This document shows, piece by piece, positions 1 to 64,000 of a stretch of 64,000 nt of DNA. A program made the translations under genes and the position numbers. The stretch comes from Nostocales cyanobacterium Centralia_MAG_434 (GTDB lineage: Bacteria > Cyanobacteriota > Cyanobacteriia > Cyanobacteriales > Nostocaceae), in the NCBI GenBank assembly GCA_021324415.1, contig JAJPJF010000177.1, positions 1 through 64,000 on the forward strand. Reading direction: 5' to 3'. Within the stretch, counting starts at the first letter, position 1. Every line of letters starts with the position of its first letter. The notes under the pieces are model-generated. The model was not told where the DNA came from, searched no databases, and saw only the letters and a list, made by a program, of their open reading frames with translations.

Positions 1-233
1 ATTGTATAATGGCTTTCAAACTATAATATTTTCAAGGTTCGGCGTCCCTCCGACGTCGCTTTCGTTGCGCTCGCCTTTTGGGCACTTTTCTATAGTAGCG
101 AGCCTACCCCTGTGTGTCAACCTCTTTTTCCTCTTTTTTGGAAAATTTTTTTTTAAGTCTCCAAAACTCGCCACAGTGTTAGGTTTAAGCAAAAATGGGT
201 TAAGCAATGTGCTGATCAAGGAAAAGTGAACAA
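1..233. other. Leader region upstream of glyQ
   Basis: No convincing gene lies here; the open frames on both strands lack any recognisable family. A TATAAT hexamer at 5-10 could be a -10 box for glyQ, which would give a leader of about 220 nt, but its -35 would lie at the window edge and cannot be checked. A GC-rich stretch at 40-85 contrasts with the AT-rich remainder. AAGGAAAAG at 218-226 is the likely ribosome binding site of glyQ. Confidence 0.4.
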
Positions 234-1136
234 GTGAATTTTCAATCGGTAATAGCAATATTGAACCAATTCTGGGCTGAACGTGGCTGCCTAATTGCCC
301 AGCCCTATGATATTGAGAAAGGAGCAGGCACAAAAAATCCCCATACATTTCTAAGAGCACTCGGACCAGAGCCGTGGGCTGTAGCTTATGTTGAACCCTG
401 TCGCCGCCCAACGGATGGACGCTATGGCGAAAATCCAAATCGCTTTCAACACTATTATCAATACCAAGTTCTCATTAAGCCTTCACCTCCCAATATTCAA
501 GAAATTTATCTCGATTCCTTAAGAGCGTTGGGTATTCGTCCTGAAGACCACGATATCCGCTTTGTGGAAGATAATTGGGAAGATGCAACAGTAGGCGCTT
601 GGGGTACTGGCTGGGAAGTCTGGCTGGATGGGATGGAAATCACTCAGTTTACCTACTTTCAGCAGTGTGGCGGGATGGACTGTCGTCCTGTATCAATTGA
701 GATGACCTATGGTCTAGAGCGACTGACCATGTATCTCCAAGATGTGGAAGCTTTTACTAAAATCCAGTGGACAGATAACATTACATATGGAGATGTTCAT
801 CTACAAGGAGAGATTGAGCAGTGTATCTACAACTTTGAAGCCTCGAATCCAGAAATGCTACTGACTCTATTTAATATGTATGAGCAAGAGGCTCAGCAGT
901 TGACAGAGCGAGGACTGGTTTTACCTAGCTTGGACTATGTGTTGAAGTGTTCGCACATGTTTAACTTGTTAGATGCTAGAGGTGTGATCTCGGTAACAGA
1001 AAGGACTCGTTACATTGCGAGAATTCGCCATTTGGCGCGAAAGGTGGCTCAATTGTATGTTGAGCAACGAGAGAAACTAGGTTTTCCTCTACTCAAAGGT
1101 TCCGCAGAACCACTTGACCCTATTGCCAAAATTTGA
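234..1136 (+). CDS. glyQ: Glycine-tRNA ligase alpha subunit
   Basis: This is the alpha (catalytic) subunit of the bacterial tetrameric glycyl-tRNA synthetase, which joins glycine to tRNA-Gly using ATP in the cytoplasm. The 300-residue length is normal for the family. The protein opens with [18 protein letters not shown] and carries the [19 protein letters not shown] and [13 protein letters not shown] stretches of the class II catalytic core. The start is GTG at 234, with AAGGAAAAG 8-16 nt upstream. The beta subunit gene glyS is not in this window; the two are commonly unlinked in cyanobacteria. A hairpin follows the stop codon. The call is secure from strong family conservation throughout. 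Confidence 0.97.
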
Positions 1137-1142
1137 CTATGC

Positions 1143-1163
1143 CCTCAGACTAGTAGTCTGAGG
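1143..1163 (+). terminator. Hairpin after glyQ
   Basis: CCTCAGACT at 1143-1151 and AGTCTGAGG at 1155-1163 form a perfect 9-bp stem with a 3-nt loop, starting 7 nt after the glyQ stop codon. There is no clear T-run, so it may be an intrinsic terminator lacking a U-tract, an mRNA 3'-end stabiliser or a dispersed repeat hairpin. Confidence 0.5.
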
Positions 1164-1226
1164 CTGTACAAATACAATTCTGTATAGCTATGACTTTAGT
1201 CGTCGGGCATCTGTGCAAAAACTCTG

Positions 1227-3647
1227 ATGATTCAGGCAAGTGGTGTGATTATTGGTCTTGGCTATATTTTTGGGTTGCTATCTACAGCAGTTCCTGGTGG
1301 TGGTTTTTGGGTGTTAGTTATAGGCGTATTAGGAGCATTTGGATTTCATATACGACGCCATACACTACGAAAACCATTGCATATTCAGAAAACTCCTCTA
1401 GCAAATACCAAGACAGTTTCACATAGACGATCGCCCACCACCAAAGAGAAAAATCCTCAATCCCACAAAGGACCTCACTCCCTAACTCCTCACTATCCTT
1501 TCGTTACTCCCCGAGTCTGGCTAGTTGCTGGTGTCGTGGGTTTTCTAGCAAGCCTATACTTTCAGTCGAGAATTCCTCAACCAGGAATTAATGACATTAG
1601 TAAGTTTGTCCCTGTAGACAACGGCAATTATCAAGAACGACTATTTATTGTTCGGGGTACACTGGTCAGTGCACCTCGATTGACTCGCTCTGGGAAGAGT
1701 CAATTTTGGTTTGCACCAACTCAGTTGGATGAAGTAAATAATGATGTTGGTTCACCAAGTGCTAGCAAAGGTGTGACAGGTAAGTTATATGTAACTGTTC
1801 CTTTACTTGAAGCAACGGGGTTACATCATAGTCAACAAATTGCTATTACTGGCGTTTTGTACAAACCAAAACCAGCATCAAATCCAGGTGGGTTCGATTT
1901 TCAGCAATTTCTTAGACAAGAAGGTGCTTTTGCTGGTCTTAGTGGACGACGGATAAGTATTCTGGATGAGGAGCGTAAGTGGGGATTGTGGAAAATCAGA
2001 GACCGAATTGTGCGATCGCAAGTTCAGCAACTGGGTATTCCTGAAGGGACTCTTGTCAGCGCCATGACATTAGGCACCAAAGTTGTTGATTTACCCTACG
2101 ATATTCGCGACGTATTTGTGCGAGTAGGATTAGCTCACGTTTTGGCTAGTCCAGGGTTGAAAACTTCCCTCATCTTGGGTGTCATACTTGCTTTGACAAG
2201 ACGTTCTCCAAGGGTCACTCAATTTCTCATTGGCTGTACATCATTAATTATCTTCCTGTGTTTAACTGGGTTCCAGCCGACAGTAATCAAAGCCGTCATT
2301 ATGGGCTTGGCAGCACTCATTGGAATGGGCTTAAGACGAAAAGTCAGAAAATTGGGTGCGCTATTGCTTGCAGCAGTACTATTGTTGCTGTTTAATCCTT
2401 TATGGATTTGGGATTTAGGATTTCAACTCAGTTTTCTGGCAACGTTGGGGTTAATTGTTACTGTACCGCCATTGATTCAACGCTTAGATTGGTTACCACC
2501 TGCCTTGGCTTCTTTGATTGCAGTTCCCCTGGCTGCCACAATATGGACATTACCGTTGCTATTGCATGTCTTTAGCGTGGTAGCAATTTACTATTTGCCA
2601 GTAGGAATCCTTGCCAGCCCATTTGTTTCTATCATCACTATTGGTGGAATGCTCAGCGCCTTGACAAGCTTAATTTCACCGACTCTTGGAAGTACCTTAG
2701 CTGGATTTTTGTATTATCCAACACATTTATTCATTCAGCTAGTGAGATTTTTTGTTGGATTACCGGGATCATCTGTTGCTGTAGGTAGTATATCTGCAGG
2801 AGCTATGCTAGTAGCTTATATACTACTTATTTCAGTTTGGTTGATACCTTGGTGGCAAAAGCGATGGTGGTTTGCAGGGCTGATCTCTGTTGGGTTGATG
2901 CTAATTCCCGCATGGTATTCTGCAAATACTCTATTTCGGATTACAGTGCTGACAGGTAGTGCCGAGCCAGTACTCGTCATACAAGATCATGGCAAGGTCA
3001 CACTCATTAATAGTAGCGACGAGAGTACAGGACGCTATGCTATCTTGCCATTTTTGCAACAACAGGGTGTGAATCGAATTGATTGGGCGATCGCAACAGA
3101 TTTCCTAGGCACTGGTAGTCATAGTTGGTTAGAGTTGCTACAACATTTACCAATCAAAGCCTTCTATAACTATGCTTTAAACCCAGAAAATGCTTTAGTT
3201 AGCATGGGAACTCAACAAGAAGTGCTAAAGCAACAAGGAATTTACCAACCTTTAGCAGTTGGTCAGACTATAAATACTGGTACGACTGTTACACAACTAA
3301 TTGACGACCAATTGCCTATTTTACAGGTGCAAATTTTAGGTCAGAGTTGGTTATTCGTTGGTAATCTCAAGCCCGAGGTACTGACTCAGCTGCTCAAACA
3401 AGGTACACTACCCCATCCACAAGTATTGTGGTGTCCAGGTCAATCCTTGAAAGCATTAGTGACAACCTTACAACCACAAGTGGCGATCGCATCATCTAAT
3501 GCTATCGACACGAAAACTTTATCTGAACTTAGTTCAAGCCAGACAAAGGTTTTTATTACAGGACAAGACGGCGCTATCCAATGGACACCTGATGGTCAGT
3601 TTGAATCCTTCATACAAGTCACAGAAAACAAAACTTCTATTTTCTAG
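1227..3647 (+). CDS. comEC: ComEC/Rec2-family competence protein
   Basis: Inner-membrane channel protein of natural transformation; in the family it passes single-stranded DNA into the cytoplasm. The 806-residue chain has N-terminal membrane segments (about residues 5-40 and 95-110), a DUF4131/OB-like extracytoplasmic region (about 110-270), a multi-spanning Competence domain (about 290-590, including AHVLASPGLKTSLILGVI) and a C-terminal domain where a metallo-beta-lactamase fold is expected. In that last part the family metal motif HxHxDH is not seen; the equivalent segment reads ATDFLGTGSHSWLELL, so metal binding looks lost. The ATG at 1227 opens directly on a membrane segment. The gene lies 90 bp after glyQ on the same strand and ends facing the protease gene across a repeat tract. 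Role in DNA uptake is inferred from family. Confidence 0.88.
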   Translation: MIQASGVIIGLGYIFGLLSTAVPGGGFWVLVIGVLGAFGFHIRRHTLRKPLHIQKTPLANTKTVSHRRSPTTKEKNPQSHKGPHSLTPHYPFVTPRVWLVAGVVGFLASLYFQSRIPQPGINDISKFVPVDNGNYQERLFIVRGTLVSAPRLTRSGKSQFWFAPTQLDEVNNDVGSPSASKGVTGKLYVTVPLLEATGLHHSQQIAITGVLYKPKPASNPGGFDFQQFLRQEGAFAGLSGRRISILDEERKWGLWKIRDRIVRSQVQQLGIPEGTLVSAMTLGTKVVDLPYDIRDVFVRVGLAHVLASPGLKTSLILGVILALTRRSPRVTQFLIGCTSLIIFLCLTGFQPTVIKAVIMGLAALIGMGLRRKVRKLGALLLAAVLLLLFNPLWIWDLGFQLSFLATLGLIVTVPPLIQRLDWLPPALASLIAVPLAATIWTLPLLLHVFSVVAIYYLPVGILASPFVSIITIGGMLSALTSLISPTLGSTLAGFLYYPTHLFIQLVRFFVGLPGSSVAVGSISAGAMLVAYILLISVWLIPWWQKRWWFAGLISVGLMLIPAWYSANTLFRITVLTGSAEPVLVIQDHGKVTLINSSDESTGRYAILPFLQQQGVNRIDWAIATDFLGTGSHSWLELLQHLPIKAFYNYALNPENALVSMGTQQEVLKQQGIYQPLAVGQTINTGTTVTQLIDDQLPILQVQILGQSWLFVGNLKPEVLTQLLKQGTLPHPQVLWCPGQSLKALVTTLQPQVAIASSNAIDTKTLSELSSSQTKVFITGQDGAIQWTPDGQFESFIQVTENKTSIF

Positions 3648-3673
3648 GGAGTCCCCAATTTGTAGAAACTTCC

Positions 3674-3730
3674 CCTCCCTTGTCCCCCTTGTCCCCCTTG
3701 TCCCCCTTGTCCCCCTTGTCCCCCTTGTCC
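3674..3730. repeat. Short tandem repeat, CCCTTGTCC type
   Basis: About six copies of a 9-nt unit (CCCCTTGTC) lie between the convergent comEC and protease genes. The same unit, or its complement GGGGGACAAG, recurs at several other places in the window. Open frames across it translate as RGT or LVP repeats and are not considered genes. Confidence 0.9.
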
Positions 3731-3752
3731 ACAATAATCTAAAAGTATTTAC

Positions 3753-5042
3753 CTACCTTTGCGCGCTTGTATTGCTTTTTGCAGCGAGTTCTTGATGTAA
3801 AACTTCGACTGCTTTGGCAAATTGGGGATCTGCTAAAGTACCGAGTTTGTCTCGATCATGCAGCCATAAGTCTTGTCGCTGAGCATCTGATATTTCTACC
3901 TTGAAATCTGGCTCAATTCCCCGCTTGTTAATGTCGTGATTTAGGGGAGTGTAGTATTTAGCAATTGTCACTGCTACTCCTGAACCATCATCAAGAGGAC
4001 GAACTGATTGCACTAAACCCTTCCCAAAAGTCCGAGTTCCAACCAAAACAGCACGCTTATTGTCTTGCAAGGCACCTGAAAGAATTTCACTAGCACTAGC
4101 TGAACCTTTATCAACCAAGATAACCAGTGGTTTATTCGTTAACGCACGTCCACTGGCCGTTTCTCGGTCTACCTCTCCTTGACGATCCTTGGTAGAGACA
4201 ATCGTGCCATTATTTAGCCACATGCGCGCAATTTCGACGCTGGAGAAAAGCAATCCCCCTGGATTGTTACGTAAATCCAGGACATACCCAGCCACCTTTT
4301 TGTTTTCTAAGTTTGTGATTGCGTCACGCATCTCTTTACCAGCGTTAGCACTAAACTGGTTCAGACGAATATAACCAGTGTTGCCAGCAGGAGTTTGTTT
4401 TTGGGAGTATTTAACCGGATGAATTTCGATCTTGGCCCGTGTGATCGTAAAGTCTTTTTGTTGACCATTCCGCAGGATCGTCAAGTTTACTGATGTTCCA
4501 GCTTCGCCTCGGATCAGGGCAACTGCCTGGTTTGTATCCATCCCTTCTGTGCTTTTCCCATTGATCTTGACGATCACATCTTTAGCTTGCAGACCCGCTT
4601 TAAAGGCTGGCGTATCTTCGATTGGCGCGATGACAGTCAATTTCTTGCCATTTTTCTCATCTACTCCAATTGATATTCCAATACCCGAAAGCTCGCCAGA
4701 AGTATCCACCTGCAGACTCTTGAACTCTTCTGGGTTCATAAACCGGGTGTAAGGGTCATTAAGCTTCTTCAGCATTTCCCGGATGGACTTGTAAGCGTCT
4801 TCCTTGTTATTGTAGGTCTTGCTTAAATAGTAACGACGAACAGACTGCCAATCTTGATTATTAAATGTACCATCTACATATTGACGGTCAATAATCTGCC
4901 AAACCTCATCTAATAATTCTTTAGGACTTTCTTTAAACAATGCCTGCCCTTGGGAGTGTATACCTAAGCTAGTGACTGCGATCGTGGATAGCGTCACCGC
5001 TGTAGCACCCAACACAACAAGCCCATTTCTTGTAATTACCAT
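3753..5042 (-). CDS. C-terminal processing peptidase (S41 family)
   Basis: A Ctp-type serine/lysine endoprotease that cleaves near the C-termini of exported proteins; the cyanobacterial paralogues CtpA/B/C include the enzyme that matures photosystem II D1. The 429-residue chain has an N-terminal signal or anchor segment (about 8-28), a PDZ domain (about 108-200) and the S41 catalytic core. The catalytic dyad is visible as Ser316 in GSASASEI and Lys341 in TFGKG, 25 residues apart as in E. coli Prc. The start at 5042 gives a proper signal-like N-terminus. It faces comEC tail to tail and lies downstream of ispG on the same strand with a 158-bp gap. Which of the three paralogues it is cannot be settled here, so no symbol is given. 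Confidence 0.93.
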   Translation of the reverse strand: MVITRNGLVVLGATAVTLSTIAVTSLGIHSQGQALFKESPKELLDEVWQIIDRQYVDGTFNNQDWQSVRRYYLSKTYNNKEDAYKSIREMLKKLNDPYTRFMNPEEFKSLQVDTSGELSGIGISIGVDEKNGKKLTVIAPIEDTPAFKAGLQAKDVIVKINGKSTEGMDTNQAVALIRGEAGTSVNLTILRNGQQKDFTITRAKIEIHPVKYSQKQTPAGNTGYIRLNQFSANAGKEMRDAITNLENKKVAGYVLDLRNNPGGLLFSSVEIARMWLNNGTIVSTKDRQGEVDRETASGRALTNKPLVILVDKGSASASEILSGALQDNKRAVLVGTRTFGKGLVQSVRPLDDGSGVAVTIAKYYTPLNHDINKRGIEPDFKVEISDAQRQDLWLHDRDKLGTLADPQFAKAVEVLHQELAAKSNTSAQR

Positions 5043-5200
5043 AATGACAGCTGCGCCAGACGGAAAATATAATTATGACAGTATGCTCAATCTAACACAG
5101 GGTACTACTGTAGAGACTGAGCATATCTTAATATATTTCAAAAAAATGTTTGGCAATCCGGCGAGCTTTGTGGTTTCCAATACAGAATTTTTAAAAAACT

Positions 5201-6427
5201 TTAAGGATCTACCCAGCGTCCATCAGCCTTAATTAAGTTGATTAACTCTTCCACACCTTTGTCTTCCGGAACTTTTTTGATTTCTTCTCTCCCTCGATAA
5301 AGAGAAATATATCCAGGAGTTTTACCAACATATCCATAGTCCGCATCGGCCATTTCTCCGGGTCCATTAACAATACAACCCATAACTGCTATATCCAATC
5401 CTGTCAGGTGCTTGGTAGCTTCTCTGACCTTATGAAGCACTTCTTCAAGATTAAATAAAGTGCGGCCACAGGAAGGACAGGCTACATACTCCACCATTGT
5501 TTTCCGCAATCCCAATGCTTGCAAAATACTGTAGCAAACGGGAATTTCTTTTTCTGGTGGTTCGGTCAATGATACGCGAATTGTATCGCCAATGCCATCA
5601 GCAAGAAGTGTCGCAATACCAGCCGTAGATTTTATCCTTCCGTATTCTCCATCACCTGCTTCTGTAACACCTAAGTGTAGGGGATACTCCATACCATGTT
5701 CATGCATCCGCTGTACCATGAGACGGTACGCAGCTACCATAACTGGTACACGCGAGGCTTTCATCGAAATCACCAAGTTATGGAAGTCTAAGGATTCACA
5801 GATCCGAATGAATTCCAATGCTGATTGCACCATACCTTCTGGGGTGTCACCGTAGGTGAACAACATCCTTTCAGCAAGAGAGCCATGATTAACACCAATC
5901 CGCATGGCTTTACCTTGATCTCGTAGCGTAATGACGAGAGGCTTCAATGTTTCACGAATTTTTTCACCGATTTCGTCAAATTCAGCTTGTGTGTATTCAG
6001 TTCTGCTGGGATTGGGCTTTTCAAACACATACAACCCCGGATTGATCCGTACTTTCTCTATGTGCTTAGCAACTTCTATAGCAATTTTCATTCCATTGTG
6101 ATGCACATCAGCAACAATGGGTACATCTTGGTAAGTTTTGAGCAATTTCTGTTTAATTTCTGCCAAAGCTTTAGCATGAGCCATACTTGGGACAGTAACG
6201 CGAACAATTTCGCAGCCTATTTCATGTAGACGACGAATTGCTGCTACAGAACCATCTATATCTAAAGTGTCTTCATTGATCATTGACTGAACCACAACAG
6301 GGTGAACCCCACCAATGGTGACACTACCAACTTGGACTGGGCGGGTTTTAATACGCTTGATAGTGGTGTCAAAAATGGGTTGACCAGAAGCACTATTGGA
6401 ATTTGTAAGCTTGGACAGAGTTTGCAT
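5201..6427 (-). CDS. ispG: 4-hydroxy-3-methylbut-2-enyl diphosphate synthase (IspG/GcpE)
   Basis: The penultimate enzyme of the MEP isoprenoid pathway, converting 2-C-methylerythritol 2,4-cyclodiphosphate to HMBPP with reduced ferredoxin in cyanobacteria. The 408 residues carry the TIM-barrel start ([12 protein letters not shown]) and the [4Fe-4S] ligands Cys317 and Cys320 in CPSCG, Cys351 in GCIVNGPGE and the ligand Glu358 of the same motif. The start ATG at 6427 ([17 protein letters not shown]) places a short polar leader before the conserved core, as in other cyanobacteria. It is followed by the protease gene on the same strand. All key residues are present and length is normal. Confidence 0.97.
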
Positions 6428-6725
6428 AACCTATAAGGCAATTCCGTGTAGCGAAAATGTCAGATTGAAAAATGTTCTGTTTTTCAGAGTGCCACATGAA
6501 GTGCAAATTTGGGTGATGCAATTGGAGGAAAAACAGAGAAATAAGTAAAAATCCTTATAGAAACCCTTTAATATCGGTCACGGAAGAGTTAGAGTAGGAG
6601 TCTTTTTTTTACGATACGGGGAAGGGAGACAAGGGCGATAGGGAAGACAAGGGGGACAAAGGAAGGGAGGATTAGATTTTGTTGCGTGACGATAGGCTTT
6701 ATTTGAAAGAGGCTGAAATTCCTTG
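6428..6725. other. Intergenic region with purine-rich repeat tract
   Basis: No gene is supported in these 298 bp. At 6611-6670 there is a purine-rich tract with several GGGACAAGG-like units, a member of the tandem-repeat family also seen at 3.7, 26.1, 32.6, 34.6 and 35.7 kb. The part next to 6427 should hold the ispG promoter, but no clear box stands out. Confidence 0.6.
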
Positions 6726-7043
6726 CTAATTAAGGGAAATTTTTGCCCATTCTGGTAAAGTTCGATTCAGCCAATCTAATTGCTGTGGATTACATATAAA
6801 TAGAATGCTCAGCCAGGCAAACATTGAGATTAAACCAGCACTAGTTAACAATATTGAGATTGCAACCATTGATCCTAGACGTCTTCTGGGTTTTTCTGAG
6901 GATAAATTTGTGTTGTTTTGTGATGAAACACTGTAAGAAAGCAGTTTTCTGTTAATTTTTCCCTTAATTCGTTTGTTTTGGCTTGGATTGCTTTGATTTT
7001 GTCTCTGTGACTGCGGTGCTGGGTTTGAAGGACGGTCTACCAT
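6726..7043 (-). CDS. Small membrane protein of unknown function
   Basis: A 105-residue protein with a polar, Asn/Gln/Ser-rich basic N-terminal half, then one or two hydrophobic segments (about residues 58-84, MVAISILLTSAGLISMFAW) and a short C-terminal tail. It looks like a single-pass membrane protein with a cytoplasmic basic region. It ends 6726 and its start is 55 bp downstream of the glycosyltransferase gene on the same strand, so the two may be cotranscribed. No catalytic motif is seen and no function can be assigned; it is retained because of its codon-like composition and clean membrane segment. Confidence 0.6.
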   Translation of the reverse strand: MVDRPSNPAPQSQRQNQSNPSQNKRIKGKINRKLLSYSVSSQNNTNLSSEKPRRRLGSMVAISILLTSAGLISMFAWLSILFICNPQQLDWLNRTLPEWAKISLN

Positions 7044-7098
7044 GATATTTTTTAGTACATTTTAAATAAGTAATTTGCTTAGAGTATTTCTGTCAGCT

Positions 7099-8313
7099 TT
7101 AATTCAGGCAAACTTCCTCATAACGTTTGCCAGCACTTTCCCAAGTAAATTGCTCTTCTATGAATTTTCTGGCATTTTGAGACAACTCAAACCTTAATGA
7201 TGGGTTTTCAAACAGTTGAGTAATTGCCCAAATATACTCTTGCGGTTGATTTGCGCGCAATGCTCTTAGTGGTACATTTTCTCCCTCTACTATCAGTCCT
7301 TCTAGACCGCGATCACTTGCAACCACTGGTACACCTGCAGCCATAGCTTCCAAGGTTTTGTTTTTAATACCAAATCCAGTCCGCATAGGAATAACACATA
7401 CAGTTGCTTTATGTAAGTATTCCGCCATTGAAGACACTTGGCCAGTCACAGTAATTCCAGGTTTTTCTTTCAGTGCTAAAACTTCTGGTGTAGGATGAGC
7501 ACCGACAATATCAAATGTTGTCTCTGGGTAAAGTTTTTGAATTTCTGGTAATATTTTCTTGCTAAAAAAGCAAACAGCATCAATATTCGCTAAATTATCC
7601 ATCGCACCAATAAATATCAATCGGTATCCACCTGGATTTATGATGCGATTGGGAAATAAGGTAAAATCAACACCATTAGGGATAACTGTAATTTCATTGT
7701 CAGGCTGAAATTTCTGTAGTTGTTTTTTATCTTCTTCTGTTGTTACTACAATTGATGAAAATTTGGAGGAGTAGCGTTTTTCATAGCGACGTAAAAGCGG
7801 TAAATAAATTATGTCTCTCAATTTATTTTCAGAAATGCCATTTTTTATTTGGTTGTAACAAGTACCGTAAACGGAACTATGAATATTGACTACAGTTTTG
7901 ATCTGGTTTTGGAAATGCGATCGCACATAGATTTCATTTGCGCTATGTTCACAGGTAATTACATCACATTTCCTTGCCTGTACAATCAGATCAATCGCAT
8001 TTTGCATCTCAATTGAGTAGCGGCTTAAAACACTTGGTGGTGTACCTTTGCTAAGAAATGTGATGAAACGTTGAAATTTTTTCAGTATTTCCCTGGTTGA
8101 CATTTCCTCAGGAGGACGGTTAAAAAGAACCAGATGATCAACATAATCACGTAATTCTAGCACTTCTGTGTCTGTGACACTAGATTCTCGTTGAGTTACC
8201 AGGGTAATAGTATGATGTTGGCTAAGATACTTAAGCAAATGAAATGTCCTTACCTGAGTTCCTCCTCGTGTTGGTGGATAAGGAAATGTGGAAGATAGCA
8301 TCAAAATTTTCAT
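7099..8313 (-). CDS. Glycosyltransferase, GT4-type (GT-B fold)
   Basis: A 404-residue GT-B glycosyltransferase likely to transfer a sugar from a nucleotide-sugar donor to a polysaccharide or lipid-linked acceptor at the inner face of the membrane. The N-terminal acceptor domain begins MKILMLSSTFPYPPTRGGTQ, where the GG loop is typical. The C-terminal donor domain has TVIPNGVDFTLF, FIGAMDNLANID and the signature region GFGIKNKTLEAMAAGVPVVAS with the family EAMAxG motif. It is divergent from a GT2 gene across a 190-bp AT-rich gap, suggesting a small exopolysaccharide or glycolipid locus. The acceptor and the sugar are unknown. Confidence 0.9.
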   Translation of the reverse strand: MKILMLSSTFPYPPTRGGTQVRTFHLLKYLSQHHTITLVTQRESSVTDTEVLELRDYVDHLVLFNRPPEEMSTREILKKFQRFITFLSKGTPPSVLSRYSIEMQNAIDLIVQARKCDVITCEHSANEIYVRSHFQNQIKTVVNIHSSVYGTCYNQIKNGISENKLRDIIYLPLLRRYEKRYSSKFSSIVVTTEEDKKQLQKFQPDNEITVIPNGVDFTLFPNRIINPGGYRLIFIGAMDNLANIDAVCFFSKKILPEIQKLYPETTFDIVGAHPTPEVLALKEKPGITVTGQVSSMAEYLHKATVCVIPMRTGFGIKNKTLEAMAAGVPVVASDRGLEGLIVEGENVPLRALRANQPQEYIWAITQLFENPSLRFELSQNARKFIEEQFTWESAGKRYEEVCLN

Positions 8314-8503
8314 AATTATAGAAATAATATCCAGAGTAAAGAATATAAGATAAAATCCATCTTTAACATACTTTATTTCATCATTAATATCTTTAAAGAT
8401 ATTGTTTTAATATTTTTATTAAAATTCTTCTAAACTTAGAAGAAAAATAAAATATGGATTTTGTATGTTGTAACCTCAAAATTTTGAGTATCCAGAATTT
8501 ATT

Positions 8504-9457
8504 GTGCCTAAAGTAAGTATTTGCATTCCTACTTTTAATCGTGTAGACTTACTACCTTACGCTATTGAAAGTGCATTAAATCAAACTTATCAAGACTTTG
8601 AGCTAATTGTCTGTGATGACGGTTCGCAAGACACGACGTCTCAACTCATGTCAAAATACACAGACCACCGTATCAAGTATATCCGTCATCAACAAAATAT
8701 TGGTAAAAGCAATAATATGCGTTCTGGCTTCGATGCAGCAAAAGGTGAGTACTTTATTAAATTTGATGATGATGATAGATTGACTGCAAATTTTCTAGTG
8801 CGCACCGTACCAATTTTAGAGCAAGACTCAACTATTGATTTTGTTGGTACTGATCACTGGTTAATTGACATTAATAATGTTCGAGATGAGCAAAAAACTG
8901 TAAATAACTCACAGCGTTGGGGGAGAAAAAATTTACCTGCTGGTGTGGTAGACAATTTATTAGAAGCTGTATTTGTTAATCAAAGTTTTCAAATTGGAGC
9001 AACTTTATTTCGTCGCCAAACCTTAAAAGATATAGGGTTTATGCAGCCTAATTGGCAAAATTGTGAGGATAATGATTTATTCGTCAGGCTGGCTTTGGCT
9101 AATAAAAAGGGCTATTATTTACCAGAACTATTGATGGAATATCGAGTTCATCAAGAACAGCAAGGTTTAAGTCGAGCAATTCATTATTTAGACGATAAGT
9201 TACGTTATTTAGCAAGTTATAAATTTGATTCTGAGAAGCTGGAATATATTAGAGTGAAGCGTTTTCAAGAAACACAGTTGTTATTAGGACTGCGCTTGAT
9301 CGAAATTGGTGAAACACAAAAAGGAAGAGAACTGGTTTTAGCTGGTCAATCTATTTCTCCTACTAAGGCTTGGACTGGACTGGGGTTATCACTTCTACCA
9401 GTTAAAGTGCGGGGTCAGGCTTTTGATTGGGTGCGGAGAGTGGGAAGGGGAGGATAA
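8504..9457 (+). CDS. Glycosyltransferase family 2
   Basis: A 317-residue GT-A fold enzyme. It starts at GTG 8504 with PKVSICIPTFNRVDLL, has the nucleotide-binding VCDDGSQD motif around residues 37-44 and the metal-binding triad region KFDDDDR (about residues 88-94). The later NCEDNDLFVRLALA segment supplies the ED base motif. The C-terminal 90 residues are helical and of unknown role. It is transcribed away from the GT4 gene at 7099-8313, and both probably act on the same surface glycan; this is inference. The donor sugar cannot be read from the sequence. The downstream gene is on the opposite strand. Confidence 0.9.
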   Translation: MPKVSICIPTFNRVDLLPYAIESALNQTYQDFELIVCDDGSQDTTSQLMSKYTDHRIKYIRHQQNIGKSNNMRSGFDAAKGEYFIKFDDDDRLTANFLVRTVPILEQDSTIDFVGTDHWLIDINNVRDEQKTVNNSQRWGRKNLPAGVVDNLLEAVFVNQSFQIGATLFRRQTLKDIGFMQPNWQNCEDNDLFVRLALANKKGYYLPELLMEYRVHQEQQGLSRAIHYLDDKLRYLASYKFDSEKLEYIRVKRFQETQLLLGLRLIEIGETQKGRELVLAGQSISPTKAWTGLGLSLLPVKVRGQAFDWVRRVGRGG

Positions 9458-9486
9458 GGGAGTGGAGGGGCACAGGGAAGGGGGAG

Positions 9487-10980
9487 TTAGGGTAGCCAAC
9501 GGGGGTGAAATCCAGACATAGGAAGTTGTTCTGGTTTAATTTCAGTTGCTGCTTCTGAATCGGAAATAGGCATTAGGGGTAACAGCCATAGGCGACTAGT
9601 GGCGATGGGCTGTCCATCATCGGTTGTCAAAGGGCTTGCAGATGCGGTGGGATTGGTTTGGGGTATAACTTGGTCAAATAATAAACCCAAACCGTCTGGT
9701 GATAAGTTCATTTGTACGTTATGTTCCTGAGGAGGCAAGACTAGCAGAGGTTTTTGTTGCCAAGTTTTCAAGTCAATAGCTACTAAATATGGCTGTTCTT
9801 GGTATTGTTCCCCAGGCAATAGCTGTGTAAGCAAACAGTAGAGGGTAGGTGATGCAGTATCAAACTGACAACTTAGAATGGAGCCTTTAGTACGTAACAG
9901 CTGCTTCTGTAAACCTTGGTTGGTAACTAAAAACAGATCTTTTGTATAGTTAGTATTAAATTTTACCATAGCTGCTTTCGAACCGTCTTTTGAGAACGCC
10001 TGTACTAAACCAAACTGTGGCAGAAAATCCAAAGGTTTATTGGCATCCTTTTGTAAGGGTAAAATTGCTGCTCCTTGCCCTTGCGCAACCGCGACAGCTC
10101 TACTATCTGGTGTGATCATAAAATCTCCACTTGGTTGGCTTTGTAGACGTTGAAGCACAGGTTTTTCACCAGAACTACTGTGGGTTGCTGGCATAAACCA
10201 TAAACCAAAGTCACCAGGATTAGCTTTGTTACCTCGCTGAACAACAATAGTTTGACCATCAGGAGATAAGTCGAATTTCAAGTTTTGATAGTCTTTGTTA
10301 TCTAAAACTAGATCAACTTTACCTGCTGCTTCTGCTTGCTTTTCTGATTGTGCAGGAATACCTGTTGTTACTGTATAGATTTGATTTGAAAGTATATCTT
10401 GATTGGCAGTTGTGTGAGCAGAAAATAAAATTTTTTCCCCATTAGGAAACGGTTTAAAATCCAAAACAACTATATCTTTTGGGGTAAGAACTTTTTTTTG
10501 CTCTTGAGTGAGATTGTAAAGAATTAACCGTCCTTGATCTTCATTGTCAGTTCCTATATAAAGGAAAACGCGATCGCGCGTCCGAAAAGCTCCTGTAAAG
10601 GGTTGGATGAGTCTAGTTTTTTTCCCTTTTTGAGAAAATTTATCTTCGGCATTACGCAACTTGAGTTGATAATTTGTACCGTAGGGTGCTGGTGTAAGAA
10701 GTGTATAAACCATCCGTCGCCCTGCCCAACTAAATTTACCTGCCAGTGGCGGATTGATTTCCAAGTTCTTCTCTACGCTTTTGATGTCCATAGGACGGCT
10801 AAAGATCATGGAGAAAGAAACATCCTCTGCACCAATTTGTTGGTTTTGCCAGCTAAACTTTCGAACACTAGGTTTAACTACATCACCCTGTAACATTAAC
10901 AGCCCAATGAGCAGACTGAGGATGAGCATGAGTGCGATCGCAACACGATCTAGGGGTTGGAAAAATGCTTTATTAGTCAT
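9487..10980 (-). CDS. Membrane-anchored Ig-like and beta-propeller protein
   Basis: A 497-residue protein with an N-terminal hydrophobic anchor (about residues 14-32, VAIALMLILSLLIGLLMLQG), then an Ig-like domain of the SbsA (Big_5) type (about 40-135; SFSMIFSRPMDIKSVEKNL is the typical opening), then repeated segments resembling TolB/WD40-like propeller blades (DLSPDGQTIVVQRG, MITPDSRAVAVAQG, NLSPDGLGLLFDQ). It is probably anchored in the cytoplasmic membrane and exposed to the periplasm. No enzyme motif is visible. It ends facing the GT2 gene with a 29-bp gap. A structural or binding role is inferred; the true function is unknown. Confidence 0.8.
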   Translation of the reverse strand: MTNKAFFQPLDRVAIALMLILSLLIGLLMLQGDVVKPSVRKFSWQNQQIGAEDVSFSMIFSRPMDIKSVEKNLEINPPLAGKFSWAGRRMVYTLLTPAPYGTNYQLKLRNAEDKFSQKGKKTRLIQPFTGAFRTRDRVFLYIGTDNEDQGRLILYNLTQEQKKVLTPKDIVVLDFKPFPNGEKILFSAHTTANQDILSNQIYTVTTGIPAQSEKQAEAAGKVDLVLDNKDYQNLKFDLSPDGQTIVVQRGNKANPGDFGLWFMPATHSSSGEKPVLQRLQSQPSGDFMITPDSRAVAVAQGQGAAILPLQKDANKPLDFLPQFGLVQAFSKDGSKAAMVKFNTNYTKDLFLVTNQGLQKQLLRTKGSILSCQFDTASPTLYCLLTQLLPGEQYQEQPYLVAIDLKTWQQKPLLVLPPQEHNVQMNLSPDGLGLLFDQVIPQTNPTASASPLTTDDGQPIATSRLWLLPLMPISDSEAATEIKPEQLPMSGFHPRWLP

Positions 10981-11011
10981 TTGCCCTTTGTCCTTTGTCC
11001 TTTATCGTTTG

Positions 11012-11062
11012 TCCTAATAACCAATAACCCATGACTTATGACTAATAACCAACGACCCATGC
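11012..11062. repeat. Heptamer-type repeat tract
   Basis: Repeated units related to CTAATAACCAA and GACTAATAACC occur between two minus-strand genes. They belong to the short tandem repeats widespread in Nostocales intergenic DNA. Similar units occur at 15826-15872 and 27027-27110. Confidence 0.7.
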
Positions 11063-11839
11063 CTAATAGCTATAGGGATCTTTTGGTTGAGGAATTTTCT
11101 TCAGGGATGTAGCCGCAATGGTAAGTTGACGTTTACCTGATAAGTTTTCTGTGATCATTTGTCCCTCTACTTCCAACCAGGTATCAGGTGGATAGGAGTC
11201 ACGAGTCGTGTCTTTTAGTTTGACAGGCAATCCTGCCGGATAGGCATCTGCAGCACAGCAAGTTATTACAAATCTTGCTAGCAACAAATATTCTTTTGCC
11301 AATTCTGGTGGGTGAATAACAAATCCTTGCACTTTGACTTTTTGCCCTGTATAGGCATCAGGCTCTGGATAGACATTGAGCGTTCGTACCCAGTCTATTA
11401 GTGTTCGCTCTTCGGGACGAACAGACGCGTGAAATGCTTGAGGTTGGGTGCGAGATGTTCCTACTAAATCAGTTACTCCTCTTGAGAGTGCTGTTTGGCT
11501 AGCAAATACGCCAGGTGTAATAATTAGGCCCAAAATTGCTGCTACTAATAGCAAGATACTGCCCAAACTAGGAGGAAATAGAGTAATATGTTGCTCAGTA
11601 ACGGGAGTGAGTTGGCGACGCTGAGACAGAATTTCTCCCGCCTTAAATAAACCAACAATTAACAAACCAATAGCACCCAAAATCGCCAACCAGAAGTAAT
11701 CAGGGTGAATTAATAAGTTTAGTTTGCCAGTTAACCAATATTTGAGAATTAAGATGCCCCAAGCTGTAATTGCTAGGACATCTAGCCAAGGCATAAATCT
11801 TTTTTGAATTTTAGAGTTTAGACTTTGGATTGAGGTCAT
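11063..11839 (-). CDS. TIGR03943-family membrane protein (YcgQ-like)
   Basis: A 258-residue protein with membrane segments at about residues 15-33, 45-65 and 92-112 and a C-terminal extracytoplasmic domain of about 130 residues. That domain has the family-typical VQGFVIHPPE and FVITCCAADAYPAGLPV segments; the adjacent cysteines followed by AD are the hallmark of TIGR03943/DUF1980 proteins and could bind metal or a thiol partner. It lies 65 bp downstream of the DUF318 permease gene on the same strand. This two-gene unit recurs in many bacteria (ycgR-ycgQ of Bacillus) and the proteins probably work together. The substrate is not established. Confidence 0.85.
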   Translation of the reverse strand: MTSIQSLNSKIQKRFMPWLDVLAITAWGILILKYWLTGKLNLLIHPDYFWLAILGAIGLLIVGLFKAGEILSQRRQLTPVTEQHITLFPPSLGSILLLVAAILGLIITPGVFASQTALSRGVTDLVGTSRTQPQAFHASVRPEERTLIDWVRTLNVYPEPDAYTGQKVKVQGFVIHPPELAKEYLLLARFVITCCAADAYPAGLPVKLKDTTRDSYPPDTWLEVEGQMITENLSGKRQLTIAATSLKKIPQPKDPYSY

Positions 11840-11863
11840 AGGGAGTTAAGAGTGAGGAATTAG

Positions 11864-11895
11864 GAGTTAGGAATATAACTAATAACTCCTAACTC
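11864..11895. repeat. Inverted repeat between the permease pair
   Basis: GAGTTAGGA at 11864-11872 and TCCTAACTC at 11887-11895 form a perfect 9-bp stem with a 14-nt loop between the permease and its TIGR03943 partner. The units belong to the GAGTTAGGA repeat family also flanking recJ. It may change the ratio of the two products by mRNA processing. Confidence 0.7.
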
Positions 11896-11904
11896 TTGAC
11901 TAAA

Positions 11905-12969
11905 TTAAATGACATGTAAATTAAGGAAAAGGGTAAATAAAAACGTTAACTGTGCAGCTATAGTAAATAAGTAAACAACAGCCCTTGGTTTAAAAATTGA
12001 CAACATTAAACCAAGACCTTTAAAGTCAATCATTGGACCGAATACAAGGAAAGCTAGCAACGAACCACTGGTAAAGGTGGAAGCAAAAGACAAGGCAAAG
12101 AATGAGTCAACTGTTGAGCAAATTGAAACTATTGCCGATAAAACCAGCATCGCAGCAATGGAACTTACGGGACCAGAGCCTAAACTAAGGATAACTTCAC
12201 GAGGTATGAAAACTTGAATAGCAGCAGCGATCGCACTTCCTATCACTAGCACTGCTCCCAATTCCCGCAATTCCTGCACGGTATTATCTACCAAGAGTCG
12301 CAGTTTTTCTGAGAGTTGCTTTTTAGGGCTTTTCGTGGTCGTAGTTGTGGCTTGCAGGGGAGTATTCATGTCCATCCGTAGAGTTTGACCTGCTTGCCCT
12401 CCTCCCAACAAATAAGTGCCTGGTTGCAATAGAGTGGGTGTAGCAGATTGTTGTTGCACCGGGTAATTTCTCTTGTTTCCTTTCACCTCAGGTGTAACAG
12501 GCGGATTAAATTTCAAATAGCGAGCGATCGCAGGTTGCAAGATTGGAGTTAGGTCTTTTTGAAAACTGAAGATAGAAGCGATAATGATTGCGATCAATAA
12601 AGAAAACACAACTCTCAACACAACTATTTCTGGCTGATCGCGAAATGCCGTCCAAGTTGCCCAAATAACGATAGGGTTAATTGTTGGTGCTGCCAATAAA
12701 AAACCGATTGCCACTGGTGTGGGGACTCCCTGCATCAATAGTCGTCGCGCTACTGGCACGTTACCGCACTGACAAACAGGAAATAGAAAGCCTATCAAAC
12801 TACCGACTAAAGCTCCAAGCAGAACATTTTTAGGCATCTTTTCCACCAGTTTACGCTCATCAACAAACAGTAGTAGCAAACTGGAGAACAAAACCCCAAG
12901 CAACAAAAAAGGCATCGCCTCAACTAGCAGACTGAGAAATAGAGTGAAACCATTGTTCAATTGATTCAT
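11905..12969 (-). CDS. DUF318/UPF0718-family permease (YcgR/ArsP-like)
   Basis: A 354-residue permease with two groups of four or so membrane segments separated by a cytoplasmic loop (about residues 160-225). The first half has the conserved FPVCQCGNVPVARRL segment, with two cysteines, then GVPTPVAIGFLLAAPTINP; the second half has AIVSICSTVDSFFALSFAST and VFGPMIDFKGLGLML. These paired motifs define the family, whose best known relative is the ArsP organoarsenical exporter. Together with the downstream TIGR03943 gene it should form a membrane complex. The substrate could be a metal ion, metalloid or thiol compound; nothing here decides. A possible small ORF overlaps its start by 4 nt. Confidence 0.88.
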   Translation of the reverse strand: MNQLNNGFTLFLSLLVEAMPFLLLGVLFSSLLLLFVDERKLVEKMPKNVLLGALVGSLIGFLFPVCQCGNVPVARRLLMQGVPTPVAIGFLLAAPTINPIVIWATWTAFRDQPEIVVLRVVFSLLIAIIIASIFSFQKDLTPILQPAIARYLKFNPPVTPEVKGNKRNYPVQQQSATPTLLQPGTYLLGGGQAGQTLRMDMNTPLQATTTTTKSPKKQLSEKLRLLVDNTVQELRELGAVLVIGSAIAAAIQVFIPREVILSLGSGPVSSIAAMLVLSAIVSICSTVDSFFALSFASTFTSGSLLAFLVFGPMIDFKGLGLMLSIFKPRAVVYLFTIAAQLTFLFTLFLNLHVI

Positions 12970-13154
12970 GGGCGTCGCTTATCAAAGCGGTGTTTTGTTT
13001 GAAAATTGTGCCAGGTCATTCTGTTGACAGGATGAACACAAACAGCTAGGTGAAGATATTGTATTCTTAGATCGTCTAACTTAACAAATGGTTCCGATTC
13101 AGAAGCGTTGGATTTTAACCATAAAACCAGCATTTTACTACCTTCTTTTTCCAC
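12966..13154 (-). CDS. Possible small protein coupled to the permease
   Basis: A 62-residue frame with stop and permease start sharing ATGA, a layout typical of translational coupling. A second possible start is the Met at residue 8 (MLVLWLKSNASESEPFVKL). The peptide holds a CVHP segment and several His residues but matches no family I recognise. It could equally be a chance frame in the leader of the permease gene. Confidence is low. Confidence 0.3.
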   Translation of the reverse strand: MEKEGSKMLVLWLKSNASESEPFVKLDDLRIQYLHLAVCVHPVNRMTWHNFQTKHRFDKRRP

Positions 13155-13470
13155 TTAAAAGTAGCTTTGAGTGATATTTTGTTCTCTTAACGACATTTTC
13201 ATCAATAATTCATACTTTCTTTGCTTTCTCCTTCAACTTGGCATAGGTAGGGTTATTGAAATGCCGTTCTCGAACAGTCAGCAAAAGTCATGATGACATA
13301 CTGAGGAAGCCAGTAAATTTGGGAACATTATGGAATCTCCGGATTTTATAGCGCATGAGTTCCCGTCCATAATCTTTGATTTTGATGAGGTGCGTTCAAT
13401 TCTGTGAAGCTTTATGGTCAGCAATGGAAAAGTCGAGAGATAATAAATATAGAAGCTCAAAATAATTCAT
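13155..13470. other. Intergenic region, nothing recognised
   Basis: About 300 bp upstream of the permease unit. A minus-strand frame of 60 codons at 13278-13460 has no family resemblance and is not accepted. No repeat, terminator or operator stands out. It must contain the permease promoter. Confidence 0.5.
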
Positions 13471-13665
13471 ATGTCATTTTCCTGCGGTCCTGCCTGTGTT
13501 GTTCTCAATCAGCAACGTGAGCAGGGTAACTATGATCAAACCCAGCAAGAAGAAGATGTTCCAGTCAGTAAGACTAAGAACACATCTCACAAGTGTACTG
13601 TTGTGGAAAATGGTCGGGTTGTTGTCAAAGAGTTACAACCACCAACAGATGAGACTACTGAGTAG
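13471..13665 (+). CDS. Possible small hydrophilic protein
   Basis: A 64-residue frame (MSFSCGPACVVLNQQREQ at the start) with an N-terminal CGPAC segment, a Gln/Glu-rich middle and an acidic C-terminus with a HKCTVVENGRVVVKEL stretch, which looks like a real beta-strand-forming sequence. A competing +1 frame at 13496-13681 looks less protein-like. No recognised family; the ribosome binding site is weak. It lies isolated between two minus-strand genes. Confidence 0.38.
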   Translation: MSFSCGPACVVLNQQREQGNYDQTQQEEDVPVSKTKNTSHKCTVVENGRVVVKELQPPTDETTE

Positions 13666-13767
13666 TTGTAACCCAAATTAAGTAGCCACTGTGCTTCTCT
13701 GACTGTAAAGGCGTAACCTATCGTCACGTCTATTGCTTCTGTGTTAAATACATTAAATTATCCTAAA

Positions 13768-14697
13768 TCACGCGGGGTCTAGAGGTACAACATCGTGAAA
13801 GTACCTGTAGTCGATGTAACGGTGCCCTTCAGGGGTTTGATGGAAAATATCTACAAAGCGACTATTCCATAAAATATCGTGAGCGGCGTAAGTATGACGG
13901 GCATGAACAAGCTGTGCAACTGTTTCATCAATGCCACTCATAGAGACAACAAGTGTACTATTTGTTTGAACCATTGATTCTGGCGTCATCCCATAAAGTG
14001 GACTCGATTCATTAATTTGATGCATTGCTGCCCAGGTTAAGGTAAAGCTAGGTGAGCGGTGTCTTAGTAATTGCATCTCGTAAATTCGACGAATAAACTG
14101 CCCTTCAATAGTCACTTCATCGCGCATCAGATACACCTGCATCTGTGCCTCTATAATTAAATTGCGACGCTTGTTAGCTGTGCGAAAGATTAATGTGGGT
14201 ATTCCGTCATAAGGAGTAATTACCGCAACACGGCTAAATACCACGCGAGCAGTTGGCTTCGAGAAACGAGCAAATGATAGTCCTGTAAGGACTGCCACTC
14301 CTACCATGCCTACCATTGCTTCAATTGTAACAATTGTGTTAGAATATACAGTCTTAGGATACATCGCACCATAGCCAATAGTGGCTAGTGTTTGAACGCT
14401 GAAGAAAAACGCATCTAAAAAAGAGCCTACTTTGGCGTTCGCAATGCAATCTCCTCCAGCCATATAAAATAGTGCGAATATTACGTTATTAGCTATATAA
14501 AGACAGCCAATTATAGCCATGAAAACTGTCCAGGGGATTGTCAGCAGCAAATGATAGGGGTCACGTAAAAAGGAATACCAAGCATTTACCCCCTCAATGT
14601 GAAAGTGTCCATCCTGGACTTTGATATAAATTTGATGCCGTTGGTTCTTTATTTTTCTTTTTAGTAGGAATCGTCTCAAAGTCAGTCGATATTTCAT
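13768..14697 (-). CDS. Inward-rectifier-type potassium channel (KirBac)
   Basis: A 309-residue prokaryotic Kir channel. It has an N-terminal amphipathic region, membrane helix 1 (about 52-78, LLLTIPWTVFMAIIGCLYIA), pore helix and the potassium selectivity filter TIGYG at 106-110, membrane helix 2 (about 120-145) and a C-terminal cytoplasmic immunoglobulin-like Kir domain (from about 150, FSKPTARVVFSRVAVITPY). Tetramers conduct K+ across the cytoplasmic membrane. All key elements are present. It is followed upstream by three PRC-barrel/DUF2382 genes on the same strand, suggesting a common osmotic or desiccation context; this link is inference. Confidence 0.95.
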   Translation of the reverse strand: MKYRLTLRRFLLKRKIKNQRHQIYIKVQDGHFHIEGVNAWYSFLRDPYHLLLTIPWTVFMAIIGCLYIANNVIFALFYMAGGDCIANAKVGSFLDAFFFSVQTLATIGYGAMYPKTVYSNTIVTIEAMVGMVGVAVLTGLSFARFSKPTARVVFSRVAVITPYDGIPTLIFRTANKRRNLIIEAQMQVYLMRDEVTIEGQFIRRIYEMQLLRHRSPSFTLTWAAMHQINESSPLYGMTPESMVQTNSTLVVSMSGIDETVAQLVHARHTYAAHDILWNSRFVDIFHQTPEGHRYIDYRYFHDVVPLDPA

Positions 14698-14780
14698 AGG
14701 AAGTAGCTAAAATAACTACGTACAGCAGGAAATATAACCTACCCTATTAACAACTTACTTCCTACTTAGAACATATCTAC

Positions 14781-15725
14781 TTATTTTTGAGTATATTTAC
14801 TATTAGAAGTACGAGCAAACCACTCTTGGTATGTTTGTTGATGTTTTTCATCTTCTACAAAGATTGTTACTCGTACTTTCTTACAACCGTGATTTTGCTC
14901 AAGGGCGATCGCATTTAAAAGCAAACTAGCAATTTTAGGGGAGTGAAATTCACCAGTAACACTGAGATTGCTGTCAACATTATCAAGATTGAGCGTTTCT
15001 CCTGATTCTAACTCAATTTCCGAAATCTCCTCTTGCCCTAAATCTATTTCCGCAAGTTGCTTTTGTTCTGGACTAACTTGTTCTACAATAAGCTTCTCAT
15101 GCCGGACTGGAATTTGTAGCATTCGAGTTTCAATTTCTTTGCGAACTATGACCTCACCAACTTTGCGCTTGCTACGGTTAACGACTAATTTTTCTCCTAG
15201 CAAACGAACAATCTCTTCGTGAATCGGTTCCACACTTTCTGCAATAACTGACTCCATCTTATTATTGTTCTCAGTTGTGTTATCAGTAGTTATTTCTGAA
15301 TTAAAAAAATTATTTTCCATATCACTATTTATATTTTCTTTTTGAGAATTTCTAACTTCAGGTATTTCTTCTGTTCTTATTAAATCTTCATTTTCTGGTT
15401 CTGAATTATTAATAGAATAAGATAATTCTTTTACTTTTGAATCCTCTACATTTGTTACAATAATTTTATTTTTTGAATCAATTCTCTCTACTAAATGACT
15501 TTTTAATTGGAAGTAGCGCTTTTTTGGCTCTATTGTTTGAGATATGACAAATGTTAATTTGCGATTCGCATCAATAATTAAATCCTTAACTTCACCTAAT
15601 ATCTTGCCTTGATGATTAACTACAGTAAAGAATTTAACCTTTGCTCTTAAATTTTCTAGTAAATTAGTGATCCTGGCTTTTTGTTTTAATGCATGATTTT
15701 CGAAAGAAGCCATGTTTCTCACCAT
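14781..15725 (-). CDS. PRC-barrel-like / DUF2382 protein, divergent copy
   Basis: A 314-residue protein with an N-terminal PRC-barrel-like segment (about 28-95, KFFTVVNHQGKILGEVKDLI), an acidic Asn/Glu-rich linker (about 105-160) and a C-terminal DUF2382 domain (about 165-300) with EEIVRLLGEKLVVNRSKRKV, then IPVRHEKLIVEQVSPE. DUF2382 is found in YsnF-type stress proteins and in the cyanobacterial akinete marker AvaK. A Met at residue 5 (MASFEN, start 15713) is an equally good start. The gene is the most divergent of three neighbours and lies between the K+ channel and a second paralogue. Function unknown; stress-protective role inferred from family. Confidence 0.85.
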   Translation of the reverse strand: MVRNMASFENHALKQKARITNLLENLRAKVKFFTVVNHQGKILGEVKDLIIDANRKLTFVISQTIEPKKRYFQLKSHLVERIDSKNKIIVTNVEDSKVKELSYSINNSEPENEDLIRTEEIPEVRNSQKENINSDMENNFFNSEITTDNTTENNNKMESVIAESVEPIHEEIVRLLGEKLVVNRSKRKVGEVIVRKEIETRMLQIPVRHEKLIVEQVSPEQKQLAEIDLGQEEISEIELESGETLNLDNVDSNLSVTGEFHSPKIASLLLNAIALEQNHGCKKVRVTIFVEDEKHQQTYQEWFARTSNSKYTQK

Positions 15726-15825
15726 GGATGAAAGTTTTTTATATTTTATATATTGAATTAAATTTAGTAGGAAATCAATTGAAGCTAAGCAATTTATGCA
15801 TCAAGAGAGCTTTAGTGCAATATTT

Positions 15826-15872
15826 AAGTAGTCATTAGCTATTAGCAAACTACTAATAACCAATGACTAATA
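15826..15872. repeat. Inverted heptamer-type repeat
   Basis: TAGTCATT near 15829 and AATGACTA near 15862 pair across a short spacer, next to further TAATAACCAATGAC units. This is another copy of the Nostocales-type short repeat, between two DUF2382 genes. Confidence 0.6.
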
Positions 15873-15894
15873 AACACAAACACGAAGTTTGATA

Positions 15895-16794
15895 TTAACG
15901 CTCATCAATTGGAAGACCTGGAGCATTTACATCCAGTTCTTCTCGACGCACTGTGTCTTGAGCTTCAACAGTCTCTTGATCTACGACTTTTTTGACTCGG
16001 ACTTCCTCGCGGACGAAAGCCTCTTTATGAATCTCAGGAGTTTCTTCGTAGATTTCTACACGTGCAACTTCACCTTCACGGAAGCTTGCTTCGCCAGGAG
16101 CAACTGGTCTACCAGCATCATCTGGAGTAACACGCTCAACAACAACTCGCTCTTTTTCTACAGGAACTTCAACCCGTGCCGTTTCTGTTTCAACGTGCTT
16201 ACCAATAGAGACTTCTCCAGTTTTGCGACGCTGTTTACTAGCAATTAAGCGCTCTTCATACAATCTGAGAGTTTGATGAGCTTGGTCATTCAATCCGAAT
16301 AAAGAAGGCTCTTGATCATACCTATAGGTATCACGATTGTAAGCTGGAGCCGTATATGGCGCAGGTTGAGCCGTCGTGCTTGGAGCCACTGATGCATCTA
16401 ATGGAGTAGAGGTCTCTAGAGGTGCTTCTACTGCGCTGGGAGTACGGTAAACACCGCGTACACGCTCTTCATAGTCATAATCTAGCGTATCTTGCTCGTT
16501 GTACTCAGGTAAATTTTCAGCCTGTTCTCTTGTCATCCCAACGGCATAAACGCGATCAGCATTGTAATCAATACGAGTACGACCTATCGGTAGCAATACT
16601 TTCTTACCGAAAATCCAAAAACCTAGATCTACAACAAGATAGCGAAAATGTCCTTGCTCATCTACTAATAAATCACTAACACTACCAATCTTTTCATCGG
16701 TTCTATCAGCGTAAACACCCATTCCTTTTACATCGTGACCATTAAAAGTATCACGGTAATTTGGATCAAAATCTTTAATCTTGTAAAGAGCCAT
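15895..16794 (-). CDS. AvaK-like PRC-barrel and DUF2382 protein
   Basis: A 299-residue protein opening MALYKIKDFDPNYRDTFNGH, with an N-terminal PRC-barrel (about 1-100, including KIGSVSDLLVDEQGHFRYLV), a Thr/Pro/Ala-rich linker (about 120-155) and a C-terminal DUF2382 domain (about 165-285) with EERLIASKQRRKTGEVSIGK and VEVPVEKERVVVERVTPDD. The layout matches the AvaK family, first found as an akinete marker in Anabaena variabilis and linked in related strains to stress. It is a close paralogue of the next gene at 17101-17943. The role is unknown; PRC barrels usually bind partner proteins or ligands. Confidence 0.9.
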   Translation of the reverse strand: MALYKIKDFDPNYRDTFNGHDVKGMGVYADRTDEKIGSVSDLLVDEQGHFRYLVVDLGFWIFGKKVLLPIGRTRIDYNADRVYAVGMTREQAENLPEYNEQDTLDYDYEERVRGVYRTPSAVEAPLETSTPLDASVAPSTTAQPAPYTAPAYNRDTYRYDQEPSLFGLNDQAHQTLRLYEERLIASKQRRKTGEVSIGKHVETETARVEVPVEKERVVVERVTPDDAGRPVAPGEASFREGEVARVEIYEETPEIHKEAFVREEVRVKKVVDQETVEAQDTVRREELDVNAPGLPIDER

Positions 16795-17100
16795 TTCTCT
16801 TAATTCTCCCTAAAAACTTTGTATTTATTTTGATAATTCAAGATTAAAAAAATAACTTGCATAAACCATCTTCCTTCAGAAATAAGTTTTTTTTTAAGAG
16901 ATTACCCTAGGTCATAAAAATTATTTTTTAGAACAGACTTATAAAAAAATATGCATATAGATTGATTTTATTGTTTATGAATATCTAATACTTGCTCTCA
17001 CAGAAAACATCTGTTTTTTCAACCTTTGTGTCACCCCCCCATTTGGGGGGGAAAGCTCACAGTAAGATTACAGTAAGTATATTTTTACTGAGAAACAGTA
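16795..17100. other. Intergenic region with homopolymer hairpin
   Basis: About 300 AT-rich bp between two DUF2382 paralogues, presumably holding the promoter of the 15895-16794 gene and the 3' end of the upstream transcript. It contains the C7/G7 hairpin listed separately. ACAGA and TCTGT at 16999-17015 also pair, followed by a T-run on the plus strand. Confidence 0.6.
17034..17051. terminator. C7/G7 hairpin downstream of DUF2382 gene
   Basis: Seven C at 17034-17040 and seven G at 17045-17051 enclose an ATTT loop. It lies 50 nt beyond the stop of the 17101-17943 gene and is the most GC-rich patch in an AT-rich gap. No T-run follows on the minus strand, so termination is uncertain. Confidence 0.5.
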
Positions 17101-17943
17101 TTAAACACGGTCAATAGAATTTGCATCATTTTGAGTTATTGGTAAATTGCCATCAGTTGCAATATCTAACTCTTCTCGGCGAATAGTTTCCTGTGCTTCA
17201 ACAGTGTCGTGTTCTACGACTTTCTTGACTCGAACTTCCTCACGCACAAAAGCTTCCTTATGAATTTCAGGAGTTTCTTCATAAACTTCTATGCGTGCAA
17301 CTTCACCTTCTTGAAACTGTAGTTCATCTGTATCTACTACTGCTTCTGGCGCTGTTGGTGTAACTCGCTCGATAACAACTCTTTCTTTCTCAAGAGGTAC
17401 TGCAACTCGTGCAGTTTCTGTTTCAATGTGCTTACTAACTGTGACTTCCCCTGTTTTAATACGGTTTTTGGTAGTAATCAATCGTTCTTCAAAGAGTTTG
17501 AATGTTTGGTGATTTTGCTCATTCAAATTGTATAAAAGTGGCTCTTGTTCGTAATTGTATGTGTTAGCGTCGTAAGCTACATCGCTAGTTGTTGGTCGGT
17601 ATGCTTTACGAACCTGCTCTTCATAATCATAATCAACAGTCAAGTTGTCTCTATACTCAGGCAATTGTTCCACTTGCTGCTTACTCAGTCCATCGACATA
17701 AACTCTTTGAGCGTTGTAATCGATTCGGGAAAGACCAATAGGTAGTAAAATGCTCTTACTCGCACCATTCATTTGAGAATTGATAACTAAATAGCGAAAG
17801 CGTCCATTTGCATCGACTAAAGCATCAGCAACTGAACCAACTCTCTCTCCTCCTTCCGTGTATAGACTTAAAGCTTTAACGTCTTCACCACCAAATGTTT
17901 CCTTGTAATTTGGATCAAAATCAGCAAGTTTGTAAAGAGGCAT
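17101..17943 (-). CDS. AvaK-like PRC-barrel and DUF2382 protein
   Basis: A 280-residue paralogue of the 15895-16794 product. It opens MPLYKLADFDPNYKETFGGE, carries a PRC-barrel (about 1-100, RVGSVADALVDANGRFRYLV), a shorter linker and a DUF2382 domain (about 145-265, EERLITTKNRIKTGEVTVSK and VPLEKERVVIERVTP). Both paralogues share the same near-C-terminal run of alternating charged strands (EVARIEVYEETPEIHKEAFV). The tandem arrangement implies local duplication. The role is inferred only from AvaK relatives in cyanobacterial stress and akinete biology. Confidence 0.9.
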   Translation of the reverse strand: MPLYKLADFDPNYKETFGGEDVKALSLYTEGGERVGSVADALVDANGRFRYLVINSQMNGASKSILLPIGLSRIDYNAQRVYVDGLSKQQVEQLPEYRDNLTVDYDYEEQVRKAYRPTTSDVAYDANTYNYEQEPLLYNLNEQNHQTFKLFEERLITTKNRIKTGEVTVSKHIETETARVAVPLEKERVVIERVTPTAPEAVVDTDELQFQEGEVARIEVYEETPEIHKEAFVREEVRVKKVVEHDTVEAQETIRREELDIATDGNLPITQNDANSIDRV

Positions 17944-18369
17944 AAGTTTATTACCTAGTTGAACTCAATAAGATTTTGAAATAAAGTATAAAAACTTATT
18001 TTTTACTTTCCATCCTGCTGACGACTTAACTAAACCCATCGATATCTATAGATTTTTCATATTTATTAGACTCATTCCTAGGTCTAAATATATATTCCCT
18101 AAGATTGAAGATGATTGAGTTGAATCACTAAAGAGTTCAGAATTCAGGAAACAGAATTCTCTCATAATTGCTGTATTTTAAAGATGGCAGGTAAAAGATT
18201 CAGGCTGCTGGAAATCACTATTTAAGTCAGCTTTCTTTAGAAGTCTACTCTTGGTAATAGCGACCTAAACCCTACATAATAGTATTCTGGGTTCTAAATT
18301 CAACCCAACTGCATTCTTCGGCAATAAAAACGCACTCGTGATTAATAGTTATCAAGTTATCAAAATAAA
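17944..18369. other. Divergent intergenic region
   Basis: These 426 bp separate the minus-strand DUF2382 gene from the plus-strand aldolase gene and must hold both promoters. One small palindromic hairpin, AGAATTC and GAATTCT around 18139-18160, is visible. No gene or operator is recognised. Confidence 0.5.
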
Positions 18370-19002
18370 ATGTCTGAGCAACTTTGGCTATCAACTTTAC
18401 AGAAAAACCGTTTAATCGCTGTTATTCGTACTGACGATTTCTCATTAGCACACCAAATGGCTTTAGCAATAGCATCTGGTGGAGTGCAGTTAATTGAAAT
18501 AACTTGGAATAGCGATCGCGCGCCTGAATTAATTGCGCAACTACGTGCAGAATTACCTACGTGCATTATTGGTACTGGGACACTATTCAATTTAAAGCAA
18601 ATACAAGCAGCAGTTAGTTCTGGAGCACAATTTCTTTTCACTCCCCATGTTGACCCAGCTATGATTCAACTTGCAGTGTCTCTGGGTGTCCCGATCATAC
18701 CAGGCGCGCTCTCTCCTACAGAAATTGTCACAGCTTGGCGGAGTGGAGCAAGTTGCGTAAAAGTGTTCCCTGTAGAAGCACTAGGAGGAGCTAACTATAT
18801 AAGAAGTTTACAAGGACCACTAGGGCATATTCCCTTAATTCCAACAGGAGGCGTGACTGTGGAAAATGCTCAGGAATTTTTACAAGCAGGGGCGATCGCA
18901 ATTGCTTTAGGTAGTCATTTATTTCCCAAAAAGTTAGTAGCAAACAATGACTGGGAATCAATTGCAAAACTGGCAGCCAAGTTAGTTCAACAATTAATTT
19001 AG
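18370..19002 (+). CDS. KDPG/KHG aldolase family protein
   Basis: A 210-residue class I aldolase of the Eda family, which cleaves 2-keto-3-deoxy-6-phosphogluconate (Entner-Doudoroff pathway) or 4-hydroxy-2-oxoglutarate to pyruvate. The (alpha/beta)8 fold shows Glu43 in IEITWNS, the GTGTLFN phosphate/substrate loop at 68-74, the TPHVDP segment and the Schiff-base Lys131 in CVKVFPVEALGG, then IPTGGV. Length is normal. Cyanobacteria are reported to use this pathway under mixotrophic conditions. It is followed 98 bp later by an L,D-transpeptidase gene; no functional link is evident. Confidence 0.93.
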   Translation: MSEQLWLSTLQKNRLIAVIRTDDFSLAHQMALAIASGGVQLIEITWNSDRAPELIAQLRAELPTCIIGTGTLFNLKQIQAAVSSGAQFLFTPHVDPAMIQLAVSLGVPIIPGALSPTEIVTAWRSGASCVKVFPVEALGGANYIRSLQGPLGHIPLIPTGGVTVENAQEFLQAGAIAIALGSHLFPKKLVANNDWESIAKLAAKLVQQLI

Positions 19003-19099
19003 GATGAAGAGTTAAGAGCCTACCTTAATAGCAACAATAGACTGGGAATTATAAGAGCAGAGAAATTTTCTCTAACTTTGTCTGTTCAGTTAATGTTCT

Positions 19100-19612
19100 A
19101 TGAGAAGTCTAATATCTCCTAACTGGATGCGTTCCTTAAAATTATTGCTTATGGGTACAGCATTCAGCCTGAGTATTTTTGGTACTACCATAAGTGAGGT
19201 TTGGGCAAATTCAACAAAACAGCTCATTCTGCAACAAATACAGACTTTGCAAAAGTCAGATCAGCGCTGGATTGAAATTAACTTAACAACGCAACGGTTA
19301 ATTGCTTGGGAAGGTGGAAAACCTGTACATGCAGTCATTATTTCCTCGGGTAAACAATCTACCCCTACTCAGATTGGAGTGTTCAAAATTCAATCCAAGC
19401 ATCGATTTGCCCGGATGCAAGGTAAAAACTACGATATTTCTGATGTTCCATATGTGATGTATTACGAAGGTGGCTATGCTATTCACGGAGCATTCTGGCT
19501 GCGAAAATTTGGTATTCCAATTAGTCACGGCTGTATTAATGTTGCACCTGATCACGCTAAATGGCTATTCCAATGGGCATCTTTAGGAACTCCAGTGATC
19601 ATTAATAATTAA
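19100..19612 (+). CDS. L,D-transpeptidase (YkuD domain)
   Basis: A 170-residue exported enzyme that would crosslink peptidoglycan stem peptides or attach proteins to peptidoglycan in the periplasm. An N-terminal signal peptide or anchor occupies about residues 10-36 (LKLLLMGTAFSLSIFG, then VWANS). The YkuD domain follows, with IEINLTTQRLIAWEGG at its start and the catalytic SHGCINV motif, with Cys145, near the end; the upstream histidine is in YAIHGAF. It is a minimal single-domain form with no LysM. A good rho-independent terminator lies about 110 nt after the stop. Confidence 0.92.
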   Translation: MRSLISPNWMRSLKLLLMGTAFSLSIFGTTISEVWANSTKQLILQQIQTLQKSDQRWIEINLTTQRLIAWEGGKPVHAVIISSGKQSTPTQIGVFKIQSKHRFARMQGKNYDISDVPYVMYYEGGYAIHGAFWLRKFGIPISHGCINVAPDHAKWLFQWASLGTPVIINN

Positions 19613-19724
19613 TATTTTCCTGACTCGCTTTACGGCAATTTGGCAACAACTTTAATGAGAACAACGATACTGTAGGTTAATAGATACGGTCTTGCTAAAA
19701 CAACACAACCTGAAACCTCCTTTT

Positions 19725-19752
19725 CCCGGTTAGCTACCGGGGTTCTTTTTTT
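19725..19752 (+). terminator. Rho-independent terminator
   Basis: CCCGGT at 19725-19730 and ACCGGG at 19736-19741 form a perfect stem around TAGCT, followed by GTTCTTTTTTT. This fits termination of the aldolase/L,D-transpeptidase transcript. A CCTCCTTTT stretch directly before the stem resembles an anti-Shine-Dalgarno sequence, so a small RNA ending here is also possible. Confidence 0.8.
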
Positions 19753-19800
19753 AGGGAAAAAGAGGCTTAGGTAATCAACTAATGAGTTCAAGTTAAGTTT

Positions 19801-19932
19801 GTGATCAAGGTCAATGTCTTAGTTAAAGTCACAGACACTGTCAGAGTCCTAGTCAAGGTCAACGTTTTAGTTGACGACGGCGTTGTCGTCAACGTTAAAG
19901 TCTTAGTGAAAAACAAAGACAAAGTAGACTAA
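19801..19932 (+). CDS. Possible 43-residue valine-alternating peptide
   Basis: A GTG-started frame encodes 43 residues in which Val or Leu alternates with Lys, Asn, Asp and similar residues (for example VIKVNVLVKVTDTVRVLVKV), ending in KNKDKVD. The frame is open back to 19786 with the same pattern but has no earlier start codon. The DNA is built of imperfect repeats of GTCAACGTTTTAGTT type and contains a perfect 9-bp palindrome at 19870-19893. It could be a tiny beta-forming peptide, a decayed repeat protein or a structured RNA. No ribosome binding site is clear. Confidence 0.35.
   Translation: MIKVNVLVKVTDTVRVLVKVNVLVDDGVVVNVKVLVKNKDKVD
19870..19893. repeat. Perfect 9-bp palindrome in repeat locus
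   Basis: GTTGACGAC at 19870-19878 and GTCGTCAAC at 19885-19893 pair perfectly around GGCGTT. An alternative stem, GTCAAC with GTTGAC, overlaps it on the left, so the repeated DNA can fold in more than one way. Confidence 0.85.
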
Positions 19933-20057
19933 CAATAGGGAATAAGAAGTAAGGCTGCTACTTAAGCTAACTAAGAGTCAAGCCGAAAAATTATTATTTT
20001 ATGGTTTTGTTGCATTACCCGACTATGTGTCGGGTTGTGCTGCACAAATATATTCAG

Positions 20058-21653
20058 TTAACTCAACTGTGCCACGAGTTGATTTTCCAATAGCGTCTCA
20101 TTAGTTAATAAATCCTCAACTGTGATTCGCAAAAAGCGTTGCTCATCCACTTGAAAGAAGATTTTAATGCGATCGCGTCCAGGATAACCAAGTGGTGTCA
20201 GTTGGGCAATAGTTCTCGCACCATCTTTATCATTAAGGGGTTTAACACTAGTTTGACCGCTTTCCAAACGACGCGTCATGAGGCGATCGCCATCAAAATA
20301 AACTTCTGTGCTGCCTGTGTCTGCCCCCAATTCTCCCATAATCAATTCAATGCTGGGTTGACTCTCCACAGAAGCACCTAAGACCAATTCCACAGGCTGA
20401 ATCATCGGGTAAGGTTGCCCAGCCCTGATGATAGAATGCCAATTGTGGCGATTATGGCGACGATCCCAGTAACGAATACCATAGCTATGGTAGAGAAAAT
20501 CTTTGAGTTCTACCCCTTGAGCCAGTTGCAACGCACCTTGAGCGATCGCTTCAAAAGGTCGTTCGCAACGAATCTTTTTGGGTTCAAAATACTGTTGTAT
20601 CCACGTTTGAACAGCTGGGAGTTGGACTGTCCCGCCGACTAACAAAACTGCATCAATATCTGAAGGTTCGATTCCCTGACGGCGCGCTTGTTGTAGTAGA
20701 GTTGTCATTGACTCATCTAGCAATTCAAAAAACGAGTGTTCTTTTAGAATATCTTCCAAAGTATCGCGGTTAATTTCTAGTTCATAGCTTTCAAAAGTCT
20801 CATCATTGAAATAAACTTCACTCGCTTGAGTTTGGGTAGATAGCTGGATTTTTAATCGTTCCGCTAATCTGAGTGTTAGGGGACTAACCACCAAGTTCTG
20901 AGTCTTGGCAAAGTAATCAACCAGCCAATTATCAATATCACTACCACCTAAATTCTGCCCAGCTTTCGCTAAGACACGGGCAGTTTTTACCTTTTGTTTT
21001 GAATCAACTAAGGATTTGTTCCCCCACTTGACAATAAATCCTAAAGGTTTTTGAGCTGCTTGTTGGCTTTTATTCAACTGAACAAGAGACAAATCTAACG
21101 TTCCACCGCCAAAATCGATCACTAGCAGAACTTCTTGGTCTGCCATACCATATCCCAAAGCTGCGGCTGTAGGTTCATCCAACATCCGCACTTGTTCTAC
21201 AGGTAAGGTTTGGCACACTGTACCTAACCAGTGACGATAAGCTTCAAAGCTATCTACAGGTACAGTTAACACTAAAGAGTCTAGACCACCCTGTTGGGAT
21301 GTTAATTGCGAAATCACTTGGGTGAGAAACCATTGTCCGACTTGCTCAAAGGTGACTATCTGCTGGTCTAGTTCTGGTAAAAAGCCTTGGATACTTGTGC
21401 CAATACCACGCTTGAAGCTGCGGAAAAATCGTGGGTCGTTCTTCAAATCAAGACCGTGATCGCGCACCTGTTGCCCAACTATAACTTGTTGGAGTGCAGC
21501 ATCTTCAACATAAACCAAGCTGGGAATCAAAGGAGGATTCAAGCTTTGTTGAACTGATAAACCGGGTAGGCTAAGTGTTTCCGGCTTTTGAGTTACGGAG
21601 TTCCATCGAGCAATGACTGTATTGCTTGTACCAAAATCAATTGCTATTGCCAT
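20058..21653 (-). CDS. Hsp70-family protein, DnaK paralogue
   Basis: A protein of about 531 residues starting at ATG 21653 (MAIAIDFGTSNTVIARW); an upstream in-frame start at 21674 adds seven residues and is less likely. The actin-like ATPase domain spans residues 1 to about 370, with phosphate loops DFGTSNT and DFGGGTLDLSLV and adenosine motif LVGGTVQLPAVQTWI. Only a beta-sandwich-like substrate region of about 150 residues follows and the helical lid of DnaK is missing, giving a shorter chain than the usual 610-640. Such lidless Hsp70 paralogues are common in cyanobacteria. No dnaJ or grpE gene is adjacent. The client is unknown. Confidence 0.9.
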   Translation of the reverse strand: MAIAIDFGTSNTVIARWNSVTQKPETLSLPGLSVQQSLNPPLIPSLVYVEDAALQQVIVGQQVRDHGLDLKNDPRFFRSFKRGIGTSIQGFLPELDQQIVTFEQVGQWFLTQVISQLTSQQGGLDSLVLTVPVDSFEAYRHWLGTVCQTLPVEQVRMLDEPTAAALGYGMADQEVLLVIDFGGGTLDLSLVQLNKSQQAAQKPLGFIVKWGNKSLVDSKQKVKTARVLAKAGQNLGGSDIDNWLVDYFAKTQNLVVSPLTLRLAERLKIQLSTQTQASEVYFNDETFESYELEINRDTLEDILKEHSFFELLDESMTTLLQQARRQGIEPSDIDAVLLVGGTVQLPAVQTWIQQYFEPKKIRCERPFEAIAQGALQLAQGVELKDFLYHSYGIRYWDRRHNRHNWHSIIRAGQPYPMIQPVELVLGASVESQPSIELIMGELGADTGSTEVYFDGDRLMTRRLESGQTSVKPLNDKDGARTIAQLTPLGYPGRDRIKIFFQVDEQRFLRITVEDLLTNETLLENQLVAQLS

Positions 21654-22101
21654 AATTTCTTGATTATCTCGCACCCAAAGACTAAATTGTCAACGAATTT
21701 TGTCATAGGTGTAGCAGATACTCTATCTTGTCGTTCCATAGCTAAATCATCTATTACACCCATTACATCCGTTGCTTGTATTGGCGTGAGACTATTTTCC
21801 CACAAGCTAACAACAGAAAAATCTCTACCCCAGCTTATTAGATTGAGGTGTATCTATCTTAGCTTCTGCAACATGCTGAAGATCCAAAGCAATGCAGTCA
21901 TAGAGAGTAGGTACAACAATGTATCTTTGGGAGGTTTTGTCAAGATGATTAAATATTTTTTAATATAGAAAATGTATCTTGCGTTAGGAGTCAAACAAGC
22001 CACTACATGCTGCAATTCTGACACTAGCTGCTCTTAAAGATAGTTAAAGCGGCTACGAAATCTTTCGATCATCAGGTTTTTCACCAACAAAGCAGAGAAT
22101 C
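21654..22101. other. Divergent intergenic region
   Basis: About 450 bp between the Hsp70 gene and a small plus-strand gene. An open frame crossing from 21588 to 21968 on the plus strand overlaps the Hsp70 start and has no protein-like pattern. No CIRCE-type heat-shock inverted repeat was seen. Nothing else is recognised. Confidence 0.5.
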
Positions 22102-22323
22102 ATGACTAATCAATCATCTGAGTCTAGGGAATTTGTGGGTAATCTCAAAAATGGAATTTGGCTATTCGGTATTTCCTCGTGGTTATTTGGCATTACAGAT
22201 CGCAGTATTGCCTCATTTGCAGATGGCTACCTATCTGCGCTGGATCTAGTGCAATTATTTACCGCTGCAACCTTCTTTGTCGCTTGGCTATTTCTCAAGC
22301 CAACATCTAAATTTAGGGCTTAA
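22102..22323 (+). CDS. Small two-helix membrane protein
   Basis: A 73-residue protein with a polar start and two hydrophobic segments (about residues 17-31, NGIWLFGISSWLFGI, and 48-66, LVQLFTAATFFVAWLFL), ending in a short basic tail. It is preceded by AAAGCAGAGAATC, a fair ribosome binding site. No family is recognised. It is followed by a strong hairpin that may end its transcript. A role at the membrane is all that can be inferred. Confidence 0.6.
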   Translation: MTNQSSESREFVGNLKNGIWLFGISSWLFGITDRSIASFADGYLSALDLVQLFTAATFFVAWLFLKPTSKFRA

Positions 22324-22448
22324 GCCGAATCAGATTTTGGAATGACTCAAGCTCTAGCACCCTAAAACCTGGGTTCAAGCTTTGTATTTTTACGCAACGG
22401 AGGCTACGCCAATTAAGGCGTTTATATTCTTATGGCATTTGCTCAAAA

Positions 22449-22489
22449 AATCAGGGTAATTCAAACAACTTATTAGAATTACCCTGATT
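22449..22489. terminator. Perfect 14-bp hairpin
   Basis: AATCAGGGTAATTC at 22449-22462 and GAATTACCCTGATT at 22476-22489 are exact reverse complements around a 13-nt loop, between two plus-strand genes. No T-run follows. It may be a terminator of atypical type, a regulatory hairpin for the following gene, or a small inverted-repeat element. Confidence 0.65.
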
Positions 22490-22543
22490 CATTTAGAATA
22501 GTCACTCATGCAAAATCAATTATCCTAAAAGTAGAGGCTTGAT

Positions 22544-22882
22544 TTGTTTGGGGTTAAAAGGGTGACTGTAGAGGAATTCAAGCAATTGATAGAAACACAA
22601 CAAAAATGCCCTGAGTCACTACCACGGGTACTGCAAGCCCTATGGTATGACAAAAAAGGTAACTGGAAAACAGCGCATGAAATAGTCCAAAATGCTAGTG
22701 ATGCTGATAGTGCTTGGGTTCATGCTTACCTACACCGAAAAGAAGGTGATTTGAGTAATGCTAATTACTGGTACAGGCGCAGTAGTCAACCTGAGTTTAA
22801 AGGCGGATTAGATCAGGAATGGGAGCAAATAGCTTCTGTGTTGCTGATGAAGGTAAGCGAAAAATGGATGCTAACGAATTGA
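22544..22882 (+). CDS. Conserved hypothetical protein, TPR-like
   Basis: A 112-residue soluble protein that belongs to a widespread uncharacterised bacterial family, recognised by TVEEFKQLI near the start, [18 protein letters not shown] in the middle and [20 protein letters not shown]. The alternating helix pattern resembles a single TPR-like repeat. The TTG at 22544 has AGAGG 7 nt upstream; a GTG at 22562 (MTVEEF) is the family-like alternative. Its end overlaps the next gene by 19 nt, which suggests cotranslation. The function is unknown. Confidence 0.78.
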
Positions 22883-23232
22883 TACAACGTTATGCAGCGG
22901 GAGAAAGAGATTTTCCTAAAGCGAATTTAAGCAAAGCCAAGCTGATTGGAGCAAACTTAGTAGGAATCAATTTATTTGCTGCAGACTTAACTGGAGCTAA
23001 TCTAGCCAAGGCTAAACTGTGGGGAGCTAACTTAAGTGGTGCTAACTTAGCCAAAGCCAATCTAACACGAGCAAACCTGAGCGGTGTGGATCTCAAACGA
23101 GCCAATTTGAGAGGAGCCAAACTCAACAACGTTAAAATGTACGGCGCTGATCTTAAAGAAGCTTGCTATGATGACAGCACCCGTTTTTCTAGAGATTTTG
23201 ATCCAGTTAGTCAAAATATGCACAAGCTATAG
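22864..23232 (+). CDS. Pentapeptide-repeat protein
   Basis: A 122-residue protein read from ATG 22864 ([17 protein letters not shown]). From about residue 18 it is a run of A(D/N)LXX pentapeptides, such as [19 protein letters not shown], forming a right-handed beta helix of four to five coils. It ends in a short CYDDSTRF cap. The start overlaps the preceding gene by 19 nt, so both are probably translated together. The YAAGERDF opening is typical of cyanobacterial members. The role is unknown; such proteins usually bind other proteins. The terminator at 23236-23267 follows directly. Confidence 0.9.
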
Positions 23233-23235
23233 TAG

Positions 23236-23267
23236 AAGCAGAGACGAAAACTTTTGCGTCTCTGCTT
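23236..23267. terminator. Bidirectional terminator
   Basis: AAGCAGAGACG at 23236-23246 and CGTCTCTGCTT at 23257-23267 form a perfect 11-bp stem between convergent genes, 4 nt after the pentapeptide gene stop. It is followed by a GT-rich stretch ending in TTTT. It likely terminates transcription from both sides. Confidence 0.8.
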
Positions 23268-23309
23268 TGGGTTTGGTTTTGCGGGGTTCGTAATGAGCAA
23301 TTTATCGAC

Positions 23310-23618
23310 CTAGCTCTTTTTTACCTGCTTAGCCATGTTTAAGAAGTAGGAATCTATCTTGCTGTTGGAACGGCGAGTTGTGGAAGAAATTTCAGGAATT
23401 TTGACGGACTCGGTTCTAGTCGCATCTTGAGCTTCAACAGATTTTGAGCCTTTTGGTTCATTAGATTCCAAGAAGTATTCAGATGTAGAGAATCCCAATA
23501 GCTTGCCGGACAACCGAAAAAACTGAGATAGGAAGCTAAAGAAAATTCTGAAGATGTTAGAAACTGATGCTTCTACGCGGATGAAAAGGTTACGGAGAAT
23601 TTGAGTGAGCCTAAACAT
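23310..23618 (-). CDS. Small basic protein of unknown function
   Basis: A 102-residue protein with an amphipathic, Phe-rich N-terminal half (MFRLTQILRNLFIRVEASV, then IFRIFFSFLSQFF), probably membrane-associated, and a polar Ser/Thr/Lys-rich C-terminal half ending in SYFLNMAKQVKKS. It resembles small proteins conserved in heterocystous cyanobacteria, but I cannot name a family. It is isolated between a terminator and the PhzF gene on the same strand. Confidence 0.6.
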   Translation of the reverse strand: MFRLTQILRNLFIRVEASVSNIFRIFFSFLSQFFRLSGKLLGFSTSEYFLESNEPKGSKSVEAQDATRTESVKIPEISSTTRRSNSKIDSYFLNMAKQVKKS

Positions 23619-23698
23619 AACAGCACCCCAAGAATATCCTAACTTTTATTGTGACTGATCACGCCTCATATCATCAATTAACCCATAGCAGAGAAAAC

Positions 23699-24517
23699 CT
23701 ACTTCTCATCTAGAGTGGTCAACTCTCCTTTGAGGATAGTGACTGCTTGCCCACTGATACAAACACGAGAGCCACCATCATAAGTTATCTTTAATACACC
23801 ACCCCGACTAGATGCTTGGTATGCCAAGAACTGATCTTTGTTGAGGCGATCGCGCCAGAAGGGAGCAAGACAACAATGAGCTGCTCCTGTAACGGGGTCT
23901 TCATTAATTCCTGCACCTGGTGCAAAGAATCGAGAGATAAAATCGTATTCAGAATCTTTGTTGGTTAAACTAGTAACAATAGTTTTCGAGATGGGTAAAG
24001 CTTTGAGTAGCTCAAAATTTGGTTGTATTTTTCTTACCCACTCTTCTGACTCCACTTCTACCAAATAAGCTAGGGAATTTTTCATCACAGACATAATAGA
24101 TTCTATGGGAATACCCAAAGCTTGATGAAGTTCTAAAGAAAGGATTGTCACTTCTGAACGATTCACTGGGAAATCAAGTTCTATCCACTCTTCCTTTTTG
24201 TGAGCAATGAGGAGACCACTCTTAGTATAAAAACGTGCAGCGGTTTCAGATGAAAGATATCCCTCAGACCAAAGAACATGAGCACTTGCTAATGTCGCAT
24301 GACCACACAGTGGAACTTCTACCGTCGGTGTAAACCAACGCAGATTATACCCATCATCCTGTCGCACAAGAAATGCCGTCTCTGATAAATTCATTTCTTG
24401 TGCCACTTTCTGCATCCAATCTTCTGACCTAGGCGCGGGCAAAACACAGACAGCAGCAGGATTACCTTGAAAAGGTGTGTTGGTAAATGCGTCTACTTGA
24501 GTAATAGTCTGTCCCAT
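23699..24517 (-). CDS. PhzF-family isomerase/epimerase
   Basis: A 272-residue protein of the PhzF fold (two diaminopimelate-epimerase-like domains). It shows VDAFTNTPFQGNPAAVCVLP at the start and NLSETAFL, where Glu46 matches the family catalytic glutamate; the second domain has FAPGAGINEDPVTGAAHCCL, the GxxEDPVTGSAH signature with Ser replaced by Ala. In Pseudomonas the prototype isomerises a phenazine precursor, but most bacterial members act on unknown substrates. No phenazine genes are nearby. The start at 24517 is well placed. Function is inferred from fold only. Confidence 0.92.
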   Translation of the reverse strand: MGQTITQVDAFTNTPFQGNPAAVCVLPAPRSEDWMQKVAQEMNLSETAFLVRQDDGYNLRWFTPTVEVPLCGHATLASAHVLWSEGYLSSETAARFYTKSGLLIAHKKEEWIELDFPVNRSEVTILSLELHQALGIPIESIMSVMKNSLAYLVEVESEEWVRKIQPNFELLKALPISKTIVTSLTNKDSEYDFISRFFAPGAGINEDPVTGAAHCCLAPFWRDRLNKDQFLAYQASSRGGVLKITYDGGSRVCISGQAVTILKGELTTLDEK

Positions 24518-24782
24518 ACTGACAACATGCCTTCTTTAAGAAGGCGAAAGTACGAAGATTCTATAGACCTTGTTGATTTTAACATGTTATGTTACTCTCA
24601 AATTCTGCATAAAGTTCGCCATCTTTGCTATATGCAATAGACGACCTCACAAAATTTTAAGGTGAATTAAATTTAGAATTTTAACTTTGAATTATGGAAG
24701 CAGGCTTAAGATGAAGAAAGAGAGGAAAAAGGTTTGTTACCTACTCTAACGTCATCATTCAATCTAAACTTAGCATTTGCAT

Positions 24783-25604
24783 ATGAATTTCTCATCAGCG
24801 CGCCAAAACTTTTACCAAGAGATCCAGCAGCCTGATGAGTTGATCGACTTGGCAAAAGCAGCCTTATATATTGCACAAGAAGAATACCCTGATCTCGATC
24901 CCGAGGAATATCTCAACTCGCTTGACACAATGGCAGCAGAGGTTGAGGAACGCTTACCTGTAAGGCGTTATCCTCTACGAATTATTCAAAGTCTTAACCA
25001 GTACCTCTATGATGATTTAGGATTTACTGGAAACAAAAAAGACTATTATGATCCTCGCAATAGCTTTTTTAATGAAGTCATTGATCGCCGAGTAGGAATT
25101 CCCATTACACTATCACTGCTTTATGTAGAAGTTGCTCGACGGATCGATTTTCCTATGGTGGGGATTGGAATGCCAGGACATTTCCTAATTCGACCTGATG
25201 TTCCAGACATGGAAATTTTTGTTGATGCATTTAATTGTGGCGAAGTTATATTTGCACAGGATTGTCAGACAAAGCTGAATCAGATTTATCAAAAAAATGT
25301 ACCACTACAACCAGAATTTTTAGCACCAGTAACTCATCGGCAGTTTTTGGCACGCATGCTAACAAATCTAAAATATATTTACATCGATAAACAAGAGTTA
25401 GAAAAAGCTTTAACAATAGTTGAGCGAATTTTACTTTTGTTTCCTGGTGTACCTTTTGAATTGCGCGATCGCGGTCTTCTTTGTTATCGCCTCGGCAGGT
25501 TTTCTCAAGCAGCTGTTGACCTAGAGAATTATCTTCAAAAATCTCCCAACGCCTTTGATGCTGTTGTGATTCGGCGATTACTGACTCAACTAAGTAGGGA
25601 ATAA
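24783..25604 (+). CDS. SirB1-family transglutaminase-like protein with TPR
   Basis: A 273-residue soluble protein, read from ATG 24783 (MNFSSARQNFYQEI); a TTG two codons earlier is less likely. The N-terminal two-thirds is a transglutaminase-like core (Transglut_core2) with RRVGIPITLSLLYVEVARRI, GIGMPGHFLIRPD and FVDAFNCGEVI; the usual catalytic Cys is not evident in the first of these. The C-terminal third has TPR-like helices (about 190-270). Family members are conserved across bacteria but poorly characterised. It faces the SRPBCC gene tail to tail. Confidence 0.88.
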   Translation: MNFSSARQNFYQEIQQPDELIDLAKAALYIAQEEYPDLDPEEYLNSLDTMAAEVEERLPVRRYPLRIIQSLNQYLYDDLGFTGNKKDYYDPRNSFFNEVIDRRVGIPITLSLLYVEVARRIDFPMVGIGMPGHFLIRPDVPDMEIFVDAFNCGEVIFAQDCQTKLNQIYQKNVPLQPEFLAPVTHRQFLARMLTNLKYIYIDKQELEKALTIVERILLLFPGVPFELRDRGLLCYRLGRFSQAAVDLENYLQKSPNAFDAVVIRRLLTQLSRE

Positions 25605-25628
25605 CTGTCCTCGATCATTGACCAGTAA

Positions 25629-26078
25629 CTATATACTGGTCTGTTCTGCCTCTGCGACTTGTTTGAGGCGGTAAAGTTGATCTTGCATATCTTTTTTTGT
25701 CCAAGTTGCGGCAAAAGTTATAAAGCCCCAACTTATCAGAGGGTTGGGAATCTCAAATTCAAAACGGTTAAGCAGACGAGTTCCTTGATCAATTGGTTGG
25801 CACTCCCAGCGATCGCGTCCTTTAAAAAAACCTTCAAAGCCCCACACGATCAATCCAGGTTGTCTTTCCACCACTGTGCTATTTAGTGTAGGCTCTATTA
25901 GGGGTATTTGAATAACAAAACGACTTTTAGCACCTACCTCAGTATTCCATTCACCTACAGGTTCACAACGCAAAACAGGATTGAGCCAACGGTGCATTAA
26001 CACCCGATCTGTAATACAGTGCTCCACCACCGTAGCTGTGGCATTAATCTGAATTGACTGTTCAAAAACTTGTGACAT
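25629..26078 (-). CDS. SRPBCC-fold protein
   Basis: A 149-residue START/polyketide-cyclase-like protein that should form a deep hydrophobic cavity. It opens MSQVFEQSIQINATATVVEH, the strand-helix start of the fold, and continues with WLNPVLRCEPVGEWNTEVGA, ERQPGLIVWGFEGFFKG and the long C-terminal helix (FAATWTKKDMQDQLYRLKQV). Cyanobacterial homologues are common and uncharacterised; ligand unknown. The gene ends 24 bp from the convergent SirB1-like gene and begins next to a tandem repeat tract. Confidence 0.85.
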   Translation of the reverse strand: MSQVFEQSIQINATATVVEHCITDRVLMHRWLNPVLRCEPVGEWNTEVGAKSRFVIQIPLIEPTLNSTVVERQPGLIVWGFEGFFKGRDRWECQPIDQGTRLLNRFEFEIPNPLISWGFITFAATWTKKDMQDQLYRLKQVAEAEQTSI

Positions 26079-26127
26079 CTCAAATCTCTAATGCTGTGGC
26101 TGGAATAAGCGTAACCCAAAACAGTCC

Positions 26128-26192
26128 CCCATATCCCCCTTGTCCTCCTTGTCTCCCTTGTCCCCCACGTCCCCCTCGTCCCCCACATCCCC
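26128..26192. repeat. CCCTTGTCC-type repeat tract
   Basis: A degenerate array of CCCCCTTGTCC, CCCCCACGTCC and CCCCCTCGTCC units lies between the divergent SRPBCC and cysH genes. It is a diverged member of the array family seen near comEC and inside recJ. Confidence 0.85.
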
Positions 26193-26211
26193 CTCCACCC
26201 TAGGTGGTAAT

Positions 26212-26244
26212 TTCCGAACTTATACATAATTCCGACCGGATTAT
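26212..26244 (+). promoter_or_regulatory. Possible operator upstream of cysH
   Basis: Two TTCCGA half-sites (26212 and 26230) and the partly symmetrical ATTCCGACCGGATTAT at 26229-26244 lie 60-90 bp before cysH. The shape resembles binding sites of Rrf2-family regulators (IscR/CymR type), which control cysteine and Fe-S genes in many bacteria. This is a weak motif-level guess. Confidence 0.25.
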
Positions 26245-26303
26245 GAGTCTTTTGATGTAAAATAAAACTTAATCAAGATTCGAAACAAATTTGACGAAAA
26301 TTT

Positions 26304-27026
26304 ATGACGATAGCTGCTGCGCCATTTACCACTCAAACTGCCAACTTGGATGAACTGAACCGGAAATTTGAAACTGCCCATCCAAGAGACATACTGGCAT
26401 GGACTGCAGAAAATATTCCAACTGGACTAGTACAAACCAGTGCCTTTAATGTAGACGATATGGTAATCACCCATATTCTCTACAGCGAACTCAAGTATCC
26501 ATCTCCCGTAATCTTTCTTGACACACTACACCACTTCCCACAAACACTGGAACTCGTTGCTAGAGCCAAAGAAATTTACAATTTAGATCTAAAAATTTAT
26601 AAAACTCCAGATGTAGATACACGTGAAGCCTTTACTGCTAAGTACGGTGAAGCGCTTTGGGATCAAGATATTGCAAAATTCCATCAAGTCACAAAAATCG
26701 AACCTTTGCAACGGGGTTTAGATGAATTAGCTACAGTAGCTTGGCTCACAGGACGTCGCCGTGACCAAGCTGTAACCCGTGCCAATATGCCTATCTTTGA
26801 ACTAGATAGCCAAGGAAGATTGAAAGTCAATCCTTTAGCAACTTGGACACGCAAAGAAACTTGGGTTTACGTGGCTGAACACGGTGTGATATACAATCCT
26901 TTACACGATCAAGGTTATCCAAGTGTTGGTGACGAACCCATTACCACCCCAGTCGCTGAAGGAGAAGACGAGCGTGCGGGACGCTGGCGTGGTACTGGCA
27001 AAACAGAGTGTGGTATTCATATCTAG
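26304..27026 (+). CDS. cysH: Phosphoadenylyl-sulfate (PAPS) reductase
   Basis: A 240-residue assimilatory sulfate-reduction enzyme that reduces PAPS to sulfite with thioredoxin. It has the PP-loop-like fold with QTSAFNVDDMVITHIL, FLDTLHHFPQTLEL and AWLTGRRRDQ, and the catalytic C-terminal motif KTECGIHI with Cys236. Paired cysteines typical of the Fe-S-containing APS reductases are absent, which favours PAPS as substrate. The start ATG at 26304 gives a normal length. It stands as a single gene; a repeat-rich spacer separates it from the SbcD-like gene. Confidence 0.95.
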   Translation: MTIAAAPFTTQTANLDELNRKFETAHPRDILAWTAENIPTGLVQTSAFNVDDMVITHILYSELKYPSPVIFLDTLHHFPQTLELVARAKEIYNLDLKIYKTPDVDTREAFTAKYGEALWDQDIAKFHQVTKIEPLQRGLDELATVAWLTGRRRDQAVTRANMPIFELDSQGRLKVNPLATWTRKETWVYVAEHGVIYNPLHDQGYPSVGDEPITTPVAEGEDERAGRWRGTGKTECGIHI

Positions 27027-27110
27027 TCACTTCGTTATTAGTCATTAGTCACTAATATTTAGTCATTAATATTTAGACTAAAGACCAATACAAAGAACAA
27101 GTGACTAATT
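27027..27110. repeat. Direct repeats TTAGTCATTA type
   Basis: Units such as TTAGTCATTAGTCACTAA and TTAGTCATTAATATTTAG recur in the cysH-sbcD spacer. They belong to the same short-repeat class as 11012-11062 and 15826-15872. Confidence 0.7.
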
Positions 27111-28418
27111 ATGATAAAAATCCTCCATCTCTCGGATATTCACATGGGAAGTGGCTTCTCCCACGGAAGAATCAATCCTGAAACGGGATTAAATACACGG
27201 TTGGAGGATTTTGTCAATACTCTATCCATATGTATTGACAGAGCTTTGGGAGACCCTGTAGATCTTGTGATCTTTGGAGGTGACGCCTTTCCAGACGCCA
27301 CCCCACCACCATATGTACAAGAAGCTTTTGCTAGTCAGTTTCGCCGCTTAGTGGATGCAAACATCCCAACAGTATTACTGGTAGGTAATCATGATCAACA
27401 CGCTCAAGGGCTAGGGGGAGCAAGTTTATGTATTTACCGAACGTTGGGAGTACCAGGATTTGTTGTTGGCGATAGGTTAACCACTCACCACATCCAAACC
27501 CGTAATGGAAAAGTGCAGGTTTTAACCCTACCTTGGTTGACCCGTTCTACATTGATGACTCGCCAAGAAACTGGAAGTATGTCACTGGAGGAAATCAACC
27601 AACTTTTAATAGAACGTCTGAACGTTGTTCTAGAAGCAGAAATTCGCCGCCTTGATCCTAATGTGCCAACGGTTCTTTTGGGTCACGTTATGGCAGACAA
27701 TGCTAACTTTGGTTCTGAGCGCCTTTTGGCAGTAGGGAAAGGTTTTACAATTCCCTTATCCTTATTAACACGACCCAACTTTGACTATGTCGCTTTAGGA
27801 CATGTCCACCGTCATCAAAACTTGAATAAATCAAACGACCCCCCAGTTATTTATCCAGGAAGTATAGAGCGGGTTGATTTTAGTGAAGAAAAAGAAAACA
27901 AAGGCTATGTGATGATAGAGCTAGAGCGGGGTCGTGCTCGTTGGGAATTTTGTCCTTTGTCTGTTCGGACTTTTCTGACAATTGAGGTAGATCTATCTAA
28001 GGTAGACGATCCACAAGCAGCAATTCTCAAAGCGATCGCCAAGCACGAGATTCAAGATGCGGTCGTGAGGTTAATCTATAAACTCCGCTCTGAGCAGTTG
28101 GATCTCATAGATGGTTCCTTGCTACATCAAGCTTTAAGTACAGCACATACATACACTATTCAGCCAGAATTGGTGAGTCAGTTGGCTCGACCCCGCGTTC
28201 CCGAGTTGAGCGCGAGTAATAGTATTGATCCAATGGCAGCACTAAAAACTTATTTAGACAACCGTGAAGACCTGCAGGATATTGCAGCATCGATGCTAGA
28301 AGCCGCACACAAGTTGCTGGCAGATGAAGAAATTAGTACAGAACCTACAACTGATGAGCAAAATGCTCAAAGTGATTTGCTGGTGAGTGGTACCGAGACT
28401 CAGCTAAGTTTTCTATAA
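27111..28418 (+). CDS. sbcD: SbcD-like DNA repair exonuclease
   Basis: A 435-residue calcineurin-like metallophosphoesterase, the nuclease subunit of the SbcCD (Mre11-Rad50) complex that trims DNA ends and hairpins. Metal ligands are visible in order: LSDIHMGSG (about 7-15), VIFGGDAFPD, LVGNHDQH, GHVMADNANF and LGHVHRHQ. Behind the phosphoesterase domain lies a C-terminal capping region (about 280-380) and a disordered tail. No sbcC gene is adjacent, although the partner can be distant. The ATG at 27111 opens on the first motif. The DNA partner and activity are inferred from family. Confidence 0.9.
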   Translation: MIKILHLSDIHMGSGFSHGRINPETGLNTRLEDFVNTLSICIDRALGDPVDLVIFGGDAFPDATPPPYVQEAFASQFRRLVDANIPTVLLVGNHDQHAQGLGGASLCIYRTLGVPGFVVGDRLTTHHIQTRNGKVQVLTLPWLTRSTLMTRQETGSMSLEEINQLLIERLNVVLEAEIRRLDPNVPTVLLGHVMADNANFGSERLLAVGKGFTIPLSLLTRPNFDYVALGHVHRHQNLNKSNDPPVIYPGSIERVDFSEEKENKGYVMIELERGRARWEFCPLSVRTFLTIEVDLSKVDDPQAAILKAIAKHEIQDAVVRLIYKLRSEQLDLIDGSLLHQALSTAHTYTIQPELVSQLARPRVPELSASNSIDPMAALKTYLDNREDLQDIAASMLEAAHKLLADEEISTEPTTDEQNAQSDLLVSGTETQLSFL

Positions 28419-28533
28419 AGAAAATCTTAAGTTAATTGCTTGAGAATCTGCCAAAATTGCTATATGCCGTGCTCTGGAATTAACCATTAATTCATCTGAG
28501 TAGGTAAGAAAATAGTTGCTCTGTGGACGTTGT

Positions 28534-30369
28534 ATGTCCTTGTACCCTCAAATAAAGCAGTTTTTACTTGGGCGCACATTACCAACAAGTGCTCATCATG
28601 AAGAAAGGTTAAGCAATGCTGCTGCTTTAGCTGTTCTTTCTTCAGACGCTCTGTCATCAGTTGCTTATGCTACTGAAGAGATTTTGCTGGTTTTAGTAGC
28701 AGCCGGAAGTAGCGCTCTTGGTTTGTCTCTGCCCATTGCTATATCAATTATCATCCTGCTAGCAATAGTCGTGCTTTCTTACCGACAAACCATTCGAGCC
28801 TATCCACAAGGAGGTGGCTCCTATATTGTTGCCAGAGAAAACCTGGGTCTTTATCCAGGACTGGTAGCAGGTGGCTCTTTGATGATTGACTATATCTTAA
28901 CAGTTACTGTCAGCATATCGGCGGGTACAGCCGCTCTTACCTCAGCATTGCCAGCACTGCAACCTTTCACAGTCAGTCTTTGCTTGATTTTTATTTTCTT
29001 GTTGATGCTGGCAAATCTCAGGGGTGTAAAGGAATCAGGCAAATTATTTATGATTCCTACTTATGCCTTCATTGTCAGTATTTTTGTGCTGATTGCTCTC
29101 GGTTTGTTTCAACAAGCTACCGGGCACATTTCGGCAGCAGAATCCAGTCTTCCCGTTACAGAAGGACTCAGTTTGTTTTTTGTCTTGAGAGCCTTTTCTG
29201 CAGGATGTACTGCGCTGACAGGAGTAGAAGCAATATCTGATGGAGTCTTAGCTTTTAAGCAACCGGAGTGGAAAAACGCTCGCAAGACATTGCTCTACTT
29301 GGGAGTCATTCTAGGAATAATGTTTGTGGGAATCAGTTACTTGGCTCACATTTATCACATTGTTCCCCATGAAGGACAAACAGTGGTTTCTCAACTAGGT
29401 AGGCTGATTCTCGGGAATGGACCATTTTACTTTTTTGTCCAATTTGTCACACTGTTAATCTTACTTTTGGCTGCTAATACCAGCTATGCTGACTTTCCCA
29501 GACTTTGTTACTTTTTGTCGCGAGATGGGTTTTTACCAAGACAATTGTCACTATTGGGCGATCGCTTGGTCTACTCCAACGGGATTATTCTCCTAAGTCT
29601 GTGTGCAGCAATGTTGGTGATTATCTTCAAAGGGCAAGTTAATGCTGCTATTCCTCTATACGCAGTTGGTGTATTCACTTCCTTTACCCTGTCTCAAGCT
29701 GGAATGGTACGTCACTGGGTTAAAGAAAAGGAGCAAAATTGGCTTTCTAGCGCTTTGATGAATGGTTTGGGAGCTATTGCTACAGCAGTTGTTCTGGGTG
29801 TGATCATATCAACAAAGTTCTTATTAGGAGCTTGGTTAGTCGTGGTTGCAATTCCTTTGCTTGTCACCTTATTTTTAGCCATTCGTCGCCACTACCAATA
29901 TGTAGCAGAACGTCTTAGTATTCAGGACTTGCCACCAAGAGGTTATCTTCCTAGACCTAAACCAGAAGTTGTGACTCACCCTGCAGTGGTTGTGGTTGGA
30001 CAACTTAATCGAGGAACAGTAGAAGCTTTAGATTATGCACGTACAGTTGCTGATGAAATTGTTGCAGTGCATGTAGATATTGGTTCTACAGAAAGAGAAA
30101 AACTCCAAGAGAAATGGCGACAATTAGAGGCTGATATTCCCCTAGAAATTATCGACTCACCCTATCGCTCTGTTATTGAGCCAATTATTGAGTTTGTCAG
30201 TCACTTTGAAGAACGCCATCCTGGTGTTTTTACAACTATCATTATTCCCGCTTTTGTACCACGTAATTGGTGGGAAGGTCTTTTGCACAACCAAACAACT
30301 TTGTTTTTAAAGACTGCTTTACGCTCTCAAAAAAGTCGAGTTGTTACCACTGTTAGGTATTATCTGTAA
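28534..30369 (+). CDS. APC-superfamily amino acid permease
   Basis: A 611-residue transporter read from ATG 28534 (MSLYPQIKQFLLGRTLPT); an upstream in-frame TTG would add six residues. Twelve membrane segments span residues of about 30-445, including SSDALSSVAYATEEILLVLV, the first-helix region of the family, and PQGGGSYIVARENLG. The last 150 residues form a cytoplasmic domain with a nucleotide-binding-like pattern (VVVVGQLNRGTVEALDYA), related to universal stress protein folds. The substrate is unknown; relatives are proposed to carry K+ or amino acids. A strong terminator follows. Confidence 0.9.
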   Translation: MSLYPQIKQFLLGRTLPTSAHHEERLSNAAALAVLSSDALSSVAYATEEILLVLVAAGSSALGLSLPIAISIIILLAIVVLSYRQTIRAYPQGGGSYIVARENLGLYPGLVAGGSLMIDYILTVTVSISAGTAALTSALPALQPFTVSLCLIFIFLLMLANLRGVKESGKLFMIPTYAFIVSIFVLIALGLFQQATGHISAAESSLPVTEGLSLFFVLRAFSAGCTALTGVEAISDGVLAFKQPEWKNARKTLLYLGVILGIMFVGISYLAHIYHIVPHEGQTVVSQLGRLILGNGPFYFFVQFVTLLILLLAANTSYADFPRLCYFLSRDGFLPRQLSLLGDRLVYSNGIILLSLCAAMLVIIFKGQVNAAIPLYAVGVFTSFTLSQAGMVRHWVKEKEQNWLSSALMNGLGAIATAVVLGVIISTKFLLGAWLVVVAIPLLVTLFLAIRRHYQYVAERLSIQDLPPRGYLPRPKPEVVTHPAVVVVGQLNRGTVEALDYARTVADEIVAVHVDIGSTEREKLQEKWRQLEADIPLEIIDSPYRSVIEPIIEFVSHFEERHPGVFTTIIIPAFVPRNWWEGLLHNQTTLFLKTALRSQKSRVVTTVRYYL

Positions 30370-30407
30370 CAAGTTTTTTCGGAAGAAAGTTTATTAGGAA
30401 CAACTTA

Positions 30408-30448
30408 TAGGGATACTTTTCAGTAAAGAGAAAGTATCCCTATTTTTA
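30408..30448 (+). terminator. Rho-independent terminator after permease gene
   Basis: TAGGGATACTTT at 30408-30419 and AAAGTATCCCTA at 30431-30442 form a perfect 12-bp stem followed by TTTTTA. It lies about 40 nt after the permease stop and should end that transcript. Confidence 0.85.
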
Positions 30449-30665
30449 TAGATATTTTTTTAATTGACTTTATAGATAAGTGGACATAAATTTGAAAAAG
30501 ATTAGCAAATTAGCAATACGAATGAGTGAAGATAGATTGAAATCTAAAAATCAGTATTGCTAAATACTTTTTAGCTAAAATTTGGTGCTTTAACTATAAT
30601 TGCCTAATTAAGATCGCCTATGCTCTGTGTTGACCGCCAGTTCATAAATTAAATAGGATCGCAAC

Positions 30666-31472
30666 ATGAAGATAACATCCAAAAAGCGGCGTCAACAAAC
30701 TGCTTTAATTACTGGAGCATCTGGTGGAATTGGCTATGAATTTGCTAAATTATTTGCAAGTGATGGATATGATCTTGTTTTAGTAGATAGACAAGGACAA
30801 AAACTTGCTGACACTATAGACGAGCTAGAAAAAAAATATGGCATTTTTGTCAAACCTCTTGTTAAAGATTTATCTCGATCTACAGCACCAGATGAAATTT
30901 ATACTGAATTGAAGCAAGCATCTATTAAGGTTGATGTACTTGTCAATAATGCGGGCTTTGGCACTCATGGATTTTTCTATGAAACTAACCTTAATACCGA
31001 ACTGGATATGATACAGGTAAATGCGGTGTGTGTCACCCATTTAACTAAATTATTTCTCAATGATATGGTGAGGCAAGGCTCTGGAAAGATATTAAACATT
31101 GCCTCAGTCGCTGCTTTTCAAGCAGGACCACTTATGGCAGTTTATTTTGCAACTAAAGCCTATGTCTTGTCATTTTCAGAAGCGATCGCCAATGAATTAG
31201 AAGGTACGGGTGTCACTGTCACTGTTCTTTGCCCAGGACCAACAGCATCCGGATTTCAAAAAGCCGCTGCAATGGAGAAAACCAAGATTGCCAATCCCTG
31301 GGGAATGATGGACTCAGCAACTGTGGCAAAGATTGGTTATCTCGGCTTAATGGCCAACAAAACAGTTGTCATTCCTGGTGCCAAAAATAAGATATTAGCC
31401 ACATCTGTAAGGTTTGCAGCAAGAAAACTAGTGACAAAGATAGTCAGAGATTTGCATGAAATTAGAAAATAG
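30666..31472 (+). CDS. Short-chain dehydrogenase/reductase
   Basis: A 268-residue classical SDR that should oxidise or reduce a carbonyl or alcohol using NAD(P)(H). It shows the nucleotide motif TGASGGIGYEFAKL at about residues 17-30, the NNAG segment (LVNNAGFGTHGFF), the catalytic Ser in NIASVAAFQAG and the YFATKAY catalytic Tyr-Lys pair. The basic residues after the first motif (VDRQGQ) leave cofactor choice open. Membrane-bound or lipid-related SDRs have similar C-terminal AARKLV helices. The exact substrate is unknown. Confidence 0.92.
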   Translation: MKITSKKRRQQTALITGASGGIGYEFAKLFASDGYDLVLVDRQGQKLADTIDELEKKYGIFVKPLVKDLSRSTAPDEIYTELKQASIKVDVLVNNAGFGTHGFFYETNLNTELDMIQVNAVCVTHLTKLFLNDMVRQGSGKILNIASVAAFQAGPLMAVYFATKAYVLSFSEAIANELEGTGVTVTVLCPGPTASGFQKAAAMEKTKIANPWGMMDSATVAKIGYLGLMANKTVVIPGAKNKILATSVRFAARKLVTKIVRDLHEIRK

Positions 31473-31509
31473 ATCTCTGTAGTTTACACTACATCTAAGA
31501 TCTAGAAAT

Positions 31510-31570
31510 CCTAAATCATTTGAAAGAAACAAGAATCCCGGTTTCTCCCAGAAACCAGGATTCTGGGACT
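31510..31570 (+). repeat. Dispersed hairpin repeat, copy 1
   Basis: A 61-nt element beginning CCTAAATCATTTG and containing the arms AGAATCCCGGTTTCT (31532-31546) and AGAAACCAGGATTCT (31550-31564), one mismatch in 15 bp. A copy with the same flanks is at 57893-57954. After the SDR gene it is followed by TTTTCATTTTT, so it may serve as a terminator. Confidence 0.8.
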
Positions 31571-31708
31571 TTTCATTTTTACCTTCACAAGCAGTATGAT
31601 GAGAAGAAAATCCAGGGTGTGAAAAAATGATTCATGGGGTTGTTCACAATCCTAAACTTGTAGACTGCAGCCAAAACATACACTAACTCCTAACTCTTTT
31701 CCTTAACT

Positions 31709-33889
31709 GTGCTGGACCAACCGATACCTCAATCTTCCCGTCGCATTCAGCGCTTGCCTAATCAGAGGTGGCAGATTTATCCACAGAGAACAGAATTAGC
31801 TCAAAAGTTGGCACAACTGATGAATTTGACGCCTGTAGTTAGTCAGCTAGTGATAAATCGAGGAATTCATACGTTGGAAGAAGCACAAGTTTTCCTCTAT
31901 CCAGAGTCTTTAAAGTTACCTTCACCAATAGAGGAATTTCCTGATCTAGCAATCAGTTTAGAGTTATTACAAAATGCTATTGTCTCCCAAGAAGAAATCG
32001 TTATATGTGGGGACTATGATGCTGACGGTATGACAAGCACTGCTTTGCTATTGCGTAGTCTTCGTTGGTTGGGTGCTAAAGTAGACTACGCTATACCTAG
32101 TCGCATGCACGAAGGCTATGGGATCAACAAACGTATTGTTGAAGAATACCATAGCAAAGGTGTAGGGTTGATTCTCACTGTGGACAATGGCATCTCAGCA
32201 TTTGAACCAATTGCAAGAGCGAGAGAATTGGGTTTAAAAGTTATTGTGACTGACCACCACGATATACCTCAGCTATTACCTCCTGCTCATGCCATTCTCA
32301 ACCCTAAACTAATTGCAGAGTCTTCTATTTATCGAGGTGTGGCTGGTGTCGGCGTCGCATATATTGTAGCTGTATCCCTTGCAGAAAAAATGGGACAGAC
32401 TCAACACATCTTAAACTCGATGCTGGAGCTATTTACACTGGGAACCATAGCAGATTTAGCTCCTTTGACTGGCGTAAATCGTCATTGGGTCAAACGTGGT
32501 TTACAGCAGTTACCTAAATCTAAATTACCGGGGGTGCAAGCGTTAATTCAGGTGTCAGGGGTGAAGGGACAAGGGGGACAGGGAGGACAAGGAGGACAGG
32601 GGGGACAGGGGGGACAAGGGGGGGAGAAGTTAATTGGTACATCTGTGCTGTCTTCAGTGGGTTCGTCGTTTTCCTCTCCACTTCCTCATTCTCTTAGTTC
32701 CCAACGCTCATCCTCTAAATCCCTCAAACCTGAGGATATTGGATTTCGTCTTGGTCCGCGAATTAATGCTATTGGTCGGATTGCTGATCCTCAGATTGTT
32801 ATAGAATTGCTAACCACAGATGATGTGGGAATAGCGCTGGAAAGGGCGATGCAGTGTGAAGCAATTAACCAACAGCGTCAGCAAATGTGTACGCAAATTG
32901 AACAAGAAGCGATCGCAATTGTAGAGGCTTTGTATGTGACGTCTTTACAGCAAGATCGTGTTCTGGTTATTGTGGAACAAAACTGGCACCATGGTGTGAT
33001 TGGGATTGTTGCCTCTCGCTTAGTAGAACGCTACGGTGTTCCTGTGTTTATTGGAACTTATGAAAGTGAAACACATATTCGCGGTTCAGCGCGAGGAATT
33101 CCAGAGTTTCATGTGTTTGAAGCTTTAGAGTATTGTCGTAATTTACTAGGCAAATTCGGCGGACATAAAGCAGCAGGGGGATTTTCTCTGGAAACAGGAA
33201 ATTTAGGAGCGTTGCGATCTCGTCTAAGTGAGTTTGCTAATAAGTCTCTTGAACTCCAACATCTCAAACCACTTCTAAAAATTGATACTCAGGTCAATTT
33301 AAACCAAATTAATAGCCAGCTCTATCAACAACTTAATATCATAGAACCTTGTGGTATTGACAATCCTGATCCTGTGTTCTGGACACCCAATGTCCAAGTT
33401 CTTCAACAGGAAATTGTCGGTAAAGTTCACCTCAAACTCACGCTGGCGCAGACTATAGATAATCAGCGTCACCAAATTAAGGCGATCGCATGGCGCTGGC
33501 GTGACTACTTTCCCCTACCGTCTCGAGTCGATATTGCCTACAAGCTGCGAGAAAATAATTTTAACAATAACACCACCATCGAGTTGGAGTTACTGGGTAC
33601 ACGAGTTCCAACTCAGTCTTACCTGTTTAGTACGCCACAAGTAACTCCATTAAGAACCACTTTTGAGTACAACCAGCGAAAATACACCTGTGGTATATAT
33701 CAAAATGGTTCTTCACAAGAGTTGAGAATTAGAAATCCTGAAGGTAAAGTCTTAGCCGTTCAATCAGAAAACACCATCGGCTTACTGGGAACGAGTCGTG
33801 AGGAAGCAGTAGAAATTGATGTGTCAAAAGTACAATATGCCAATATCATTCAGGCAGCCCTGCAAGCGCTCGAAAAAGTTAGGAGTTAG
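31709..33889 (+). CDS. recJ: Single-strand-specific exonuclease RecJ with repeat insert
   Basis: A 726-residue 5'-3' ssDNA exonuclease for recombination and mismatch repair. DHH motifs are present: GDYDADGMTSTALLL (about 102-116) and VTDHHDIPQL; then GPRINAIGRI, HGVIGIVASRL, RGSARGIPEFHVFEAL and GGHKAAGGFSL of the DHHA1 part. Between the DHH half and GPRINAIGRI lies an insert of about 55 residues (about 284-338) starting with a (GQG)n tract and continuing Ser-rich; it is encoded by the GGACAAGG repeat found in intergenic DNA. The GTG start at 31709 lacks a clear ribosome binding site. The last codons and stop lie in a GTTAGGAGTTAG repeat. No frame is broken. Confidence 0.92.
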   Translation: MLDQPIPQSSRRIQRLPNQRWQIYPQRTELAQKLAQLMNLTPVVSQLVINRGIHTLEEAQVFLYPESLKLPSPIEEFPDLAISLELLQNAIVSQEEIVICGDYDADGMTSTALLLRSLRWLGAKVDYAIPSRMHEGYGINKRIVEEYHSKGVGLILTVDNGISAFEPIARARELGLKVIVTDHHDIPQLLPPAHAILNPKLIAESSIYRGVAGVGVAYIVAVSLAEKMGQTQHILNSMLELFTLGTIADLAPLTGVNRHWVKRGLQQLPKSKLPGVQALIQVSGVKGQGGQGGQGGQGGQGGQGGEKLIGTSVLSSVGSSFSSPLPHSLSSQRSSSKSLKPEDIGFRLGPRINAIGRIADPQIVIELLTTDDVGIALERAMQCEAINQQRQQMCTQIEQEAIAIVEALYVTSLQQDRVLVIVEQNWHHGVIGIVASRLVERYGVPVFIGTYESETHIRGSARGIPEFHVFEALEYCRNLLGKFGGHKAAGGFSLETGNLGALRSRLSEFANKSLELQHLKPLLKIDTQVNLNQINSQLYQQLNIIEPCGIDNPDPVFWTPNVQVLQQEIVGKVHLKLTLAQTIDNQRHQIKAIAWRWRDYFPLPSRVDIAYKLRENNFNNNTTIELELLGTRVPTQSYLFSTPQVTPLRTTFEYNQRKYTCGIYQNGSSQELRIRNPEGKVLAVQSENTIGLLGTSREEAVEIDVSKVQYANIIQAALQALEKVRS
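32562..32625 (+). repeat. GGACAAGG-type repeat inside recJ
   Basis: About seven 9-nt units (GGGACAAGG, GGAGGACAAG and similar) run in the recJ reading frame and encode Gly-Gln-Gly. They are near identical to the intergenic arrays at 6.6, 34.6 and 35.7 kb on the same strand. Confidence 0.9.
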
Positions 33890-33997
33890 GAGTTAAGAAT
33901 GGGGAGTGTGGCATAGGGCATAGTATAAGATATTCCCCTTGTCCTCCTTGTCCCTCTGCTCTCCTTCTTCTATTCTCCACTCTTAACTCTTAACTCC
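33880..33997. repeat. GAGTTAGG repeats with inverted arms
   Basis: GTTAGGAGTTAGG units start within the last codons of recJ. GGAGTTAAGA at 33889-33898 pairs perfectly with TCTTAACTCC at 33988-33997, enclosing a stretch with CCTTGTCC units. The structure separates recJ from psb30, whose stop is at 34004. Confidence 0.75.
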
Positions 33998-34003
33998 TTA
34001 CTG

Positions 34004-34126
34004 TTATAGGTCGCCGTTGCGGAATGCCAGCACAAAAATTACCGCTGGACCAGCTAACATGATAAGTGCTACGGAGACTAGCTGAAAAATCACTTCCCAA
34101 TGAATATTACCTAAGGCTTCAAACAT
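34004..34126 (-). CDS. psb30: Photosystem II reaction-centre protein Psb30 (Ycf12)
   Basis: A 40-residue single-helix subunit at the edge of the photosystem II core in the thylakoid membrane. It reads [20 protein letters not shown] and continues [15 protein letters not shown], then RNGDL, the family's fixed C-terminal pattern. The membrane helix covers about residues 12-35. GGAGGAAAG lies just upstream of the ATG at 34126, a very good ribosome binding site. The gene is too short for ordinary ORF finding. It is convergent with recJ across a repeat structure. The call rests on length and near-complete motif match. Confidence 0.95.
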
Positions 34127-34272
34127 CTTTCCTCCAAATTGTCTTAAAAAATTAAATAACCCAAGTGCAGAACTTGAGATTGATCATATCTGGCAACTGT
34201 CCAAAGATTTTAATTTACTTAACAAAATGATAAACAAATATATACATAAAGTTTTAGTATAAGGTTTTAACA

Positions 34273-34623
34273 ATGGCAACTTGGCAATGTGTAAAGCAAT
34301 GTGGGGCTTGCTGTCATCTGCAGCCAGAAGATCGTCCAGACTTGCATGAGTATCTATCAACAGAAGAATTGGAACTATTCCTCAGCATGATAGGTGAAGG
34401 AGGATGGTGTATCAATTTCGACCATGACTCCCGCGAATGTCGTATTTACCCAAATCGTCCACGTTTTTGCCGTGTGGAACCAGCAGTATTTCAGGATATG
34501 TACGGTATTGAGCCTGAAGAGTTAAATGACTTCGCAATTGAGTGCTGTCATCAGCAGATCGAAGGTGTTTATGGCGATCGCAGTCTAGAAATGATTCGCT
34601 TTGATCAAGCGGTGGGGATGTGA
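34273..34623 (+). CDS. YkgJ-family cysteine-cluster protein
   Basis: A 116-residue protein with an N-terminal cysteine cluster, WQCVKQCGACCHLQPED, plus later Cys in GGWCINFDHDSRECRIY, RFCRVEP and IECCHQQ. This matches the YkgJ/CxxCxxCC family, thought to coordinate zinc or an iron-sulfur cluster. The pattern continues with YPNRPRFCR, as in other cyanobacterial members. It starts 146 bp from the divergent psb30 gene and ends before a repeat tract. The biochemical role is unknown. Confidence 0.9.
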   Translation: MATWQCVKQCGACCHLQPEDRPDLHEYLSTEELELFLSMIGEGGWCINFDHDSRECRIYPNRPRFCRVEPAVFQDMYGIEPEELNDFAIECCHQQIEGVYGDRSLEMIRFDQAVGM

Positions 34624-34629
34624 AGTAGC

Positions 34630-34698
34630 CTGAAGGAGACAAGAGGGACAAGGAGGACAAGGAGGACAAGGAGGACAAGGGGGACAAGGAAAGGGGGA
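34630..34698 (+). repeat. GGACAAGGA tandem array
   Basis: Six to seven units of GGACAAGGA or GGACAAGGG follow the Cys-cluster gene directly. The same unit, on the same strand, makes the Gly-Gln tract within recJ 2 kb upstream. Confidence 0.9.
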
Positions 34699-34861
34699 TT
34701 TTTTATACTATGCCCTATGCCCTATGCCCTATCTTTACGAATAATCGTTTATTCTCACCAACCTACTTAGTAATTGAATGAGGATGGGGATAGGTTGCAA
34801 TTTGTAAAAAAGACTGAGAAAATGAGAAGAATATGAGAACACCTTATAACAGAACTAGCCA

Positions 34862-35332
34862 GTGAAACTTGACACCGCGCCTTTGAGCCTTGCTTGTACT
34901 TCTCAGTCTGAAAGCAAGCCAGAACTAAGAGATGATCCTGACTTAAACTCAATGACTGCACAGACAGTTTCTCTGGAAGGGGAATCCTTCATAGAAGTTT
35001 CCACGACAAATGAACAACCATCAACTACAGCAGCAGATTGTTCTCAGAAGCAATCTGCTATGACGGTTTTCTTGACGACATTCGCGACTATTTTTTTAGC
35101 AGAGATTGGTGATAAAACGCAGTTATCCATTTTATTGATGAGTGCGGAATCCCATTCTCCATGGGTAGTATTTCTAGGCGCTGCTACAGCATTAATCACT
35201 ACTAGTTTGTTGGGAGTAATTTTAGGTCGTTGGATGGCTAAGCGACTTTCTCCTAAAGTTGTGGAAAAGGCATCAGGAATATTATTATTGCTGATTTCCC
35301 TACTGCTTTTCTGGGATCTCGTTGTTGGTTAG
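34862..35332 (+). CDS. TMEM165/GDT1-family half transporter (first of pair)
   Basis: A 156-residue protein from GTG 34862. The first 65 residues are polar and uncommon for the family; a Met at residue 67 (MTVFLTTFATIFLAEIGDKT, start 35060) begins the core, so the true start is open. The core has three membrane segments and the ion-binding EIGDKTQL motif. Family members export Mn2+ or exchange Ca2+ and, in cyanobacteria, protect photosystem II from excess Mn. A complete transporter has two such motifs; this gene has one, with the other in the next gene. The two overlap or nearly abut and should form one complex. Confidence 0.85.
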   Translation: MKLDTAPLSLACTSQSESKPELRDDPDLNSMTAQTVSLEGESFIEVSTTNEQPSTTAADCSQKQSAMTVFLTTFATIFLAEIGDKTQLSILLMSAESHSPWVVFLGAATALITTSLLGVILGRWMAKRLSPKVVEKASGILLLLISLLLFWDLVVG

Positions 35333-35381
35333 TAGTCTTAGGTCAATAGGAAACAAGTTATTAAGACAAAGAATAAAATTT

Positions 35382-35672
35382 ATGGACTGGCATCTTCTAG
35401 GACTAAGCTTCATGACAGTTTTTTTGTCTGAATTAGGTGACAAAAGCCAATTAGCCGCGATCGCCCTTTCAGGTAGTTGTCAATCACCTCGTGCTGTCTT
35501 CTTGGGTTCAGCGCTTGCACTGCTATTGACTAGCTTTTTGGGAGTGTTGGCAGGAGGGGTTGTGTCAGAGTTACTACCTACACAAATATTGAAAGCGATC
35601 GCTGCCATAGGATTTGCAATACTCGCCATCCGTCTGCTGTTTTTCAATAACGAAGCATCTGACGCCAAGTAG
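35382..35672 (+). CDS. TMEM165/GDT1-family half transporter (second of pair)
   Basis: A 96-residue protein read from ATG 35382 (MDWHLLGLSFMTVFLSELGD); an in-frame TTG at 35322 would overlap the previous gene by 11 nt. It has three membrane segments and the second ion motif ELGDKSQLAAIAL. The tandem with the previous gene resembles the two halves of single-chain GDT1 proteins, implying a heteromeric cation exporter. Manganese is the likely substrate by analogy with the Synechocystis exporter; not proven here. Confidence 0.85.
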   Translation: MDWHLLGLSFMTVFLSELGDKSQLAAIALSGSCQSPRAVFLGSALALLLTSFLGVLAGGVVSELLPTQILKAIAAIGFAILAIRLLFFNNEASDAK

Positions 35673-35720
35673 AGAGACAAGGGAAGGGAGACAAGGAAGA
35701 CAGGGGGAGGGGGAAGATGG
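35671..35720 (+). repeat. GGAGACAAGG repeat tract
   Basis: A short degenerate array of GAGACAAGG and GACAGGGGG units follows the second half-transporter gene and precedes the convergent aquaporin-like gene. Confidence 0.7.
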
Positions 35721-35729
35721 GTACAAAAT

Positions 35730-36533
35730 CTACTGATTAGCACATGGTGCTTTGACATTTTTGAAGATGCTTGGGTAGTGGGAGACGTGGCAAAGTTTAC
35801 CTGTGAGAATTTCACGCTCCCCAAATGTTACTAATTTGAAGACGATTACCGCCAGTAACGAACCAAGTGGCGGGGCAATGAAGTATATCCATTGATCTTG
35901 CCATAACCAGGTCATTAGAGCAGGACCAAAGCTACGAGCTGAGTTTAAGCTAGTACCAGAGATAGGAGCTTCTAACCAAACCATGGTTGCTACGAGTAGC
36001 CAAGTCATCAATGGTGTCCACTGCATTAGACGGTAGCTACTGACAAAAATAAAAATCAATAGCACTAGCAAAAAAGTTATGCTTACCTCTGCTAGGAAAG
36101 CATACCAAGCTGTGTATCCATTCCCTGGTTGGGTCATGCCGTTGTTAACACTAGCAGCATAATTTCCCCAAAAGCGGGCTAAGAAAAATGCGCCAAGAGT
36201 TGCTCCTATAAACTGTGCAATGATGTATCCGAGCACATCTTGGCGATGCATTTTTTTCTGTATCCAGAAGGCTAGAGTGACGGAAGGATTAATGTGTGCG
36301 CCACTCAACTTGCCCAAGGGCGAGATTGCAAACAGTGACCCACTACCAGCAAAGATTAATCCTGTCATTAAAAGGCGAGCACTACTGTTAGGAATTAACT
36401 GCTCCATGGGCAAACCTTTTCCAAAATCGAAGACGACAGCACTAAGTCCGACAAAGATGTTAAACGCTGTTCCTAGCATTTCTGCACCATATTCAGCCCA
36501 ATGAAGTTGCCGCCACCATTGAGGATCTGCCAT
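35730..36533 (-). CDS. Aquaporin-like MIP channel with altered NPA motifs
   Basis: A 267-residue membrane channel of the major intrinsic protein family, with six membrane segments, normally conducting water or small neutral solutes. The first half-helix motif is INPSVT at about 82-84 (NPS in place of NPA) and the second is GTSLNSARSFGPAL with NSA at 197-199, both substituted. The rest of the fold is intact, including the SARSFGPAL ending. The start ATG 36533 lies before MADPQWWRQLHWAEYGAEML. Altered motifs may change selectivity. The gene is followed tail to tail by the transporter pair. Confidence 0.88.
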   Translation of the reverse strand: MADPQWWRQLHWAEYGAEMLGTAFNIFVGLSAVVFDFGKGLPMEQLIPNSSARLLMTGLIFAGSGSLFAISPLGKLSGAHINPSVTLAFWIQKKMHRQDVLGYIIAQFIGATLGAFFLARFWGNYAASVNNGMTQPGNGYTAWYAFLAEVSITFLLVLLIFIFVSSYRLMQWTPLMTWLLVATMVWLEAPISGTSLNSARSFGPALMTWLWQDQWIYFIAPPLGSLLAVIVFKLVTFGEREILTGKLCHVSHYPSIFKNVKAPCANQ

Positions 36534-36634
36534 GTGCTCTCCTAGTTTATAGACTTAGGGGTATTAACCTAATCAACAAAACTCGTGACCAAGCTGGGCT
36601 CAGCCACGAGATCAAATAATACAATGCAATTGAT

Positions 36635-37123
36635 TTAGTTCAGCCGCCAACACCAGTTCAAAAGTGTACTAGCTGCCATGAGTTTTACTGCTTCTAAGAA
36701 CCAGTAACTACTATGCAATAGATTCATGCTTGTGGGAATTTCAGTTGTTGTCTGAAATAAGTTTAAATGAAGTCCAATTGCAGACATTTGCGGTGTTAAG
36801 AAATAGGTCTCAGCTAGAGATACTGCTAGCAGTAACACCGCTAAGACAATACCAACACGAGACCAGTTAAATTTGGTACGTGAAAGCGCCAACACAGAAG
36901 TTAATACTAAGCCACCTGCTACTAGTTCAATGCGATTAAAATTCCAAAAAATGACATAGCCTACTGTTGCAAAACTTTCTTGAGTCATCATGCCAGAAAC
37001 ATAAAAACTAGGCATAATTACCCAATCTATAAGTAGGCTGGTACTGAGCCAGAAGCCTAGAGTGAATATGGCAATAGTTTGCCAAATAGGTCGTTTAAAT
37101 TCAACACTGGAAATAATATTCAT
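36635..37123 (-). CDS. Four-helix membrane protein, DUF4149-like
   Basis: A 162-residue protein with four hydrophobic segments (about 14-34, 58-82, 88-106 and 140-158). The layout, with WLSTSLLIDWVIMPSFYVSG followed by FNRIELVAGGLVL and a Thr-rich loop near 125-130, resembles small DUF4149/DUF4405-type membrane proteins of cyanobacteria. No catalytic residues are apparent. It is on the same strand as the aquaporin-like gene, 101 bp upstream of it. The function is unknown. Confidence 0.7.
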   Translation of the reverse strand: MNIISSVEFKRPIWQTIAIFTLGFWLSTSLLIDWVIMPSFYVSGMMTQESFATVGYVIFWNFNRIELVAGGLVLTSVLALSRTKFNWSRVGIVLAVLLLAVSLAETYFLTPQMSAIGLHLNLFQTTTEIPTSMNLLHSSYWFLEAVKLMAASTLLNWCWRLN

Positions 37124-37430
37124 AATGAAAAATAATTGCCTGGATGCTACTCTTAGTCTCTATCTGAATCAGTTATTTTGACAACATATTTCAATTATCT
37201 TTTACAAATTCAGCAATAATGTTACTTTGCAAAGTTTTTGTATATCAAAAATCAACTCGTTTTGTAAACAAACGTCAAGAAAGGTATATAAGTCTTAGGG
37301 ATTAGGGAAAAAATCACCTTTGTGATACAAGTCGTGCCATCTCTTAGAGTGATAGCATAGACCTAACAGTTATTAGAAATACTTATAGAGTAACCTTTTA
37401 GTCCACTGTCAAGCCGGGGCAACTACAACA
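37124..37430. other. Divergent promoter region
   Basis: About 300 AT-rich bp between two divergent genes. No gene, repeat array or strong hairpin is seen. It should carry promoters for both flanking genes. Confidence 0.5.
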
Positions 37431-37991
37431 ATGCGTCTTCAATTTTTGTTTACCACAGCTATTGCTTGTGCAGTAGCAATAGGTGGATATAATGTTGGAT
37501 TGGTTAGAGCAGTTCAACTACAGGATGGCACAGTTTATTTTACAGAACCGCCGAGCCTTGTTGAAGCGGTAAATACCTACAAAGATATTTATGTACCAGA
37601 TGTAACCTACTACTTTGTAGTTGACATACCACAAAATGCTGGAGAACCACTACAACAGGTAACGCTCAACCAGCATGAAGGAGTAGACCATATTCACTTT
37701 AATCTCAAAAAAACAACTGTTTTTCAAGGAGATCGTTCTCATCAAGGACAAAAGCTAACACTCAAAAATGTGACCAGTGATCCCAAAACACGAACAGTGA
37801 CGATAACGTTTGACCCGCCAGTTCCTCCGGGTCAAACCATCACGATCGCACTCCAAGCTTGGCAAAATCCCGGAGTTGAAGGTGTGTATTTATTTGGCGT
37901 TACAGCATTCCCGCCGGGGGAGAAGTCCCACAGTCAATTCCTTGGCTACGGAAGGCTACAATTCTACGGCTATGATCTCGACGGGTTTTAG
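37431..37991 (+). CDS. DUF2808 secreted protein
   Basis: A 186-residue exported protein of a family almost restricted to cyanobacteria. A signal peptide covers about residues 1-27 (FLFTTAIACAVAIGGYNVG). The mature part has the family pattern TYYFVVDIPQNAGEPLQQVT, HFNLKKTTVF and TITFDPPVPPGQTITIAL, an all-beta fold. The role is unknown; relatives are outer-membrane or periplasmic proteins. It lies 380 bp before the hybrid kinase gene with a featureless spacer. Confidence 0.9.
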   Translation: MRLQFLFTTAIACAVAIGGYNVGLVRAVQLQDGTVYFTEPPSLVEAVNTYKDIYVPDVTYYFVVDIPQNAGEPLQQVTLNQHEGVDHIHFNLKKTTVFQGDRSHQGQKLTLKNVTSDPKTRTVTITFDPPVPPGQTITIALQAWQNPGVEGVYLFGVTAFPPGEKSHSQFLGYGRLQFYGYDLDGF

Positions 37992-38374
37992 ATCTGCTGT
38001 TCTAAGAAATGCTTTCACAATTTCTCATTTCTACACCAGCGCTAGAATATAAATCTCTGGATAGATAAGTATTTGCACCAGTTGATAAGAAAATAGAATG
38101 AAGATATTTCTTAATATTATAGATGTGCCTTAAGCAAATGCCATCTCCTAATTACATTACTAAGCGAAGAAGGATAGTAGTGCTTAGACAACTAGAAGTT
38201 AGTAACCTGATTTGTAAACTCCGAAAACTGACAAATCTCACCCAAGCATAACCTGTAGCTTTATTCAGTCTTGCTGATGCTTCAAAGAATAGGCTGCAAC
38301 CTCTTTTGTAAGCGCTTGGGTAAACTAAAACAATTCTTGTAGGACGCTAAGTATTGTTCAGAAGCGGAGCAGAA
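37992..38374. other. Intergenic region upstream of the hybrid kinase
   Basis: About 380 bp without a supported gene. No repeats or strong hairpins were noticed. AGCGGAGC at 38363-38370 is the likely ribosome binding site of the kinase gene. Confidence 0.5.
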
Positions 38375-41300
38375 ATGGTAACTGACCCAGAGAAAGCGAC
38401 TATCCCTGATGATGTGTTTGTAGGTGGTGGAGAAATGGGGGCACTCATGCGATCGCTCGATTGGTCGCAAACCCTCTTAGGACCGTTGGCAGGCTGGGCA
38501 CAAAGCTTAAAAACGGCAGTCAGCATTCTCCTAAATTCTCGCTACCCAATGTTCGTTTGGTGGGGACCTGACTATGCCAACCTCTACAACGATGCTTATC
38601 GTCCAATTCTTGGTTCTAGCAAACATCCTCAATTTCTAGGACAATCAGCAAAGGATTGTTGGGCAGAAATTTGGGATGTGGTTGGAACTCTAGCAGAGAG
38701 TGTTCGTAAGACAGGTGAGCCGACTTGGTCTGAAGATTTGCTGCTGATGATGGACCGCTACGGCTATTTGGAGGAAACCTACTTTACGTTCTCCTACAGT
38801 CCAGTGCAAGACGAAAGTGGTGGTGTTGGCGGGGTCTTCTGTGCTTGTATTGAAACGACAGAAAGGATTGTGGGTGAACGCCGTCTACGAACTCTGCGGG
38901 AACTCGCTGCGAATACCACAGAAGCCAAGAATGTTGAAGACGCTTGTTACATTACAACCAATACCTTAGCTAGTAACCCCCAAGATATTCCTTTTGCGTT
39001 GCTATACATAACAGAAGATAATGGCAGACAGGTACGGTTGGTAGGGGCGACGGGCATTGCAATCGGTACAGTTGCCAGTCCTAAGCAAATTGACTTGACT
39101 CAGAAAGCAGAAGTATGGAATTTTAACCAGGTCAATATAACAGGTAAAGCCGAATTGGTTGATGATTTAATTGCCCGATTTGGTCCACTGCTGGGAGTAA
39201 CTAGGGAAGAATCACCGCAAGCTGCCTTGGTGATGCCAATTGAGCAATCGGGACAAAAGCAGCAGTTAGCGGGGTTCCTTGTGCTGGGGATTAGCCCACG
39301 ACGTAAGTTTGATGATGAATACCGAGGCTTTTTCGACTTGATTGTGGGAAACGTAGCCACTGCAATTACCAATACCCGTGCCTACGAAGAAGAACGCAGA
39401 CGGGCAGAAGCTTTAGCAGAACTTGATCGAGCAAAGACGGTTTTCTTTAGCAACGTTAGTCATGAACTCCGTACCCCATTGACATTGATACTTAGTCCCC
39501 TAGAGGAGATGCTGACTGTTTCAGATGAGACTCCATTTGCTACGCAACGTCAGCAGGTGCAAATGGTGCAACGTAATGCTTTGCGTTTACGGAAGCTGGT
39601 CAATACGCTGCTTGATTTTACACGTATTGAAGCAGGTAGGGATCAGGCTGTTTATGAAGCAACGGACCTCACTACGTTCACAAGGGATTTAGCAAGCCTT
39701 TTTCGCTCAGCAGTGGAACAAGCAGGATTGTGTTTCACCGTAGATTGTCCTTCCTTGCCAGAGCCAATTTACATTGACCGAGGAATGTGGGAGAACATTG
39801 TTCTCAATCTTCTCTCCAATGCCTTTAAGTTTACCTTTAAGGGCAGGATTATTGTGAACTTGCGATGGGCAGAAAAGCAAGTTGAGTTATCAGTGCAGGA
39901 TACTGGGATCGGCATTCCACCAGAAGAGATTCCTAAACTGTTTGAGCGATTTCACCGGGTTAAGGGAGCACAGGGACGTAGTATTGAGGGATCGGGCATT
40001 GGGTTGTCCCTTGTGCAAGAATTGGTACGTCTGCATAGCGGAACTGTAAAAGTGACTAGCATCTTAGGACAGGGTAGCTGCTTCACCGTGTCTATTCCCA
40101 CTGGCTATGCTCACTTACCTCAAGACCGTGTGAGTTTAACCCAGACACCTGTAACACCAATGGTATCAGAAGCATCAGCTTACGTAGAAGAAGCGTTGCG
40201 ATGGTTACCAGAAGAGGTAGAGGAGCAGAGGAGGCCGTGCGGTCTTGGGGAGCCAGTGCGGTCTTGGGGTCTGGTGCCACTCCCCTCAAGTTGGGAAACC
40301 CGCCCACAGGGGTGGCTCCCCAAGTGGAGCAACTGGCGTGGTTTTCCCCAAGAGCAACTGCCATCGAGTAGGGGAGTCAGGGAGAAAGATTACTCAAAAG
40401 TTTCTCCTCTCACCAGTTCTGCCCGTATCCTTCTTGTTGATGATAATGCTGATATGCGTCAGTACGTAAAGCGTCTGCTGATTAGTAATCATTATGACGT
40501 GCAAGCAGTTCCTGATGGTGTGGTAGCGCTGGCAGCTATTCGTCAAAATCGGCCTGACTTAGTATTGACGGATGTGATGATGCCGGGATTAGATGGGTTT
40601 GGGTTGCTGCGAGAATTACGGAGTAATTTAGAGACTAGAGATATTCCAATCATTTTATTATCTGCACGGGCTGGAGAAGAATCTTGTGTAGAAGGTCTGG
40701 AGGCAGGAGCAGATGATTATTTGATCAAGCCTTTTTCTGCTCGTGAATTACTGGCGCGGGTTGAATCAAATATAGAAATGTCTCGGTTGCGACGGGAGAC
40801 AGCACAGCGAGAGATGGTGTTGCGTGGTGAAGCACAGACAGCTCGTAATCAAACTCGTAATATTCTCGAAACCGTCACCGATGCATTTGTGGCTTTTGAT
40901 AATCAATGGCGTTATACCTATGTAAATCGTGCTGCTACATTGCTCTTGCAGCGTTCGTCTGAGGAACTGATTGGCAAGAATGTTTGGGAAGAAGTTTTTC
41001 CCAGTGAAGTAGGTGGGCTAGCATATAGAGAACTCCATCGTGCAGTTGCTCAGCAAGTTCCCGTTTCATGGGAAGAGTTTGGTCAGCCTATACAACGCTG
41101 GCTAGAAGTGAAAGCTTATCCTTCTGGAAATGAAGTTGCAGTTTATTTTCGAGATATTACTGAGCGCAAGCAAGCTGAGGCAGAACGTGAACGGTTATTG
41201 TCTGAGTTAGAGACTGAACGTACACGCTTAAAAGCAGTTTTGCGACAAATGCCTGCAGGTGTGATGATTGCTGATGCCGCTACAGATAAACTGGTTTTGG

Positions 41301-43630
41301 CAAATGAACAAGTGGAGCATATTGTCGGATATTCCTATCCACTGGATCACCAGCTTGAAGAATATGAGCCGTTGGTTCAATTTAGTGGCTTTCATCCAAA
41401 TGGAAAAGGCTACGCACCAGATGAATGGCCACTGATGCGATCGCTTCGTACTGGCGAAGTTATTAGCGGTGAAGAAATTGAGTTAGAGCGTGGTGATGGC
41501 AGTCGCATCTTCATTGAAACCAATGCCGCACCAATTTTGGACTCCCAAGGGCAAATTGTAGCAGCAGTTGTAGTCTTTCAAGACATCACCAAACGTAAGA
41601 GTGCAGAGCAAGCACTACGGGAGAGCGAAGATCGACTGAGGCTGGCTCTAGAAGCATCAAATTTAGGCATGTGGCATTGGGATGTTAAGCGTAATATACT
41701 CACCTGGACAGACAAGTGCAAAGCACTATTTGGACTGCCCAGCACAACAGAAATGTCTTATGAAGTCTTTCTGAGAGCAGTGCATCCAGAGGATCGCCAG
41801 CAAACTCATGCTGCAGTCACTCATGCAATTCATGATCAAGTCGATTATGACATTGAATATCGTGCTCTTTGGCCGGATGGGACTGTGCATTGGATTGCGG
41901 CAAAAGGAAGATGCACATATGACTCTACTGGTCAGGCTACTCGTATGATGGGTGTAGCTATCGATATCAGTGAGCGAAAAGCTACCGAAGCTGCTATCAT
42001 AGCCCTTAATCAAGATTTGCAGAACCGAGTTAACGACCTACAAACTCTGTTTGAAGTGATTCCCATTGGAATTCTGATAACGCAAGATCTTAATTTTAGG
42101 CGAATTGAAGCCAATGCTGCGTTTGCGGAAATTCTAGATATCTTACCTGGAGGAAATGCTTCCTACACTCCACAAAATGATACCTCGCCTGTTCCATACA
42201 AAATTCTTCGTAATGGCAAAGAGTTGACGGGAGACGAAATTCCTTTGCGGCGTGCAGCAATCCACAATATAAAAGTAGAAAATGTGGAAGTAGACATTCT
42301 GCGTCTTAAAGATGGGGCACTGTTCAACTTGTATGGCTATGCTGCACCATTACGGGATGAGCAAGGCAAAGTGAGAGGAGTAGTGGGAGCTTTTGTCGAT
42401 ATCACTGATCGCAAGCAGGCAGAGAAAGAACGGGAAGAACTGCTCTCTCGAGAGCAAGCGGCTCGTGCTGAGGCAGAAGCTGCTAACCGAATTAAAGATG
42501 AGTTTTTGGCGGTGCTGTCTCATGAGTTGCGATCGCCCCTCAATCCTATTCTGGGATGGACACGACTGCTACGGTCTGGCAAACTAGATCAGAAAAAGAC
42601 GGCTCATGCTTTAGAAGTTATTGAGCGCAATGCCAAATTACAAACCCAACTCATAGAAGACTTGCTGGATGTGTCTCGCATCTTGCGTGGAAAACTTAGG
42701 CTAGAGATGACTCCTGTCAACTTGGTAGCGATCATTGAAGCAGCTATTGAGACAGTGCATTTAGCAGCCCAAGCCAAGTCAATTCAAATCCAGACAGTGT
42801 TTAACCCAAATGTTGGGATGGTTTTGGGAGATACTGCTCGTTTACAACAAGTGATCTGGAATCTGCTTAGCAACGCCGTTAAATTCACAGACTCAGGTGG
42901 ACGGGTCGATATTCGACTGGAGTTTATGGACTCGTATGCTCAAATTAAAGTCAGTGATACGGGTAAAGGCATTCATCCAGACTTTTTACCTCATGTGTTC
43001 GAGTACTTTCGTCAAGCAGATGCGACAACAACGAGGAAGTTTGGTGGCTTGGGGTTAGGTTTGGCGATTGTCCGTCACTTAGTGGAACTGCATGGTGGTA
43101 CTGTTCTTGCTGAAAGTCCAGGTGAAGGAAAAGGAGCCACCTTCACTGTCACATTGGCTTTGTTAGAAAACAAGGACACAGATATTATAAAAGATGAAGA
43201 TAGTCCTTCTATTACCAAACTTAACTCTTCACCCCTAGCTGGCATACAGGTGCTTGTGGTTGATGATGACCCAGATGCAAGAGAGTTAATTGGTTTTATA
43301 TTGGAACAGCAGGGTGCAATCATCACACGCGCTGTCTCTGCACTTGAAGCACTCCAAATATTGGCAGAAACCAAACTAGATGTGCTAATCAGTGACATTG
43401 GGATGCCCGATATAGACGGCTACACGCTTATGCGAAAAATTCGGGCAATGTCAAATCAAAATAGCCAGATTTTAGCGATCGCTTTAACTGCTTACGCTGG
43501 GGAAATCAATCAAAAACAGGCACTCTATGCGGGTTTCAAGCACCATATTACTAAGCCAGTAGATGCAGAGCAATTAGTACAAGTTATCACTACCGAGTTT
43601 TCCTCTAATTTAGACTCTTGCAGGAGGTAA
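38375..43630 (+). CDS. Multi-domain hybrid histidine kinase
   Basis: A 1751-residue sensory kinase read from ATG 38375 (MVTDPEKATIPDD), cytoplasmic as no membrane segment is visible. Order: PAS-like sensor (about 20-160), GAF-like (about 170-330), first HisKA with SHELRTPLTLI (His about 362) and HATPase with NLLSNAFKFT and GSGIGLSLV, a repeat-derived linker (about 614-667), REC with ILLVDDNADM and DVMMPGLDG (about 682-800), four PAS domains (about 845-1340), second HisKA with SHELRSPLNPILGW (His about 1385), HATPase and a final REC with VLVVDDDPDA and DIGMPDIDG (about 1624-1740). It probably runs a phosphorelay; no output regulator is adjacent. Its 3' end overlaps the convergent ABC1 gene by 21 bp. 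Confidence 0.93.
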   Translation: MVTDPEKATIPDDVFVGGGEMGALMRSLDWSQTLLGPLAGWAQSLKTAVSILLNSRYPMFVWWGPDYANLYNDAYRPILGSSKHPQFLGQSAKDCWAEIWDVVGTLAESVRKTGEPTWSEDLLLMMDRYGYLEETYFTFSYSPVQDESGGVGGVFCACIETTERIVGERRLRTLRELAANTTEAKNVEDACYITTNTLASNPQDIPFALLYITEDNGRQVRLVGATGIAIGTVASPKQIDLTQKAEVWNFNQVNITGKAELVDDLIARFGPLLGVTREESPQAALVMPIEQSGQKQQLAGFLVLGISPRRKFDDEYRGFFDLIVGNVATAITNTRAYEEERRRAEALAELDRAKTVFFSNVSHELRTPLTLILSPLEEMLTVSDETPFATQRQQVQMVQRNALRLRKLVNTLLDFTRIEAGRDQAVYEATDLTTFTRDLASLFRSAVEQAGLCFTVDCPSLPEPIYIDRGMWENIVLNLLSNAFKFTFKGRIIVNLRWAEKQVELSVQDTGIGIPPEEIPKLFERFHRVKGAQGRSIEGSGIGLSLVQELVRLHSGTVKVTSILGQGSCFTVSIPTGYAHLPQDRVSLTQTPVTPMVSEASAYVEEALRWLPEEVEEQRRPCGLGEPVRSWGLVPLPSSWETRPQGWLPKWSNWRGFPQEQLPSSRGVREKDYSKVSPLTSSARILLVDDNADMRQYVKRLLISNHYDVQAVPDGVVALAAIRQNRPDLVLTDVMMPGLDGFGLLRELRSNLETRDIPIILLSARAGEESCVEGLEAGADDYLIKPFSARELLARVESNIEMSRLRRETAQREMVLRGEAQTARNQTRNILETVTDAFVAFDNQWRYTYVNRAATLLLQRSSEELIGKNVWEEVFPSEVGGLAYRELHRAVAQQVPVSWEEFGQPIQRWLEVKAYPSGNEVAVYFRDITERKQAEAERERLLSELETERTRLKAVLRQMPAGVMIADAATDKLVLANEQVEHIVGYSYPLDHQLEEYEPLVQFSGFHPNGKGYAPDEWPLMRSLRTGEVISGEEIELERGDGSRIFIETNAAPILDSQGQIVAAVVVFQDITKRKSAEQALRESEDRLRLALEASNLGMWHWDVKRNILTWTDKCKALFGLPSTTEMSYEVFLRAVHPEDRQQTHAAVTHAIHDQVDYDIEYRALWPDGTVHWIAAKGRCTYDSTGQATRMMGVAIDISERKATEAAIIALNQDLQNRVNDLQTLFEVIPIGILITQDLNFRRIEANAAFAEILDILPGGNASYTPQNDTSPVPYKILRNGKELTGDEIPLRRAAIHNIKVENVEVDILRLKDGALFNLYGYAAPLRDEQGKVRGVVGAFVDITDRKQAEKEREELLSREQAARAEAEAANRIKDEFLAVLSHELRSPLNPILGWTRLLRSGKLDQKKTAHALEVIERNAKLQTQLIEDLLDVSRILRGKLRLEMTPVNLVAIIEAAIETVHLAAQAKSIQIQTVFNPNVGMVLGDTARLQQVIWNLLSNAVKFTDSGGRVDIRLEFMDSYAQIKVSDTGKGIHPDFLPHVFEYFRQADATTTRKFGGLGLGLAIVRHLVELHGGTVLAESPGEGKGATFTVTLALLENKDTDIIKDEDSPSITKLNSSPLAGIQVLVVDDDPDARELIGFILEQQGAIITRAVSALEALQILAETKLDVLISDIGMPDIDGYTLMRKIRAMSNQNSQILAIALTAYAGEINQKQALYAGFKHHITKPVDAEQLVQVITTEFSSNLDSCRR
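40231..40378 (+). repeat. Dispersed repeat within the kinase linker
   Basis: GTGCGGTCTTGGGG occurs twice (40237-40250 and 40256-40269), followed by GTTGGGAAACCC, GGTGGCTCCCC and GAGCAACTGGCG segments. This composition is that of intergenic repeats of Nostocales. It stays in frame, encoding a Gly/Pro/Trp/Arg-rich linker between the first kinase core and the receiver. Confidence 0.75.
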
Positions 43631-45724
43631 AGCCAATTTTGCCGGCTTGTCCAGTTCAGATGGCTTACTATCATTAATTTCTTCTGCTGCTAGCCATTCT
43701 CGAATCAACCTTGCTACTGCTTTTTGTAGTAGTTGGTTAGCAATTTGTTGACCCAAACGTTGTACTCCTGGATTGATCACTAACTGAGCAATTTGTGGTG
43801 CAAGTTTTGCTGGATCAAACCCACGAGTTTCCTGAAGAATTTTTAGTATATTTTTGATATGCTCTAGAGTTTGTTGTTGCTCGATTGTCGCAGATGGAGT
43901 TTCATTTATCGCCGCCCAACCAGTCCTTTCCCGCAGTCCATATGTCAAGTTGTGCAAAACATTTCTACTAACAGCTTCAACTCCTTTGATAATTTCATCT
44001 ACTAGTCTGTCCCTAATAAAAGTGCCTCGATCTGAAGCCAAAAAGTCTAGACCCTGATTCAGCACTAAGTTGAAGTCGTAGTCTTGATTGTTGCGGGCAT
44101 TGCGTAATAAGTTTTCTAAACGATTCCACCGAAATCTCCCTTCTTTGAAGAGTAAGTCTTGTAGAGATGCTCTCAATTCTGGAGATGGATCAGTCAACAA
44201 TCGTTTAGAAACATAAGGATAAGCTTCACTAAGAACTTTAAAGTTAGGGTCGATATGGATAGCAATACCTTCTAACGTTACCAAAGAACGAATAATCAAA
44301 GCATAGTAAGGTGGAACGCGGAAAGGATATTCATACATCAAAGCTGACAGTTCATCTGTAATGCTCTTGATATTTAACTCAGCAACAGTAGCACCTTGTG
44401 CATCAGCAAATACCCTCGCAAAAGCTGGAATAATTGGTGTGAGGTCAGTATCTGGCGCTAAAAAATCTAACTTGACATAGTCTTTTGCTAAGGCTTCAAA
44501 GTCCCGATTGACGACGTGGACGATCGCCTCTATCAATCCATAGCGCTGTGGTGGCTGAATCTCACTCATCATCCCAAAATCAAGATAAGCCAACTTACCA
44601 TCCAGCGTGGCTAATAAATTGCCAGGATGAGGATCAGCGTGGAAAAAGCCATTTTCTAGCAACTGGCGCAATGAACACTGTACACCAACTTCGATCAAAT
44701 AACGGGCGTTTATGCCTAAAGCACGGATCTCTTCTGTTTGAGTTAATTTGACCCCAGTGATCCACTCCATCGTCAATACACGACGATTGGTGTATTCCCA
44801 ATAAATTTTTGGTATGTAAACGTCTTTAATATGACCGTAAAGCTTGAAAAATCGCTCAGCATTTTCTCCTTCATGAATATAGTCCATCTCTTCAAAGATG
44901 CGACTACCTAATTCATCCAAGATACCAACAAGGTCACTACGCACTCGCTTGATACGTTTCTGTGTCCATGCTGCTAATCGTCGCAGAATGTAGAGGTCTA
45001 TAGTGATGCACTCTCGCAAGTCAGGACGTTGAACTTTAACAGCAACCTCTTCCCCAGTTTTTAACTTACCCTTGTAAACTTGTCCCAATGAGGCAGCGGC
45101 AATTGGTTGAGGTGAGAGTTCAGCGTAAACTTCCTCTGGAGGAGCTCCAAGTTCTTCTTCTATAAACTGATAGGCTATTTCGTTAGGAAAAGCTGGCAAC
45201 TTGTCTTGTAGTTGAGTGAGTTCCTCTAAATAGACAGGAGGAACCAAATCTGGTCGTGTAGACAAAGCTTGTCCGATTTTAATATAGGCTGGACCTAATT
45301 TTGTGAGTAGTTCTCGCAGTCCAATTGCTCTTTTTCGATCATTTTTGACAGAAATCCCCCGTTGAGCATCCCACCACAACCCGAAAACAAAAGCAATAGT
45401 TGGCACCAAAACTTGACAAATGCGCCTTACAACTTGCAAGGGTCTTTGTCGATAGTGAGCTGCAATTTCTAGAGGCTCATAATATATTGTCTCTGATTCA
45501 ACTTTCTTGACCAATGGCTTGGACTTTTCGGCGTATTCTGAGTTTGGTAAACTGACAACTGTACTTGTCACATCTTTTTCAGGGATGACAGTAACAGACA
45601 ACACCTTTTGATGAAGACCACCTGTACCATTGTCTTCAACAGACAATTCACTTTGACGGAAGCCTGGTGTGTGACTGTCCTTGTTTATCAGTCCGGAGTT
45701 AGGGGGAACTGTCTTAGAACTCAT
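43610..45724 (-). CDS. ABC1/UbiB-family atypical kinase
   Basis: A 704-residue member of the ABC1 (AarF/UbiB/ADCK) family. The unusual kinase-like fold begins with LGPAYIKIGQALSTRPD (KxGQ motif), then PIAAASLGQVYKGKL (Ala-rich nucleotide loop), VAVKVQRP, NGFFHADPHPGNLL and LDFGMM. The first 90 residues are a polar extension absent in shorter homologues. Members function in isoprenoid quinone metabolism or lipid homeostasis, in cyanobacteria probably plastoquinone-related. The last segments are helical. The gene faces the kinase gene tail to tail with a 21-bp overlap. The precise role is inferred from family. Confidence 0.92.
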   Translation of the reverse strand: MSSKTVPPNSGLINKDSHTPGFRQSELSVEDNGTGGLHQKVLSVTVIPEKDVTSTVVSLPNSEYAEKSKPLVKKVESETIYYEPLEIAAHYRQRPLQVVRRICQVLVPTIAFVFGLWWDAQRGISVKNDRKRAIGLRELLTKLGPAYIKIGQALSTRPDLVPPVYLEELTQLQDKLPAFPNEIAYQFIEEELGAPPEEVYAELSPQPIAAASLGQVYKGKLKTGEEVAVKVQRPDLRECITIDLYILRRLAAWTQKRIKRVRSDLVGILDELGSRIFEEMDYIHEGENAERFFKLYGHIKDVYIPKIYWEYTNRRVLTMEWITGVKLTQTEEIRALGINARYLIEVGVQCSLRQLLENGFFHADPHPGNLLATLDGKLAYLDFGMMSEIQPPQRYGLIEAIVHVVNRDFEALAKDYVKLDFLAPDTDLTPIIPAFARVFADAQGATVAELNIKSITDELSALMYEYPFRVPPYYALIIRSLVTLEGIAIHIDPNFKVLSEAYPYVSKRLLTDPSPELRASLQDLLFKEGRFRWNRLENLLRNARNNQDYDFNLVLNQGLDFLASDRGTFIRDRLVDEIIKGVEAVSRNVLHNLTYGLRERTGWAAINETPSATIEQQQTLEHIKNILKILQETRGFDPAKLAPQIAQLVINPGVQRLGQQIANQLLQKAVARLIREWLAAEEINDSKPSELDKPAKLALPPARV

Positions 45725-46113
45725 GGGTTTACCACTTTATCAGAGCCAATACTTTAAATATTTAAACAAATCGTAACATTTAAATCTAGCGAGTGGGAAG
45801 GTTTGTACAGACGTGATTGATCACATCTGTTCTATCGCTAGTATTTATTGGTGATAATAAACAAACATTGATACCAATCTTAATCAAAGTCAAACTAAAC
45901 TAGGTTTGCTACACTTCATTTGGACATACATAACGAGGTTAACTTGTGTGGGTTATCATTGAAAGCTAGTGTATTGGACGGGCTTTCCGGCTTGTAGCAA
46001 CTGGTATTCATTAGGTCAACAAAAGACAAAAGACCATCAACTGCTCTCACGTAATCTCTAGTATCTCCTATATAAAATTATCCAGCGTCTGTCGTCACGG
46101 AGAATTTAACTTA
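45725..46113. other. Divergent intergenic region before recN
   Basis: About 390 bp between the ABC1 and recN genes. A TGATTGATCACA palindrome-like stretch near 45815 is the only local symmetry noticed. No LexA-type box was recognised. Both promoters must lie here. Confidence 0.45.
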
Positions 46114-47862
46114 ATGTTGCTCTGTCTGCGAATAGAAAACTTTGCGCTAATTGACAACCTAGAATTGGAATTTGGCGCTGGACTGAATGTACTAACGGGT
46201 GAAACCGGCGCAGGAAAGTCAATTATTTTAGATGCCATTGATGCGGTGTTAGGAGGAAAAGTCTCGAGTCGAGTGATTCGGACTGGCACGAATAGGACAA
46301 TTGTAGAAGCGACCTTTACCTCTAACTCTGCCCTAACTGCTTGGTTAAGTGAACAAGAAATAGATTTAATAGATGATAATTGCGTAGTTATTAGCCGAGA
46401 AATTACGGCAAATGCTAGCAATATCCGCAGCCGATCGCGGGTGAATGGAGTTTTGGTGAATCGACAGGTGATGGGGGGTTTACGCGACCGCCTCCTCGAA
46501 ATCACCGCGCAAGGTCAAACGGTACAGGTGGGACAGTCGGCTCAAGTTCGAGATTGGTTGGATGTCTATGGTGGTGCTTCCCTCATGCAGCAGCGGCATG
46601 AGATTGCCTCTAGTTTTGCTGCATATCAACAAGCGCATCTTAACTTAGAAAAACGCCGAACATCAGAACGCGAACGCTTACAACAGTTAGATTTGCTGAC
46701 ATATCAGGTAAAAGAACTCAAAACCGCCAGTCTCAGTGATGGTAATGAATTAGACCAGCTTTTGCAAGAGCGAGAGCGTCTCAATCATGTGGTTGATTTG
46801 CAAAAGATGAGTTACCAAGTATATCAATTGTTATACCAGAATGATAGTGAAGCTCCAGCAGTAGCAGATTTGCTGGGGGATAGCGAAGTGACACTCAATG
46901 ACATGGTAGAGTATGATACACAATTGCTACCATTGTTAGATTTGGTAAGGGATGCGCAAGCAGCTGTAACGGAAGTAGCACGGCAAATTAATACTTATGG
47001 AGAAAGTTTAGAAGCAGATCCCCAACGGTTGGAGGAAGTGGAAGATAGGATACAGGAATTAAAGCAGATTTGCCGTAAGTATGGCTCCTCCCTTAATGAA
47101 GTGATTGCTTACTATCAGCGTATTCAAGCAGAATTGGCCGAACTCACTAGCAGAGAACAATCAATTGAAAGTCTAGAACAGCAAGAGCAAGCATATCTTG
47201 AACAGTTGACTCAAGCCTGTCAAAAATTAACTCAGTTACGGCGTGAATCTGCTGCACATCTAGAAGCGGAACTATTAAGGCAACTCAAACCCTTAGCAAT
47301 GGAAAAGGTACAGTTTCAAGTTGAAATTGTACCCACTTCGCCGACAGCAACAGGAGCAGACAAAATTACGTTTATGTTCAGTCCCAACCCTGGAGAACCA
47401 CTACAGCCTTTGACGGCAATTGCTTCTGGTGGTGAAATGAGCCGATTTTTGCTGGCATTAAAAGCTTGTTTTTCTCAGGCTGATGCAGTTGAGACTATGG
47501 TATTTGATGAAATTGATGTTGGGGTGTCTGGACGAGTTGCACAGGCGATCGCAGAAAAGTTACACCAGCTCAGTCAAGGTCATCAAGTATTGTGTGTAAC
47601 TCATCAACCCTTGGTTGCTGCTATGGCAGACCGTCATTTTCGGGTCGATAAGCAAGTCATTAGTCAAGATAAGAGCCGAAAAGAAAACAATGGAAATGGC
47701 GAAGAGCGAACTGTTGTGAGAGTGACAACACTAGATAACTTAAATAAGCGCCGAGAAGAACTTGCACAGTTGGCTGGTGGCAAATCAGCGCAAGAAGCGA
47801 TCGCGTTTGCTGAATCTTTATTGACGCAAGCTGCTAACCATCGTCAAAAAGTGAAAAATTAA
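46114..47862 (+). CDS. recN: DNA repair protein RecN
   Basis: A 582-residue SMC-like ATPase acting at double-strand breaks. It shows Walker A in LTGETGAGKSIILDAIDAVL (about 28-47), two long coiled-coil arms (about 160-360, with leucine/glutamate-rich heptads), signature TAIASGGEMSRFLLALK and Walker B VFDEIDVGVSG, ending in the D-loop/H-loop area VLCVTHQPLVAAMAD. Length is normal. The start MLLCLRIENFALIDNLELEF is exactly the family opening. It is a single gene; the convergent pst operon begins after it. Confidence 0.96.
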   Translation: MLLCLRIENFALIDNLELEFGAGLNVLTGETGAGKSIILDAIDAVLGGKVSSRVIRTGTNRTIVEATFTSNSALTAWLSEQEIDLIDDNCVVISREITANASNIRSRSRVNGVLVNRQVMGGLRDRLLEITAQGQTVQVGQSAQVRDWLDVYGGASLMQQRHEIASSFAAYQQAHLNLEKRRTSERERLQQLDLLTYQVKELKTASLSDGNELDQLLQERERLNHVVDLQKMSYQVYQLLYQNDSEAPAVADLLGDSEVTLNDMVEYDTQLLPLLDLVRDAQAAVTEVARQINTYGESLEADPQRLEEVEDRIQELKQICRKYGSSLNEVIAYYQRIQAELAELTSREQSIESLEQQEQAYLEQLTQACQKLTQLRRESAAHLEAELLRQLKPLAMEKVQFQVEIVPTSPTATGADKITFMFSPNPGEPLQPLTAIASGGEMSRFLLALKACFSQADAVETMVFDEIDVGVSGRVAQAIAEKLHQLSQGHQVLCVTHQPLVAAMADRHFRVDKQVISQDKSRKENNGNGEERTVVRVTTLDNLNKRREELAQLAGGKSAQEAIAFAESLLTQAANHRQKVKN

Positions 47863-47908
47863 CACTGATTTCTGACGCTGCTAGCAGTCCCCCATTCTCC
47901 TTAACTAA

Positions 47909-48697
47909 CTAGCCGAAACGTCCGGAAATGTAGTCGCGGGTGCGACCATCAAGAGCATTGCCAAAAATTTGAGTTGTGGTACCAAATTCAATCATTTGAC
48001 CAATTCGACTTTCATCGGTGCTGAAGAATGCTGTAAAGTCAGAAACACGAGCTGCTTGTTGCATGTTGTGAGTGACAATCACAATTGTCAGTTCATCACG
48101 CAGACTATAAATGAGCTCCTCGATTTTCATAGTCGCAATTGGGTCAAGAGCTGAACAGGGCTCATCCATCAGTAGCACTTTGGGTTTGACTGCTAAAGCA
48201 CGAGCAATACAGAGTCGCTGCTGTTGACCACCAGAAAGTTCTAACGCTGATTTATGCAGCTTATCTTTCACCTCATCCCAGATAGCAGCACCTCGAAGAG
48301 CGGTTTCTACAATCTCATCCAATTCTGCTTTTGGACACCATCCCGCGATTCTGACACCGTAAGCGGTATTGTCATAAACACTCATGGGAAAAAGATTCGG
48401 CTTTTGGAAGACCATTCCAATCTGACGGCGTAGCCGATTTAGATTGACTCGAGGACTATAGATATTTTGATTGAAAAATTCTACACTACCATCAACCTTG
48501 ACATCTGCTTCTAGTTCGCTAATACGGTTGAGAGCTTTGATGAAGGTAGATTTACCACAACCACTAGGACCAATAATTGCAGTGACATGGTTCTGATAAA
48601 TATCCATTGACACTCCTTCCAGCGCCTTAGAAGTGCCGTAGTAAAAGCAGAGATTCTTAACTTTGATGGCTGGTTTCAACTTAGTTATAGTTTGCAT
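47909..48697 (-). CDS. pstB: Phosphate ABC transporter ATP-binding protein
   Basis: A 262-residue ATPase that powers high-affinity phosphate import at the inner face of the cytoplasmic membrane. Walker A is [14 protein letters not shown], the signature [16 protein letters not shown], Walker [14 protein letters not shown], and the H-loop [28 protein letters not shown] is typical of PstB. It is the last gene of the pstS-pstC-pstA-pstB unit, 178 bp after pstA. All motifs are complete. Confidence 0.97.
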
Positions 48698-48875
48698 AAG
48701 TCAATCTAATATGATAAGTCGGGGAGAATAAACAATTTTTAGTTAGCTCTATTTCTGTATATGTGTTTTGGGAGTGGGGGGAAAGAGTTGCACTATTTAT
48801 TTTGGGCGTCTGAAAAATAGAGAGTGGTAAGTGAAGACGAAATTTTTATACTTATGCCCAGCGCACTGTCCTTTT

Positions 48876-49742
48876 CTATACTTGGCTTCTCTTCTTTGTG
48901 ACTAAGCGAGAAGAAAGATTGATCAACAAAACTATACTGACTAAAACGAGAGACGCAGTCCAAATCAATTGGGTTTTTTCAGGAGAGGGATCATTGTAAA
49001 AGTTAAAAATCAATACCGATAGAGAAGCTGTTGGACCTAATACATCTTGTGACCAATCTAGACTGAACAAAGACGTAAAAAGGAGAGGTGCTGTTTCACC
49101 TGCGGCACGCGCTACAGCTAGTAACACTCCTGTGGTAATGGCAGGAATTGCTGCAGTTACTACAACACGAAAAGTTGTTTGAAAGCGAGTACCTCCTAAA
49201 GCTGCAGATCCAAGACGTAGAGATTGGGGAACTAATTTTAAGGCCTCTTCGGTTGTGAGAACGATAATAGGCAACATAATTACGGCTAAAGCAAAACCAC
49301 CAGCAACAGCACTAAAATGCTTAGTCATTAATACTATAACACCGTAAGCGAATATACCTACTACAATTGAAGGGACTCCAGTGAGGATGGAGGTGATGAA
49401 GCGAACAGCACGACCAATATTAGTTCCCTGACTCATTTCTGATAAAAAGATACCAGTTATAATTCCACATGGTACACTAATGAGCACAGCAATTCCAACC
49501 ATCGTTAAGGTGCCTACAATCGCATTGCCGAAGCCATTGTCCAGCACTGATGCTGTAAACATGGATGGTTTGAGGCTCACTATTCCTTCTCCTACAATCT
49601 TCCATAAAAGTGATAACAAAGGAATCAGAGCTAACCCTGTGAAAAGGAATGAGATCGCATTCATTCCATAATTAAATAACCGCCTTTTAAGCGGCAGAGG
49701 ACCACATAATTCTTCAATATCAGAGACTTGAGAACGGCTCAT
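48876..49742 (-). CDS. pstA: Phosphate ABC transporter permease PstA
   Basis: A 288-residue integral membrane component of the phosphate importer with six membrane segments. The cytoplasmic EAA loop is seen in TTEEALKLVPQSLRLGSAAL GG-like sequence near the middle, followed by RFQTTFRVVVTAAIPAITTG. The start at 49742 (MSRSQVSDIEELCGPLPL) fits cyanobacterial homologues. It lies 76 bp downstream of pstC and cooperates with it to form the channel. Confidence 0.96.
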   Translation of the reverse strand: MSRSQVSDIEELCGPLPLKRRLFNYGMNAISFLFTGLALIPLLSLLWKIVGEGIVSLKPSMFTASVLDNGFGNAIVGTLTMVGIAVLISVPCGIITGIFLSEMSQGTNIGRAVRFITSILTGVPSIVVGIFAYGVIVLMTKHFSAVAGGFALAVIMLPIIVLTTEEALKLVPQSLRLGSAALGGTRFQTTFRVVVTAAIPAITTGVLLAVARAAGETAPLLFTSLFSLDWSQDVLGPTASLSVLIFNFYNDPSPEKTQLIWTASLVLVSIVLLINLSSRLVTKKRSQV

Positions 49743-49818
49743 TTACCTTACACTTTTTTAATACTTAAACTTTACAAATGCTAAGTTAAGTGAACTTGCT
49801 GCGGTTGCAGTAAGTGAA

Positions 49819-50811
49819 TTATCTGTGTCTTCTACTTACCAACTGTACAATTGTCAGGGCACCAATGTTAACAGCTAAAGTTAGTGCAAACAAAATTAAA
49901 CCCAGATATGTTAAAGCACCAATGTGCAATGGATCTTGAGCCTCAGCAAATTCATTAGCTAAAACTGATGGGATGGTATATGCTGGGTCAAGCAATGAAG
50001 GACTAATCTGAGCAGAGTTTCCAATAACCATAGTCACAGCCATTGTTTCACCCAATGCTCTTCCTAGTGCAAGCATAACTGCGCCGACGATTCCCGAGAA
50101 ACTAGCGGGCAAAATGACCCGAAAAATAGTTTCCCAGCGGGTAGAACCCAAAGCCATAGATCCGCTACGTAACTCTTTGGGAATAACTAACAAGACCTCG
50201 CGACTAATTGCTGCTATGGTTGGCAAAATCATGATTGCAAGAATCATGCCAGCTGTCAACATATTGAACCCACCAGGATCTGGTGTATTCAATAAAGGTA
50301 TGGCATGAAAATTCGTAAATAGCCATTTTTGAAACGGAATTATAAACGGAATAAATACAAAAATTCCCCATAAACCAATAATGACGCTAGGAATAGCAGC
50401 AATCAGCTCCACAACAAATGCTATGGTTGTTCTTACTGATGGTGGTAAAAAATTTTCACTCGTTACCAATGCTACAGCTAAACCAATCGGTACGGCTAGT
50501 AAAAGCGCGATCGCACTGCTGACTAGAGTTCCATAGATGTAAGGCAAAGCACCAAACACCAACTGACCTGTGTCCCATTGTTGACTCCACAAAAACTCGA
50601 GTCCAAACTTATCAATAGCTGGTTTAGCTTGGCGAAAAATTATCCAACTCATCCAAAACAGCACACAAACTGTCACAGCGGCAAAAATGTAAGTTAGCCA
50701 TGTAAACGCTTGGTCTAACTTCAAATTAATTCCACTAGTAATTGTAATATTAGAATTTTCATCAAGTGAATTTTGTGGATTGGTATAGGCAGATTCAGAA
50801 GAATTTTGCAT
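49819..50811 (-). CDS. pstC: Phosphate ABC transporter permease PstC
   Basis: A 330-residue permease with a polar N-terminal extension of about 35 residues and six membrane segments. Typical segments are FLWSQQWDTGQLVFGALPYI and the EAA-like loop ISREVLLVIPKELRSGSMAL; ALGRALGETMAVTMVIGN is the conserved helix. It pairs with PstA. The gene starts 88 bp after pstS; a hairpin lies in that gap. Confidence 0.96.
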   Translation of the reverse strand: MQNSSESAYTNPQNSLDENSNITITSGINLKLDQAFTWLTYIFAAVTVCVLFWMSWIIFRQAKPAIDKFGLEFLWSQQWDTGQLVFGALPYIYGTLVSSAIALLLAVPIGLAVALVTSENFLPPSVRTTIAFVVELIAAIPSVIIGLWGIFVFIPFIIPFQKWLFTNFHAIPLLNTPDPGGFNMLTAGMILAIMILPTIAAISREVLLVIPKELRSGSMALGSTRWETIFRVILPASFSGIVGAVMLALGRALGETMAVTMVIGNSAQISPSLLDPAYTIPSVLANEFAEAQDPLHIGALTYLGLILFALTLAVNIGALTIVQLVSRRHR

Positions 50812-50847
50812 TTTCTATCAGAATTTTTGTGTTATTTAATATTAAAT

Positions 50848-50872
50848 TAAGGTGGGTGCAAAACCCACCTTA
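50848..50872. terminator. Hairpin between pstS and pstC
   Basis: TAAGGTGGGT at 50848-50857 and ACCCACCTTA at 50863-50872 form a perfect 10-bp stem with a 5-nt loop, right after the pstS stop. Intercistronic hairpins of this kind often stabilise or partly terminate, giving more binding protein than permease. No strong T-run follows on the minus strand. Confidence 0.75.
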
Positions 50873-50899
50873 GTTAAAGCAAAAAGGTAACCTTATAAA

Positions 50900-51940
50900 T
50901 TATTTGACAGTGCTGTTAACTGTTTGTATTACCTGGTTTGCTACAGAACTGGGAATTCGAGTGTAATTGAGTTGGTCATTGTACTGCTGACCATCAGTTA
51001 ATATCCAATTCACCCATTTTTTCACAGCACTGCCTTTAGCTGCATTGGGATAATTTTTGTAAACCATGATCCAGGTCAAACCAACGATAGGATAACCCTG
51101 ATCTGGATCACCAACAAAAACACGGAAATTATCGGGAAAACTGACTGTAGATAAGGCTTGGTTTGCACTTTCTAGAGAAGGAGAAACAAATTGCCCTTGC
51201 TTATTTTGCAATTGTGCTGACTTCAGTTTGTTGGTTTGGGCATATTGATATTCAACATAACCAATAGCACCTTGAGTGCGGGCTACTAAGTTAGCAACAC
51301 CTGGATTTCCTTTACCCTTAAGAGCATTTGGAATAGTCCAGCTTGGTGATTTGCTAGTTCCGATTCTGCCTTTAAAATATGGGCTAATAGCACTCAAGTG
51401 GTTGGTGAAAATAAAAGTTGTACCGCTACCATCAGCACGAACCACAGCTTTGATAGGTATATTGGGCAAATTTACACCAGGATTATCAGCCTGGATTTGA
51501 GGATCGTTCCATTTAGTAATTTGACCAGAGAAAATTCCTGGTAATGTTTTGCGGGATAGTTTGAGATCGCTAACACCTGGAACATTATAAACAACAGAAA
51601 CTGCACCACCAGCCGTAGGTACTAGAACCACTCCATTCTTGACTTTAGCAATTTCTGTATCTGTCATAGCCGCGTCACTTGCGCCAAAGTCAACTGTTCC
51701 AGCAGTAAATTGGCTAATACCACCACCACTGCCAATGGCCTGATAGTTGATTGCAAGGTCAGGATTCTTTTTCTTGACTTCACGAGCATACTGTACATAC
51801 AGTGGAGCAGGGAAAGTTGCTCCTGCACCATTAAGGGTTTCTGCTTGAGCAACCGCTGTAAAAACGGGTCCTAGAGCAACAGTAGTTGCCATCACTGTAG
51901 TTGCAGCAACCCGGTTCAAAACGTTAGTTGAAAAAATCAT
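50900..51940 (-). CDS. pstS: Phosphate-binding protein PstS
   Basis: A 346-residue periplasmic binding protein that captures phosphate for PstCAB. A signal peptide covers about residues 1-33 (VMATTVALGPVFTAVAQAE). The mature part begins with LNGAGATFPAPLYVQYAREV, and has AIGSGGGISQFTAGTVDFGA and RADGSGTTFIFTNHLS, phosphate-coordinating segments typical of the family. GAGGAG lies just before the ATG at 51940. It is the first gene of the operon and lies downstream of a Pho-box-like array. Confidence 0.97.
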   Translation of the reverse strand: MIFSTNVLNRVAATTVMATTVALGPVFTAVAQAETLNGAGATFPAPLYVQYAREVKKKNPDLAINYQAIGSGGGISQFTAGTVDFGASDAAMTDTEIAKVKNGVVLVPTAGGAVSVVYNVPGVSDLKLSRKTLPGIFSGQITKWNDPQIQADNPGVNLPNIPIKAVVRADGSGTTFIFTNHLSAISPYFKGRIGTSKSPSWTIPNALKGKGNPGVANLVARTQGAIGYVEYQYAQTNKLKSAQLQNKQGQFVSPSLESANQALSTVSFPDNFRVFVGDPDQGYPIVGLTWIMVYKNYPNAAKGSAVKKWVNWILTDGQQYNDQLNYTRIPSSVANQVIQTVNSTVK

Positions 51941-52295
51941 ATCTCCTCACGCAACAAGAAATTACATTTTGTTAATTAGCTAAACGGAATTAACCTACAA
52001 TATGAAGAGTTAAGGCTAGTTTAAGAAAAAATAAAAACAAATTTAAATATTAGTTAAGTCTATTTTTAAATAGAAAGTAAAATACATTTTTAAAAAATAT
52101 TTTTTGTATTTCAGTTGTCTATCTTTCTTATATATTCATCCAAAATATAAACTTTAATAATCCTAAAACTTTTAATTTTTATAATTTTAGTTGGATGACT
52201 ATCACAAAATATGACTGAAATAAAAAAGCACTCTTCTGGGAAATTTTAGAAGAGGCTTTGATGATGAGAGTGAACTAGTCTTTAAGAGTTTGTAG
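51941..52295. other. AT-rich pst promoter region
   Basis: About 355 AT-rich bp upstream of pstS, holding the Pho-box-like array. No gene is supported. The portion near 52250 may contain the end of the next minus-strand transcript. Confidence 0.6.
52007..52058 (-). promoter_or_regulatory. Pho-box-like array upstream of pstS
   Basis: On the minus strand TTAA-containing 8-mers occur in exact 11-bp phase: CTTAACTA, TTTAAATT, TTTTATTT (weak), CTTAAACT and CTTAACTC, with plus-strand anchors at 52054, 52043, 52032, 52021 and 52010. The cyanobacterial Pho box recognised by the phosphate regulator SphR/PhoB is direct YTTAAYYW repeats with 3-bp spacers. The array ends about 67 bp before the pstS start, consistent with activation under phosphate limitation. 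Confidence 0.8.
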
Positions 52296-52724
52296 CTAAG
52301 AATTTACAAAACGAGCTGTTCCAGTGAGAGCTAAAACCTCATAAGTCTGTATCTGTCCAATCAGAGGAATTCTAATGTTCCCTGCTACTTTCTCTGTGGT
52401 TAAGATTGCCTCAGTCTTAACTTTTTCTTCTCCTTCTGTTACTGGTAGATTAATGATTGGTATTAGCACGGTAAGTTTAACTAAATTCCCTCCTATATCA
52501 CGATTTAGAGGACGCTCAATAACAACTGTGACTAGTGTGCCAATTGCTGTCTCTAATTTGTCAATTTCTTGACCACTAAAATGGTAGTTCCCATGACCAT
52601 GTTGAGTCTTGTAATCCAGCTGTGGTTGACCATTGATTGATGTGGTTACATAGGTAATGAATGTCCCTTTAGCATTAGTGAATGTAAACTCATTCGGCTG
52701 TTGTACAACAATATTTGTCGTCAT
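52296..52724 (-). CDS. Conserved hypothetical protein, beta-rich
   Basis: A 142-residue protein read from ATG 52724 (MTTNIVVQQPNEFTFTNA), with AAGGAG upstream; an in-frame TTG at 52745 would add seven residues. It is rich in beta-strand patterns (GTFITYVTTSINGQPQLDY, then LVTVVIERPLN and KLTVLIPIINLPV) with no signal peptide. Similar small proteins are common in cyanobacteria and uncharacterised. It lies next to but apart from the pst operon and divergent from the UbiD gene. Confidence 0.7.
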   Translation of the reverse strand: MTTNIVVQQPNEFTFTNAKGTFITYVTTSINGQPQLDYKTQHGHGNYHFSGQEIDKLETAIGTLVTVVIERPLNRDIGGNLVKLTVLIPIINLPVTEGEEKVKTEAILTTEKVAGNIRIPLIGQIQTYEVLALTGTARFVNS

Positions 52725-52879
52725 ATTGTTATATTCTCCTTGCAAGTTATTAATCTTATATGTGATGGGTGAGGTTTTTTTGAACTTATGCAGTCGTCAC
52801 AGGATACGACAGCAATCCTCTTCGTTTTAGATAAGATAAGAGAACGCTTCACATTTCTTAAATATTGGTTACGAGAACA

Positions 52880-54385
52880 ATGGTGAGAGATTTACGGGGA
52901 TTTATCAAGATTCTGGAGGAAAAGGGACAATTACGGCGGATCTCAGCTTTAGTTGACCCTGATTTAGAAATTGCTGAGATTGCCAACCGCATGCTACAAC
53001 GAGGTGGTCCAGGTCTACTATTTGAAAACGTCAAAGGCTCATCTTTTCCAGTCGCAGTCAACTTGCTGGGGACTGTAGAGAGGATCTGTTGGGCAATGAA
53101 TATGCAGCATCCAGAGGAATTGGAGACTTTGGGAAAAAAATTGGCGATGCTGCAACAACCAAAGCCACCCAAGAAAATTGCTCAAGCGGTAGAGTTTGGA
53201 AAGGTTCTGTTTGATGTACTTAAGGCAAAACCAGGACGCGACTTTTTTCCTGCTTGTCAGCAAGTTGTCATTCAAGGTAATGATTTGGATTTGCATCAGT
53301 TACCTCTAATCCGTCCATACCCAGGTGATGCTGGCAAAATTATCACTTTGGGGTTAGTCATTACTAAAGATTGTGAAACAGGTACACCAAATGTAGGTGT
53401 GTATCGCTTACAACTGCAATCCCAAAACACAATGACTGTTCACTGGTTATCAGTCAGGGGTGGTGCAAGGCATTTACGCAAGGCGGCAGAACGTGGGAAA
53501 AAATTAGAAGTGGCGATCGCACTTGGCGTCGATCCTCTGATTATTATGGCGGCTGCCACACCCATACCTGTAGACTTATCGGAGTGGTTATTTGCCGGAC
53601 TTTATGGCGGTTCTGGGGTGCAGTTGGCGAAGTGTAAAACTTTAGATTTGGAAGTTCCAGCCGATGCAGAATTTGTGCTAGAAGGGACAATTACGCCAGG
53701 TGAAGAATTGACAGATGGACCTTTTGGGGATCATATGGGATATTATGGCGGAGTTGAGAATTCACCTTTAATTCGTTTCCATTGTTTAACCCACCGCAAA
53801 GATCCAGTATATTTAACAACATTTAGTGGTCGTCCACCAAAAGAAGAAGCAATGATGGCGATCGCATTAAACCGCATTTATACTCCCATCTTGCGGCAAC
53901 AAGTTTCAGAAATTGTAGATTTCTTTTTGCCGATGGAGGCTTTGAGTTACAAAGCAGCAATTATATCTATTGATAAGGCATATCCAGGACAAGCGCGACG
54001 TGCAGCTTTGGCATTTTGGAGTGCTTTGCCACAGTTTACTTATACTAAGTTTGTAATTGTGGTGGATAAAGATATTAATATTCGCGATCCGCGTCAAGTC
54101 GTTTGGGCAATAAGTTCTAAAGTAGACCCCACAAGAGATGTGTTTATTTTGCCAAACACACCGTTTGATAGTTTAGATTTTGCCAGTGAAAAGATTGGTT
54201 TGGGAGGACGGATGGGAATTGATGCAACGACAAAAATTCCTCCAGAAACTGAACATGAGTGGGGTGCACCTCTAGAGTCAGACCCAGAAGTAGCAGCGAT
54301 GGTTGAAAGGCGTTGGACTGAGTATGGCTTGGCAGATTTGCAATTGGGTGAGGTTGATCCAAATCTGTTTGGATATGATGTATAG
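52880..54385 (+). CDS. UbiD-family decarboxylase
   Basis: A 501-residue member of the UbiD family, prenylated-FMN-dependent decarboxylases of aromatic or alpha,beta-unsaturated acids. It is read from ATG 52880 (MVRDLRGFIKILEEKGQL); an in-frame TTG at 52865 is less likely. Typical segments are VKGSSFPVAVNLLGT, DLHQLPLIRPYPGDAG, NVGVYRLQLQ, a long GDHMGYYGGVE active-site loop and PPKEEAMMAIALNRIY. In cyanobacteria homologues are needed for plastoquinone synthesis from 4-hydroxybenzoate. No UbiX gene is adjacent. Confidence 0.92.
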   Translation: MVRDLRGFIKILEEKGQLRRISALVDPDLEIAEIANRMLQRGGPGLLFENVKGSSFPVAVNLLGTVERICWAMNMQHPEELETLGKKLAMLQQPKPPKKIAQAVEFGKVLFDVLKAKPGRDFFPACQQVVIQGNDLDLHQLPLIRPYPGDAGKIITLGLVITKDCETGTPNVGVYRLQLQSQNTMTVHWLSVRGGARHLRKAAERGKKLEVAIALGVDPLIIMAAATPIPVDLSEWLFAGLYGGSGVQLAKCKTLDLEVPADAEFVLEGTITPGEELTDGPFGDHMGYYGGVENSPLIRFHCLTHRKDPVYLTTFSGRPPKEEAMMAIALNRIYTPILRQQVSEIVDFFLPMEALSYKAAIISIDKAYPGQARRAALAFWSALPQFTYTKFVIVVDKDINIRDPRQVVWAISSKVDPTRDVFILPNTPFDSLDFASEKIGLGGRMGIDATTKIPPETEHEWGAPLESDPEVAAMVERRWTEYGLADLQLGEVDPNLFGYDV

Positions 54386-54564
54386 ATATAGATAAAAGGG
54401 AATAGGGAACAGGGAACTTTATCCCACTCCCCATTCCTTATGCCCCGAGTTCCACACTCTCTACTTACAACTTAGAAGCTCAATTAAGTAGCGTGAAGAA
54501 AAGTTTACGCCAACTTGATTTTTTTGTAAAATAATGCATAAAAAGATGCGCAGAATTTATATAG

Positions 54565-56268
54565 ATGGACTGGATTACCCTACTGCGATCGCTACAATCT
54601 GATTTTGTCAAAAGGTTAACATCTGGTTATCTGCTACATTGTGAAACTGAAGGTCAATATAGTGAATTAACAGTCATTTGTGGAGAGAGGTTAAAAGCAC
54701 TCCGGGAATTTTGCTGGCAGATGGCTGAAAAATACAAACGTACGTTGCCAGTCCGTGATGTTTTTATCAACAATCTCAAAGGAAAGTTGGGAGAAGAAGT
54801 TGTTAAAGAACGTTTAGATGAGTTAGTGACTGAAGTCGATTATGAGAGGCGCTGGAGTGGTGATGGTAAGGTAGATTTCACCCTAACTTATGACTCATCA
54901 GTTGGCATTGCGGTTAAGTCACGTCATGGAAGTATTGATAAAGTTAGATGGTCTATTAGTTCAGAAGAAGTTGAGAGAAATGCAGTTGTTGTCTGCATTC
55001 TCATTCAAGAGGAGGTGCATGAGGCTCAAGCTGAATATCACCTTTTTTTTGCAGGCTTTTTGCCTACTAAGATGATTAAGCTAAGAACTGGGAAGATTTC
55101 CTTTGGTATAGATCAATTGCTTTATGGCAGTGGTTTACGGTCTTATCTAGAACATTTACAGTCTTCTACAAACTATAATTCTTACAGACCCGAGTCTCGC
55201 ATCTATCAACTAAAATCTCGGCAAGAGTCTGTCTATCATCAACCCAAGAACCAGTTGATAAAACCCTACTTTTCCCCTCAAGAAGAGAACTATTCTCGTT
55301 ACCGAGATGCAGATTTAAATCTGCTTTATGTGAAACTGGGGGATGAATGCTGTGATAAGGGACAGTATGAAGCTGCCATTAATTCCTACAACAAGGCATT
55401 ACAACTGAACCCTAAAGATGCCAATACTTATTACAAACGTGCTGATGCTCGTTATTCTTTAGGAGATTATGAAGGAGCAATTGTAGATTTCTTCCAGGCA
55501 ATCACAATAAACCCTAATTACGCTAAAGCTTACAACAGAAGCGGTAATGCTCGTTATCACTTAGGAGATTACGAGGGAGCAATTGCAGACTACACTCAGG
55601 CAATCAAAATTAATCCTAATGATGCTGTTGCATACAGAAACCGTGCTGATGCTCGTTTTCATACAGGAGATAATCAAGGAGCAATTGAGGATTGTAACCA
55701 AGCAATAAAAATTAATCCATATCTTTTAGGAGATAAACAAGAATATCCTCAAATCATCAAGATTTCTTCTCATAACAACTATGTTCATTCTAAACGTGGT
55801 TATGCTCTCTCAGAACTAGAACATTATAGGCGAGCCATTGAAATTTTCACTCAGGTACTCGAAATCAGCCCCAATAATGCAGATGCTTATTACAATCGCG
55901 GTAATATTCGTTCTGATTTAGGAGATCATGAGGGAGCTATTGCAGATTACAATCAAGCCATCAAGATTAATCCTCATAATGCCGATATTTATTACAATCG
56001 TGGTAATACGCGTTCTGATTTAGGAGATTACGAGGGAGCGATCGCAGATTATACTCATGCCATCAAGATGAATCCTAATGATGCGGATGCTTATTACAAC
56101 CGTGGCAATGCTCACTATAATCAAGGCAATAAACCAGGAGCAATTGAGGATTTTCAGAAAGCGACAGAACTCTATCGAAAAGAAGGGAAGCTAGTAGAAC
56201 ACAAAAATGCTAAAGAAAGAATGTTAGATTTAGAAATAGAAGATTCACTAGATATTTTAAATTTTTAA
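54565..56268 (+). CDS. Nuclease-fold (PD-(D/E)XK-like) and TPR fusion protein
   Basis: A 567-residue protein. Residues about 60-180 look like a restriction-endonuclease fold: GKLGEEVVKERLDEL (Glu77/78, motif I), then VDFTL with Asp104 and AVKSR with Lys118, the usual D-x(n)-(E/Q)xK pattern with Ala at the E/Q position. The following VVVCILIQEE strand also fits. From about 245 there are eight 34-residue TPRs (units such as AYNRSGNARYHLGDYEGAI), with an extra spacer between the fourth and fifth. It has no signal peptide. It is not next to a methylase. Activity is uncertain because of the Ala substitution. Confidence 0.75.
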   Translation: MDWITLLRSLQSDFVKRLTSGYLLHCETEGQYSELTVICGERLKALREFCWQMAEKYKRTLPVRDVFINNLKGKLGEEVVKERLDELVTEVDYERRWSGDGKVDFTLTYDSSVGIAVKSRHGSIDKVRWSISSEEVERNAVVVCILIQEEVHEAQAEYHLFFAGFLPTKMIKLRTGKISFGIDQLLYGSGLRSYLEHLQSSTNYNSYRPESRIYQLKSRQESVYHQPKNQLIKPYFSPQEENYSRYRDADLNLLYVKLGDECCDKGQYEAAINSYNKALQLNPKDANTYYKRADARYSLGDYEGAIVDFFQAITINPNYAKAYNRSGNARYHLGDYEGAIADYTQAIKINPNDAVAYRNRADARFHTGDNQGAIEDCNQAIKINPYLLGDKQEYPQIIKISSHNNYVHSKRGYALSELEHYRRAIEIFTQVLEISPNNADAYYNRGNIRSDLGDHEGAIADYNQAIKINPHNADIYYNRGNTRSDLGDYEGAIADYTHAIKMNPNDADAYYNRGNAHYNQGNKPGAIEDFQKATELYRKEGKLVEHKNAKERMLDLEIEDSLDILNF

Positions 56269-56280
56269 TATTATGTATCT

Positions 56281-56481
56281 TCTGCTGAAGCGACCTCCTC
56301 TCTTTTAAAAATTCCACCTTTAGAAAATGGTGATAGGCTTACCCGTCATGAATTTGAGCGGCGCTATCATGATATGCCTAATCTGAAAAAAGCAGAATTG
56401 ATTGAAGGAGTTGTTTACGTGGCATCCCCATTGAGAATAAAAAGTCATGGAGAACCCCCACCTATTTTGGTGTGTCCTTAG
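56281..56481 (+). pseudogene. Truncated Uma2-family nuclease remnant
   Basis: A frame reading [20 protein letters not shown], then [20 protein letters not shown] and [10 protein letters not shown], then [16 protein letters not shown], ends at TAG 56479. This matches the N-terminal third of Uma2 (DUF820) proteins, very common in cyanobacteria, but the rest is missing and no start codon is good. It sits in the same reading frame as the preceding TPR gene, separated by its TAA stop. Confidence 0.75.
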
Positions 56482-56562
56482 AAAGATGTTATGAACTGTT
56501 CCTTATGTTTGGATTGACTGATAGCTATCTGTACTTAAGCAATAGCTAGCAGACAAGGAGAA

Positions 56563-57528
56563 ATGATGTCAGGAAGTACGTCAAATTCGGAAATGCAATA
56601 TCGAATTCTCGGCAGCACAGGAGAGAGGGTATCTGCTATTGGACTAGGTGGTTGGCACATTGGCTTGAATCACGTTGATGAGGAATTGGCTATCCGTATT
56701 ATTCGCACAGCGATTGATCGTGGCATCACCTTTATGGATAACAGTTGGGATTACAACGGTGGAGTCAGCGAAATTCGCATGGGGAAAGCTCTTGGTGATG
56801 GCTATCGAGACAAAGTATTTCTGATGACGAAAATCGACGGTCGATCCAAAAAACAAGCAGCAAAACAACTAGATGAATCTCTCCAACGCTTGCAAGTTGA
56901 TCACATTGATCTCGTCCAGTACCATGAAATTATCCGCTACGAAGACCCACATCGAGTTTTTGATGAAGAAGGAGCACATGCTGCCTTGATTGAGGCGCGT
57001 GAAGCTGGCAAGCTCCGATACATTGGGTTCACAGGGCACAAAGACCCTCATGTTCATTTGCATATGCTTGAAGTTGCCGATGAGCATGGGTTTAAGTTCG
57101 ATACGGCTCAGATGCCACTTAATGTGATGGATGCTCACTATCGAAGTTTCGAGAAATTAGTTGTGCCAGAACTGGTCAAACAGAAGATTGGCGTTCTTGG
57201 TATGAAAAGCATGGCAAATGGGATTATTTTAAAATCAAAGACGGTAACGCCAATTGAGTGTTTACACTATGCTTTGAATCTGCCTACATCGGTAGTGATC
57301 ACGGGAATGGACAGCATGGATATTCTCGCTCAAGCGTTTGAAGCAGTGCGTACGTTCCAGCCGATGAATGAGCAGCAATTGCAGTCATTGTTAGCTAAAA
57401 CATCAAAAGTAGCGTTAACTGGTGAGTTTGAGCCATTCAAAACCACATCTATTTTTGACAGTACGGCTCAGAATCCCGATTGGCTTGGAGAGGAACCGCC
57501 GCGCATTCAAAAATTGATGCCAGCCTGA
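56563..57528 (+). CDS. Aldo/keto reductase
   Basis: A 321-residue (alpha/beta)8 oxidoreductase that reduces aldehydes or ketones with NADPH. Catalytic region: MDNSWDYNGGVSEIRMGKAL with the Asp and Tyr, FLMTKIDG with Lys and QYHEI with His, and the GFTGHKDPHVHL strand. The C-terminal half is typical. A strong AAGGAG lies before two consecutive ATG codons (56563 and 56566). Its physiological substrate is unknown. It follows a Uma2 remnant on the same strand and has no obvious partner. Confidence 0.93.
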   Translation: MMSGSTSNSEMQYRILGSTGERVSAIGLGGWHIGLNHVDEELAIRIIRTAIDRGITFMDNSWDYNGGVSEIRMGKALGDGYRDKVFLMTKIDGRSKKQAAKQLDESLQRLQVDHIDLVQYHEIIRYEDPHRVFDEEGAHAALIEAREAGKLRYIGFTGHKDPHVHLHMLEVADEHGFKFDTAQMPLNVMDAHYRSFEKLVVPELVKQKIGVLGMKSMANGIILKSKTVTPIECLHYALNLPTSVVITGMDSMDILAQAFEAVRTFQPMNEQQLQSLLAKTSKVALTGEFEPFKTTSIFDSTAQNPDWLGEEPPRIQKLMPA

Positions 57529-57631
57529 CAATCTCATCCCATCTTCTCAAAAATGCTTGCTCAACAGAGGGCACATTTTGACATTGTTTTTGGTCTATAG
57601 AAAAAATAATAGCTTTTCGGATAAAAAGTTT

Positions 57632-57874
57632 ATGAAGAATATCACTCTTGCCCTTCTCACAGTTGTTGTTGGTGCTGGCTCTTTAGTAGCTCTCTCACCA
57701 AATGCTAATGCTGAATCCCGTTATGAGTATTGCCGACACCATCGTTGTAATAACTATCATTACGACCGCGGGCATCACTATGGTTATAATCACCAAGAAA
57801 CTCGGCGACACTATCAACGGTACAACCGTAGAGCAAATGTATCGCACAATGAGCATCGTTTACATAATTACTAA
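57632..57874 (+). CDS. Small His/Tyr-rich secreted protein
   Basis: An 80-residue precursor read from ATG 57632 (MKNITLALLTVVVGAGSLVA); an upstream extension to 57557 has no signal-like start and is rejected. The signal peptide should be cut after NANA, leaving about 52 residues with many His, Tyr, Arg and Asn (CRHHRCNNYHYDRGHHYGYN) and two cysteines. This could bind metal ions in the periplasm or outside, but no family is known to me. It precedes a dispersed hairpin repeat and is convergent with the pepE remnant. Confidence 0.72.
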   Translation: MKNITLALLTVVVGAGSLVALSPNANAESRYEYCRHHRCNNYHYDRGHHYGYNHQETRRHYQRYNRRANVSHNEHRLHNY

Positions 57875-57892
57875 TTCATACTTTGTATAGCA

Positions 57893-57954
57893 CCTAAATC
57901 ATTCGTGAGAAACGAGAATCCTGGTTTCTTCAAAAAAACCGGGATTCTGAGACT
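57893..57954 (+). repeat. Dispersed hairpin repeat, copy 2
   Basis: An element opening CCTAAATCATTCG with arms AGAATCCTGGTTT (57915-57927) and AAACCGGGATTCT (57936-57948), followed by GAGACT. It closely matches 31510-31570, including the flanks outside the stem. It lies between convergent genes. Confidence 0.8.
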
Positions 57955-57982
57955 CGAATATAAATTCAATTGCCTTTTTGTA

Positions 57983-58660
57983 CTAATTGAGCAGAAAATC
58001 GAGGTTGGAGGTTGAATTATATTCAATAACTGGTTCTTCAAACTTAAATAGACGCATGGTCTGACTACCAATCAATTTCATAGATGAGCCTTCAATCTTC
58101 AACATAGTTCCTTCTTTTAAACCAACTACATAAACTTCTGGATTGACAACTAAAAACTCTTTAATCCTTTGTTCTCTTGTTTCTCCCTTGTGATTTGGAA
58201 TAACCTCATCTGTATAATGAGGATTGATCTGAAAAGGAACTAAATTCAATCCACTAAAACTTATGGGATCAATGATTGGCATATCATTGGTTGTTTTGAT
58301 TGTAGGACAGGCAATATTTGATCCTGCGCTCCATCCAATGTAAGGTGTTCCGTTATTTACCTTTTTGCTTATGATTTCAGTTACTCCGGTTTTATGTAAC
58401 CAATGAACTAGATGAAAAGTATTTCCACCTCCAACTACTATGGCTTCTGCATTTGAAAGCAATTCACGATAATTCTTATCTTGATAAAGAGATTCAGTAT
58501 CGTAACCTATAGTTTTAAATACTTGCCTAACTTTTTCAGTGTACTCTTCAAAAGTTGAAGTTACACCAGCAAACGGTATAAATAATATCTTTTTGACAGT
58601 TTCACCTAAAAATTTTTTAATTTCTTGACGAGCATACAATAAATAATCTTCACCAAGATT
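57983..58660 (-). pseudogene. pepE: Dipeptidase E (PepE), 5'-truncated by IS630
   Basis: A peptidase S51 that removes Asp from Asp-X dipeptides. The catalytic Ser is in YIGWSAGSNIACPTIKTTND; VGGGNTFHLVHWL and INPHYTDEVIPNHKGETREQ also match. The ORF's own start is a TTG at 58639, but the frame continues upstream as NLGEDYLLYARQEIKKFLG, which aligns with the family N-terminus except for the first 10 or so residues (family LLLLSNST). Those codons are gone: the frame runs directly into the left end of an IS630-type element at 58658. The remaining protein lacks its first beta-strand and any promoter; activity is doubtful. Confidence 0.85.
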
Positions 58661-58738
58661 AAGTAGAACGAGGTGAAAAAACCAAACTGTGTAAAGATAA
58701 GTAAATACGTATAATGTCTTTACGAAGGAAAAAGGGAT

Positions 58739-59221
58739 ATGGGCAGTCGTTTAAGGGTGTTTCTCACCAAAGAACAAGATAAAACTCTTTTCAACCTGAG
58801 AACGGCAGAAGTACCCCAGAAAGTGAAAGACAGAGCAGAAGTGATTCGATTGAGCGCACATGGTTGGTATGTAGAAAAGATAGCGGCTCATTTTGGTTGG
58901 ACAGCACAAACAGTTCGAGAAGTTTTGCATAAATGGGAGAAGTTAGGTTTAGAGGGGCTTTGGGAGAAACCAGGGCGGGGAGGAAAATCAAGGTGGGCGG
59001 AAGCCGACATGGTGTTCTTAGAACAATGTTTAGAGCAAGAACCACGTACATATAACAGCGTTCAGTTAGCCCAAAAATTAGAAAAAGAACGTTCAGTAAA
59101 GTTAAGTCCTGACTGGCTAAGGCAGGTACTAAAAAAAAGGGGATCATCTGGAAACGAACCAGAAAAAGCCATAAAAGAAAACAAGACCCAGTATTACAAC
59201 ACATCAAACAAGCCGATTTAG
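58739..59221 (+). CDS. IS630 transposase, N-terminal frame (HTH)
   Basis: A 160-residue frame with a winged-helix and helix-turn-helix region (about 24-70, KDRAEVIRLSAHGWYVEKIA and FGWTAQTVREVLHKWEKLGL), then a linker helix. It is the DNA-binding part of an IS630-type transposase. The natural continuation KKGIIWKRTRKSHKRKQ lies in the -1 frame at an eight-A run (59131-59138); after that point this frame reads GSSGNEP and drifts to an out-of-family tail. Confidence 0.9.
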   Translation: MGSRLRVFLTKEQDKTLFNLRTAEVPQKVKDRAEVIRLSAHGWYVEKIAAHFGWTAQTVREVLHKWEKLGLEGLWEKPGRGGKSRWAEADMVFLEQCLEQEPRTYNSVQLAQKLEKERSVKLSPDWLRQVLKKRGSSGNEPEKAIKENKTQYYNTSNKPI

Positions 59222-59793
59222 AAATGCTGGAATTGTCTGCGGCGGCTGGAGAAATCGATTTAAAGTATATGGATGAATCAGGTTTTTGTGCTTGGAGTGA
59301 ACCTAGTTACAGCTATTATTTTCGAGGTGAACAAAAACGTTTAGAGCAGAGTCAGCGTCGAGGTCGAAGACTCAGTATTATTTGGTTTCTTCAACCATTA
59401 ATGAGTTTTGTGTACGGGCTGGTGATTGGGGGTGTTTCACGCAAATCTTATATACAAATGATGGAACGAGAAGCTCAAGAAGCGCAAAAAACAGGACGTA
59501 TCAGAGTCATCGTACAAGATAACGGCCCAATACACAGGTGTAAAGAAGTAAAACAATTATGGTCAAAGTGGGAAGACATGGGTTTGTACATCTTCTTTTT
59601 ACCCAAATATTGCTCGGAAATGAACCCAATTGAATTGGAGTGGCAACACCTTAAAAAAGATGAACTAGCCTCGAAAACTTTTGAGGATGAGTTAGACCTT
59701 GCTTATGCTGTGATGGATGGAGTTCAAACAAGAGGGGAGAAGGGAAACTACAGTACACAACGTGTCAGATTTAACTCTAATTCTTCTACTTAA
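59131..59793 (+). CDS. IS630 transposase, catalytic frame (DDE)
   Basis: The catalytic half of the transposase, with an ATG at 59224 but the frame open from 59113; the functional product probably starts upstream by -1 frameshift at 59131-59138. DDE motifs: DLKYMDESGFCAWSEPSY (first Asp), VIVQDNGPIHRCKEVKQLW (second Asp) and YCSEMNPIELEWQHLKKD (Glu). The stop TAA at 59791 lies inside the right terminal repeat. IS630 elements are often expressed as two frames. Confidence 0.88.
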   Translation, partial: KKKGIIWKRTRKSHKRKQDPVLQHIKQADLEMLELSAAAGEIDLKYMDESGFCAWSEPSYSYYFRGEQKRLEQSQRRGRRLSIIWFLQPLMSFVYGLVIGGVSRKSYIQMMEREAQEAQKTGRIRVIVQDNGPIHRCKEVKQLWSKWEDMGLYIFFLPKYCSEMNPIELEWQHLKKDELASKTFEDELDLAYAVMDGVQTRGEKGNYSTQRVRFNSNSST

Positions 59794-59977
59794 TTATTTG
59801 TTACATACTTATAAATTTTTCCCACGACTTACTTAGTTGAATTACTAAGCAATAATAATCTTTGTTTCATAAACACATAACTTTAAATTTTTTATTAATT
59901 CTATTGAAATTCTCAAACTTTGCACTTCGACTAGTAGTGAGATTTCACCCGCTCACTACTAACCAAATTGAAGAAAG

Positions 59978-61441
59978 CTAAATTGTCTTTGAGCTTGTTT
60001 TGCTCAGCCATTCCCGATACTCTTCAAGTAGGGTGATGTTTGCGGTATCAGTATTATCATCACTACTAATGCTGTAGCTCATACTATTATCGCTCAGAGT
60101 ATCCTGGCTGTTACTCAAAAATTCTGACCAAAGATGTAAGTTCATAAACATATTGTTACTCACAATTGTAGAGCTAGCAGTCATGCTATCATCTGCAAAA
60201 CTTATATATTCGCTGGAACTTTCCCTGCTATTCTCGGCTACAGGTTTGGCACTAAAACTTGTACTGGACATCATGCTATTGATTGTAGAACTAGATTGCA
60301 CGCTAGAAGTTGACGCTTGTTTGCTCTTTTCTCCTGTCTGAGTGACAATTTGACGGACTTGAGCATCGGTCAAATTATGATTAGCACTGAGCATCAAAGC
60401 AACGACACCAGTAACATAAGGAGTTGCCATAGATGTACCACTGTAAGTGGTGTATTTATTACCAGGAATTGTAGAGTAAACATTCACCCCTGGAGCAGTG
60501 ACGTAGGCAAGAGAGTCAGATCCAGAACGATTAGAGAAATCAGCTAAATTTTTATTTTGATCGACTGCCCCAACTGTTAGTCCCCAATTCTTGGCATAAG
60601 TTGCAGGATAATCTGGTGTATTATCACCATCATTGCCCGCTGCCATGACAACAACGACCCCTTTGCTACTGGCGTATTTAATAGCTGACTCTAGAGAACT
60701 GTTAGGATAAGCACCACCTAAACTCAAGTTAATCACATTAGCTCCGTGATCCACAGCATAGTAAATGCCTTTTGTTATGGAACTGTAGGAGCCAGTACCA
60801 GAGTTGTCTAAAACCTTAACTGGCATAATCTTGGCATCATAAGCAACGCCAGTCACACCAAAATTGTTATTCTCCCCAGCAATGATGCCAGCAACATGAG
60901 TCCCATGACCGATTTGAGATGTATCTAGGACGTTATTATTGTTGTCTACAAAATTCCAGCCGTGAATATCATTAGCATATCCTTGCGCTGCATCATTGTT
61001 AGGATTTGTCCAGATATTGTCTTTTAAGTCTACATGGTTATAATCTACCCCAGTATCTAAAACAGCAACAACAACACCTTTACCTGTGTATCCCTTTGCC
61101 CAAGCTTCTGGAGCTTTTACTTGGTCAAGTCCCCAATTATTACCACCAAGATTAGGAACATCAGAAAAGGTACTTTGACCAGCAGCTTGAGCTACAGCTG
61201 AAGCTGCATTAATTAAGCCATAACCAGAGACGGAGTTATACGTTCCACTACTAATAGGAGTTGTAGTAACCAGCTGATTAGTATCCGTCTCGAAATCACT
61301 GATTCCTGAGCTATAACTACTATAATTACTGAAATCTAAGCTATGATTGGTGCTACAACCTAAGTAACTATTTGAGAAAATAGGAGTAATATTTAGCCCG
61401 TTATTAGACAAAAGATTATTACTAGTATAATTAATGGGCAT
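59978..61441 (-). CDS. Subtilisin-like S8 protease
   Basis: A 487-residue extracytoplasmic subtilase. The catalytic triad is Asp129 in VVAVLDTGVDYNHVD, His179 in IGHGTHVAGIIAGE and Ser337 in SGTSMATPYVTGV, with the oxyanion Asn270 in MAAGN. There is no classical signal peptide; the N-terminus is Asn/Ser-rich. Residues 72-86 read SGYGLINAASAVAQAAG, a sequence normally found at the end of a subtilase domain. The C-terminal 130 residues are Ser/Thr-rich and low-complexity. It is close upstream of a second subtilase gene on the same strand. Confidence 0.93.
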   Translation of the reverse strand: MPINYTSNNLLSNNGLNITPIFSNSYLGCSTNHSLDFSNYSSYSSGISDFETDTNQLVTTTPISSGTYNSVSGYGLINAASAVAQAAGQSTFSDVPNLGGNNWGLDQVKAPEAWAKGYTGKGVVVAVLDTGVDYNHVDLKDNIWTNPNNDAAQGYANDIHGWNFVDNNNNVLDTSQIGHGTHVAGIIAGENNNFGVTGVAYDAKIMPVKVLDNSGTGSYSSITKGIYYAVDHGANVINLSLGGAYPNSSLESAIKYASSKGVVVVMAAGNDGDNTPDYPATYAKNWGLTVGAVDQNKNLADFSNRSGSDSLAYVTAPGVNVYSTIPGNKYTTYSGTSMATPYVTGVVALMLSANHNLTDAQVRQIVTQTGEKSKQASTSSVQSSSTINSMMSSTSFSAKPVAENSRESSSEYISFADDSMTASSTIVSNNMFMNLHLWSEFLSNSQDTLSDNSMSYSISSDDNTDTANITLLEEYREWLSKTSSKTI

Positions 61442-61732
61442 GAGTATTTCTTCCTGAAAGAATTGAATCTTTTTTTCGCAGCATGAACTTATAAAACCTT
61501 TCGGAAGAGAGGTTTTGGGAATTTTTATCCTTTACTAAAAAATTAATATTTTAATTTATAAGAAATTGATAGTTAATTTACAAATAAGCATCATGAAAAT
61601 AGAAAATTTCTTTAATTTTAAGGACAAACTATTCGCCCTTAAAAAAATGCGACACCATAAAACTAAGACGCCTAGTTTTTTTGAGAGTCTAAGCATCTTA
61701 GTATATGTAATTACCGTCTTTTCAAGAGTAAC
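61442..61732. other. Intergenic region between subtilases
   Basis: About 290 AT-rich bp between the two minus-strand protease genes. A weak stem, AAAACCT at 61493-61499 with AGGTTTT at 61510-61516, lies near the start of the first gene's promoter. No gene is accepted here. Confidence 0.5.
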
Positions 61733-63727
61733 TTATGCTGCACCTCTAGAAAGAGCGATCGCTCGTCGCACAGCAGTATCAGCATTAATCAACCCATAGC
61801 CATAAACTGTGTCATACCCTGACGCACCCAAGTCGTAGGCTGTTGATGTTAAAACCGACTTAACCTGTGTTGCCGTTAAATTTGGATCAACACTCCATAT
61901 CAATGAAGCAACTCCTGTCACATTTGGCACTGCTGCAGAAGTTCCATTAAAAAGGCTACCGTAATCACCACCATAGCTAAAATTAAATTGAGAAGATGAT
62001 GTGGTACGAGTAGCTGTTGTTGAGACGTACTCGGAAGGTGCTGTTAAAGTTAGACCATCGCCGTAGTTAGAACCCCACCAATTGGAATATGAAATACGTG
62101 TTCCTGGTGTTGTTGGATTGCCATAATAGTCGGTATTACCCCAAGAAGCACCTACCGCAATCACATTATTGTACTTCTTGGCTAAATCAGCAGGACTGTC
62201 AAGACTATTTTTGTTCTCATTACCGGAAGCAATCACAAACAATGCTGTATTTTGATTATTAGCAATCAGCTGATCAAAGGCAGGTGAATCACCACCAGTT
62301 AAGCTGAGATTAACGACCAAACGCTGACCTTTACTATTTGCTTGATTAAGCAGTGCCTGTGTCGCACTTGCCAAATTGTAATCTCCTGAATCACCACCTA
62401 CAACATCAATCATCTCAACATCAGAATTCCAGTTAATACCAGCTATCCCTATACCATCGTTACTAGAAGCTGCTATCACTCCTTCAACGAGGGTACCATG
62501 AGAGAAACTTGATGACTCATCCAAATAGTTGTTACCAACAACAATTGTTGACCGAAGATCAGAGTGAATATTACCACTACTATTAGTTCCTAACCCTGTA
62601 TCTTCAATGCCAATCAAAACTTTGTTTGAACCTGTAGTGAAGCGCCATGCATCAGGGACATCCATGATGCCAAGGTTCCATTGTTGATTAAACAGGGGGT
62701 CATTGGGTGTTATTGATAAATCAATAGTGGTATCTGCAAATTTAATAGTTTCGACACCCTCAAACAAAATTTCGCTGTTATCGCTCAAGGTGATAGCGTC
62801 AAATAAGCGAGTGCCATTACCGGGATTATAAAGTACACCTCCACTTGCTGTGTCTGCAAGGTTAATTGTGACTGTATTAGAAGAAACCTGCGATAAATCT
62901 AATAAGTCTCTTGCACCACTACCAAAATCAACGTTCCCATTTCCAGAAATAACTGTAAGTTTATAACCTGCCTGAAAAGTAAATGTATCGGCTTTGAGAG
63001 TTCCCTGGACAATGCGTGTACCACCAAGAGTGGGGGATGTACTTACAGAGGCAACATTAGACGAGTTACTTTGTGGAGTAGAACTTGATGGTGTACCAGT
63101 ACTGGGAGTTGTTGATAAAACTGGGTTGTTATCACTGACGTTGTTATTGTCTAGAGAAGTTTGTACATTCGAGTTCCTTTCATCTAGGGTATCGTTATTA
63201 AATTCACTTGCAATGCCCACTCTAAAGGAATCAGTAAAGATATTGCCATTAGTGTCTGTCTGGACATCTGCATCAGAACCCAAGTTATTGGGTATCAATT
63301 GGAAATAACTTGTTGTGTTATCACTCAAGCGATAGTAGTCATTGCTATTGAAATCAATGATAATATCGTGAGTGTTTTCAGCATCATCATAAGATGTTGC
63401 CGAAATAGTTAACTTATATTTGGCTGTTGAGTCACTGTTCGTATTAACTCGGATGTAATATTTGCCTGCATCTAAGGTTGTTTCAATTGATTGAGTGTCG
63501 GCGATTACACTACCTTCATCAACTACATCATCATCTTTGGTATCACGAATCAACTGCATGTTAGCATCTGTATCCAACTCCTCAAGGTAAAGGTTTAAAC
63601 TGCTACGACCTTGAAGTGTGAAGCTGTATAAGTCATTTTCTTTGCCATTTACCTTGTAAGCAAATACTTGGTGATTTATAGCAAGATCATCTTTATTTGC
63701 ATATGAAGAGTTGGTAGTAACATTCAT
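61733..63727 (-). CDS. Subtilase with N-terminal adhesion-type domains
   Basis: A 664-residue secreted-type S8 protease. Residues about 15-110 resemble a pre-peptidase (PPC) beta-domain (YSFTLQGRSSLNLYLEEL), followed by a Ser/Thr/Asn-rich stretch, then a repeat-type beta-domain (about 245-330; GNGNVDFGSGARDLLDLS), and the subtilase core with Asp about 374 in GIEDTGLGTN, His about 409 in FSHGTLVEGVIAAS and Ser about 597 in FNGTSAAVPNVTGV. The HGTxVxG motif is changed to HGTLVEG. The end reads VYGYGLINADTAVRRAIA. It lacks a standard signal peptide. The next gene downstream is a second subtilase. Confidence 0.92.
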   Translation of the reverse strand: MNVTTNSSYANKDDLAINHQVFAYKVNGKENDLYSFTLQGRSSLNLYLEELDTDANMQLIRDTKDDDVVDEGSVIADTQSIETTLDAGKYYIRVNTNSDSTAKYKLTISATSYDDAENTHDIIIDFNSNDYYRLSDNTTSYFQLIPNNLGSDADVQTDTNGNIFTDSFRVGIASEFNNDTLDERNSNVQTSLDNNNVSDNNPVLSTTPSTGTPSSSTPQSNSSNVASVSTSPTLGGTRIVQGTLKADTFTFQAGYKLTVISGNGNVDFGSGARDLLDLSQVSSNTVTINLADTASGGVLYNPGNGTRLFDAITLSDNSEILFEGVETIKFADTTIDLSITPNDPLFNQQWNLGIMDVPDAWRFTTGSNKVLIGIEDTGLGTNSSGNIHSDLRSTIVVGNNYLDESSSFSHGTLVEGVIAASSNDGIGIAGINWNSDVEMIDVVGGDSGDYNLASATQALLNQANSKGQRLVVNLSLTGGDSPAFDQLIANNQNTALFVIASGNENKNSLDSPADLAKKYNNVIAVGASWGNTDYYGNPTTPGTRISYSNWWGSNYGDGLTLTAPSEYVSTTATRTTSSSQFNFSYGGDYGSLFNGTSAAVPNVTGVASLIWSVDPNLTATQVKSVLTSTAYDLGASGYDTVYGYGLINADTAVRRAIALSRGAA

Positions 63728-64000
63728 ACTCTAAGTATTACAACAAACTGAAGGTATAGATTCTATCAAGATCTATCATTATTTTTTTATTAAGAAATAA
63801 AAAAAAAGTCCTTTTTTTTACCAAAAAAATACAATTTGTTCACCCAATCTTCATTTACTTATGAAATTGAAGTAGGAGCTTTTTGATAGGAAATGTATAG
63901 ATAAAACTGTCATACTGATGCAATAGCCTCCCTTTACAGAGAAAGGCTAGTAACATTACATAATCACGCATACAGACAGTCACATTATAGCTGAATTGAT
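63728..64000. other. Region upstream of the second subtilase gene
   Basis: Very AT-rich, with runs of T and A near 63780-63830. AGCCT and AGGCT near 63927 and 63944 may form a small hairpin. It should hold the promoter of the protease gene; no gene is supported to the window edge. Confidence 0.45.

Follow-up and report, generated by a model that had tools for sequence, protein, structure and literature searches.

In filamentous cyanobacteria, a linker of the RecJ protein is rebuilt, in frame, from the repeats that occupy the gaps between genes in each genome, the result being a species-specific and fast-changing stretch of protein. The case was found in the window, i.e., the whole stretch of 64,000 nucleotides that was analysed, which belongs to a 551-contig draft genome (G000) with an estimated contamination of 2.9%. 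The features of the window that bear on it are as follows:

31709..33889, + strand: recJ, 726 aa, GTG start, with DHH, DHHA1 and RecJ_OB domains
32564..32719, + strand: hypervariable linker, residues 286-337, missing from solved RecJs and predicted to be disordered
32567..32620, + strand: six 9-nt units GGACARGGN, read as (GQG)6, a copy of the genome-wide intergenic repeat
32599..32624, + strand: G tracts of 6, 6 and 7 at 32599, 32608 and 32618
32621..32719, + strand: pyrimidine-rich, Ser-rich second half of the linker
3678..3730, - strand: non-coding GGACAAGG array of perfect copies
26124..26194, - strand: non-coding array of the GGACAAGG family, degenerate
33937..33953, - strand: two GGACAAGG-family units downstream of recJ
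34646..34689, + strand: non-coding array of the GGACAAGG family

The linker and its repeat in the window

The predicted product of the open reading frame is identified as the RecJ single-strand exonuclease by its domains (Pfam DHH, DHHA1 and RecJ_OB), by a TIGR00644 equivalog score above the cut-off, and by its predicted fold, for which the top PDB matches are RecJ. An earlier note on this DNA had proposed that extra residues, first a (GQG)n run encoded by 9-nt units and then a Ser-rich stretch, interrupt the protein. The insert is real: around 52 residues are extra with respect to the solved chains from S. aureus (8y30) and D. radiodurans (5f54), in which the residues equivalent to 284-285 and 338-342 of the window RecJ are just 3-7 apart. 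The reading frame (31709-33889) stays open through the insert, and Tandem Repeats Finder called the 9-nt array at 32566-32622. In the AlphaFold model (49 sequences), the mean pLDDT is 82, and that of residues 288-337, which sit between helices 274-283 and 341-358, is below 50; the linker is, as modelled, a disordered surface loop. An intein was rejected on the basis that the insert is a 52-residue low-complexity sequence, with Pfam domains absent between residues 247 and 416.

The same note had equated the unit with that of the non-coding arrays at 6.6, 34.6 and 35.7 kb. This holds for the array at 34.6 kb (34646-34689), whereas those at 6.6 and 35.7 kb are only degenerate, and better copies are those at 3678-3730, 26124-26194, 33937-33953 and 34646-34689. 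In the window, 21 matches to GGACAAGGNGGACAAGG with at most two mismatches were counted, where shuffled sequences predict 0.05. The wider claim, that the DNA behind (GQG)n is a non-coding repeat dispersed in this genome and read in frame, was upheld by the 823 matches to the GGACAAGG-type pattern in G000 (452 forward and 371 reverse), compared with 10 for a reversed-pattern control (4 forward and 6 reverse). In a sample of 33 arrays, none lay deep inside long ORFs apart from those in recJ and in an aspartokinase gene. The GGACAAGG-type unit is, therefore, a genome-wide dispersed tandem repeat with hundreds of copies that are mostly intergenic or non-coding. Its exact copy number is uncertain since the assembly is a draft in which some contigs (C38:1, C51:1 and C56:8) start within GGACAAGG arrays; such starts mean that the arrays break the assembly, from which the longest may be absent. 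Directly 3' of recJ (33880-34007), an inverted pair, GTTAGGAGTTAAGAATGGGGAGTG ... CACTCTTAACTCTTAACTCC, surrounds two antisense GGACAAGG units, an arrangement that forms a composite hairpin-like repeat at the end of the gene.

The second half of the linker is of a different kind. It contains 26% purine, and a BLAST search against the genome found zero copies of it elsewhere, such that genomic copies are confined to the array part of the insert. It is perhaps a decayed C-rich repeat arm; being untraceable to any current repeat, it counts against an origin in captured repeats.

Linkers of other cyanobacterial RecJs

RecJ genes were found in 60 whole genomes and 80 database contigs, all the comparison genomes being outside the genus of the window's genome, and 104 sequences were usable for an analysis of the linker, which was measured between ALIQVxGV and LKPEDIGF. 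Over the approximately 100 RecJs, its length ranges from 6 to 122 aa (median 27 aa), and no other site of the protein varies as much in length (SD of 17.1 aa, with 5.8 for the next site). The shortest linkers, of 6-8 aa, belong to some relatives outside the Nostocales (L063, L075, L097, L107 and L109). In nearly all the Nostocales RecJs sampled, and also in Okeania, the linker is hypervariable and often filled with repeats, so the insert is not a one-off event. What the linker is built from differs with the lineage (units of 7, 8, 9 or 33 nt, or palindromes):

(GQG)n, from the 9-nt unit
GAGEQGSR, from an 8-nt unit
NPKSKIQ, from the 7-nt unit CCAAAAT
GDTETRG, with a SASPRL return arm
DAINK
KKEEGR, in Okeania
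DVPAEGLYPNT, an 11-aa unit in around 8 copies

The insert is lineage-specific, in that relatives carry other inserts at the same site, and no RecJ sampled from distant cyanobacteria had the same insert encoded by unrelated codons. The importance that had been attached to the 9-nt period has to be abandoned: units of 7, 8 and 33 nt and palindromes are captured at this site too, and an 8-nt array shifts by three units, i.e., 24 nt. What these linkers share is a composition in which G, S, K, N, Q, E and P are common and I, L, V, F and W are scarce. No conserved motif was seen within the linker among the RecJs compared, and part of the linkers have no recognisable repetition, which again counts against repeat capture.

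The content of the linker follows the repeat families that are abundant in each genome. In a search of 36 genomes for exact GGACAAGG pairs, G000 had 665 and G004 had 176, while none of the other 34 exceeded 43, and it is G000 and G004, the two genomes richest in these arrays, that have long (GQG)n linkers; G011 (7 copies) has a shorter one. These three are apart on a RecJ tree made without the linker, by a quick method that leaves some forks unsupported. In the single-contig genome G032, most of the length of the 126-bp linker recurs at around 39 other sites, mostly with 88-96% identity. More generally, for 92 linkers, the 12-mers of the linker were found in the flanking DNA at a frequency of 0.049, which is 14 times the 0.0035 of the remaining gene.

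Changes in the linker are fast. Among 22 pairs of RecJs with a core identity of at least 98%, which are not independent of one another, no two linkers of a pair are identical, and their lengths differ in 82% of the pairs. L021 and L057, with cores around 99% identical, have linkers of 122 and 38 aa, respectively, the difference being due to a 33-nt unit with 8 copies in the former and 1 in the latter; three 8-nt units (24 nt) of L032 and L035 are missing from L039; a Mastigocoleus pair differs by 6 nt and an Okeania pair by 27 nt. The RecJ alignment thus bears out the expectation that close relatives would differ by whole repeat units. Every RecJ ORF recovered is intact across the linker, and the fact that arrays of 7- and 8-nt units still keep the frame indicates selection for an open RecJ. 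The description of RecJ as essential is unproven, given the presence of a second RecJ gene. This paralogue has GRLLELCQKSGDRPTDISFGLGPRINAVSR, with few substitutions, at the site in question and, in each of the 20 genomes sampled, lacks an insert; it follows that repeats do not enter every RecJ.

Proposed capture of repeats and the alternatives

The explanation that we consider likely is that a tolerant, disordered linker in RecJ repeatedly gains and expands the intergenic repeats of its genome, with a filter for frame and for a hydrophilic reading without stops. It is favoured because the insertions are at a single site, recurrent, matched to the genome, variable by units, in frame and in a region predicted to be disordered. 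Dispersed copies might be the source, through ectopic recombination or gene conversion, or the repeats might be seeded locally, after which the arrays would lengthen and shorten by replication slippage. Selection would act mainly as a filter for an open frame and a hydrophilic peptide, since the loop joins two helices where added length is tolerated, and the sequence and length of the linker are probably near-neutral for RecJ activity.

The orientation of the repeats is consistent with such a filter, but only in part. All 52 occurrences of the four main motifs in RecJ linkers are in the sense orientation, a count that is not phylogenetically independent, and the reverse strand of the linkers would encode a hydrophobic peptide. 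Of the six frames of 76 linkers, only the reverse ones are hydrophobic; the true frame is the least hydrophobic in 27, the other two forward frames being similar to it. However, intergenic arrays are oriented too. In samples from G000 and G032, those located 3' of the nearest ORF have its orientation in 44 cases and the opposite one in 16, and those located 5' have it in 8 cases and the opposite one in 19. The G-rich strand of intergenic arrays is mostly sense 3' of ORFs and antisense 5' of them (L161-L180 and L271-L290 of G032, and the G000 samples), and GGGNATC-type repeats show the same layout around genes (PMC4692102). The sense-only orientation cannot, therefore, be credited wholly to the protein: an attribution to protein selection alone is weakened, and a bias at the DNA or RNA level may be partly responsible, which counts against the capture explanation as formulated above.

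Another possibility, which we regard as unlikely, is that selection maintains a long, disordered linker for a function, such as a tether to partners or to DNA, its length and composition being selected and its sequence free. Nearly all the Nostocales RecJs sampled do have at least around 13 linker residues, their composition is always hydrophilic and disorder-promoting, and the insert-free paralogue may divide the labour with them. Such a function is difficult to reconcile with an up to threefold difference in length between near-identical RecJs, with the 6-8 aa found in some relatives outside the Nostocales, and with the lack of a conserved motif among the linkers compared.

The insertion into recJ of a discrete, mobile palindromic element comparable to those of Rickettsia would account for the linkers of L047, L002 and L010, in which a G-rich left arm and a complementary C-rich right arm form strong hairpins, and for a palindromic segment that is present in L087 and L094 and missing in L089. 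We nevertheless doubt it. Folding beats that of shuffled sequences for some relatives only; in the window, the hairpin is no stronger than shuffles (z = 0.07), and the right, Ser-rich half of the insert has no genomic copies. Moreover, a second arm is missing from many linkers, which are tandem arrays, and the length of the element is not fixed.

It is very improbable, in our estimation, that RecJ is a reversible switch in which slippage of the G tracts, and of the non-triplet arrays of relatives, makes filaments into mosaics of cells with RecJ on, off or variant in length. If this were true, a repair nuclease would be phase-varied by repeats whose stability may itself depend on RecJ. The narrower form of this idea, a contingency locus where frequent slippage, both at the G6, G6 and G7 tracts and in the arrays, turns RecJ on or off in some cells, draws on the fact that the only runs of at least six Gs in recJ are these three, all inside the linker, and on the computed effect of a one-base slip at any of them, which would end the protein ahead of DHHA1, at residue 307 or 329. 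We give it scarcely any credence: the RecJ ORFs recovered are without exception intact, and long G tracts belong to the unit of this genome rather than to linkers in general. Finally, a repeat wrongly joined into recJ during assembly, which the fragmentation of the draft and the contigs starting in arrays might suggest, is hardly credible in the light of a frame kept across the insert and of comparable inserts in many independent assemblies, including the single contig of G032.

Around 100 RecJs, together with an insert-free paralogue in the same genomes, constitute a clean natural series for studying how non-coding repeats turn into protein and how freely a linker in a core enzyme may change. 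The linker might serve as a strain marker.

Known repeats and captures in other proteins

The existence of STRRs and other G-rich repeats of 6-9 nt in heterocystous cyanobacteria has long been known (Mazel 1990, as cited in PMC2670836). GGGGA(C/T)T repeats form quadruplexes (PMC4692102), and in Nostoc PCC 7120, 68% of repeats are intergenic and a minority intragenic (PMC2670836; PMC4692102). The repeat of the window resembles them in consisting of short, dispersed tandem units that are mainly intergenic and similarly oriented around genes. It differs in its 9-nt unit, GGACARGGN, where the strict definition of an STRR has a heptanucleotide, and in the recurrence of its capture at one homologous protein linker; it works, then, in the manner of an STRR but lies outside the strict definition. 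An STRR within rnpB of heterocyst-forming cyanobacteria (Vioque 1997, as cited in PMC2858038 and PMC4748335) is likewise a genome repeat housed in a conserved functional gene, although that gene encodes an RNA, while in recJ the repeat is an in-frame protein linker.

Rickettsia palindromic elements, according to the account in PMC10969869 (citing Ogata 2000, 2002), sit in frame in unrelated protein genes and are defined elements of around 150 bp with a conserved peptide. They too are repetitive DNA in frame and compatible with protein structure; the RecJ site, unlike them, hosts simple tandem repeats that differ between genomes and replace one another, and the insert of the window is not a palindrome of fixed length common to many genes. 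Short tandem repeats in disordered regions of proteins are composed of disorder-promoting residues and vary in unit number (PMC9581044), as in the RecJ linker, which is set apart by the unrelated families that occupy, lineage by lineage, one site in a bacterial housekeeping enzyme. In a partial coverage of the literature, no publication on RecJ linkers or on in-frame capture of repeats in cyanobacteria was found. The kind of phenomenon is thus already known, and what looks new is the recurrence with which repeats matched to the genome replace one another at the same homologous linker in a core enzyme.

In the assembly of the window, the aspartokinase gene (L154:3274-5220, equivalent to G000:C75:14873-16819), which has intergenic arrays on both sides, contains a G-rich and then Ser-rich insert, GETRGTGETRETGETG...SLSSLSSLSSSSSSPSS, in frame between ACT domains, and its linker also varies widely in relatives. 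Two aspartokinase genes, on C75 and C28, are present in G000 and are 73% identical, a case of either a paralogue or a contaminant; given the copy on C28, contig C75 might come from a contaminant. Annotators should be aware that linkers in proteins of the Nostocales, those of RecJ and aspartokinase among them, can be recent repeat DNA and are not to be taken for an evolved domain.

The extent of in-frame coding capture was estimated from genome samples. In 800 kb of G032, our sorting of 29 candidates left around 8 of 313 repeat regions as intergenic-type repeats read in frame; the remaining candidates were repeats of the ordinary protein kind (TPR and HEAT, for example). Among the hosts are a heavy-metal P-type ATPase, a UvrD-type helicase, an Omp85/Toc75 protein and histidine kinases. 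In the Omp85/Toc75-like protein of G032 (L177:13513-15723), an N-terminal (SSP)n derives from repeat DNA located beside a GAGEQGSR array.
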